A model generated the notes under the pieces. The model was given only the letters and a program-made list of their open reading frames with translations, was not told where the DNA came from and did not search any database. The position numbers and the translations under genes were made by a program. Shown one piece after another: positions 1 through 35,868 of a stretch of DNA of 35,868 nucleotides. Source of the stretch: a candidate division WOR-3 bacterium (GTDB lineage: Bacteria; Hydrothermota; Tepidihabitantia; Tepidihabitantales; Tepidihabitantaceae); assembly GCA_016867815.1 (NCBI GenBank), contig VGIR01000026.1, positions 1 to 35,868 of the forward strand. The letters run 5' to 3'. The number at the start of each line of letters is the position of its first letter. Position 1 is the first letter of the stretch.

Positions 1-1
1 C

Positions 2-145
2 CGAGCCTCGCAGCGAGTTCCGGCTTGACTTGCGCGTTCAGCCGCGAGTTGAGTCCGGCCTTGAGCCGCGCGTTCAGTCTGCGGTTCAGTTCGGCACTGA
101 GCGCCGCAGTGATCGCGGCAGTTCTGGTGCGAGTGCTTTGACCCC
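2..145. repeat. Degenerate 12-bp tandem array, block 1
   Basis: About twelve consecutive 12-bp units can be laid out without a gap from position 2, for example TGAGCCGCGCGT at 62-73, TCAGTCTGCGGT at 74-85 and TGAGCGCCGCAG at 98-109. The units share a TGAG/TCAG head and a GCG-rich tail but diverge strongly. The array is cut by the window's left edge. Read on the minus strand in one frame, the units spell a tetrapeptide pattern close to L-N/K-A-R, so this could be a decaying coding minisatellite or simply a non-coding repeat. No spacers or conserved palindromes are present, so it is not a CRISPR array. Confidence 0.6.
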
Positions 146-210
146 CAGCCGGTCTCGTGCGCAAGCCCTGTCCCTGCGGAGTCACCAGTTCGCTGGACTC
201 CTCACCCCGA

Positions 211-233
211 CCCTCTCCTCGGGGAGGAGAGGG
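211..233. repeat. Perfect 10-bp inverted repeat (REP-like palindrome)
   Basis: CCCTCTCCTC (211-220) and GAGGAGAGGG (224-233) are perfect inverted copies around a 3-base loop. The surrounding text (CCTCACCCCGA before, AGAAGGAAAGG after) resembles the dispersed CT-rich palindromes common in intergenic DNA of many bacteria. It lies in the roughly 200-bp segment (146-345) that separates the two blocks of the 12-bp array. No T-run follows on either strand, so it is a poor terminator candidate. Confidence 0.55.
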
Positions 234-345
234 AGAAGGAAAGGCCCTGATTGCCATCTACATGTAGTGGTGTACCGCTCTCGGACCACAATTCTGCCGC
301 CGGGGGGATGATCCGGAGGCTGCCTGCCCCGTGGCCTTCGCCGCT

Positions 346-609
346 GCAATGCGAGGTGCACTGAAGCCTGCAATGACCGGTGCATTGATTCGAGCTTTGA
401 ACCGAGCGATGGCGTGAGCGATGACGCGTGCCATGCTGCGAGCCATTCGGTGAGCTTTGACGTATGCGATGCCGCGTGCAATGACTCATGCAGTGCGCGA
501 TGCAGTTTGCTACGCAGTCGACGACGCACTCGCCGACGCAGTCCGCTACGCGGTGAACGATCCTCTGACCGACACTTTCCGGCGAGCAATGACGGGTGCT
601 TTGACCGAC
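346..609. repeat. Degenerate 12-bp tandem array, block 2 (22 units)
   Basis: Twenty-two units of exactly 12 bp run from 346 to 609 without an indel. Examples are GCAATGACCGGT (370), GCATTGATTCGA (382), GCGATGACGCGT (418), GCAATGACTCAT (478), GCAGTCGACGAC (514), GCAATGACGGGT (586) and GCTTTGACCGAC (598). The consensus is roughly GCNNTGACSGNT. The TGA trinucleotides fall in the same phase modulo 12 as in block 1. Several frames on both strands stay open because the period is a multiple of three. The minus frame that matches block 1 reads V/I-x-A-R tetrapeptides but has three stops between about 480 and 560 and another at 258-260. Confidence 0.7.
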
Positions 610-1148
610 CCGACCGCGCCTTGAGCGCGAAGTAGCAGTCAGGACTTCGTCACCAGGAGACAAAGGGACCAAGAGGACCTTTGGGTCCGAGGTATCGTCT
701 GCCCTGACATCGGTGTCTAGCTGTGGTTCATCAGCTTCCATCGTCGTCGCGCCGGTTGCGCCGTAGTTCGAGGGACGACCGCACTGTTTGACAGGGGCCG
801 TTGAAGCCAAGTCAGAAGTCAGAAGGCAGAGTGCAGAAGGCAGGAGTCTGGTCGAGGACTTACCGCACCACGAAGGCGCCGACTTCTGGACCCGATGGTC
901 TGGTCTGCGAGGCGGGCGGGGTCAGGCTGCCGGATCCCGCCCGCGCTCAGTTACCACGGGCCTACGGCCGCTACCGCCTGAACCGGTGGCGGATGGCGAG
1001 GAGGCGAGATGAGAAGAGGCGATAGAGCGCCCAGAGAGAGCAGCGAGAGCGGGGAACAGACTAGGAGCCTCCGAGCCGTACCCGACGCGTGGTCCTCTGC
1101 GGGCCCGGCGGTTGGAGCTCCTTTGCGTCCGGTGGGCCCCCATGTCCG
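610..1148. other. Intergenic stretch without a supported gene
   Basis: I see no convincing gene here. Open frames exist on both strands but show no recognisable family or good ribosome binding site. At 811-847 there is a low-complexity tract built on GTCAGAAG/GCAGAAGG units, resembling the degenerate repeats found at other gene junctions in this window (for example 13807-13850). The segment 1000-1060 is purine-rich (AGAGAGAGCAGCGAGAGCGG). The stretch ends at the promoter of the secreted repeat protein. Confidence 0.5.
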
Positions 1149-1176
1149 TTGACAAGCAGCGGGCGAAGCCGATAAT
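1149..1176 (+). promoter_or_regulatory. Sigma70-type promoter for the repeat protein
   Basis: TTGACA (1149-1154), a 16-bp spacer and GATAAT (1171-1176) form a near-consensus promoter. Transcription would begin near 1183, after the ATG at 1112 that opens the longest frame. This supports translation from ATG 1196, where a weak TAGGAA ribosome binding site precedes the start. Confidence 0.65.
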
Positions 1177-1195
1177 CAGATGTCTAGGAATCCTG

Positions 1196-3841
1196 ATGAA
1201 GTGCGCCTCATTGCTGTTGGTTCTTCGCTGCCTGGTGCTGGCTGTCCCCGCCCAAGGGCGGGAGGCGATGCTTCCGGGCGCATCGCCGAGGCCCAATTTC
1301 CGGGCAGAGGATGTCCGGGAGCAGGTCCGGGTCAATCGCGCCCTCAACCGTCTTTCTGCTCGTTCGACTTCCTTGCTGGACGATGGTGAGTTCGTGATTG
1401 ACACGAGCATCGTCCATGTGCCTGCGCAGGGCAACCAGCAGGTTCCTGCTGTCGCCTTCGACGGCGCCAATTTCCTGGTGGCGTGGCAGGATGCGCGCGG
1501 TGGCCGTATATTCGGTGCGCGGGTGACGCCGCAAGGCGCAGTACTCGACCCGGTGGGCGTCACCATTACGCCGGCACCGGGTGACCGGGGCTATCCTGAC
1601 TTGTGTTTTGACGGCACGAACTTCCTGGTGGTATGGGAAGAAGACCGCACCGGCACCAACTGGGACATCCTCGGTGCGCGGGTATCACCGCAGGGAGGGG
1701 TACTTGATCCTTCGGCTATCCCCATTTCGGCTACGGAAGCTGACCAGATGACGCCTGCCGTTGCTTTCGATGGTGCAAACTCCCTGGTGGTATGGGCAGA
1801 CGACCGCAGCGACACCACCGATACCACCGACAACATCTACGGTGCGCGGGTGACGCCGCAGGGCACGGTGCTTGATGCCGCCGGGATTCCGATCTCCACC
1901 GTGGATGACGACCAATCGACGCCCGCCATTGCCTTCGATGGCAGCAACTTCCTCGTGGCCTGGGAGGATTACCGGGACACCAGCAGCAACGTCTACGGTG
2001 CGCGGGTATCACCGCAGGGAGTAGTGCTCGACACTCTGGGTTTTCCCATCTCTGCCGCTGCTAACGACCAGTTGGCGCCGGCTGTTGTCTTCGACGGCGC
2101 GAGCTTCCTCACGGTCTGGCAGGATGCCCGCAGCGGCAGCGGCTACGACATCTACGGTGCTCGGGTGACGCCGCAGGGGGTGGTGCTCGATGCCACCGGG
2201 CTGGCTGTCTCGCGCGCGGCCGGCAACCAGGGCTTTCCGACCGCGGGTTTTGACGGCACGAACATCATGGTGGCGTGGGGCGACTATCGCGGCGGCAGCG
2301 GCTACGATGTCTACTGCGCGCGGGTGACTCCGCAAGGTGCCGTGCTCGATCCTGCGGGCATTGTCGTCTCGCAGGCGGCGCGCGAGCAGTACTACCCTGC
2401 GGTGGGTTTTGGTGGGGCGAACCTGCTCGTGGCGTGGCAAGATGACCGGAGCGGTACCGCCTACGATATCTATCTGGCGCGGGTAACGCCGGCAGGCACA
2501 CTCCTCGACCCCGCCGGTATTGTCGCTTCGCTGGGGGCACATGGCCAGAGCGTTCCGGCCGCAGGATTCGACGGGACGAACTTCCTTGTTGTCTGGGAGG
2601 ACTATCGCGACGACGCTGCGGGTGATGTCTATGGAGCGCGGGTGACGTCACAGGGCGGCGTGCTGGACCCCGCTGGGTTTGTCATCTCTCAGACGACTCG
2701 CGGACAGCTCTCTCCTGCCGTGGGTTTTGATGGGGCGAACTTCCTCACGGTCTGGCAGGATGCCCGCAGCGGCAGCGGCTACGACATTTACGGTGCGCGC
2801 GTGACGCCCCAGGGAACGGTGCTCGATCTCTCCGGTTTCGCCATCGCGCAGGCGCCTGATGAACAGAGCGCTCCGGTCGTGGAGTTTGATGGTACGAACT
2901 TCCTCGTCGTATGGCAGGACTATCGAGACAGCGTGCGTTTTCACATCTATGGTGCCCGGGTAACGCCACAAGGTACGGTACTCGATCCATCCGGCATCGC
3001 CATCACAAACGTTCCCGGGTTCCACTACGCCCCTGCCGTCGCCTTCGACACCACGAGTTTCCTCGTGACGTGGCAAGACACGCGCAACGGCAGCAATTGG
3101 GACATCTATGGTGCTCGGGTAACGCCGCAAGGTACGGTACTCGACCCCGGCGGCATCGTCATCTCAAACGCGGAAAACCACCAGCGTTTTCCTGCCGTAA
3201 GTTTCAACGGCGCGAACTTCCTCGTGGGATGGCAAGATAGCCGCTACGGCTACGATCACGACGTTTTCGGTGCCCGCGTGACGCCGCAAGGTTCACTGCT
3301 CGATCCAACCGGCAGACCGATTTCGACCTCCCCGGGCGAGCAGTCGGCACCTTCCATTGCCTTTGACGGCTCGGACTTTCTCGTAGTCTGGCAGGACTAT
3401 CGCAACTTCGGCGACTTCGAAATCTACGGTGCGCGTGTGTCGCCGGGGGGGGCGGTGTTTCAGGGCGGTCCGGTCGTCCGCCAGATCGGAGACCAGATGT
3501 ACCCTCGGCTGCGCGGAGGTGGCGGGGGCCGGACGCTGCTTGTCTACCAGGGCTGGGCCGGTACCGTAGACGGCAAGAACTACAATACCGACAGGGCTTG
3601 GGGCAAGACGGACCCGAATCCGGCCATAGAGGAGATATCAGAGCCCGAGGTGCGAGGCGTGACATCAGCGCCGACCATCATCGCGGGTACTCGGGGTGTC
3701 AATCGTCTTGCATCCTGCGTCGTCTTCGATGCGATGGGGCGGATGGTGGTGAATCCAAGGTCGGGCATCTACTTCGTCAGGGACGAGGTGCGAGGGGCGG
3801 GGGATGCGGGCAAGATGCGGAAGGTCGTCCTGCAGCGCTGA
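1196..3841 (+). CDS. Secreted 13-repeat protein with C-terminal sorting-like tail
   Basis: This 881-residue protein starts with a signal peptide (MKCASLLLVLRCLVLAVPAQG). It then carries thirteen repeats of about 50 residues with the signature FDGxNFLVxWQD followed by IYGARVTPQGxVLDPxG. Such hydrophobic-strand repeats probably form a beta-propeller or beta-sandwich array; the fold is inferred. The last ~80 residues (VVFDAMGRMV, then SGIYFVRDE, ending RKVVLQR) resemble the Por/T9SS type A sorting domain that anchors or releases exported proteins in Bacteroidetes-like and several candidate phyla. The start at 1196 is chosen because a strong promoter overlaps the longer frame and only this start puts the signal peptide at the N-terminus. 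Repeats 5 and 9 share an exact 48-bp block (2104-2151 and 2740-2787), suggesting recent conversion. No catalytic motif is visible, so the substrate or partner is unknown. Confidence 0.85.
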   Translation: MKCASLLLVLRCLVLAVPAQGREAMLPGASPRPNFRAEDVREQVRVNRALNRLSARSTSLLDDGEFVIDTSIVHVPAQGNQQVPAVAFDGANFLVAWQDARGGRIFGARVTPQGAVLDPVGVTITPAPGDRGYPDLCFDGTNFLVVWEEDRTGTNWDILGARVSPQGGVLDPSAIPISATEADQMTPAVAFDGANSLVVWADDRSDTTDTTDNIYGARVTPQGTVLDAAGIPISTVDDDQSTPAIAFDGSNFLVAWEDYRDTSSNVYGARVSPQGVVLDTLGFPISAAANDQLAPAVVFDGASFLTVWQDARSGSGYDIYGARVTPQGVVLDATGLAVSRAAGNQGFPTAGFDGTNIMVAWGDYRGGSGYDVYCARVTPQGAVLDPAGIVVSQAAREQYYPAVGFGGANLLVAWQDDRSGTAYDIYLARVTPAGTLLDPAGIVASLGAHGQSVPAAGFDGTNFLVVWEDYRDDAAGDVYGARVTSQGGVLDPAGFVISQTTRGQLSPAVGFDGANFLTVWQDARSGSGYDIYGARVTPQGTVLDLSGFAIAQAPDEQSAPVVEFDGTNFLVVWQDYRDSVRFHIYGARVTPQGTVLDPSGIAITNVPGFHYAPAVAFDTTSFLVTWQDTRNGSNWDIYGARVTPQGTVLDPGGIVISNAENHQRFPAVSFNGANFLVGWQDSRYGYDHDVFGARVTPQGSLLDPTGRPISTSPGEQSAPSIAFDGSDFLVVWQDYRNFGDFEIYGARVSPGGAVFQGGPVVRQIGDQMYPRLRGGGGGRTLLVYQGWAGTVDGKNYNTDRAWGKTDPNPAIEEISEPEVRGVTSAPTIIAGTRGVNRLASCVVFDAMGRMVVNPRSGIYFVRDEVRGAGDAGKMRKVVLQR

Positions 3842-4030
3842 GCAGCAGAAGCTAGAACCTGCCTCTTCCCTCGAACCCGCATCAAGTGTGTGATCTTCGG
3901 TGACTCCCTCCCCGCCAGCGCTTCGGACTTCTGACATCCAGATCCCTCCATCTGACCTCGATTGGCCGCACAACCCGCGTCCATCCGTGACTGTCCGTGG
4001 TCGTTGCAGCAAGACGGCGTCCGCCGGTGT

Positions 4031-4059
4031 TTGACAAGCAGGGGCTGGCCGTCTACCAT
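4031..4059 (+). promoter_or_regulatory. Promoter of the methylmalonyl-CoA module
   Basis: TTGACA (4031-4036), 17 bp, then TACCAT (4054-4059). Initiation would fall near 4066, leaving only about four bases before ATG 4070. There is no Shine-Dalgarno sequence upstream of that ATG, so the transcript is probably nearly leaderless. The preceding 3842-4030 holds no gene. Confidence 0.5.
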
Positions 4060-4069
4060 CACTCTCCAT

Positions 4070-5623
<1,554 letters not shown>

Positions 5624-5631
5624 GGAAATGT

Positions 5632-5665
5632 CGAAGGTCGAATGACGAATGACGAATCCCGGAAG
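5632..5665. repeat. CGAATGA-type degenerate repeat at the mutase start
   Basis: The tract GTCGAATGACGAATGACG (5638-5655) followed by AATCCCGGAAGG is a short run of CGAATGA units. Related runs occur inside rlmN (17862-17905) and between rlmN and rodA (18431-18570). Here it includes the mutase start codon, so the first dozen residues of the mutase are repeat-encoded. Confidence 0.6.
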
Positions 5666-7360
5666 GGTGGTCCGGACGTCGATTTGAGGCGAGTCGTCGA
5701 GAAGTGGGAGCAAGAGACGGTAGCTCCTGTGCTTAAGAAGGCGCCGGAGAGGGCGGAGGCGGCAGAGACGGTCTCGGGACTGCCGTTGAATCGGGCGTAC
5801 ACGCCCGACGCATCACGCCTTACGCAAGACGCATTGCGCATCTATGCAGAGCAGCTTGGGATGCCGGGGGAGTTTCCGTTCACACGGGGCGTGCAGCCGA
5901 CCATGTATCGCTCGCGGTTCTGGACCATGCGGCAGTACGCAGGATTCGGTTCAGCCGAGGATACGAACAAGCGCTACCATTATCTGCTCGGGCAGGGGCA
6001 GACCGGGCTCTCCGTCGCATTCGACCTGCCGACACAGATGGGCTATGACTCGGATTCGGCGATGGCCAAGGGTGAGGTCGGAAAGGTCGGGGTCGCCATC
6101 TCGTCGCTAGAGGATATGGAGACTCTGTTCGCCGGAATCCCGCTGGACAAGGTCTCGACCTCGATGACCATCAACGCGACTGCCGGGATCCTGCTGGCGA
6201 TGTATTGCGTGGTTGCGGAGAAGCAGGGGAAGAGCATCGGCGGTCTCGCGGGCACGATCCAGAACGACATCCTGAAGGAATACGTCGCGCGGGGGACGTA
6301 CATCTTTCCGCCGAGGCCATCGTTGCGGCTTGTGACCGACATCATCGCCTGGTGCGCGGAGAACGTGCCGAAGTGGAACACCGTGAGCGTCTCCGGTTAT
6401 CACATACGCGAGGCGGGCGCAACCGCGGTGCAGGAGGTCGCATTCACCATTGCCGACGGGCTTGAGTACATCAGGGCTGCCCTGAGCACGGGGTTGGCAA
6501 TTGACAAGTTCGCGCCCCGACTCTCGTTCTTCTTCGCCGCACACTCGAACATCATTGAGGAGGTCGCGAAGTTCCGGGCAGCAAGGAGGCTCTGGGCAAG
6601 GCTGCTGCGGGAGCGATGGAACGCGTCTGATGAATCCTGCAAGCTCAGGTTTCACACTCAGACCGGCGGAGTGACCCTGACTGCTCAGCAGCCCGAGAAC
6701 AACGTCATCCGGGTTGCCTATCAGGCGCTAGCCGCGGCGCTGGGCGGAACACAGAGTCTGCACACCAACTCGCGGGATGAGGCCCTGGCACTGCCGAGTG
6801 AGGAGTCGGTGCTCATTGCCCTGCGAACGCAGCAGATTGTCGCGCACGAGTCGGGAGTCGCGGACATTGTCGACCCGCTGGCCGGATCGTATGCGGTCGA
6901 GTCTCTGACGGACGAGATGGAGGAGCGAGCGCGGGAGCTGATCGGCAAGGTCGAGCAGATGGGCGGGGTGGTCTCGGCGATTGAGCAGGGGTTCATGCAG
7001 AACGAGATTGCGGATAGCGCGTACAAGTACCAGCAGGCGGTGGAGAAGAAACAGCGGATTGTGGTGGGAGTGAACAAGTACACGGAAGGGATCGAGGGAT
7101 CGAGATCTCAAGCGATAGAGGGCAAGCTGCTGAGAGTTGACCAGGCGCTGGGTGACCGGCGCGCGGCTGAGCTGTCCGCGTTCAGGCGGAAGCGGGAAGC
7201 GCCAGAGGTCGCTGCAGCGCTCACAGCCCTGAAGGACAGGGCTCGAGGCACAGGGAATCTGATGGAAGCGATAGTAGCGGCCGTGCGGACAGGCGGGACT
7301 GTGGGCGAGATCAGCGACGCCTTGCGGACCGAGTTCGGCGAATACGACCGGCAGAGATGA
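5642..7360 (+). CDS. Methylmalonyl-CoA mutase, catalytic (large) subunit without B12 domain
   Basis: This 572-residue protein is the TIM-barrel catalytic part of adenosylcobalamin-dependent methylmalonyl-CoA mutase, interconverting (R)-methylmalonyl-CoA and succinyl-CoA. Diagnostic segments are [65 protein letters not shown] and [15 protein letters not shown]. It ends after [18 protein letters not shown], where single-chain enzymes continue into a B12-binding domain. A separate small subunit must therefore exist elsewhere, as in archaeal and many bacterial two-subunit enzymes. The first codons lie in a CGAATGA repeat, and the family-like sequence only begins at [13 protein letters not shown] short ATG frame at 5628, behind GAGGAA, terminates at the TGA overlapping ATG 5642, so coupled initiation or a displaced original start is possible. 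Only 18 bases separate it from the carboxyltransferase stop. Confidence 0.95.
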
Positions 7361-7370
7361 ACGGGCTCGC

Positions 7371-7400
7371 CAATCGCCATTCGCCCTTCGCCGTTCGTCG
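7371..7400. repeat. GGCGAA-type repeat upstream of the S23 gene (inverted copy)
   Basis: AATCGCCATTCGCCCTTCGC and CGTTCGTCG form a run of (T)TCGCC units. The reverse complement reads GGCGAA units and matches the GGCGAAAGGCGAA tract after the S23 gene at 7776-7813. The S23 gene is thus bracketed by inverted copies. The GAGGAG ribosome binding site for S23 (7400-7405) abuts this tract. Confidence 0.55.
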
Positions 7401-7409
7401 AGGAGCGAC

Positions 7410-7850
7410 ATGAGGGACATACGGAACTACGACGTTTTCAGGCTGGCCGACCGGCTGGCCCTGATGGTCTACCGCATCACGGTTTCCTTTCCCAGTGAGG
7501 AGAAGTACGGGCTGGTGTCTCAGATGCGTCGGGCAGCCCTGTCAATTCCCATAAACCTGGCAGAAGGCGCAGCCAGAAGCGGCGCGCGGGACTTCGCGCA
7601 TTTCGTCGACATGGCGTTGGGTTCGTGCGAGGAAGTACGCTGCGAGGCCCACGTCGCCAGCGAGTTGGGCTACATGAGGACTGCTGATTGTCGCCAACTC
7701 GACAGTTCGTACGAGGATGTAAGCAAGATGCTGAACAAGCTCCGCTGCAAGATCCGCAACTCAGACCCGCGGTCCGGGGGCGAAAGGCGAAAAGCGGAGG
7801 GCGAAAGACGATCCACAGCGTCAAAGGAGGAGGCGAGCAATGGTCCGTAA
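7410..7850 (+). CDS. Four-helix bundle protein, S23 (23S rRNA intervening-sequence) family
   Basis: This 146-residue protein belongs to the S23/IVS four-helix bundle family, first seen in rRNA intervening sequences and related in fold to the Avd proteins of diversity-generating retroelements. Family hallmarks are FRLADRLALMVYRITVSFP, the QMRRAALSIPINLAEGAAR core and the later helix LDSSYEDVSKMLNKL. The molecular role of stand-alone members is not established. It sits between the mutase and the epimerase, 49 bases after one and overlapping the other by 11 bases, although it has no known link to that pathway. Its last ~30 residues (rich in R, G, E, K) are encoded by a GGCGAA repeat and fall beyond the family's usual end, so they look like read-through into repeat DNA. 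Inverted GGCGAA tracts on both sides suggest insertion as a cassette. GAGGAG at 7400-7405 supports the start. Confidence 0.88.
   Translation: MRDIRNYDVFRLADRLALMVYRITVSFPSEEKYGLVSQMRRAALSIPINLAEGAARSGARDFAHFVDMALGSCEEVRCEAHVASELGYMRTADCRQLDSSYEDVSKMLNKLRCKIRNSDPRSGGERRKAEGERRSTASKEEASNGP
7776..7813. repeat. GGCGAA-type repeat at the S23 3' end
   Basis: GGGGGCGAAAGGCGAAAAGC and GGAGGGCGAAAGACGATC make a run of GGCGAA-like units in the last part of the S23 reading frame. It is the inverted counterpart of the tract at 7371-7400. Confidence 0.55.
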
Positions 7851-8241
7851 GGTATCCCACATTGCCATAGCCGTTCCCAACGTGACCGAGGTCGCGAAGT
7901 TCTATGAGGAGAAGCTGGGCTTGAAGCTGGTTGGCCGTGAGGACGTGGCGGGCTCAAAGGTCACGGTCGGTTTCATCCCTGTAGGGGAGACCCGCCTCGA
8001 ACTCGTTCAGCCCGCCTCTCCGGACTCGCCCATCTCCAAGTTCCTTGAGACGCGTGGGCCGGGTCTGCAGCATGTTTGCTTTGAGGTGGACGACATCGCG
8101 GCCGAGCTGCAGCGGCTGGAAGCGGCCGGAGTGAGGCTGATTGACAAGATACCGCGTCCGGGAGCGCATGGGACGATGGTGGGCTTCATTCATCCCTCGG
8201 CAACAGGCGGAGTGCTGGTGGAATTGAGCGAACAGAAGTAG
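7840..8241 (+). CDS. mce: Methylmalonyl-CoA epimerase (VOC family)
   Basis: This 133-residue protein is a glyoxalase/VOC-fold methylmalonyl-CoA epimerase, which interconverts the (S) and (R) isomers and so links the carboxyltransferase product to the mutase. Two beta-alpha-beta-beta-beta modules are visible. Metal-ligand candidates are His7 in KVSHIAIAV, the histidine in GLQHVCFEVDD and the glutamate in GVLVELSEQ. The motifs FYEEKLGLKL and GPGLQHVCFEVDDI are typical of the family, and the length is normal. The start at 7840 is preceded by a strong AAAGGAGGAGG ribosome binding site lying inside the S23 gene. This suggests that the epimerase kept its own initiation signal after S23 became its upstream neighbour. 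Confidence 0.95.
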   Translation: MVRKVSHIAIAVPNVTEVAKFYEEKLGLKLVGREDVAGSKVTVGFIPVGETRLELVQPASPDSPISKFLETRGPGLQHVCFEVDDIAAELQRLEAAGVRLIDKIPRPGAHGTMVGFIHPSATGGVLVELSEQK

Positions 8242-8244
8242 ACA

Positions 8245-9174
8245 GTGGAATTCAAGGACTACTACGAGGTGCTTGGTGTGCCCAAGGACGCGGACGAGAA
8301 GGCCATCAAGGCTGCGTACCGGAAGCTGGCGCGCAAGTATCACCCTGATGTCTGTGCGGACAAGGCCGAGGGCGAAGGAAGGTTCAAGGAAGTCAACGAG
8401 GCATATGAGGTCCTTTCCGACAAGGAGAAGCGATCCAAGTACGACCAGTTTGGCGCCGACTGGCAGAGAGCCCAGCAGTCCGGGCAGGCCGGCGACTTCG
8501 ACTGGAGTCGCTATCAGGCCGGACAACAGCCGGGCGGATACTCGAGGTACACAACCGAGGATCTGCAGGACCTCTTCGGCGAGGGCGCGCCATTCTCGGA
8601 CTTCTTCACGCATCTCTTCGGAGCGCAAGCAGCGCAAGCACAGCCGCGCGCGGGCCGGGGACGGGACATCGAGCAGCCCGTTGTCGTGACGCTGGCCGAG
8701 GCCTCCAAGGGCACTACGCGCAGGCTCAAGCGGCAGGGCGGTCCCACGATTGAAGCGAAGATACCACCCGGGGTAGACAACGGGACACGCATGCGGTTGA
8801 AAGGGCAGGGCATGCCCGGCAGGAGAGGGCAGCCGGGCGACCTGTGGCTGGTGATGACGGTCGAGGACGATCCCAGTTTCGCCCGGGACGGCAACGACCT
8901 GCACACCCGGATACAGGTTCCGCTGTACGTGGCCATGCTCGGGGGCGAGGTCACCGTTCCGCTGGTTGAAGGTAGGGCCAAGACCAAGATACCGCCCGAG
9001 ACGCAGTCGGGGTGTGAATTGAGGCTCAAGGGCCAGGGGATGCCGGTCTATGGCGAGCCGGGGAAGCGCGGCGACCTGTACGCCACAATCGAAGTCCGTT
9101 TGCCGTGCCGCCTCTCTGAGAAGGAACGGGCATTGTTTCGTGAGTTGGCCAAGTTGCGGCCCGAGGAGAAGTGA
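8245..9174 (+). CDS. DnaJ/CbpA-type co-chaperone (class B J-protein)
   Basis: This 309-residue J-domain protein would stimulate a DnaK ATPase and bind unfolded clients. The J domain occupies residues 1-68 with HPD at 33-35. A G/F-poor linker with ADWQRAQQSGQAG and SRYTTEDLQDLFGEG follows. Two C-terminal beta-sandwich client domains then show KIPPGVDNGTRMRLKGQGMP and KIPPETQSGCELRLKGQGMP. The cysteine-rich zinc domain of classical DnaJ is absent, which places it with CbpA/class B proteins. It starts at GTG 8245, three bases after the epimerase stop, and is therefore probably co-transcribed. Family length is about 300-320. Placement just before the oxygen-defence cluster is suggestive but shows no direct functional link. 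Confidence 0.93.
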   Translation: MEFKDYYEVLGVPKDADEKAIKAAYRKLARKYHPDVCADKAEGEGRFKEVNEAYEVLSDKEKRSKYDQFGADWQRAQQSGQAGDFDWSRYQAGQQPGGYSRYTTEDLQDLFGEGAPFSDFFTHLFGAQAAQAQPRAGRGRDIEQPVVVTLAEASKGTTRRLKRQGGPTIEAKIPPGVDNGTRMRLKGQGMPGRRGQPGDLWLVMTVEDDPSFARDGNDLHTRIQVPLYVAMLGGEVTVPLVEGRAKTKIPPETQSGCELRLKGQGMPVYGEPGKRGDLYATIEVRLPCRLSEKERALFRELAKLRPEEK

Positions 9175-9240
9175 TCCGCTCCACATGGAGTCTCGTCCGG
9201 AGGGATTCCGCACTTGGGCGGCCCGCTCTAGTGGCCGAAG

Positions 9241-9327
9241 TCACGAATCTGGTGCTATATACGATAAGTCTAATAGTGGTTTGATGTACGACTCAGGCAA
9301 CAGCACAAATCCGAGGAGAATATCAAC
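9241..9327 (+). promoter_or_regulatory. AT-rich leader of the oxygen-defence cluster
   Basis: In a GC-rich window, 9255-9290 (CTATATACGATAAGTCTAAT and onward) is noticeably AT-rich and precedes the first gene of the cluster. TATACG, TACGAT and TAATAG are possible -10 elements, but I find no matching -35, which would fit an activator-dependent or otherwise regulated promoter. No clear PerR or Fur palindrome is visible. GAGGAG at 9313-9318 is the rubrerythrin ribosome binding site. Confidence 0.35.
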
Positions 9328-9900
9328 ATGGCGCTCAAGGGAAGCATGACCGAGAAGCACCTGTTGGCCGCCTTCGCTGGCGAGTCTCAGGCGCGTAACC
9401 GTTACACCTACTTCGCCAGTCAGGCCCGGAACGAGGGACTGGTGCAAATGGCCCTGATCTTCGAGGAGACTGCCAACCAGGAAAAGGAGCACGCCAAGCG
9501 GTTCTTCAAGTTCCTGGAAGGCGGCGACGTCACGATTCAGGCTTCGTACCCGGCCGGCAAGATCGGTACAACCCTCGATAACCTGAAGGCAGCGGCCGCG
9601 GGTGAGATGTTCGAATGGGGCACGCTGTACCCTGACTTCGCCAAGACCGCGGAGCAGGAGGGTTTCAAGGACGTCGCGGCCGTGTTCCGCAACATCGCGG
9701 TGGCGGAGAAGCAGCATGAGAAGCGCTATAGGGATTTGGCGGCGAACCTTGAGGCGGGCAGGGTCTTCAAGCGTGGCAGCAAGGTTTTCTGGCGCTGCCT
9801 CAACTGCGGTTACCTGCACGAGGGCCCCGAGGCCCCTGGCCAGTGCGCAGCTTGTGCCCACCCGCAGGCCTACTTCGAGCTGCTGGGCGAGAACTGGTGA
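9328..9900 (+). CDS. rbr: Rubrerythrin
   Basis: This 190-residue non-haem di-iron protein reduces hydrogen peroxide to water in the anaerobe cytoplasm, with electrons from rubredoxin. The N-terminal ferritin-like four-helix domain carries the paired ligand motifs ([45 protein letters not shown] and [11 protein letters not shown]). The C-terminal rubredoxin-like domain holds two Cys-x2-Cys knuckles: [12 protein letters not shown] and [14 protein letters not shown]. Length and domain order are standard. ATG 9328 follows GAGGAG at a good distance. It heads a seven-gene cluster in which the remaining genes also handle oxygen species or iron. The stop codon overlaps the GTG start proposed for the thiol peroxidase. 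Confidence 0.96.
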
Positions 9901-10493
9901 AGCCCGTTCTTGCCGCGCTGGCACTGATTCTGGCTTGCGGTTCGGGTCCCAATGTCTCAGCTATCAAGGAGAGCAAGATGATTGAACGTCCCGGTGCAGT
10001 GCTGTTCGGTGGCAAGCCGGCGACCCTTGTCGGTCCGGAGTTGCGGGCCGGTGACGCGGCGCCCGACTTCACCGCGGTCGGCAACGACATGAAGCCGGTG
10101 AAGCTGGCGGATTTCAGGGGCAAGGTGGTCGTCATATCGGCAGTGCCGTCGCTCGACACGCCGATCTGCGACATGGAGACGCGACGCTTCAACTCCGAAG
10201 CCGCGAACCTGGGTTCGGGCGTGGTGATACTCACGGTGAGTATGGACCTGCCGTTTGCCCAGAAGCGGTGGTGTGGAGCTGCCGGCGTGGACCGGGTCAT
10301 CACGGTATCAGATCACCGCGACGCATCATTCGGGACCGGCTACGGCGTCCTGATCAGGGACGTGCGGTTGTTGGCTCGTGCCGTGTTTGTGGTTGACCGG
10401 CAGGGAGTGATACGCTACACGCAGCTGGTCAAAGAAACCGGCACCGAGCCGGACTACGCTCCGGTGCTCGAAGCCGTGAAGCAACTGCAGTGA
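9897..10493 (+). CDS. tpx: Thiol peroxidase (Tpx), possibly a lipoprotein form
   Basis: This atypical 2-Cys peroxiredoxin reduces peroxides with thioredoxin-type donors. The core is family-typical: [10 protein letters not shown], the peroxidatic cysteine in [16 protein letters not shown], and the resolving cysteine in [14 protein letters not shown]. Two starts are plausible. GTG 9897 overlaps the rubrerythrin TGA (GTGA) and adds [16 protein letters not shown], a hydrophobic stretch ending in a lipobox-like LxxC, which would make a 198-residue envelope lipoprotein. ATG 9978, behind an ideal AAGGAG at 9966-9971, gives the usual ~170-residue cytoplasmic enzyme beginning [12 protein letters not shown]. 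Both may be used. The longer form is listed because the signal-like stretch is hard to explain otherwise. The downstream neighbour is 25 bases away. Confidence 0.9.
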
Positions 10494-10518
10494 CCATGGG
10501 TCTAGGAAAGGACAAGCG

Positions 10519-10869
10519 ATGACGGCAAGGCAGCAGGTATACAGTTGCAGCGTCTGCGGGCAGATTGTGGCCGTGGTACACCAGGGCGGTGGCAGGCTGG
10601 TATGCTGCGGCAAGCCGATGATGCTGGCCGGAGAGGAAACGGCGGGAGAGTCCGAGGCCCGGCGCACGATAAGGCAGGAACCGGTCGCCGCGAAGTCGGT
10701 GCCGGCAACGGCTCCGCACTGGCAGTGCAGCAAATGCCACTATGTCATCCAGGCGGAACAGCCGCCGGAAACATGTCCGTCGTGCCATGAGCACTGTCAG
10801 TTTGTCGATGTGACATGTTACATCCCGGAGTGCGGGTTCAGCGGTGTAGATAGTCGTCTGATCGGGTAG
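10519..10869 (+). CDS. Desulforedoxin domain fused to a rubredoxin-like domain
   Basis: This 116-residue protein joins two iron-binding modules. Residues 7-36 are a desulforedoxin/SOR centre I module (Cys10, Cys13, Cys29, Cys30 in YSCSVCG and LVCCGKPM). After a linker, residues 67-116 form a rubredoxin-like knuckle pair (Cys70, Cys73, Cys86, Cys89) followed by extra cysteines 93, 100 and 105 in VTCYIPECG. The N-terminal module is very similar to that of the superoxide reductase encoded next, so duplication is likely. It has no catalytic SOR domain. I infer an electron carrier for the peroxidase and reductase neighbours. The role of the additional cysteines, perhaps a second metal site, is unknown. 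It lies 30 bases upstream of dfx. Confidence 0.8.
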
Positions 10870-10899
10870 GGCGAGCGCCCTGCCAACTGGAGGAAACGA

Positions 10900-11277
10900 A
10901 TGGCAAAGAGAATGGAAGTCTACCGGTGCGAGGTGTGCGGGAACATAGTCGAAGTTCTGGACGGCGGAACCGGTCAACTGGTTTGCTGCGGCAAGCCGAT
11001 GAAGCTGTTGGTCGAGAACACGACCGATGCGTCGAGAGAGAAGCATGTCCCGGTGATTGAGAAGGTAGCGGGCGGATACAAGGTGAAGGTCGGCAGCGTC
11101 CCGCACCCAATGGAAGAGAAGCACTACATCGAGTGGATCGAGCTGGTGGCCGACGACAAGGCATACCGGCAGTTCCTGTCGCCGGCGCAGGCGCCCGAGG
11201 CGTTCTTCTCGCTTGAGGCCAAGAGCGTGTTCGCCCGAGAGTACTGCAACATCCACGGTCTCTGGAAAGGAGCATGA
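10900..11277 (+). CDS. dfx: Desulfoferrodoxin (superoxide reductase)
   Basis: This 125-residue two-iron superoxide reductase converts superoxide to hydrogen peroxide without making oxygen. Centre I is Cys10, Cys13, Cys29 and Cys30. Centre II ligands are visible as His49 (EKHVPV), His69 (HPM), His75 (KHYIEW), Cys116 and His119 (CNIHGLW), with the conserved Glu47-Lys48 pair beside the active iron. Length and spacing match class I desulfoferrodoxins. GGAGG lies just before ATG 10900. The TGA stop overlaps the ferritin ATG (ATGA), indicating translational coupling. The product peroxide would be removed by the rubrerythrin and thiol peroxidase encoded upstream. Confidence 0.96.
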
Positions 11278-11822
11278 GCGTGGTCCCCAAGAAGATCGAA
11301 GAGGCCTTCAGCGAGCAGATCAAGCACGAACTGGAGTCGGCCTACATCTACCTATCCATGGCCGCGTACTTCGACGCCGACGGTTTTCCCGGTATGGGCA
11401 CGTGGATGCGGGCACAGGTGCAGGAAGAGCAGACCCACGCAATGCGTTTCTACAAGCATATTGTCGAGCGGGGCGGGCACGTGAAGCTCCACCCGCTGGC
11501 GATGCCGCCGCAGGACTGGAAGTCGCCACTCGCCGCCTTCGAGGCGGCCTACGAGCACGAGAAGTTCATCACCGGCAAGATCGACGGGCTGATGAAGCTC
11601 TCCCTGGCTGAGAATGATCACGCCTCGCGGAGCCTGCTGCAGTGGTTCGTTGACGAACAGGTCGAGGAGGAAGCGAACACGTCCAAGGTTGCGCAGGACC
11701 TCAAACTGGTCGGGAACGATGGTCGGGGTATCCTGATGATGGATCGTGAGCTGGGCACGCGGACGTTCGTGCTCGCGCCGGAGCTGGCTGCACTGTACGC
11801 GCAGGCGGCCGCCGGGGCATAG
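11274..11822 (+). CDS. Ferritin
   Basis: This 182-residue ferritin-like protein stores iron as a 24-mer shell and oxidises Fe(II) at a di-iron site. It has FTN-type helices: [20 protein letters not shown] with the first glutamate ligands, [16 protein letters not shown] with the ExxH pair, and [16 protein letters not shown] near the C-terminal site. The haem-binding methionine of bacterioferritin is not evident. The length is slightly longer than the typical ~165 because of a C-terminal tail. Its start codon overlaps the dfx stop. In this cluster it would keep iron away from peroxide and so limit Fenton chemistry. Confidence 0.93.
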
Positions 11823-11839
11823 GCCGAGCCGGCATCGAT

Positions 11840-13051
11840 ATGAGCGGCAGCGGCTTCTCAGCGGTCAAGGTCAGCGAGCACGTCTGGTGGGTCGGGGCGA
11901 TCGACTGGGCGTTGCGCGACTTCCACGGCTACTCGACACAGCGTGGCTCTACCTACAACGCCTACCTGGTGATGGGCGACTATCCGATCCTGGTCGATAC
12001 GGTCAAGGCCCAGTTCCGTGACGAGATGCTCGCGCGGGTGGCATCGGTGGTGAACCCGGCTGACGTGAAAGTCGTAGTCTCGCACCACGCGGAGATGGAT
12101 CACTCCGGTTCGCTTCCGCAGGTGATTGACATCATCAAGCCGGACAAGGTCTACGCGTCGCAGATGGGGGTGAAGAACCTGCACGATCAGTTCCACGGAC
12201 TTGGCGAGGTCACGGCAGTCAAGGATTCGGAGACGCTCAAGTTGGCCGGACTGACCTTCACCTTCCTCGAGACGCGGATGCTCCACTGGCCGGACTCAAT
12301 GATATCCTACCTGCACGAGGATGAGCTGGTCTTCTCACAGGACGGTTTCGGCATGCACCTGGCCACGCCGAGGCTGTTCGCGGACGAGAATGACCCGGCC
12401 GTTATGCTCTACGAAGGCAAGAAGTACTACGCCAACATTCTGCTGCCCTATTCGCCGCTCGTTCTGAAACTGCTCGACCGCATCAGGTTACTGGGTATCA
12501 GCATCAGAACGATCGCCCCGGACCACGGGCCGGTCTGGCGAAAGGACCTAGGCACCTTGCTGGGCTGGTATGCGAGGTGGGCCGAACAGAAGCCTGAGAA
12601 CCGCGCGGTTCTTGCCCACGATTCCATGTGGCAGAGCACCGCGATGATGGCCCGCTCCATGGCCGATGGACTGCGTGAAGGAGGGACCGATGTCGCGGTG
12701 ATCCCGATGAGTTGCATGAGCCGGTCGGATGTCATGACAGAGCTCCTCTGTGCCGGTGCTTTTTTGGTCGGCTCGCCGACCTTGAACAACGGCATGTTCC
12801 CGACCGTGGCCGACGTTCTCACCTATGCAAAGGGTCTCAAGCCCAGGAACCTGATCGGTGCCGCGTTCGGTTCACATGGTTGGAGCGGCGAAGCGTGCGC
12901 TCAGATTGAGACTGCGTTGCGCGAGATGGGAGTCGAGATTGCGCTGCCTGCCATGAGGCTCAAGTTCGTGCCGGACGCAGCCGCGCTCGACCAGTGCCGC
13001 GAGTTCGGCAGGGCAGTCGCCGCAAAGCTCCAGGAGCGGGTCGGCATGTGA
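11840..13051 (+). CDS. Flavodiiron protein (rubredoxin:oxygen oxidoreductase)
   Basis: This 403-residue class A flavodiiron protein reduces O2 to water, and possibly NO to N2O, in the cytoplasm. The N-terminal metallo-beta-lactamase-like domain carries the di-iron motif HHAEMDHSG, then LHWPDSM, the bridging aspartate region FSQDGFGMH and PDHGPVW. The C-terminal flavodoxin domain has [19 protein letters not shown] for the FMN phosphate and [12 protein letters not shown] plus GSHGWSGEA for the isoalloxazine. Length is normal. Its stop overlaps the GTG start of the flavin reductase-rubredoxin gene. That neighbour is the expected electron donor, by comparison with the FprA/Hrb pair known from Moorella. 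Confidence 0.95.
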
Positions 13052-13806
13052 TTGAGCGGGCCGGAACCGGTGCCCACTGTACGATCGATCGTTCAAAGAT
13101 CGACCTGGCCGCATTCAATTCCATCACCTACGGTCTCTACGTCGTTACCGCGCGCGACGGCGAGAAGCGAAATGGATGCATCGTCAATACGGTAGTCCAG
13201 GTAGCAGGCGAGCCCTGCCAGATCTCGGTCAGTGTGAGCAAGGGCAACTTCACGCACGACATGATAGTGAAGACCGGGCAATTCGGGGTCGCAGTGCTGG
13301 AGCAGGAAACGCCGATGCCGTTCATTGGAGTATTCGGATTCCGCTCCGGCCGCGACTACGACAAGTTCGCCCGCGCGCAGTTCCGGGATGGAGCTACGGG
13401 ATGCCCGTTGCTTGTCGAGCACTCGCTGGCGGTGATTGAGGCAAAGGTGAGGACCGCGGTTGACTGCGGGTCGCACACCACATTCATCGCCGACGTGGTT
13501 GCCAGCGAGTTGCTGCGGTCCGGCAACCCGCTGACCTATGCCTACTATCATGCGGTGAAGGGCGGCAAGACCGGCAAGAACGCGCCGACCTATGCGGCGA
13601 CAGTGACGGCGGAGAAGTCTGAGCAAAAGGAAAGGAAAGAGACCGTGAAGAAGTACGTCTGTGCGGTGTGCGGTTACGTCTACGACCCGGCCGCCGGCGA
13701 CCCGGACAGCGGTGTTCCGGCCGGCACGCCGTTTGAGAAGATCCCGGCCGACTGGGTCTGTCCGGTCTGCGGCGCGAGCAAAGACCAGTTTGAGCCGGAA
13801 GCCTAG
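13048..13806 (+). CDS. hrb: Flavin reductase-rubredoxin fusion (high-molecular-weight rubredoxin, Hrb type)
   Basis: This 252-residue protein is a two-domain NAD(P)H:rubredoxin-type electron carrier. Residues 1-170 form a flavin reductase-like FMN domain ([49 protein letters not shown]). The last ~52 residues are a complete rubredoxin with Cys-x2-Cys pairs in [18 protein letters not shown] and [18 protein letters not shown] charged linker ([10 protein letters not shown]) joins them. GTG 13048 is chosen because it overlaps the flavodiiron stop (GTGA) and matches the family start; an upstream in-frame ATG at 12994 would lie deep inside the preceding gene. The pair makes a self-contained O2-reduction unit at the end of the cluster. 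The next gene is convergent. Confidence 0.93.
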
Positions 13807-13865
13807 CTGGAAGTCAGAGGCGAGAAGCCGGAATCCGGAAGTGAGGACGGGGAGCTAGAAGAGAA

Positions 13866-15113
13866 CTACTGAGCTTTGCGATGCAGCTGCCTGAGAACGT
13901 ACTCAGGCGGCTGCTTCGCTCGAACCGTTCCGTCGGTGATGATGCACTCCTCGACATCCGTGCGCGATGGCAGTTCGAACATGATGTTGAGCATCGTTTC
14001 CTCCAGCACAGAACGCAAAGCACGGGCGCCGATTTTGCGCGCGGCCGCGAGTTCGGCAACCGCGCCGAGAGCTTCCGGAGTGAAAGTCAGCTTCACGCCT
14101 TCCAGCTCGAAACAGAAGGCAAACTGGCGGGTGAGGGCGTTGCGGGGTTTGGTCAGGATGTCCACCAGCGCTTCCCTGGAAAGACTGTGCAGTCCGGCTA
14201 CTACGGGCAAGCGGCCGACGAGCTCCGGTATGAGTCCATACTTGATCAAGTCATCCGGCTCAACCAGCGGCAGCAGTTCGTCGCTGGTTCGCAGCCTGCG
14301 TTCGGAGATGTCGGCGCCGAAGCCCAGCGTGTTCGAGCGGATGCGGCGCTCGACAATCCGCTCAAGACCGTCAAACATCCCTCCGCAGATGAACAGGATG
14401 TGCCTCGTATCGACCGGGGTGTACTGCTGCTCCGGGTGCTTTCTGCCGCCCTGCGGTGGCACGCTGGCTATCGTGCCTTCGAGGATTTTCAACAGGGCCT
14501 GCTGGACCCCCTCGCCGGAGACGTCGCGGGTGATGGACGCCGAGTCGGCCTTCCTGCCCAGTTTGTCAATCTCGTCCAGATAGATGATCCCCGTCTCGGC
14601 TCGGCGTACGTCGCCGCCCGCTGCCTGTATCAAACGGAGCAGGATGTTCTCGACGTCCTCACCCACGTAGCCCGCCTCGGTTAGAGGCGTGGCATCTGAG
14701 ATCGAGAATGGGACGTGTAGAAACCGGGCGAGGGTCTCGGCAATCAGGGTCTTGCCGACACCGGTTGGGCCGAAGAGGAGGATGTTGGACTTTTCGACCT
14801 CAACATCTCTCCGGGTTGAGAATACCCGCTGGTAGTGATTGTAGACCGCAACCGAGATGACCTTCTTGGCATGCTCCTGACCGATGACGTACTCGTCGAG
14901 GAACGACTTTATCTCGGCCGGCTTGGGGACTTTGGCGGGCGGCTGGATCGGGGGTGCGTTCCTTTGCTCGCGGAAGAGGCCGGAGACCGTCGCCGCGCAG
15001 CGCTCGCAGATGCGGCCGGTCCGGCCCTGGACCAGTTTCAGTCCCGGGCCGGCCTCGAGTCCACAGAACGAGCAGCGGCTGCGGGACGTCCGTCGCCTCG
15101 GGCCTTCGGTCAC
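13866..15113 (-). CDS. clpX: ATP-dependent Clp protease ATP-binding subunit ClpX
   Basis: This 415-residue AAA+ unfoldase feeds substrates to ClpP. An N-terminal zinc-binding domain (Cys14, Cys17, Cys36, Cys39) is followed by Walker A GPTGVGKT, Walker [11 protein letters not shown], the pore loop GYVGEDVE, the [13 protein letters not shown] region and sensor 2 [11 protein letters not shown]. The ClpP-contact loop lies at [10 protein letters not shown], slightly different from the common LIPEFIGRLP. It starts at GTG 15113, overlapping the clpP stop (GTGA). Length is near the family average of about 415-420. It is the last gene of the tRNA-Leu-tig-clpP-clpX unit and converges on hrb. Confidence 0.97.
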
Positions 15114-15706
15114 TTCCGCTTCTCGATCACTTCATCGATCAGACCGTAGGTCTTGGCTTCCTCGGCGGACATGAAGTAGTTGCGGTCCGAGTCTGCGACC
15201 ACCTTATCCATCGGCTGTCCGGTGTGCTTGGACAGGATCCGCGACAGCTCTTCCTTCAACTTGAGTATCTCACGCGCATGGATCTCGATGTCAGTTGCCT
15301 GGCCTGAGATGCCGTGGGCCGAGGGTTGATGGATCATTACGCGTGCATTGGGCAGGGCGAACCGCTTGCCCTTTTCGCCGGCAGCAAGCAGCAGCGCGGC
15401 AATAGAGGCGGCTTCGCCGACGCAGGTGGTTGAGACCCTGGCCTTGATGTAGCGCATCGTGTCATAGATAGCTAGGCCGGAGGAGACAACGCCTCCCGGC
15501 GAGTTGATGTAGAGGTTGATGTCTTTCTCGGAATCCTCAGCTTCAAGGAACAGCAACTGGGCGACGACGAGATTGGCGACGTTGTCATCGACGGGCGAGC
15601 CCAGGAAGATGATGCGCTCTTTCAGCAGTCGGGAGTAGATGTCGTAGGCACGTTCTCCGCGGCCGGTCTGTTCGATAACCATTGGAATCAGCACTGGTAC
15701 CTCCAT
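15110..15706 (-). CDS. clpP: ATP-dependent Clp protease proteolytic subunit ClpP
   Basis: This 198-residue serine peptidase forms the barrel of the Clp protease. The N-terminus [20 protein letters not shown] is typical. The catalytic serine is in [16 protein letters not shown], with Glu where many ClpPs have Gln. The histidine is in [10 protein letters not shown] and the aspartate is near the C-terminal YGLIDEVI segment. The start at ATG 15706 matches family length; the open frame extends upstream into tig but without family similarity. It follows tig by 40 bases and overlaps clpX by four. Function with ClpX is assigned from family knowledge and gene order. Confidence 0.97.
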
Positions 15707-15746
15707 GGGTTCCTCATCGTGAGATTTGAATTCAGGTCTGGCAGGG

Positions 15747-16961
15747 CTAACTGACACTCGCTTTGTCCACGACGAGCCGCAGGACCTTTTCGCGCAGTAA
15801 CTGGTTCTTGTATACCGCGCTGCCGAGCATAGACTCGACCTCTTCGATCGGTCGCTTCGATTCCTCGGCCACATCCTGTGCCTGCTGTTTCAGCTCTTCG
15901 TCGGTTACGGTGACGCCTTCCTTATCGGCAATCCTCGCTACTATGCAGTCGAACTTGGCCCACTTCTGCGCAACCGGCATCAGCTTCTCCCGGGTCGCGT
16001 CGTCTTCTGGCAGGTTGTACTGCGTGCGCAAGCGTTCCAGCGACGACTCAACCCAGGACTCGGGGGGCTCGAACTGGTGCTCGGCCGTCAGAAAGTCGAA
16101 AGCCTGGTTCTTGAGTCCGTTCTGTTCCAGGCGTTTCCGATCGGCAAGAATTGACTCGTTGATCTCGATGCGGAGCTGGTCCATGCTGTCATATCCGAGG
16201 TCTCTCGCGAGTTCTTCGGTCACTTCCGGCAGTATGCGCTCCTTCACGTCGCGGACGGTGAACTTGTAGGTCAGCGTCCTGCCCGCAAGTTCCTTGTCAC
16301 TGTGGTCGGCCGGGAACTTGGTTTCGGCGGTTCGCTCATCGCCAGGCCGGGCTCCGATCAGGGCCGCATTGACTTCGGCGGAGTTCAACCGGTCGCCGAG
16401 TTCCATCATCACACTGGTGCGCGGCTTGGCGACCTCCTCCTCACCGATGAACGTCCTTCGGTCCACCACAACGAAGTCATGCTCCTGGGCCGGATGGCTG
16501 ACCGGCTTGAACGTCGCGCATCTCTCTCTTCGCTCCTGCAGTCGGCGCTCGAACTCGGCCTCGAATCCGGTCGGTTCTTCCTTCTTCAGCGCGAGGCCGG
16601 CGTATTCCCTGAGCTGGAATTCAGGGATAACCTCGTAGGAGAGCTGGAACTTGATGGTCTTGTCGGGCGCGATCTCGAGATTGGTGAACTTCGGCTCGGT
16701 GACCGGCCTGATTGCATCATCGGTCAGCACTTCCCGGATTGCGTTCTCGACCAGTTCCTCGGCCGCAGCGGTCTCAAGCTGGTTGCCGATGCGGCGCTCC
16801 AACACTGTGCGCGGCACGTGACCCACCCGGAACCCGGGTACCACGGCCTTGGGTTGTAGCTCGACGAGTGATTCCTCGATCTTCGCCTTCAGCTTGTCGG
16901 GCTCGAGCGTTACGTCAATCTCGCGCAGCCATTCTTTCGGTGACCGGACTGTCTTTTCCAA
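15747..16961 (-). CDS. tig: Trigger factor
   Basis: This 404-residue ribosome-associated chaperone has three expected domains. The N-terminal ribosome-binding domain contains GFRVGHVP, a match to the GFRxGxxP signature. The middle domain is FKBP-like ([13 protein letters not shown] to [13 protein letters not shown]). The C-terminal helical chaperone domain follows, from about residue 240 onward. The start is TTG at 16961 behind AAAGGAG with a seven-base spacer, as seen on the minus strand. Overall length is a little short of E. coli (432) but within family range. No independent promoter is obvious between the tRNA-Leu gene and tig, so the tRNA promoter may drive both, followed by processing. 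Confidence 0.95.
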
Positions 16962-17065
16962 AACAGAACTCCTTTACAAATTCGGCCGATATCATCCAGA
17001 AGACCCAGATTGCGCGCATCGAATCCTGACAGCACAGGCGGAGTCTATGGCAGAACGGAGCTCGA

Positions 17066-17147
17066 TGCGAGGAGGGGGAGTTGAACCCCCATCCGGTTAG
17101 GGACTGGATCCTAAGTCCAGCGCGTATGCCAGTTCCGCCACCCTCGC
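17066..17147 (-). tRNA. tRNA-Leu (anticodon TAG)
   Basis: The minus strand folds as a class II tRNA. The acceptor GCGAGGG pairs with TCCTCGC (one G-U). The anticodon arm is CTGGA-CTTAGGA-TCCAG with anticodon TAG. A variable arm follows, then the T arm GGGGG-TTCAACT-CCCCC and discriminator A. The 3' CCA is not encoded. The strong promoter immediately upstream ends ten bases before the first nucleotide. tig follows on the same strand, an arrangement also found in other bacteria. Confidence 0.95.
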
Positions 17148-17157
17148 ATGGCCGGTC

Positions 17158-17186
17158 AGTATAGCCAAGGAGAAGTGGGAAGTCAA
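17158..17186 (-). promoter_or_regulatory. Strong promoter of tRNA-Leu (and perhaps tig-clpP-clpX)
   Basis: On the minus strand TTGACT (17186-17181), 17 bp, then TATACT (17163-17158) gives a near-consensus sigma70 promoter ending ten bases before the tRNA. It shows what a strong housekeeping promoter looks like in this genome and calibrates the weaker matches listed elsewhere. Confidence 0.8.
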
Positions 17187-17291
17187 AAAGGGGGGGCTTG
17201 GGTGAAGGCGGCGCCCTACGCTTGGGCTGCGGCTACTCGCGTAGCGAGCCAGATTCAGCGGTCCATCTGTAGCGAGGGCAGAAGCGAAGTG

Positions 17292-18446
17292 TTACCCGGC
17301 CAGGCCGGCGAGCTGGCCGCAGCCGGCGAGGATGCTCGCGCCTTTGGAGCGCCTAACTGTGACGGCAGGGACGTGCGGCCAGAGCTTGCGGGCAAAGGTC
17401 TCGACCGATTCAGGCGCGGGCGGCGTGAGTTCGCAGCCCGCGAACGGGTTGAGCGGAATCAGGTTCAGCTTGCAGGGAATGCCTTTGAGCAGGGCCGCGA
17501 GCTGCTTCACGTCTCTGTCGCGATTGTTGATACCATCCACAAGCACGTACTCGAATGTGACGCGCTTGCCCTTGGCGTCGGTGTAGTCGCGCATTGCCGC
17601 CATGACGTCTTTCAGCGGGTGTATCTTGTTGACCGGCATGAGCCGGGAGCGGGTCTCGTCGTCTGAGGCGTTGAGGGAGAGGGCGAGACGGAACTGCTCT
17701 TCGACTCTGGCGAAGGCGCGGATGCCGTCGGGGATGCCGGAGGTGGAGATGGTTATCCTGCGCGCGCCGATGCCCAGGCCGTTCTCGGCGTTTATGGTCT
17801 TCGCGGCCTCAATCGTCGCGTCGTAGTTGAGGAAGGGCTCGCCCATGCCCATGAAGACAACATTCGTAATGACGAAGTCCGAATGACGAATCACGAATGA
17901 GCGGACGGCCAGTACCTGGGCAGCGATTTCGTGCCAGGAGAGGTCGCGCCTGAACCCGTGCGTGCCGGTGAAGCAGAAAGTGCAGCCGAGCTTGCACCCG
18001 ACCTGGGTGGAGACGCAGACCGTCCGACGGGCAGGGGTTCCGGCGTCCGGGGGTTGGCCACGGAGGCCCCTGTCTGACAGTGCCGGGGTTCGGGTCATGG
18101 AGCCAGGACCCTCGAACCCGAGAACCCCTGAACCCTCTCCTATCAAGACGGATTCGATGATGTTGCCGTCAGCGAGTTTGAACGTGAACTTGGTGGTTCC
18201 GTCGTCGTCGCTCGCTGTAGAGAGGAGGGAGGAGAGAGGAGGGAGGAGAGAGAAGCGCTCACTGAGCAGGGCGCGACGCTCCTTGCTCAGGTTCGTCATC
18301 GCGGCGAGGTCATCAACGCCCTTCTGCCAGAGCCAGGTGAAGACCTGAGCCGCAGTGTAGCGGGGCCAGCCGAGTTCCGCGCACAACGCCTGGAGTTGAG
18401 CGAGCGTGAGGGAGCGAAGATCAGGCTTCACAATGACGAATGACAA
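17292..18446 (-). CDS. rlmN: 23S rRNA (adenine2503-C2)/tRNA methyltransferase RlmN
   Basis: This 384-residue radical SAM enzyme methylates C2 of A2503 in 23S rRNA and A37 in some tRNAs. The Cys-x3-Cys-x2-Cys cluster is in CKLGCTFCFTG. SAM-binding GMGEPFLNYD, the RRITISTSG strand, ALSLNASDDETRS and the C-terminal catalytic cysteine in SILAGCGQLAG are all present. Compared with the family it carries three unusual low-complexity segments: residues ~65-76 (SLLPPLSSLLS), ~103-139 (GFEGPGSMTRTPALSDRG and flanks) and ~181-195 (RSFVIRHSDFV). Each is encoded by a degenerate repeat also seen between genes. The frame is maintained throughout. The first codons (TTG 18446, MSFVIV) are repeat-derived as well; GTG at 18431 is an alternative start just before the family-like KPDLRSLTL. 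Activity is likely retained because all catalytic motifs are intact. Confidence 0.93.
   Translation of the reverse strand: MSFVIVKPDLRSLTLAQLQALCAELGWPRYTAAQVFTWLWQKGVDDLAAMTNLSKERRALLSERFSLLPPLSSLLSTASDDDGTTKFTFKLADGNIIESVLIGEGSGVLGFEGPGSMTRTPALSDRGLRGQPPDAGTPARRTVCVSTQVGCKLGCTFCFTGTHGFRRDLSWHEIAAQVLAVRSFVIRHSDFVITNVVFMGMGEPFLNYDATIEAAKTINAENGLGIGARRITISTSGIPDGIRAFARVEEQFRLALSLNASDDETRSRLMPVNKIHPLKDVMAAMRDYTDAKGKRVTFEYVLVDGINNRDRDVKQLAALLKGIPCKLNLIPLNPFAGCELTPPAPESVETFARKLWPHVPAVTVRRSKGASILAGCGQLAGLAG
17862..17905. repeat. CGAATGA-type repeat inside rlmN
   Basis: ACGAAGTCCGAATGACGAAT (17872-17891) and CACGAATGAGC continue a run of CGAATGA-like units within the rlmN frame. It encodes RSFVIRHSDFV just before the conserved ITNVVFMGMGEP strand, a position where family members differ in length. 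Confidence 0.6.
18031..18140. repeat. GGGGTTCCGG-type repeat inside rlmN
   Basis: The segment begins GCAGGGGTTCCGGCGTCCGG, contains CCGGGGTTCGGGTCATGG, and ends CTCGAACCCGAGAACCCCTG. It is an inverted arrangement of GGGTTC units, also found between rodA and mrdA and at the start of btuF. It encodes a ~36-residue insertion between the ESVLI strand and the TVCVSTQVGC motif of RlmN. Confidence 0.65.
18220..18254. repeat. GAGGAGGGA-type low-complexity tract inside rlmN
   Basis: A purine tract of GAGGAGGGAGGAGAGA units, read on the minus strand as pyrimidine, encodes SLLPPLSSLLS. It lies in the loop before the DDDGTTKFTFKLADG strand of RlmN. Confidence 0.5.
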
Positions 18447-18570
18447 AACCCGAATTCTGAATCAAGTCCGAATGAAGGAGAATACCGAACTGCATCTGGG
18501 ATTTGGTCATTCGAGCTTGAATCGTCATTCGGACTTCGGACTTCAAGTTTGTCCTCATTCGGGCCTCGAT
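18431..18570. repeat. CGAATGA-type repeat cluster between rodA and rlmN
   Basis: CACAATGACGAATGACAAAA (18430-18449) and AAGTCCGAATGAAGG occur on one side, and TTGGTCATTCGAGCTTGAAT, CGTCATTCGGACTTCGGACT and CCTCATTCGG on the other, giving an inverted arrangement. The cluster fills the whole 108-base gap. It extends into the last codons and stop of rodA and into the first codons of rlmN. Confidence 0.6.
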
Positions 18571-19730
18571 ATCACATTGAGGACGAGGCCGACCATGAGG
18601 AAATTGAGGAGCAGGGAGGAGCCGCCGTAGCTGACGAAGGGCAGGGTGATGCCGGTGATGGGCAGCATACCGAGCAGCATGCCGATGTTGACGAACATCT
18701 GGTAGCCGATGATGGCCGCGAATCCGACGCAGAGGAGCGAGCCGGTCGAATCGCCGGACTGGCGTGCCGCGAGCAGTATCCGCCGCACTAGCCAGAAGAA
18801 CAAGCCCAGCAACACGAGGCAGCCGACGAGTCCGAGTTCCTCACCGAGCGAGGAGAAGACGAAGTCGGTGTGGCGGTTGGGCAGGAAGCCGAGCCGCTTC
18901 TGCGAGCCCTGGAAGAGGCCTTTGCCAATGAGACGGCCGGAGCCTATGGCAATCTGTGACTGAATCGCGTTCCAACTGATGCCGTGAGGGTCGAACCACG
19001 GCGCGAAGAAGCTCATGATGCGCGCGCGCTGGTAGCCCTTGAGTGAGGCGAGCACCACTGGCGAGAGCAGGCCGAACCCGGCGCTTACTCCGAGACCGAC
19101 GAGCGCATTCCTCACGCCCGCGCGGAAGAGCAGGATTATCCCCATGACTACGAAGAAAGGTATCCAGGTGTAGAGCGAGAACCCGGCCGCGAAAGACAGG
19201 GCAGGTGAGAAGAGCAGCAGGATATGGAGCGGCCGCATGCCCTGCCAGTAGAGCATGGCCGCGAGCATGGCCGCGAAGATGAGGGAGGTGGAGAGGTCGG
19301 GCTCGACCATGACCAGGAGGGAGGGGACAGCGGCTATGGCCGCGGGCAGGGCGAGGTCGCGGAAGCTGAGGCCGATGGTGCGCTTGTAGCTGAGATGCTT
19401 GGCGAGGAGCAGGACGGTAGTCAGCTTGGCGAACTCCGAAGGCTGGACGTACACCGGGCCGAGCACGAACCAGCGGTGAGACCCGGGGCCGGTACCGGCG
19501 ATGAGCACCGCGATGAGCATCAGCACGGCCAGGCCGTATATGGGCTCGGCCAAGCCGTAGAGAATGCGGCGAGGTATGAAGACGGCAGCAGCCGCGGCGC
19601 CGATGGCAGCCGCAAGGAAGATGAGCTGGCGGAAGAAGAAATAGGAGCCGCCGGATGAGTAGATCGCAAGCAGGCCGAAGGACGCGAGCAGCAGGGTCGC
19701 GGCAATGAGGCCCGGGTCGAAGCGCTTCAC
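18555..19730 (-). CDS. rodA: Rod-shape SEDS peptidoglycan glycosyltransferase RodA
   Basis: This 391-residue polytopic membrane protein of the FtsW/RodA/SpoVE (SEDS) family polymerises lipid II during lateral wall growth with PBP2. Ten or so hydrophobic segments are visible. Family motifs include GSHRWFVLGPVYVQPSEFAK near residues 80-100, VEPDLSTSLIF with the functionally critical Asp, GSGRLIGKGLFQGSQKRLGF, the LPNRHTDFVFSSLGEELG segment and the C-terminal LPFVSYGGSSLL. The start is GTG 19730; no clear ribosome binding site is seen. It follows mrdA by 98 bases of repeat DNA. The stop codon and last residues (RPE) lie in a CGAATGA repeat. The assignment to RodA rather than FtsW rests on the mre/mrdA context. 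Confidence 0.95.
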   Translation of the reverse strand: MKRFDPGLIAATLLLASFGLLAIYSSGGSYFFFRQLIFLAAAIGAAAAAVFIPRRILYGLAEPIYGLAVLMLIAVLIAGTGPGSHRWFVLGPVYVQPSEFAKLTTVLLLAKHLSYKRTIGLSFRDLALPAAIAAVPSLLVMVEPDLSTSLIFAAMLAAMLYWQGMRPLHILLLFSPALSFAAGFSLYTWIPFFVVMGIILLFRAGVRNALVGLGVSAGFGLLSPVVLASLKGYQRARIMSFFAPWFDPHGISWNAIQSQIAIGSGRLIGKGLFQGSQKRLGFLPNRHTDFVFSSLGEELGLVGCLVLLGLFFWLVRRILLAARQSGDSTGSLLCVGFAAIIGYQMFVNIGMLLGMLPITGITLPFVSYGGSSLLLNFLMVGLVLNVISRPE

Positions 19731-19828
19731 AGGAAGGGGTCCTGGGGTTCAGGGGTCCCCGGGTTCCGGCCGAAGCGGCTCGGGAACCCGAACCGCCGAA
19801 CCCTGGAGCCCTTGAACCCTGTTGTCAT
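19731..19828. repeat. GGGTTC repeat with hairpin between mrdA and rodA
   Basis: The whole intergenic gap is made of GGGTTC/GAACCC units. A central hairpin at 19761-19789 pairs GGGTTCC with GGAACCC around GCCG-AAG-CGGC. Outer copies (GGGGTTCAGGGGTCCCC and CCCTGGAGCCCTTGAACCC) are also inverted. It lies inside a shape operon, so it could affect message stability between mrdA and rodA, although it may only be a repeat insertion. Confidence 0.6.
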
Positions 19829-21610
19829 CTACTCGTGCTGCGGCGCTGCCGACGTATCAGCTGGCTGCGATGCAGGTATTGAGTCTGACTCCGGAGGTGA
19901 AAAGTAGGCGCGGATGAGTTGGCCGGCAATCGGGGCGGATACGGTGCCGCCGTGGCCGGCATTCTCGACCAGCACAGCGAAGACGACTTCGGGTTTGTCG
20001 GCCGGCGCATAGCCGACAAACCAGGCGTGGTCGAGCCGGGGCGGGTTCTGGGCCGTGCCGGTCTTGCCCGCGATGTCTATCTCCTTGACCCGGGCGCCGG
20101 TTCCGGTTCCCCACTCAACAACCCGCTCCAGCCCAAGCTTCACCACTTCGATGTCCTGCCGGCGCATCGGGAGTTGGCGGAAATCGGGCACGGTTGTACG
20201 GATCGCTAGTCCGGCCGAGTCAACCCGGGCTACAAGGTAGGGGCGAACCGCCCGACCACCGCTCGCGATCGCGCCATAGAGCACCGCCATCTGCAAAGGC
20301 GTGGTGGTGACTTCCCCCTGACCGATGGCGAAGTTTAGAACCGACCCGGCGCCCCACTTGTTCTTGCCATAGCGGGAATCGAGCCACTCGCGCGAGGGGA
20401 TGTTGCCGGGTCTCTCTCCGGGCATATCGATTCCGGTCAAGCGGCCCAGGCCCACCTCGCGGGCATAGGCGGTCAGGCTGTCCAGCCCGAGCCGGAGACC
20501 CGCCTGGTAGAAGTAGGTGTTGCAGGACTGGGCGATGGCGCCGACGAGGTCGAGGCTGCCGTGAGCTGCGTTGCACTTGAAGGTGCGGTTGCCGTACTTG
20601 TAGCTCCCTAGGCATGTCTGGAACCGCGTGTCGCGGTAGAGTGCGCCTTGTCGAAGCGCCCCAAGCGCAACCACAGGTTTCATGGTGCTGCCCGGCGGGT
20701 AGCCGGACGTCAGCGCCCGGTTGAAGAAGGGCTTTGAGGGATTTGAGGTGAGCGAGTCCCAGGTCTCGGCGTCGATCGGCGTCATGAAGATGTTGGGGTC
20801 GAAATCGGGCTTGGATACGAGGCAGACGATGGCGCCGGTCCTTGTTTCCATCCCGACCACTGCCGCGCGGTCATAGGGAGCCAGTAACTGGCACGCAAGC
20901 CTCTGAATCCGGTCGTCGATGGTCATGACCAGGTTCCGACCTGGCATCTCGGGTTCCGGGTGCTTCTCCCGCAACGTGCCGATTTCCTGTCCCCGGGCGT
21001 CGACCTCGGCGTATTCCGACCCGTCACGGCCGCGCAGCATGGACTCGTATTGAGCCTCGATGCCGGCCCGGCCGACGAAGTCCAGCCGTCTCAGTGAAGT
21101 ATCGTGCTTGAGTTCGTCCTCACTAACCTCGCCGATGTGGCCGAGGACGTGGCAGTAGCGGTTGGCGGTCGGATAGCGGCGCACCGGGTCGACTCTAACG
21201 TCGACCCCGGGCAGGCGGAAGCTCAACTCCTCAATTCGAGCGACCTCCTCTATTGTTACGTCTCGCTTGACGTTGACCGGCGAGGCGAACATCGCGACCG
21301 GCGCTAGCTGCGCTTGCAGGGTCGATTCAGGGACGCCGAGCATGTGGGCGAGCAGGGGCAGAGCCGAGTCGGTGAGTTCGGTCGGTACCACCGAGACGGT
21401 GAAGGACGGCCGCGTGTCCGCCAGCAGCACGCCGTTCCGGTCGAGGATGCGGCCGCGCGGCGCCGGCAGAACCAGCTTGCGTATTCGATTCCGGTCGCTC
21501 AGGCGTGCGTACCGCGCGCCCTGGATGACCTGTAGCTGGATAAGTCGGGCGGACAAGACGCCGAGCAGGATGAGCAAGACCTGCGTCAGCCGGGTTAGGC
21601 GGGCTGCCAT
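19829..21610 (-). CDS. mrdA: Penicillin-binding protein 2 (rod-shape transpeptidase)
   Basis: This 593-residue class B PBP crosslinks peptidoglycan during elongation. A single N-terminal membrane segment (LTQVLLILLGVLSARLIQL) precedes the non-catalytic dimerisation/pedestal domain, with RGRILDRNGVLLADTRPSF. The transpeptidase domain shows the active-site serine in PGSTMKPVVALGAL, the SxN motif in IAQSCNTYFYQAGLRLG and KTGTAQNPPRLDHAWFVGYA. Length is typical (about 600-630). The start at ATG 21610 overlaps mreD by 16 bases. A Ser/Pro/Ala-rich tail (PASQPADTSAAPQ) ends the protein. RodA next door is the expected polymerase partner. Confidence 0.96.
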   Translation of the reverse strand: MAARLTRLTQVLLILLGVLSARLIQLQVIQGARYARLSDRNRIRKLVLPAPRGRILDRNGVLLADTRPSFTVSVVPTELTDSALPLLAHMLGVPESTLQAQLAPVAMFASPVNVKRDVTIEEVARIEELSFRLPGVDVRVDPVRRYPTANRYCHVLGHIGEVSEDELKHDTSLRRLDFVGRAGIEAQYESMLRGRDGSEYAEVDARGQEIGTLREKHPEPEMPGRNLVMTIDDRIQRLACQLLAPYDRAAVVGMETRTGAIVCLVSKPDFDPNIFMTPIDAETWDSLTSNPSKPFFNRALTSGYPPGSTMKPVVALGALRQGALYRDTRFQTCLGSYKYGNRTFKCNAAHGSLDLVGAIAQSCNTYFYQAGLRLGLDSLTAYAREVGLGRLTGIDMPGERPGNIPSREWLDSRYGKNKWGAGSVLNFAIGQGEVTTTPLQMAVLYGAIASGGRAVRPYLVARVDSAGLAIRTTVPDFRQLPMRRQDIEVVKLGLERVVEWGTGTGARVKEIDIAGKTGTAQNPPRLDHAWFVGYAPADKPEVVFAVLVENAGHGGTVSAPIAGQLIRAYFSPPESDSIPASQPADTSAAPQHE

Positions 21611-22041
21611 CCGTGGTAGAGGAGCCGGGTCAAGCTGAGTTCAGCCAGCGGGGCGAGCAACAGGGTCAGACCGGACGACACGAGCAGGACGGGTAGTTCG
21701 GGCAGGCCCGTGCCGAGGAGTCCGACGGCGCCCCACTTGAGGGCCAGGGCCATGGCCATGAACAGGAGCGTGGCCCAGCGCGCCCGATAGAACAGCGTGC
21801 GCAATACCGCCACACCATAGCCCGTCGCTGCCATCGTGAACAGGTGTGTGCCGGTGAAGGCCGGTTTGGTGACGTCAAGGCACAGCCCGGCAAAAGCCCC
21901 GGCCAGGGTGGACGCAATGCGGTTCTCGTGCAGCGAGATGACAATCAGTCCGAGCAGGATCAGGTCAGGCCACCACGGATTCACACTTGCCTGTATCAGG
22001 AAAAGGAGATAGAGCAGGACGAACGCGACGAGGGTTCTCAC
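21595..22041 (-). CDS. mreD: Rod shape-determining protein MreD
   Basis: This 148-residue, highly hydrophobic protein has four or five membrane segments (VAFVLLYLLFLIQASV, LILLGLIVISLHE, LLFMAMALALKWGAVGLLG, LPVLLVSSGLTLLLAPL). The internal GAFAGLCLDVTKPAFTGTHL is a recognisable MreD feature. It belongs to the elongasome membrane complex with MreC and RodA. The start is GTG 22041, overlapping the mreC stop (GTGA). Sequence conservation in this family is low, so identification depends partly on the mreBCD-mrdA-rodA gene order. Confidence 0.9.
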   Translation of the reverse strand: MRTLVAFVLLYLLFLIQASVNPWWPDLILLGLIVISLHENRIASTLAGAFAGLCLDVTKPAFTGTHLFTMAATGYGVAVLRTLFYRARWATLLFMAMALALKWGAVGLLGTGLPELPVLLVSSGLTLLLAPLAELSLTRLLYHGWQPA

Positions 22042-22880
22042 TGGCCTGCCGGCTGGCCCGGGATAGTGATCTCTGGTGGGACTGTGTTCTCAAGCCAGAC
22101 GGTCCCGGTGTCGGACTCGGGGTCTTCGGGCAGAGAGATGACGAAGACCCGCTCGACCCGGCTGACATCGGCAAATGGGCGGATCATCACCGGCTTGAAG
22201 AGTGCTTCTGGTCGGTCCGGGACGTTCGTGACTTCACCGACCCGCAGTCCCTTTGGGAAGATCGTTCCCAGGCCCGCGGTCACCATGGTGTCGCCGGGTC
22301 TGAAGTCGGAGTCCTTGGGCGCGTAGTCGAGTACGAGCTGGCCGGAACGGTCGGGGCGGGCGAGGGCAGGGACCCGCGACCGGACGTTGAGCACTGCGAT
22401 CCGCGATTCAGAGGCTAGTATAGTCTGGACCAGGGACTGGTGTGTGCCGCAGGCAACAACCTTGCCGCAGACTCCGTCCGGCGTGATTACAGGCGCGCCC
22501 GGCCTGATGCCGTGGAGCGCGCCGCGGCTGATGACGAGCCAGTGCTCGAACGTGGTGAGGTCGCGACCGATTACCGGCGCCCGTATCAACGCCACGTTGT
22601 CGGGCGGTTCCGCTGCCGCGGACCGCGAGCCTGACTCGATGCGGGCATTCTCCACCGCGAGCCGAGCGGCAAGCAGGGAGAGCCGTTCGTTTTCGGCCCG
22701 GGCATCGTGAAGCGACCGGCTGACCGCTGTGCTGAGACGCAGCGGGGCGAGAAGCGCAACTTGGAACGGTTCCATGGCAGCGACGCGCAAACGATGGGGG
22801 AAGAGGAGTGGGACCATACCCAGCACGATGACCAGCCAAGCAGCGCGGTCGTGCCAGGCGGTAACGATGGGTCTGAACAA
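22038..22880 (-). CDS. mreC: Rod shape-determining protein MreC
   Basis: This 280-residue bitopic membrane protein links cytoplasmic MreB to the periplasmic wall machinery. It has one N-terminal membrane segment (WLVIVLGMVPLLFP), a coiled-coil stretch (DARAENERLSLLAARLAVENARI), then the beta-rich MreC core with VIGRDLTTFEHWLVISRGA, GIRPGAPVITPDGVCGKV and GDTMVTAGLGTIFPKGLRVG. TTG 22880 is the apparent start and lacks a clear ribosome binding site; it follows mreB by 74 bases. Length matches the family (~270-300). Confidence 0.94.
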   Translation of the reverse strand: MFRPIVTAWHDRAAWLVIVLGMVPLLFPHRLRVAAMEPFQVALLAPLRLSTAVSRSLHDARAENERLSLLAARLAVENARIESGSRSAAAEPPDNVALIRAPVIGRDLTTFEHWLVISRGALHGIRPGAPVITPDGVCGKVVACGTHQSLVQTILASESRIAVLNVRSRVPALARPDRSGQLVLDYAPKDSDFRPGDTMVTAGLGTIFPKGLRVGEVTNVPDRPEALFKPVMIRPFADVSRVERVFVISLPEDPESDTGTVWLENTVPPEITIPGQPAGQ

Positions 22881-22954
22881 GACCGACTCAGTCGAGCCAG
22901 ACGGCTGCCGATGTCATGAGATGGAACACGGCCATCGGGCCCGTAGTGGTTCCG

Positions 22955-23998
22955 CTACTTGGCGCGGAGTACGAGTTTCTCGTTGACGCTGATGTTCTCC
23001 AGGATGCGGCCGGCGCCGCGCACCACGCTCTCGAGCGGGTTCTCGGCTACGAACACCGGCAGGCTGGTCTCTTCCTTGATGAGCAGGTCAAGCCCGCGCA
23101 GGAGCGCACCGCCGCCGCACATGTAGATGCCGCGGTCGACGATGTCGGCAGCCAGCTCCGGCGGGGTCTTCTCCAGGGCAAGGCGAACCGCGTCGACGAT
23201 CAACGTAATCGGTTCCTCGAGCGACTCGCGCACCTTGGTGCTGGTAATACGGATAGTCTTGGGAATCCCGGAGACAAGGTCCCGGCCTTTGATCTCCATC
23301 GTTTCCTCTTTGCCGGTCGCATAGGCCGAGCCGATGGCAATCTTAACCGACTCGGATGTCTGCTCGCCGATTATGAGGTTGTAGTTCTTCTTGATGTAGT
23401 TGACTATCGCGTCGTCCATCTCGTCGCCGGCGACGCGGACCGAGGCGGCGTTGACCACGCCGGAGAGCGCGACCACGGCGATTTCGGTCGTGCCGCCGCC
23501 GATGTCGATGATCATGTTGCCGGTCGGCGCCTCGACCGGCAAGCCGACGCCGATTGCCGCGGCAATCGGCTCGGACACGAGGTAGATCTCGCGGGCGCCA
23601 GATGCCTCGACCGAATCGCGCACCGCGCGTTTCTCCACCTCGGTGATGCCGGAAGGCACGCAAACGATGACCCGGGGCCGGACGAAGAGTTTCTTGCGCT
23701 GCACCATGCCAATATAGGTCTTGAGCATGATTTCGACGATACCGAAATCGGCGATGACGCCGTCTTTCATCGGCCGGATGACACGGATTCCCTCAGGCGT
23801 TCGGCCCAGCATCCTCTTGGCCTCGGTGCCTACCGCCACGATTTCGTGGGTAAGCTCGTCGATCGTGACGATCGACGGCTCGCGCAGTTCGATTCCCTTC
23901 CCCTTGACGTAAATTAGGGTGGAGGAGGTGCCAAGGTCAATCGCTATGTCGTTGTTGAAACGCTCGGTGATGCCTCTGAAAAGGGAGTTCACTGTCAC
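22955..23998 (-). CDS. mreB: Rod shape-determining protein MreB
   Basis: This 347-residue bacterial actin forms membrane-bound filaments guiding lateral wall synthesis. Phosphate 1 loop IAIDLGTSSTLIY, VPSGITEVEKRAVRDS, phosphate 2 loop MIIDIGGGTTEIAVV, the GDEMDDAIVNYIKKNYNL helix and the adenosine motif YMCGGGALLRGLD are all present. Length equals the family norm. GTG 23998 is taken as the start; a GTG two codons later is an alternative. A promoter ends about six bases upstream, so translation may begin at or beside the 5' end of the message. It heads mreB-mreC-mreD-mrdA-rodA-rlmN. Confidence 0.97.
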   Translation of the reverse strand: MTVNSLFRGITERFNNDIAIDLGTSSTLIYVKGKGIELREPSIVTIDELTHEIVAVGTEAKRMLGRTPEGIRVIRPMKDGVIADFGIVEIMLKTYIGMVQRKKLFVRPRVIVCVPSGITEVEKRAVRDSVEASGAREIYLVSEPIAAAIGVGLPVEAPTGNMIIDIGGGTTEIAVVALSGVVNAASVRVAGDEMDDAIVNYIKKNYNLIIGEQTSESVKIAIGSAYATGKEETMEIKGRDLVSGIPKTIRITSTKVRESLEEPITLIVDAVRLALEKTPPELAADIVDRGIYMCGGGALLRGLDLLIKEETSLPVFVAENPLESVVRGAGRILENISVNEKLVLRAK

Positions 23999-24004
23999 GT
24001 CGAT

Positions 24005-24032
24005 AGCGTATCCTAAACCGTCGTCCAGTCAA
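24005..24032 (-). promoter_or_regulatory. Candidate promoter of the mre operon
   Basis: On the minus strand TTGACT (24032-24027), 16 bp and TACGCT (24010-24005) precede GTG 23998 by six bases. The -10 match is weak, but the position is the same as for other genes here whose start codon lies near the predicted transcription start. Confidence 0.4.
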
Positions 24033-24164
24033 GCGTAGCCGGTCAGAGTTCGCTACGAAGCGTACGTGTCGTCGCCGAAGACCACGGGGTGGGAGGTGAA
24101 ACTCGCGGAATCTGAACTGCGTAGGACTGTGTTCCAGTTTCGAAGCAGCGCTCGACTTGGCCGC

Positions 24165-24192
24165 TTGACTTGCCCTGATGTGAATCTAGAAT
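24165..24192 (+). promoter_or_regulatory. Promoter of trmI and the ABC importer genes
   Basis: TTGACT (24165-24170), 16 bp, TAGAAT (24187-24192). Initiation is expected at about 24199, so the transcript would start at the ATG of 24197 or 24200. The in-frame ATG at 24191 overlaps the -10 box and would not be in the message. Confidence 0.6.
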
Positions 24193-24199
24193 GGGCATG

Positions 24200-25027
24200 A
24201 TGATACACCCCGGCGACTATGTGATTCTATACCATTCCGACCGTATGAACTACCTGGTGGCGGTCCAGCCCAAAGGGGCGTTCTCGACCCACCGCGGGCA
24301 ACTGCCGTTCGACCAGATCACGGGCAAGGAGTACGGCGATTCGATCCGCACCCATCTGGGCTTTCTCTTCTACCTGCTGAGGCCGGGCCTTGCCGACCTG
24401 GCGATGAAGGTGAAGCGCGCGACGACCATCGTCTATCCGAAGGACGTGGGCGCGATGCTGCTCTCGGCCGCGGTCTTTCCGGGCGCGCGGGTGATAGAGT
24501 GCGGGTCAGGGTCGGGCGCCCTCACGACCATCCTCGCCAACTTCGTCCGGCCCGGCGGGAAGGTCTATTCGTATGAGCGCAGGCCCGAGTTCAGCGCCAA
24601 TGCGCGGGCCAACGTCGAGCGGTACGGGCTGGCTTCGTTCTGCGAGTTCTTCGTGCGCGACCCGGAGCAGGAGGGGTTCGAGCAGTCGGGTGTGGATGCG
24701 GTGCTGCTCGACGTTCCCGAGCCGTGGACACTGATAGCGCCGGCACACAAGGCCCTGAAGGGCGGCCACACCCTGGTGTCGATAATCCCGACTGTGGAGC
24801 AGTTGCGCCGGACCGTGTCGGCCATGGAGATGCAGGGGTTCGCGAGAATCCACGTGAAGGAAGTGATGGAGCGGGAGATGCTCGTGCGGACGACCGGTAT
24901 CAGGCCGGCGGACCGGATGGTCGCGCACACGGTCTACGTGATAACGGGGAACAAGGTGAACGAGCCGGGGCTGGCGAACGTGGCGATGCCGGAACCGGTA
25001 TCGGAATCGCCGCGAGATGAAGAGTAG
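24200..25027 (+). CDS. trmI: tRNA (adenine-N1)-methyltransferase, TrmI family
   Basis: This protein of about 275 residues is a SAM-dependent methyltransferase that makes m1A58 in the tRNA T-loop. A short N-terminal beta domain (MIHPGDYVILYHSDRMNYLV) precedes the catalytic Rossmann domain. Family motifs are the GKEYGDSIRTHLGFLFYLLR segment, RATTIVYPKDVGAMLLSA, SAM loop VIECGSGSGALTTILA and the DAVLLDVPEPW active-site motif. Three in-frame ATGs lie at 24191, 24197 and 24200. The last is chosen because the promoter's -10 box covers the first and no ribosome binding site is present, which suggests leaderless translation. The stop overlaps btuF by 11 bases, so the importer genes are probably co-transcribed. 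Confidence 0.93.
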   Translation: MIHPGDYVILYHSDRMNYLVAVQPKGAFSTHRGQLPFDQITGKEYGDSIRTHLGFLFYLLRPGLADLAMKVKRATTIVYPKDVGAMLLSAAVFPGARVIECGSGSGALTTILANFVRPGGKVYSYERRPEFSANARANVERYGLASFCEFFVRDPEQEGFEQSGVDAVLLDVPEPWTLIAPAHKALKGGHTLVSIIPTVEQLRRTVSAMEMQGFARIHVKEVMEREMLVRTTGIRPADRMVAHTVYVITGNKVNEPGLANVAMPEPVSESPRDEE

Positions 25028-25898
25028 CCTGGGGTTCCTCGGTTCCGGGGTTCGGGGGTTCGGGTCGGCAAATGGCCTGCGGAGACTGGTGTCCATCTTC
25101 CTGATGGTCGCCGGGTGCGGGCAGAGGCAGGCATCCGAATCAGAGCTTCGGGTTGTGTCGCTTGTGCCGAGCGTGACCGAGATCGTATACGCGGTGGGCG
25201 CGGGAAAGGCACTCGTGGGCAACACGAATCAGTGCAGCTTCCCGGAGGCGGCCAGGAGCGCGTACAAGGTCGGGGATTTCATGAGCCCGGACCTGGAGCG
25301 GATCGTCGCGCTGCGGCCGAGCCTTGTCTTTCTTACTCTACCCATGCACCGGCAGTTGCTGGATAAGTTTGCCGAGCTTAAGATACCCACCTACGTCTCC
25401 CGGCCGGGTGACATCGAAGCCGCTCTTAGGGAGATAGATACCGTGGCGCAACTGCTGGGACACAGGACAGCGGGGGAGAGCCTTGTCGCCGGAATGCGAC
25501 GCCGACTGGACTCCATTGCGCCGTCTGCGGACACGCCGCGCGTCTACGCCGAGATCTCCGGGACGCCTCTGATGACTGCCGGCGGCGGCACGTTCATCAA
25601 CGAACTGCTGGTGCGGGCGGGCGGACGCAACGTCTTCGCATCGTCCGCGCAGGAATACCCGGTGGTCGACCCCGAGGCTGTGCTTGCGGCTGACCCTGAG
25701 GTCATCCTGCTGCTGCACCCGGACATGAGTGCGCGTGACGTTGCCGCCCGCGTCGGCTGGGGCGGTATCAGCGCGGTGAAGAAGGGCCGCATCTATGAGA
25801 AGCTCGACGAGGACCTGCTCTTCAGGCCGGGACCGCGGATCGTTGACGGCGTGGTCCTGCTCGCGAGGCTGCTGCATTCAGAAACCACGAGGAGCTAG
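25017..25898 (+). CDS. btuF: ABC importer substrate-binding lipoprotein (BtuF/FhuD type)
   Basis: This 293-residue periplasmic binding protein belongs to the BtuF/FhuD/FepB class III family. A lipoprotein signal (RRLVSIFLMVAGC, cysteine near residue 34) is followed by RVVSLVPSVTEIVYAVGAG, GDFMSPDLERIVALRPSLVF and a C-terminal lobe with DPEVILLLHPDM. The CSFPEAARSAYKVGDF loop resembles cobalamin-binding BtuF. Iron-siderophore binding cannot be excluded. Cobalamin would fit a cell needing B12 for its mutase. The long n-region (LGFLGSGVRGFGSANG) is encoded by a GGGGTTCCGG repeat (25030-25067) and is probably an accretion in front of the original signal peptide. ATG 25017 overlaps trmI. Confidence 0.88.
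   Translation: MKSSLGFLGSGVRGFGSANGLRRLVSIFLMVAGCGQRQASESELRVVSLVPSVTEIVYAVGAGKALVGNTNQCSFPEAARSAYKVGDFMSPDLERIVALRPSLVFLTLPMHRQLLDKFAELKIPTYVSRPGDIEAALREIDTVAQLLGHRTAGESLVAGMRRRLDSIAPSADTPRVYAEISGTPLMTAGGGTFINELLVRAGGRNVFASSAQEYPVVDPEAVLAADPEVILLLHPDMSARDVAARVGWGGISAVKKGRIYEKLDEDLLFRPGPRIVDGVVLLARLLHSETTRS
25030..25067. repeat. GGGGTTCCGG-type repeat within the btuF signal region
   Basis: TGGGGTTCCTCGGTTCCGGG (25030-25049) then GTTCGGGGGTTCGGGTC is a run of GGGGTTC units straddling the btuF 5' end, like those in rlmN and between mrdA and rodA. Because no stop arises, it is translated as Gly/Phe-rich residues ahead of the lipoprotein signal. Confidence 0.6.
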
Positions 25899-25950
25899 AA
25901 TTCAGGGATTCAAGGAATCCAGGATTCAAGTGGTCACTCGAATCCCAATC
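25899..25950. repeat. GGATTCAAG-type repeat between btuF and btuC
   Basis: AATTCAGGGATTCAAGGAAT (25899-25918) and CCAGGATTCAAG are degenerate copies of one unit, followed by CACTCGAATCCC. The same words occur in inverted order at 30873-30942 upstream of mazG, including CACTCGAA and CCTTGAATCC. Confidence 0.55.
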
Positions 25951-25964
25951 TCCGCGGACAGGTG

Positions 25965-26909
25965 ATGCGGCGACCTTCGTTGGCTTGGGCCGGCCTCATC
26001 CTTCTGCTCGTGTCGGCCGCGGCGCTCTCGGTAGCCATCGGGCCCGGCGGATTCAGCGGGACCAACCTTGGCGCGGTGATGAACCTGCGCCTCTTGCGGC
26101 TGGTGCTGGGAGTCGTCGCCGGCGGGGTGCTCGCGGTCGTCGGCGCCTCACTGCAGGGCCTGCTTCAGAACCCGCTCGCGGACCCTTTCACCATGGGCGT
26201 GGCAAGCGGTGCGGCCCTGGGCACGAGCCTGACCCTGGTGCTGGGCAGGACGGCCGGAGCGTTCGCGCCGGTCGGCGGGTTCGCTGGAGCGCTGGCAACG
26301 ATGCTCCTCGTGTACGCGCTCGCGCGGGTGCGGGGCCGGGTCACGGTCACCGGCCTGGTGCTGGCCGGGGTCATCACGAGCTTTCTTTTTTCGAGCCTCG
26401 TGATGCTCGCGATGATACTAGGGCGGCGTACGCTGGGCGAGGCAGTCTACATGATGATGGGGCACCTGGGGCCGGTGTTCACCGGCACAACCGTGTGGAT
26501 CTTTGGAGCAGTCGCGGTCCTCTCCATTGCCGGCTGCGCCTGGCTCTTCTCGATGTCACGGTCGCTCGACATCATGTCGTCAGGCGAGGAGGCGGCGGAG
26601 ACGCTTGGGGTCGACACCCAACAGGTCACCAAGACTGTGTTCGTCATCTCCTCGGTGCTGGTCGGTATGGTGGTCTCTTTCACCGGGGCGATCAGCTTTG
26701 TGGGTCTGGTCGTGCCGCACCTGGTGAGGATGCTGTTCGGGCCTGAGCACCGGCGGGTCCTGCCCGGGTCGTTTGTCGCGGGCGCGGGAATCCTGCTGCT
26801 CTCGGACGTGCTGGCGCGGAACATAGTGCCCGGCGGCCTGCCGCTCTCGATTGTCACCGCGCTCGTCGGCGTGCCCTTCTTCATCTACCTGCTCAGGAGC
26901 CGGTTGTGA
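25965..26909 (+). CDS. btuC: ABC importer permease (BtuC/FecCD family)
   Basis: This ~314-residue membrane permease has about ten hydrophobic segments and forms the dimeric channel for a vitamin B12 or iron-chelate importer. Family motifs are GASLQGLLQNPLADPFTMGV, SGAALGTSLTLVLG, GEEAAETLGVD (the coupling helix that touches the ATPase), GAISFVGLVVPHLVRMLFG and a C-terminal GVPFFIYLLRSRL. ATG 25965 directly follows a GTG at 25962 and either could initiate; no good ribosome binding site is seen in the repeat DNA upstream. The N-terminus is somewhat shorter than BtuC. The stop overlaps the ATPase start (GTGA). Confidence 0.92.
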   Translation: MRRPSLAWAGLILLLVSAAALSVAIGPGGFSGTNLGAVMNLRLLRLVLGVVAGGVLAVVGASLQGLLQNPLADPFTMGVASGAALGTSLTLVLGRTAGAFAPVGGFAGALATMLLVYALARVRGRVTVTGLVLAGVITSFLFSSLVMLAMILGRRTLGEAVYMMMGHLGPVFTGTTVWIFGAVAVLSIAGCAWLFSMSRSLDIMSSGEEAAETLGVDTQQVTKTVFVISSVLVGMVVSFTGAISFVGLVVPHLVRMLFGPEHRRVLPGSFVAGAGILLLSDVLARNIVPGGLPLSIVTALVGVPFFIYLLRSRL

Positions 26910-27787
26910 AGGAGCGTAGGGGACTGTCACCGCTTTCGTCTGACGAAAACGGTGACTGTACCCAATCGCAGGACGGCGACTGTACCCAGTCCATCCACAA
27001 CGCCATCGAGCTCTCGGGCCTTTCCTTCGGCTACGGCGAGTCGCTGCTATTCGAGGACTTTGATCTCGATGTGGCCTCAGGCGAGTTCCTCGGCGTCATC
27101 GGGCCGAACGGTGCGGGCAAGTCGACGCTGTTGAGGCTCGTGTCCGGATTGCTCAGGCCGGCAAAGGGCTCGGTCCGGATTCTGGAGCGCGACCTCGGCG
27201 CGTTGGGCCGGCGAGAGGTCGCGCGGACCCTCGGTGTGGTGCTGCAGGAGAACCCGTTCGCCTTCGACTACTCAGTCTCAGACGTCGTGATGATGGGTCG
27301 GAATCCCTACCTCGGAAGGTTCCAGAGCCCGGGCAGGCACGACCGGGAGGCAGCGAAAGCGGCGCTCGAGTTCGTGGATGCCCTTTTCCTCAAGGAGAAG
27401 CGCATCAACTCGATATCAGCCGGTGAGCGACAGCGAGTGGTGCTGGCGCGCGCGCTGGCCCAGGAGCCCCGGGTTCTTATGCTCGACGAGGCGACATCTC
27501 ACCTGGACATCGCGCACCAGCAGCTCATCGCGCGCATCCTCTCGGAGATGAATCGGCAGGGCAAGACGGTTGTGTTACTGTCGCACGACCTGAACCTGGC
27601 CGCGCTCTACTGCTCGCGAATCCTGCTGCTCGACCGCGGCAAGACAGTGGCCTGCGACGTGCCAGAGCAGGTCATCTCAGCCGAACTGATTCGAGCTGTC
27701 TACGGGGTAGAGCCGATTGTCACCCGGCACCCGGAGAGCGGCCGGCCCCAGGTGCTGCTACCCGCGCCGGCGCTCAAGCAACAGTAG
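26906..27787 (+). CDS. btuD: ABC importer ATP-binding protein (BtuD/FecE type)
   Basis: This 293-residue ATPase powers the importer. Walker A is GPNGAGKST, the Q-loop VLQENPFAFDYSVSDVVMMG, the signature SAGERQR (a variant of LSGGQ), Walker B VLMLDEATSHLD and the H-loop LLSHDLNLAA. The family core begins at AIELSGLSFGYGES, about residue 33. The preceding residues (GDCTQSQDGDCTQS and neighbours) are encoded by a GGTGACTGTACCC repeat and hairpin at 26920-26991, and have no counterpart in the family. GTG 26906 overlaps the permease stop; no other start lies closer to the core. The long tail (HPESGRPQVLLPAPALKQQ) is unremarkable. Confidence 0.93.
   Translation: MKERRGLSPLSSDENGDCTQSQDGDCTQSIHNAIELSGLSFGYGESLLFEDFDLDVASGEFLGVIGPNGAGKSTLLRLVSGLLRPAKGSVRILERDLGALGRREVARTLGVVLQENPFAFDYSVSDVVMMGRNPYLGRFQSPGRHDREAAKAALEFVDALFLKEKRINSISAGERQRVVLARALAQEPRVLMLDEATSHLDIAHQQLIARILSEMNRQGKTVVLLSHDLNLAALYCSRILLLDRGKTVACDVPEQVISAELIRAVYGVEPIVTRHPESGRPQVLLPAPALKQQ
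26920..26991. repeat. GGGACTGTCACCG inverted and direct repeat inside btuD
   Basis: GGGACTGTCACCGCTTTCGT (26920-26939) is mirrored by ACGAAAACGGTGACTGTACC (26943-26962), allowing a long near-perfect hairpin. A second direct copy, GGCGACTGTACCCAGTC (26975-26991), follows the first (26951-26967) at a 24-bp period, which is eight codons. It is read in frame as GDCTQSQD then GDCTQS at the BtuD N-terminus. Confidence 0.7.
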
Positions 27788-27815
27788 GCTCTTCGCCCGC
27801 AGTCCGTGAATCGGT

Positions 27816-27846
27816 GAAGGCCGGCTGCCTGATGCAGTCGGCCTTC
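27816..27846. terminator. Hairpin between convergent btuD and ftsB-like genes
   Basis: GAAGGCCGGCTGC (27816-27828) pairs with GCAGTCGGCCTTC (27834-27846) over 13 bp with one G-U and a 5-base loop. It lies between two convergent stop codons. No T-run follows on either strand, so it would be a non-canonical or bidirectional terminator or a 3'-end stabiliser. Confidence 0.5.
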
Positions 27847-27866
27847 GCTATGAGAACCTGTCCGGC

Positions 27867-28148
27867 CTAGCGCGGCGTCTGCGCCGAGTCGGGTTTGTCG
27901 CCGAGCAGCTTGCGGGCCAGCATTGCGGCAGAGTCGGGATTAGCCAGCCAGTCGCGGCGATGCCTCCGCTCTTCGAGTTTGTGTCTGAACTCGGTGATAT
28001 CGTTCAGGATTCTGCGTTCGCGGGCCTTGCGGCGGCCGATGCTTATCAGCCCGTTGGGACCGGCCAGAAACCAGAAAGCGAACACAACGAACACTGCCAG
28101 CACCGCTAACCTGACCAGCCGCTGCAGCGGTGACGAGCCGGCGTTCAT
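27867..28148 (-). CDS. FtsB/DivIC-like septum formation initiator
   Basis: This 93-residue bitopic protein has one membrane segment (LVRLAVLAVFVVFAFWFLAG, about residues 11-30) followed by a coiled coil (ARERRILNDITEFRHKLEER) and a short C-terminal tail. That plan, the small size and the position directly after eno match FtsB/DivIC, which scaffolds divisome assembly with FtsL and FtsQ; eno-ftsB adjacency is known from proteobacteria. ATG 28148 overlaps the eno stop (ATGA). Sequence conservation in this family is low, so the call rests on architecture and context. Confidence 0.8.
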   Translation of the reverse strand: MNAGSSPLQRLVRLAVLAVFVVFAFWFLAGPNGLISIGRRKARERRILNDITEFRHKLEERRHRRDWLANPDSAAMLARKLLGDKPDSAQTPR

Positions 28149-29425
28149 CGTTTCAGGGTATGCATCCCGGCATAGCGCAGGACGTCGTCTTCCTCGATGC
28201 GAATGAGCCGGTTGTACTTGGTCACGCGCTCGCTGCGACAGGGCGCTCCGGTCTTGATCTGCCCGGAATTTGCCGCCACCGCAAGGTCGGCGATGAAGTG
28301 GTCACTTGTCTCCCCGGAACGATGGGAGATGACGGTGCGGTACCCGGAGTCGGTTGCGACTTTGACGCAGTCCAGGGTCTCGCTCACCGTGCCGACCTGG
28401 TTCGGCTTGATGAGCACGGCGTTGGCGATGCCATCGCGGATGCCCTGCTTCAGCCGGTTGGTGTTGGTCACGAAGATGTCGTCACCAACGAGCTGAACCC
28501 GGCTGCCGAGCCGGTCCGTCATCTTCTTCCAGCCGGCCCGGTCGTTCTCGGCCAGCCCGTCCTCGATAGATATGATCGGGTACTTCTTAGTCCACGTATC
28601 GTACAGATCGATTAGCTCGCCTGACGTCAACGTGTGCTGTTTCGGCGTGCGGAAGTGGTAGAGGCCTTTGCTGTAGAACTCGCTTGACGCCGGGTCGAGG
28701 GCGATGAAGACCTGCTCGCCGAGGCGGTAGCCGGCCTTCGTCACCGCGCGCTCGATGTACTCCAGCGGTTCCTCGTGGTCGCGGAACATCGGGGCGAAGC
28801 CACCTTCGTCGCCGACTGAAGTCGGTTTGCCGGCAGCGTGAAGCAGCATCCTCAGGTGACGGTAGATTTCGGCCGCGGCGCGCAGTGCCTCGTGGAAAGT
28901 CGGGAACCCGGCCGGGACAACCATGTATTCCTGGACGTCGAGGTTGTTGGAAGAGTGGGCGCCGCCGTTGATGACGTTCAGAAGTGGCGTCGGTAGCACC
29001 ATAGTGCCCGCGCCGCCGAGGAAACGGTAGACGCAGATGCCGGCGGTGATTGACGCGGCCCGGCACACTGCGAGCGACGTGCCGAGTATGGCATTGGCCC
29101 CGAGCTTGCCCTTATTCGACGTCGGGTCGAGTTCGATCAGTGCCTGGTCGATCCGGTACTGGTTGGTGGCGATCATCCCGACGAGGCGACGGCGGATCGT
29201 GCTGTTCACGTTCCTGACCGCCTTGAGCACGCCCTGGCCGAGGAACCGTTTCGGGTCGCCGTCGCGCAGTTCGCAGGCTTCGTACTTTCCGGTCGACGCG
29301 CCGGAAGGAACCGAGGCACGGCCCATGGTTCCGTCGGACAGGATGCAGTCCACCTCGATAGTGGGATTGCCTCGCGAGTCGAGTATCTCGCGGGCTTCGA
29401 GGTCGGCGATGAGTGGCGCGGGCAT
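28145..29425 (-). CDS. eno: Enolase
   Basis: This 426-residue glycolytic enzyme interconverts 2-phosphoglycerate and phosphoenolpyruvate. It shows the N-terminal AREILDSRGNPTIEVDC, SGASTGKYEACELRDGD, the metal ligands in FIALDPASSEFY, ISIEDGLAENDRAGW and QLVGDDIFVTN, the catalytic lysine in NAVLIKPNQVGTVSETLD and the signature SHRSGETSDHFIADLAVA. Residues GGAHSSNNLDVQEYMVVP vary slightly from the common GGAHADNNVDIQEF. Length matches the family. ATG 29425 lies three bases after the glyA stop, with GAGGAG supplied by the end of glyA. Confidence 0.98.
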   Translation of the reverse strand: MPAPLIADLEAREILDSRGNPTIEVDCILSDGTMGRASVPSGASTGKYEACELRDGDPKRFLGQGVLKAVRNVNSTIRRRLVGMIATNQYRIDQALIELDPTSNKGKLGANAILGTSLAVCRAASITAGICVYRFLGGAGTMVLPTPLLNVINGGAHSSNNLDVQEYMVVPAGFPTFHEALRAAAEIYRHLRMLLHAAGKPTSVGDEGGFAPMFRDHEEPLEYIERAVTKAGYRLGEQVFIALDPASSEFYSKGLYHFRTPKQHTLTSGELIDLYDTWTKKYPIISIEDGLAENDRAGWKKMTDRLGSRVQLVGDDIFVTNTNRLKQGIRDGIANAVLIKPNQVGTVSETLDCVKVATDSGYRTVISHRSGETSDHFIADLAVAANSGQIKTGAPCRSERVTKYNRLIRIEEDDVLRYAGMHTLKR

Positions 29426-29428
29426 GTG

Positions 29429-30709
<1,281 letters not shown>

Positions 30710-30872
30710 TCAGTGGTCTCCTTGAATTCTACGCGGCCGGCAGTCGAGGACGGCAACAGACGGTGGATACGATTGTATTCCGGTGTCTTCGGCACGCGGG
30801 CCGCTAACATCAGGCTAAAAGGTAGCGGCGGGCGTGGAAAAGTCAAGGAGAGAGGAAAGGGGTCAAGGAGCC

Positions 30873-30942
30873 GAGGGGTTCAGGATTCAATTGGCGCTCC
30901 GGTCAGCACTCGAACCGCAGATTCCTTGAATCCTCGAATCCC
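30873..30942. repeat. GGATTCAA/TTGAATCC-type repeat upstream of mazG
   Basis: GAGGGGTTCAGGATTCAATT, then GTCAGCACTCGAACC, then GATTCCTTGAATCCTCGAAT form an inverted set of units related to the btuF-btuC gap. The TTGAAT within the last unit is in position to act as the mazG -35 box. Confidence 0.55.
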
Positions 30943-30954
30943 GTCCGCTAGACT
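30926..30954 (+). promoter_or_regulatory. mazG promoter using a repeat-derived -35 box
   Basis: TTGAAT (30926-30931), exactly 17 bp, then TAGACT (30949-30954). The GTG start of mazG begins five bases later, so the message would be leaderless or nearly so. The -35 box is part of the degenerate TTGAATCC repeat. Confidence 0.5.
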
Positions 30955-30959
30955 CGGGC

Positions 30960-31784
30960 GTGTTTTCCGAGCTACTTGAGGTCGTCCGCCTGCTGCGCCG
31001 GCGTTGCCCCTGGGACCGCAAACAGACGCTGGCCTCGACCCGGCCGATGCTGCTCAATGAGACCTTCGAGCTCGACGAGGCCTTGCGCCGGCAAGACAAG
31101 GACGCCATCACCGAGGAACTCGGCGACTACCTGTTCATGGGCTTGTTCCTTGCCGAGGTCGCGGGCGCAGAGCTTGGCATATCGCTTGAGGATTCCCTCA
31201 AGGGCATCGTTGCGAAGCTCAAGCAGCGCCACCCGCACATCTACGGCTCGACCAGGGTGCGTGGCGCGGCGGACGTGCTGGCCAACTGGGAGAAGATCAA
31301 GCGCAAGCAGAAACGGAGTGGGGGGCTGCTTTCGGGTGTTCCGGTTGCCATGCCCGCCCTGCGGCAGGCGCAGCTAGTCCAGGAGCGGTGCCGCCGGGTC
31401 GGGTTTGACTGGGACCGGCCGGAGCACGTACTCGACAAAGTCGAGGAGGAGATTCACGAGCTGCGGCAGGTGCTCGCTCGAGGCCGCAAGAGCCGGGCGC
31501 GCGTACCGGAAGAGCTTGGCGATCTGCTCTTCGCGCTGGTCAATCTGGCGCGGCATCTCGGTGTTGATGCCGAAGGTACGCTCAAGGATGCCAACGCCAA
31601 GTTCCGGGGACGCTTCCGGCTCATCGAGGAGCATTTTGCCTCCCGGGGCAGGGAGCTGGGCGAAGTGAGTCTGGATGAGATGGAAGCTGCCTGGCAGCAG
31701 GTGAAGCACGCCCGGTCCAGAGCCAGAGGGCCGAAGGACAAGGCAACCTCGAAGTCAGGAAAGGGACGAAGCAGGACGGCCTGA
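30960..31784 (+). CDS. mazG: Nucleoside triphosphate pyrophosphohydrolase MazG
   Basis: This 274-residue all-alpha NTP pyrophosphatase hydrolyses (d)NTPs to monophosphates, cleaning the nucleotide pool or lowering ppGpp precursors. Two tandem MazG domains are visible: RRRCPWDRKQTLASTRPMLL with EELGDYLFMGLFLAEV, and EEEIHELRQVL with EELGDLLFALVNLARHLGVD. The metal-binding EExxE and ExxD motifs are present in both. The basic C-terminal tail (ARSRARGPKDKATSKSGKG) is extra. GTG 30960 fits the family N-terminus and the promoter. Length is near E. coli MazG (263). Confidence 0.94.
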   Translation: MFSELLEVVRLLRRRCPWDRKQTLASTRPMLLNETFELDEALRRQDKDAITEELGDYLFMGLFLAEVAGAELGISLEDSLKGIVAKLKQRHPHIYGSTRVRGAADVLANWEKIKRKQKRSGGLLSGVPVAMPALRQAQLVQERCRRVGFDWDRPEHVLDKVEEEIHELRQVLARGRKSRARVPEELGDLLFALVNLARHLGVDAEGTLKDANAKFRGRFRLIEEHFASRGRELGEVSLDEMEAAWQQVKHARSRARGPKDKATSKSGKGRSRTA

Positions 31785-31869
31785 GGCGCAACTTCGTCGC
31801 CCGCCTTGGCTGTTTCGCCGCTAGTGGCTCGGAATTCGAACTTTCGGCTTCGGATTTGCCGCGATGGCC

Positions 31870-32088
31870 CTACTCGTCGTCGAGGTTGATCTTCAGGTCG
31901 TCCGACTCGTCCGAGTCCTGGTCCTCCTTCAAGTGTTCCTCGTCGACCTCGGTCTCCTCATCGTACGTGCGAGTCGTATCGACGCTGCCACAGACCGGGC
32001 ACTCGGCTTCGAGTTCTCCGTCCTCGTCGTCGGAGTATACCTCAAAGGTGTGGCCGCATTCGAGGCACATCAGTTCGCGATTAGCCAT
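31870..32088 (-). CDS. Small acidic zinc-ribbon protein
   Basis: This 72-residue protein has an N-terminal zinc ribbon (LMCLECGHTFEVYSDD and AECPVCGSVDTTRTYDE, two Cys-x2-Cys pairs). Its C-terminal half is almost entirely acidic (DEEHLKEDQDSDESDDLK). The net charge is strongly negative. The ribbon resembles FmdB-like and hydrogenase-maturation-type ribbons, but I cannot assign a function. AGGAG at 32098-32102 and a promoter at 32109-32136 support expression. It is transcribed alone, convergent with mazG. An RNA-polymerase- or nucleic-acid-mimic role is possible but speculative. Confidence 0.8.
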   Translation of the reverse strand: MANRELMCLECGHTFEVYSDDEDGELEAECPVCGSVDTTRTYDEETEVDEEHLKEDQDSDESDDLKINLDDE

Positions 32089-32108
32089 TTTCGGTTTCTC
32101 CTACCACC

Positions 32109-32136
32109 TTTTTACCGGCAAGATTCCGCTTGTCAA
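32109..32136 (-). promoter_or_regulatory. Promoter of the zinc-ribbon gene
   Basis: On the minus strand TTGACA (32136-32131), 16 bp and TAAAAA (32114-32109). A leader with TAGGAG leads to ATG 32088. Confidence 0.55.
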
Positions 32137-32281
32137 GCACTGCGTCGCGCGGTGTCGCGCGGAGAGGCGTCCGCACCGACTCCACAAGCCTCTCACTATC
32201 TGATGATTGTGCAGGTGCAGCCGTGAGCCGGCTGCTCGCGGCTTCACCCTATGGGAGAGAGCGAGAGAGCAATACGTCTGT

Positions 32282-32309
32282 TTGACTCCGGCCGTTTGGG
32301 CACTATCCT
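32282..32309 (+). promoter_or_regulatory. Promoter of the multispan membrane protein
   Basis: TTGACT (32282-32287), 16 bp, TATCCT (32304-32309), then GTG 32317 seven bases on. This places the start codon at the expected 5' end of the message and argues against the longer frame opening at 32251. Confidence 0.5.
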
Positions 32310-32316
32310 ACGAAGT

Positions 32317-33432
32317 GTGAACTCGCCAGTTCCTGCCGTCGCTACGGGCTTCAGGCCGGCCCTTGCCCGGGTCGCTGTTCTCCTGCTCGTGTACTCGACT
32401 GTTGCCGGCTTCGCTGTCTCCGAATTCATCCGCTATCCCGGCCTGGCCAGCGTCAAGCCATGGCTGGGCGGAGAGAGTTTCTTCGGCGACATGGTCTACG
32501 GCCGCGCGCCTCAGCCGTACGTGACCCGTGTGCTCGTGCCCTGGCTTGTGCGGACGGCGGTCGCCGTCACGCCGTCAACCGCGAGGTCGCAGACAGAAAC
32601 TAGCGCTCGGCACTCGCTCACCAGTAACGGCAGGCCACTGTGGCTGCATCAGTATCCGTTCGAGTTTACCCTTGCCAAGAACATCCTGCTGCTGTTTGCC
32701 ATCGGGTTTGCTTTCGCCTTGTGGTGGCTGGCGCGCCTGACGCTCGACGTGCCCGCGCCCGCGGTTGACGCCATTCCGGTCGTCTCGCTGTTTGCGCTGC
32801 CGGGCCTGTACGGCTATGGCAGCATGCTCTACGATCTACCTGCGCTGTCGTTGTTTACACTGGGGCTCGCGTCTATCGCCGCGCGCCGGCAATGGCCCTA
32901 CGCGCTGCTGTTCGCGGTCTGCGTGTTGAACAAGGAAACCGGGCTCCTGCTGACGCTGGTCTGGGCGGTTTCAGAAGCGCGCAGGCGCAAACCCAGGCAG
33001 TTGGCCGTCGGCATCGGATTGCAGGTCTGCTTCTGGCTGGTGACGCGGGGTCTCCTGTTCTGGTACTTCAGAAACAACCCGGGCGAGCCGCTAGCCCTTC
33101 ACCTACTCCGCAATGCCCAGGTCCTTGCAGTTCCCGGCAACTGGTTCCTGTTCCGGCCGGTCACGGACTGGTTGATTCTGCCGAGGGGCTTCAACGTCCT
33201 CTATCTCTTCGGCTTCATCGCCTCCCTGTATGCGCTCCATCGGGCCCCGCAGTTCCTGAGGGACGCGTACTGGGTCGTGCTCCCGGTCTTCGTCCTGACG
33301 TGGTTGTTCGGCAACGTTGATGAGATGCGGGTCTACTACGAACTCCTGCCGATAGTCACTCTGGTTCTGTTCAGCGGCCTGTACCGGTTGATGGGCTACC
33401 GGCCGCAGCCGGCAGCGTCCGCTGCCACTTGA
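32317..33432 (+). CDS. Polytopic membrane protein, GT-C-like, unassigned
   Basis: This 371-residue integral membrane protein has about eight hydrophobic segments, including VAVLLLVYSTVAGFAVSEF, NILLLFAIGFAFALWWLARL, LQVCFWLVTRGLLFWYF and LPIVTLVLFSGLYRLMG. The motifs GSMLYDLPALSLFTLGL and CVLNKETGLLLTLVWAVSE resemble uncharacterised glycosyltransferase-C-like or DUF2029-type membrane proteins that use lipid-linked sugars, but no catalytic acid motif is certain. The segment TARSQTETSARHSLTSNGR in the first external loop looks low-complexity and may be an insertion. GTG 32317 is chosen from the promoter position; ATG 32251 would add 22 soluble residues. The gene is transcribed singly and converges on the hydro-lyase gene. 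Confidence 0.75.
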   Translation: MNSPVPAVATGFRPALARVAVLLLVYSTVAGFAVSEFIRYPGLASVKPWLGGESFFGDMVYGRAPQPYVTRVLVPWLVRTAVAVTPSTARSQTETSARHSLTSNGRPLWLHQYPFEFTLAKNILLLFAIGFAFALWWLARLTLDVPAPAVDAIPVVSLFALPGLYGYGSMLYDLPALSLFTLGLASIAARRQWPYALLFAVCVLNKETGLLLTLVWAVSEARRRKPRQLAVGIGLQVCFWLVTRGLLFWYFRNNPGEPLALHLLRNAQVLAVPGNWFLFRPVTDWLILPRGFNVLYLFGFIASLYALHRAPQFLRDAYWVVLPVFVLTWLFGNVDEMRVYYELLPIVTLVLFSGLYRLMGYRPQPAASAAT

Positions 33433-33478
33433 GCCGGACCGCGGTGCATTTCGCGGCTCTCCACTTGAGGCTAGGCCG

Positions 33479-35275
33479 TCATCCCAGCAGTCCGCCTTTC
33501 CGGTAGATCTCGATCTGGACCGGTGGGAACGGTCGACCCTGCACTTTGACCCCGGTGGCCTGTATTTCAATCTCGCCGCTCGCCAGGTTCACCCGAAGGT
33601 GCTCGCCGTCTCTGAGTCCGGATGCCAGCAGGTTTGCGGTCATGACCGGGAACCCGGAGTTTACCGCGTTGCGGAAGTAGTTGGCCCCGAATGAGCCAGC
33701 AATCAGCAGGCCGATACGCAGGCTCCTGAGACAGTCAACCGCCTGCTGGCGTGAGGATCCTGTCCCAAAGTTCTTGCCGGCCACTATGATGTCGCCCGGC
33801 TGAGCGCTCTTGCTGAAGTGTTCCAGGCCGGGGACGCTGTCGAAGGCGTATTGCCCCGTCTCGCGGAGGTCGGTGACGGCGAGGTGGCGGCTGTGGAATA
33901 TCATGTCAGTGTCGACGTTGTCCTTCGAGATGAGCCAGATTCGGCCCTCTACCACTAGGGGCACGGCCCGAGGTGTGCGGTGCTCGTGTGAAGCCCTGGC
34001 CATGGGCTTCGGCTTGAAGAGCGCGGGCCGCACCGGAATTGCCCCGGGATTGACGATGGCTCCGGCAACCGCAGATGCCGCAGCGGTTTCGGGCGAGACC
34101 AGGTAGATATCACCCTTGCCCTGCTTGCCGGCGAAATTCCGGTTGCCGGTAGCAACCGTCACCTCGCCCGGGCCGTTCTGGCCGATCTGGCCTGCCGCGC
34201 AGCCGGCACATCCGGCATTGGCGACCAGTGCGCCGGCCTGCTTGAAGGTCTCGATGATTCCGTTGCGCATCGCCTCGTGCCAGATGGCGTCAGTCGCCGG
34301 CACTATCTTGAGCACTACGCCGGGAGCGACTTTGCGGCCCTTGAGGACTTCGGCCGCAGCCTTCAGGTCATCCATGCGGCCGTTGGTGCAGGAGCCGATG
34401 AAGGCCGAGTCGATCTTGCGGCCGGCAACTGAGGCGACAGTGACGACGTCCTCGGGATGGCCCGGCCGTGACACCAGCGGCTCGAGGTCAGCGATGTCGA
34501 CGCGCTCGGTTCGCTCGTAGGTTGCATCCGGGTCGGCTTGGACCGGGTCGGCCACGCGTCCGGTCTTTGCTTTGCAGTAGTCCATGATGATCTGGTTCGG
34601 AGGGAAGAACATTACAGTAGCACCCATCTCGGTACCGAGCGAAGCAACGGTCATCCTGGCGTCGAGGCCGAGTTTGTCCGCGTACTCACCGTAGACTTCG
34701 GCGGAGAGGCCGAGCAGTCCGTTCGCGCCGAAGTGACGTAGCAGGGCGAGTCCGATGTCCTTGGCGGTCGTGCCGGGCTTGGGTTGGCCGACCAGTTCGA
34801 TCTTCACCGTGGCCGGTACCTCCAGCCATACCTTGCCGTATGCCCAGGTGTGGGCGATGTCCCGGTCTCCCATGCCTTGGCCGAACGCGCCGATCGCCCC
34901 AAGGATGTTGGCATGCGAGTCGGTCGAGACAAACGTGTCGCCGGGACCAACCAGACCACTGTCAACCGCCAGGTGGGTGCCGATACCGGCGTCAACATCA
35001 GAGACCTTGATGCCGTGGTTCCGGGCGAATACGCGGCAGGCCTGTTGACTCGCAACGTACTTCTGATCGGAAGCTGTCGGGTTGCAGTCGAACGTGAAGA
35101 CGGTCTTGGCCGGGTCGGCCACGCCCAGACCGTTGTCTTCCAGGCTCCTGACAACGTTGGCCCCACCGAAGTCGCGCGCTACCCGTACATCAATCGCGAG
35201 TTCGACGATGTCCCCGGGGCTGACGTTTCTCCCCGAGGAGTGGGCAGCGATTATCTTCTCCACGACGGTGGCCAT
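33479..35275 (-). CDS. Fused LeuC-LeuD-type hydro-lyase (3-isopropylmalate dehydratase/aconitase family)
   Basis: This 598-residue protein fuses the iron-sulphur large subunit and the swivelling small subunit of the aconitase superfamily. The large part (to about residue 415) has FVSTDSHANILGAIGAFGQG, the cluster cysteines in GSCTNGRMDDL and AGCAGCAAGQIGQNGPGE, and GNRNFAGKQG. The small part (about 430-598) has DNVDTDMIFHSRHLAVTDL, the GKNFGTGSSRQQA loop and ANYFRNAVNSGFPV. LeuC and LeuD are usually separate chains; fused forms occur in some lineages, including Aquifex-type putative aconitases. The substrate loop does not let me choose between isopropylmalate, citrate, homoaconitate and dimethylmalate. 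ATG 35275 lies two bases after the stop of a short Leu-rich ORF, and both probably use the promoter at 35501-35528. Confidence 0.9.
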   Translation of the reverse strand: MATVVEKIIAAHSSGRNVSPGDIVELAIDVRVARDFGGANVVRSLEDNGLGVADPAKTVFTFDCNPTASDQKYVASQQACRVFARNHGIKVSDVDAGIGTHLAVDSGLVGPGDTFVSTDSHANILGAIGAFGQGMGDRDIAHTWAYGKVWLEVPATVKIELVGQPKPGTTAKDIGLALLRHFGANGLLGLSAEVYGEYADKLGLDARMTVASLGTEMGATVMFFPPNQIIMDYCKAKTGRVADPVQADPDATYERTERVDIADLEPLVSRPGHPEDVVTVASVAGRKIDSAFIGSCTNGRMDDLKAAAEVLKGRKVAPGVVLKIVPATDAIWHEAMRNGIIETFKQAGALVANAGCAGCAAGQIGQNGPGEVTVATGNRNFAGKQGKGDIYLVSPETAAASAVAGAIVNPGAIPVRPALFKPKPMARASHEHRTPRAVPLVVEGRIWLISKDNVDTDMIFHSRHLAVTDLRETGQYAFDSVPGLEHFSKSAQPGDIIVAGKNFGTGSSRQQAVDCLRSLRIGLLIAGSFGANYFRNAVNSGFPVMTANLLASGLRDGEHLRVNLASGEIEIQATGVKVQGRPFPPVQIEIYRKGGLLG

Positions 35276-35277
35276 GG

Positions 35278-35448
35278 CTAGATGAGGAGCCGCCCCTTGT
35301 GCATCAGGACGAGGGGGTCGAGCAGCTCGAGGTCGGTCAGATGGACAGTGACGGCACCTAGCACCTTGCGCGCCATCGCTCTCTCGGGCATGAAAGCGAT
35401 GGTGTTCACGATGGCGTCGGGCATGGTCGCGATTGCTGTCTCAGCCAC
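35278..35448 (-). CDS. Short ORF upstream of the LeuCD-type gene (possible leader peptide)
   Basis: A 56-codon frame opens at GTG 35448, directly after an in-frame TGA, and ends two bases before the hydro-lyase ATG (TAG-CC-ATG). The product begins VAETAIATMPDAIVNTIAFM. Its last 20 residues (LTDLELLDPLVLMHKGRLLI) contain eight leucines. A consensus promoter lies upstream. It could be a small hypothetical protein coupled to the hydro-lyase, or a leucine-sensing leader peptide. No known family is recognised. A competing 20-codon frame with a better AAGGA site overlaps its 5' end, which weakens the case. Confidence 0.5.
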   Translation of the reverse strand: MAETAIATMPDAIVNTIAFMPERAMARKVLGAVTVHLTDLELLDPLVLMHKGRLLI

Positions 35449-35500
35449 ATCTCATTCCGAAATCTCACAGGTTTTTCCTTATGCCGGCCTTTCGCCGAGG

Positions 35501-35528
35501 ATTATAACGCTGGGGTTCGCGTGTTCAA
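35501..35528 (-). promoter_or_regulatory. Consensus promoter of the LeuCD-type operon
   Basis: On the minus strand TTGAAC (35528-35523), 16 bp and a perfect TATAAT (35506-35501). Transcription would begin near 35494, giving a leader of about 45 bases before GTG 35448. Confidence 0.7.
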
Positions 35529-35590
35529 GGCTCAAGGCAGGTGATCGCCTGTTTGGGTCCGTTCCGGGTCTGTGGGCTCGTATCTGGCTC

Positions 35591-35659
35591 GCCCCTGTTG
35601 CCTCATATATGGATCTACTCCTACGCGCCCCGTTGCCTCAGAATAGATTTCTACTCCTA
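35591..35659 (-). repeat. Two direct repeats at the end of an insertion sequence
   Basis: On the minus strand the words TAGGAGTAGA and GAGGCAAC recur with a 36-base period, at 35659-35627 and 35623-35591. The first copy includes the transposase stop codon. Such subterminal repeats are probably transposase-binding sites near the end of the element. The exact end and any target-site duplication cannot be set because only one side is present. Confidence 0.55.
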
Positions 35660-35868
35660 GCATCGGTCTTGTCCAGCTTGGCTTGGGTCCGCCACCGCGG
35701 TCTGCTCTGCGACTTCCTTGAGCAACTGCCGCTGTAGCCGCTCGCACCGCCGCTTCAGTTCGGCCGGGTTCAGCTCTCGGTATTCCGTCGCCAGTCGCTG
35801 CCTCAGCGATGGCTCCAGTTCTTTCCACACCAGCAGCCGCTGGTAAGGCGTCTTGGCAGGCTCATACT
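35657..35868 (-). CDS. Transposase C-terminal fragment (integrase-core DDE type), truncated by window edge
   Basis: The last 70 or so codons of a protein enter from the right edge and end at TAG 35657-35659. The visible sequence YEPAKTPYQRLLVWKELEPS followed by LNPAELKRRCERLQRQLLKE matches the tail of integrase-core transposases, where KTPYQRLL follows the catalytic domain. The DDE residues lie outside the window. The family (IS481-like or related) is a tentative recollection. It is followed by the subterminal direct repeats, so the element probably ends near 35590. The frame is intact as far as it can be seen. Confidence 0.7.
   Translation of the reverse strand, partial: YEPAKTPYQRLLVWKELEPSLRQRLATEYRELNPAELKRRCERLQRQLLKEVAEQTAVADPSQAGQDRC

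Follow-up and report, generated by a model that had tools for sequence, protein, structure and literature searches.

Very short dispersed repeats in rlmN and other conserved genes of a candidate division WOR-3 bacterium

Short repeats described in bacterial genes and gaps

STRR heptanucleotides are tandem repeats of cyanobacteria, and the SDR elements of Nostoc, 21–27 nt in length, reportedly lie embedded in heptamer tracts. The SDR study itself (Elhai et al. 2008) is cited in PMC3116915 and PMC4390886. In Xanthomonas and Nostoc, heptamers of the GGGAATC/GGGGATT type occur as sense copies after stop codons and as antisense copies before start codons (PMC4692102), and the TAACTGA heptamers of the Beggiatoaceae consist of a single fixed word that is mostly placed upstream of starts (PMC4679880). 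Insertion of repeats into bacterial protein genes has been documented for Rickettsia, Wolbachia and enterobacterial MITEs; the Rickettsia palindromic elements (RPE) are palindromes of 105–150 bp that encode a conserved peptide (PMC2229807, PMC10969869). An earlier note on the DNA considered here had called such protein-length variation rarely documented, a statement that has to be limited to the heptamer class because of these cases.

The window, i.e. the whole stretch of 35,868 nt that was analysed, belongs to a WOR-3-like MAG of 3.37 Mb (G000), and all genomes compared with it are likewise MAGs with short contigs. The lineage is so called because, among named sequences, its RlmN is best matched by a MAG of candidate division WOR-3. 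We consider it likely that in the genus of this organism, a little-known one of uncultured bacteria, very short dispersed repeats of three classes are apparently still being turned over, and that this process reaches into conserved genes. The first class comprises degenerate tandem 7-mer/8-mer tracts that draw on a limited vocabulary of words and are often laid out as inverted arms across gaps, the second a 27-nt two-hairpin element inserting at G^AA, often within tracts of the first class, and the third a palindromic element, GGGGACTGT...GGGACTGTCCC. The closest precedents are the cyanobacterial STRR heptamers with their embedded SDRs, and the RPE. Neither this combination nor its reach into conserved genes nor its presence in this lineage was found in the literature searched, which took in few subscription journals, and none of the exact repeat words was found there either. 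If the reading is correct, repeats of 7 to 27 nt lengthen and overwrite conserved proteins of DNA repair, translation and RNA modification, so rapidly that every species is different. The genus would then offer a natural system for the origin of protein loops and linkers, and a second lineage besides the cyanobacteria in which to seek the mobiliser of elements shorter than 30 nt.

The three loops of rlmN

In rlmN, repeats of the first class occupy the loops A, B and C, with an element of the second class inside loop B:

17292–18431, minus strand: rlmN, which encodes 379 aa when read from the conserved GTG (TIGR00048, alignment and model)
17868–17900, minus strand: loop C insert of CGAATGA/CGAATCA heptamers encoding SFVIRHSDFVI, aa 178–188 (TRF period 14, 2.4 copies)
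18033–18137, minus strand: loop B insert, aa 99–133, made of a GGGGTTC octamer arm, a hairpin and an inverted GAACCCC arm, with the 27-nt element nested in it
18056–18082, minus strand: the 27-nt structured mobile element CACTGTCAGACAGGGGCCTCCGTGGCC, a G^AA insertion within the octamer arm of loop B
18212–18254, minus strand: loop A GAGGAGGGA tract, aa 60–74 (TRF period 14, 100% match; alignment)

The open reading frame is a genuine RlmN. It scores 340.5 bits against the equivalog model TIGR00048 (cut-off 290), and its AlphaFold model (pLDDT 84, pTM 0.85) finds its best PDB match in 6fz6, with 3rf9 as a further match. In an alignment with three congeners (G001–G003, 77–78% identity) and eight remoter relatives, the frame is intact and the motifs CxxxCxFC, GMGEP and the C-terminal GCGQL are conserved. 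The earlier note had described motifs and frame in this way and had placed the three tracts where they are found; the start codon, which it had taken to be repeat-derived, fares differently. The TTG at 18446, with which the reading frame of that note begins, does lie inside a repeat arm, but three congeners conserve a GTG at the position of 18431, and translation most likely starts there. That the inserts are assembly artefacts or mark pseudogenes is hardly credible: the genomes are MAGs with short contigs, in which repeats are hard to assemble, yet separately assembled congeners behave alike, their frames are open and the catalytic motifs of RlmN are intact.

The extra residues, which had been put at 37, 15 and 12, are fewer in the alignment, with a net gain of about 33 aa in loop B, about 10 aa in loop C and only 2 aa in loop A. 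The last of these loops reads FSLLPPLSSLLSTAS where the congeners read YTIGRLELLRT; on this alignment, a segment of similar length is replaced and there is no insertion. Loops B and C carry different inserts in each of the three congeners. In G003, loop B contains a CTCCTCC tract, the type of word found at loop A in G000, and G001 and G002 have TTCGTCC and CATTCGC heptamers in loop C. Seven of the eight remoter relatives have neither insert B nor insert C, and the eighth (G008, which belongs to a different genus of this family) carries an insert in loop C only, unrelated to the others. Insert B is thus missing from all eight, and its peptide is absent from the congeners.

In the AlphaFold model the pLDDT of insert B stays below 50, so that this segment is predicted to be disordered; the model places loop A in a strand and loop C at a helix end and the loop next to it. 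The earlier suggestion that the repeats are accommodated in protein loops is accordingly borne out in part: insert B has its predicted disorder and most inserts fall in linkers or indel-tolerant loops, but at loop A a strand has been overwritten. The proteins would tolerate such inserts, and selection may retain only those variants that keep the frame, lack stops and fall where the protein can accommodate them; that the proteins gain by them is not claimed.

Insert B, with about 105 bp and inverted arms, recalls the RPE, and the resemblance extends to dispersed repeats that lie in frame in conserved protein genes and are tolerated there. However, it is a composite of octamer arms and a separate 27-nt mobile element (18056–18082), and the inserts of this genus, unlike those of Rickettsia, are 7/8-mer tracts or the 27-nt element and encode another peptide wherever they occur.

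Heptamer tracts in gaps and genes

Outside rlmN, the window holds further tracts of the same kind:

5630–5657, plus strand: AATGACG heptamer tract containing the ATG start of a methylmalonyl-CoA mutase-type gene
18432–18554, no strand assigned: rodA-rlmN spacer, in which CGAATGA/CGAAGTC heptamers form inverted arms (RNA fold −35.5 kcal/mol, z −2.0)
19731–19828, no strand assigned: mrdA-rodA spacer with inverted arms of GGGGTTC octamers (direct sequence reading)
25033–25064, plus strand: GGGGTTC octamer tract encoding the N-terminal end of a BtuF-like binding protein

The repeat types of rlmN had been said to fill the neighbouring gaps. This applies to CGAATGA in the rodA-rlmN spacer and to GGGGTTC in the mrdA-rodA spacer, but the gaps adjoining rlmN yielded no tract of the GAGGAGGGA type. 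The inverted-arm layout of the rodA-rlmN spacer is kept in four species, G000 and the three congeners, with altered words. It is plausible that the mutase gene, with its start at 5642, and radC both begin inside a repeat; for rlmN such a start is not plausible. In radC (L137:1282–1998), the N-terminus MTKDEVRMTND, ahead of the first domain, is encoded by AATGACG-type heptamers; repeats may therefore supply start codons. An ABC-transporter ATPase of the window has the N-terminus MKERRGLSPLSSDENGDCTQSQDGDCTQS (26906–26990), encoded by GGGGACTGTCACC/GGTGACTGTACCC-like words similar to the third repeat class.

Repeats were surveyed in about 836 kb of G000, roughly a quarter of the genome, and in 0.29–0.36 Mb each of G002 and G003, with genes called by a simple codon-usage script. 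At a fixed threshold, the G000 sample contains 96 period-7 tracts, whereas an order-3 Markov control yields 2. Forty-five of them are coding, 46 intergenic and 5 lie at an edge, and the samples of G002 and G003 are alike in this respect. Per 100 kb, period-7 density amounts to 40.9 in intergenic and 6.3 in coding DNA, with periods 5 and 13 near zero. In the autocorrelation, period 7 gives a peak and period 8 a smaller one, i.e. the repeats are degenerate tandem 7-mers and partly 8-mers; counts of 8–10-mers alone reveal little word enrichment, the signal being visible as periodicity. Near gene ends, purine-rich tracts predominate behind stop codons (59:17) and pyrimidine-rich ones ahead of start codons (32:16). 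Inverted 8-mers are common to the two halves of 83 intergenic regions, compared with 43.7 after shuffling (maximum 60 in 200 shuffles), and their arms point inwards. Of 98 coding tracts, 80 have no stop in any frame of the coding strand, compared with 59 on the opposite strand.

These tracts resemble the STRR and the Xanthomonas-Nostoc heptamers in being tandem 7-mers, mainly intergenic, with a matching strand geometry (PMC4692102). Intergenic tandem 7-mers are thus present as in the STRR, but the few fixed consensus heptamers are not: there are dozens of degenerate words, with 61 classes among the 96 tracts of G000, as well as 8-mers, and a sizeable share lies inside conserved genes. The TAACTGA repeats of the Beggiatoaceae are likewise short direct sets of heptamers, some of them in ORFs, with a sporadic occurrence in distant phyla; unlike this genus, however, the Beggiatoaceae have one fixed word, and related heptamers are rarely repeated there.

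Slippage alone could yield tandem heptamers without any dispersal. According to such an explanation, low-complexity loops would gain 7-mers de novo and nothing would arrive from elsewhere. Most tracts indeed lack shared flanks, their units are degenerate yet locally consistent, and a tandem array is the form that slippage produces. However, the vocabulary common to loci and congeners exceeds chance by far, with 19 classes shared between the 61 of G000 and the 51 of G002 where about 2.7 are expected at random. It is also restricted to cores such as CAGANNN and CAAGCNN, the former occurring 239 times at 7-nt spacing compared with 46 and 61 at two control spacings. In addition, neither the inverted-arm layout nor the nested 27-nt element is a slippage product, which makes purely local slippage the less likely account. 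In the preferred reading, i.e. a turnover of dispersed repeats, heptamer tracts would grow and turn over by strand slippage combined with recombination or conversion among dispersed tracts. The process that had been summarised as one that "inserts or expands" short repeats mixes at least two, the turnover of period-7/8 tracts and the insertion of discrete structured elements.

Period-7 tracts were found in genes for an AddA-like helicase-nuclease (four tracts), in mfd and metG (three each) and in prmC, lnt, ruvX and radC. Within genes they are mostly interdomain or terminal; metG and the AddA-like gene each have one tract that falls inside a domain match. No two of the congeners compared agree in the loops of mfd, where one loop varies by as much as about 100 residues, and an insert in metG of G000 is missing from G002, although the two proteins are 88% identical overall. 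Distinct inserts thus occupy the same loops of rlmN, mfd and metG in each congener, which argues for a recent process of dispersed repeats, as the earlier note had proposed, and indicates that proteins are being lengthened or rewritten by very small pieces of repeated DNA. Neither of the outcomes that the note had named as refuting it, identical residues in relatives encoded by unrelated DNA or a lack of enrichment in further genes and gaps, was observed. Among 52 ortholog insertions of at least 4 aa, which come from 26 pairs with some events counted twice, 10 score at least 10 for period 7, compared with 3% of control segments, and none reaches that score for periods 5, 10, 11 or 13. The mfd match of G004 (L274) has one in-frame TAG and very long repeat-rich inserts.

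The inserts might instead be functional, adaptively evolving loops of RlmN, Mfd and MetRS that are repetitive by coincidence. They do stay in frame in conserved genes of all congeners, but the same words occur throughout intergenic gaps and in unrelated genes, the words at a given loop vary by species, and insert B is predicted to be disordered, all of which makes this explanation very unlikely. Against the preferred reading, many of the coding tracts belong to proteins that are secreted and poorly conserved. In paralogs, C-terminal domains of the secretion type (VRGV-loop-LLDxxGRKV; L127, L130, L139, L152, L155, L165 and L180) carry different words or the GGGGACTGT element at the same loop.

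A search of distant genomes with TCGTCATTCGTCATTCG gave matches in two Chthoniobacterales MAGs and one Bacteroidales MAG; the CACCAAG octamer had no match in 40 distant genomes. CGAATGA heptamers also occur in unrelated phyla, namely in Chthoniobacterales (L194 and L196, where they form inverted intergenic arms), a Chthoniobacter MAG (L193) and Bacteroidales (L192). A much bolder proposal, and a rather unlikely one, would be a common and hitherto unrecognised mutational engine of 7-nt (8-nt) units. It would place the same words in distant phyla (as with the inverted CGAATGA arms of the Chthoniobacterales MAGs), create sites at which tiny elements carried by RNA or ssDNA can insert, and keep rewriting loops of essential proteins, with the heterocystous cyanobacteria and this genus as two outbreaks of a single system. 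One further candidate, GCTGTCCGGGCTGAA, was rejected as a dispersed word, every copy listed being located within one coding stretch of L121. There, a 15-bp coding word recurs every ~111–117 bp (L121:2900–5550), probably in an ordinary propeller-type repeat protein.

The 27-nt element, the palindromic class and the Y1 transposases

A second copy of the 27-nt element is present in the window:

782–808, plus strand: 27-nt element, with AAGTCAG heptamers adjoining at 809–837

With a pattern slightly looser than CACTGTCNGACAGGGGCCNNNGNGGCC, 117 copies were found in six congeners and one in G007, and none elsewhere among the 61 genomes searched. Allowing at most 3 mismatches, the six genomes contain 251 copies, against 1 for a reversed-pattern control. 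Compensatory changes affect 6 of the 8 pairs in the two hairpins, in a set of copies chosen by similarity, which limits the variation that can be seen; 21 double-compensated cells compare with 3.7 in shuffles, and none of 500 shuffles was as high. The target is G^AA at 28 of 33 sites. When the flanks are joined, they are repeat-like in 36% of cases, compared with 10% of random intergenic stretches. One clean empty site is provided by a gene of G002 with exactly 27 bp (nine codons) in frame that are absent from the G000 and G003 orthologs, with no evident target duplication.

By its size, its predicted hairpins with compensatory changes, its short precise target and its location in heptamer tracts, the element is similar to the Nostoc SDRs, and like them it has tens to hundreds of near-identical copies and a compensated hairpin; the two differ in phylum. 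It may be moved by an enzyme encoded elsewhere, perhaps via an RNA or single-stranded DNA intermediate. Of the third class, GGGGACTGTNCC...GGGACTGTCCC, the genus has 210 copies and G007 has 4; several copies lie within genes.

No transposase or polymerase could be tied to any of the three repeat classes. Systems of the REP/REPIN-RAYT type combine repeat doublets that bear a family tag (GTAG/CGTC) with a linked gene for a Y1 transposase. REP/MITE-type transposition of all the repeats by the Y1 (RAYT-like) transposases of the genus would fit the 4–7 Y1_Tnp (PF01797) genes in each of the six congeners and the palindromic, REP-like form of the GGGGACTGT...GGGACTGTCCC element. Yet when six Y1 loci were inspected, a GGGGACTGT copy lay within ~1 kb of only one and the 27-nt element was present at none, and the 7-mer tracts are devoid of fixed length, ends or a central palindrome. 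The link of the Y1 transposases to the repeats is weak, and this explanation is unlikely. Several of the RAYT-like Y1 genes (L259–L264) are flanked by GGGGACA-type words.
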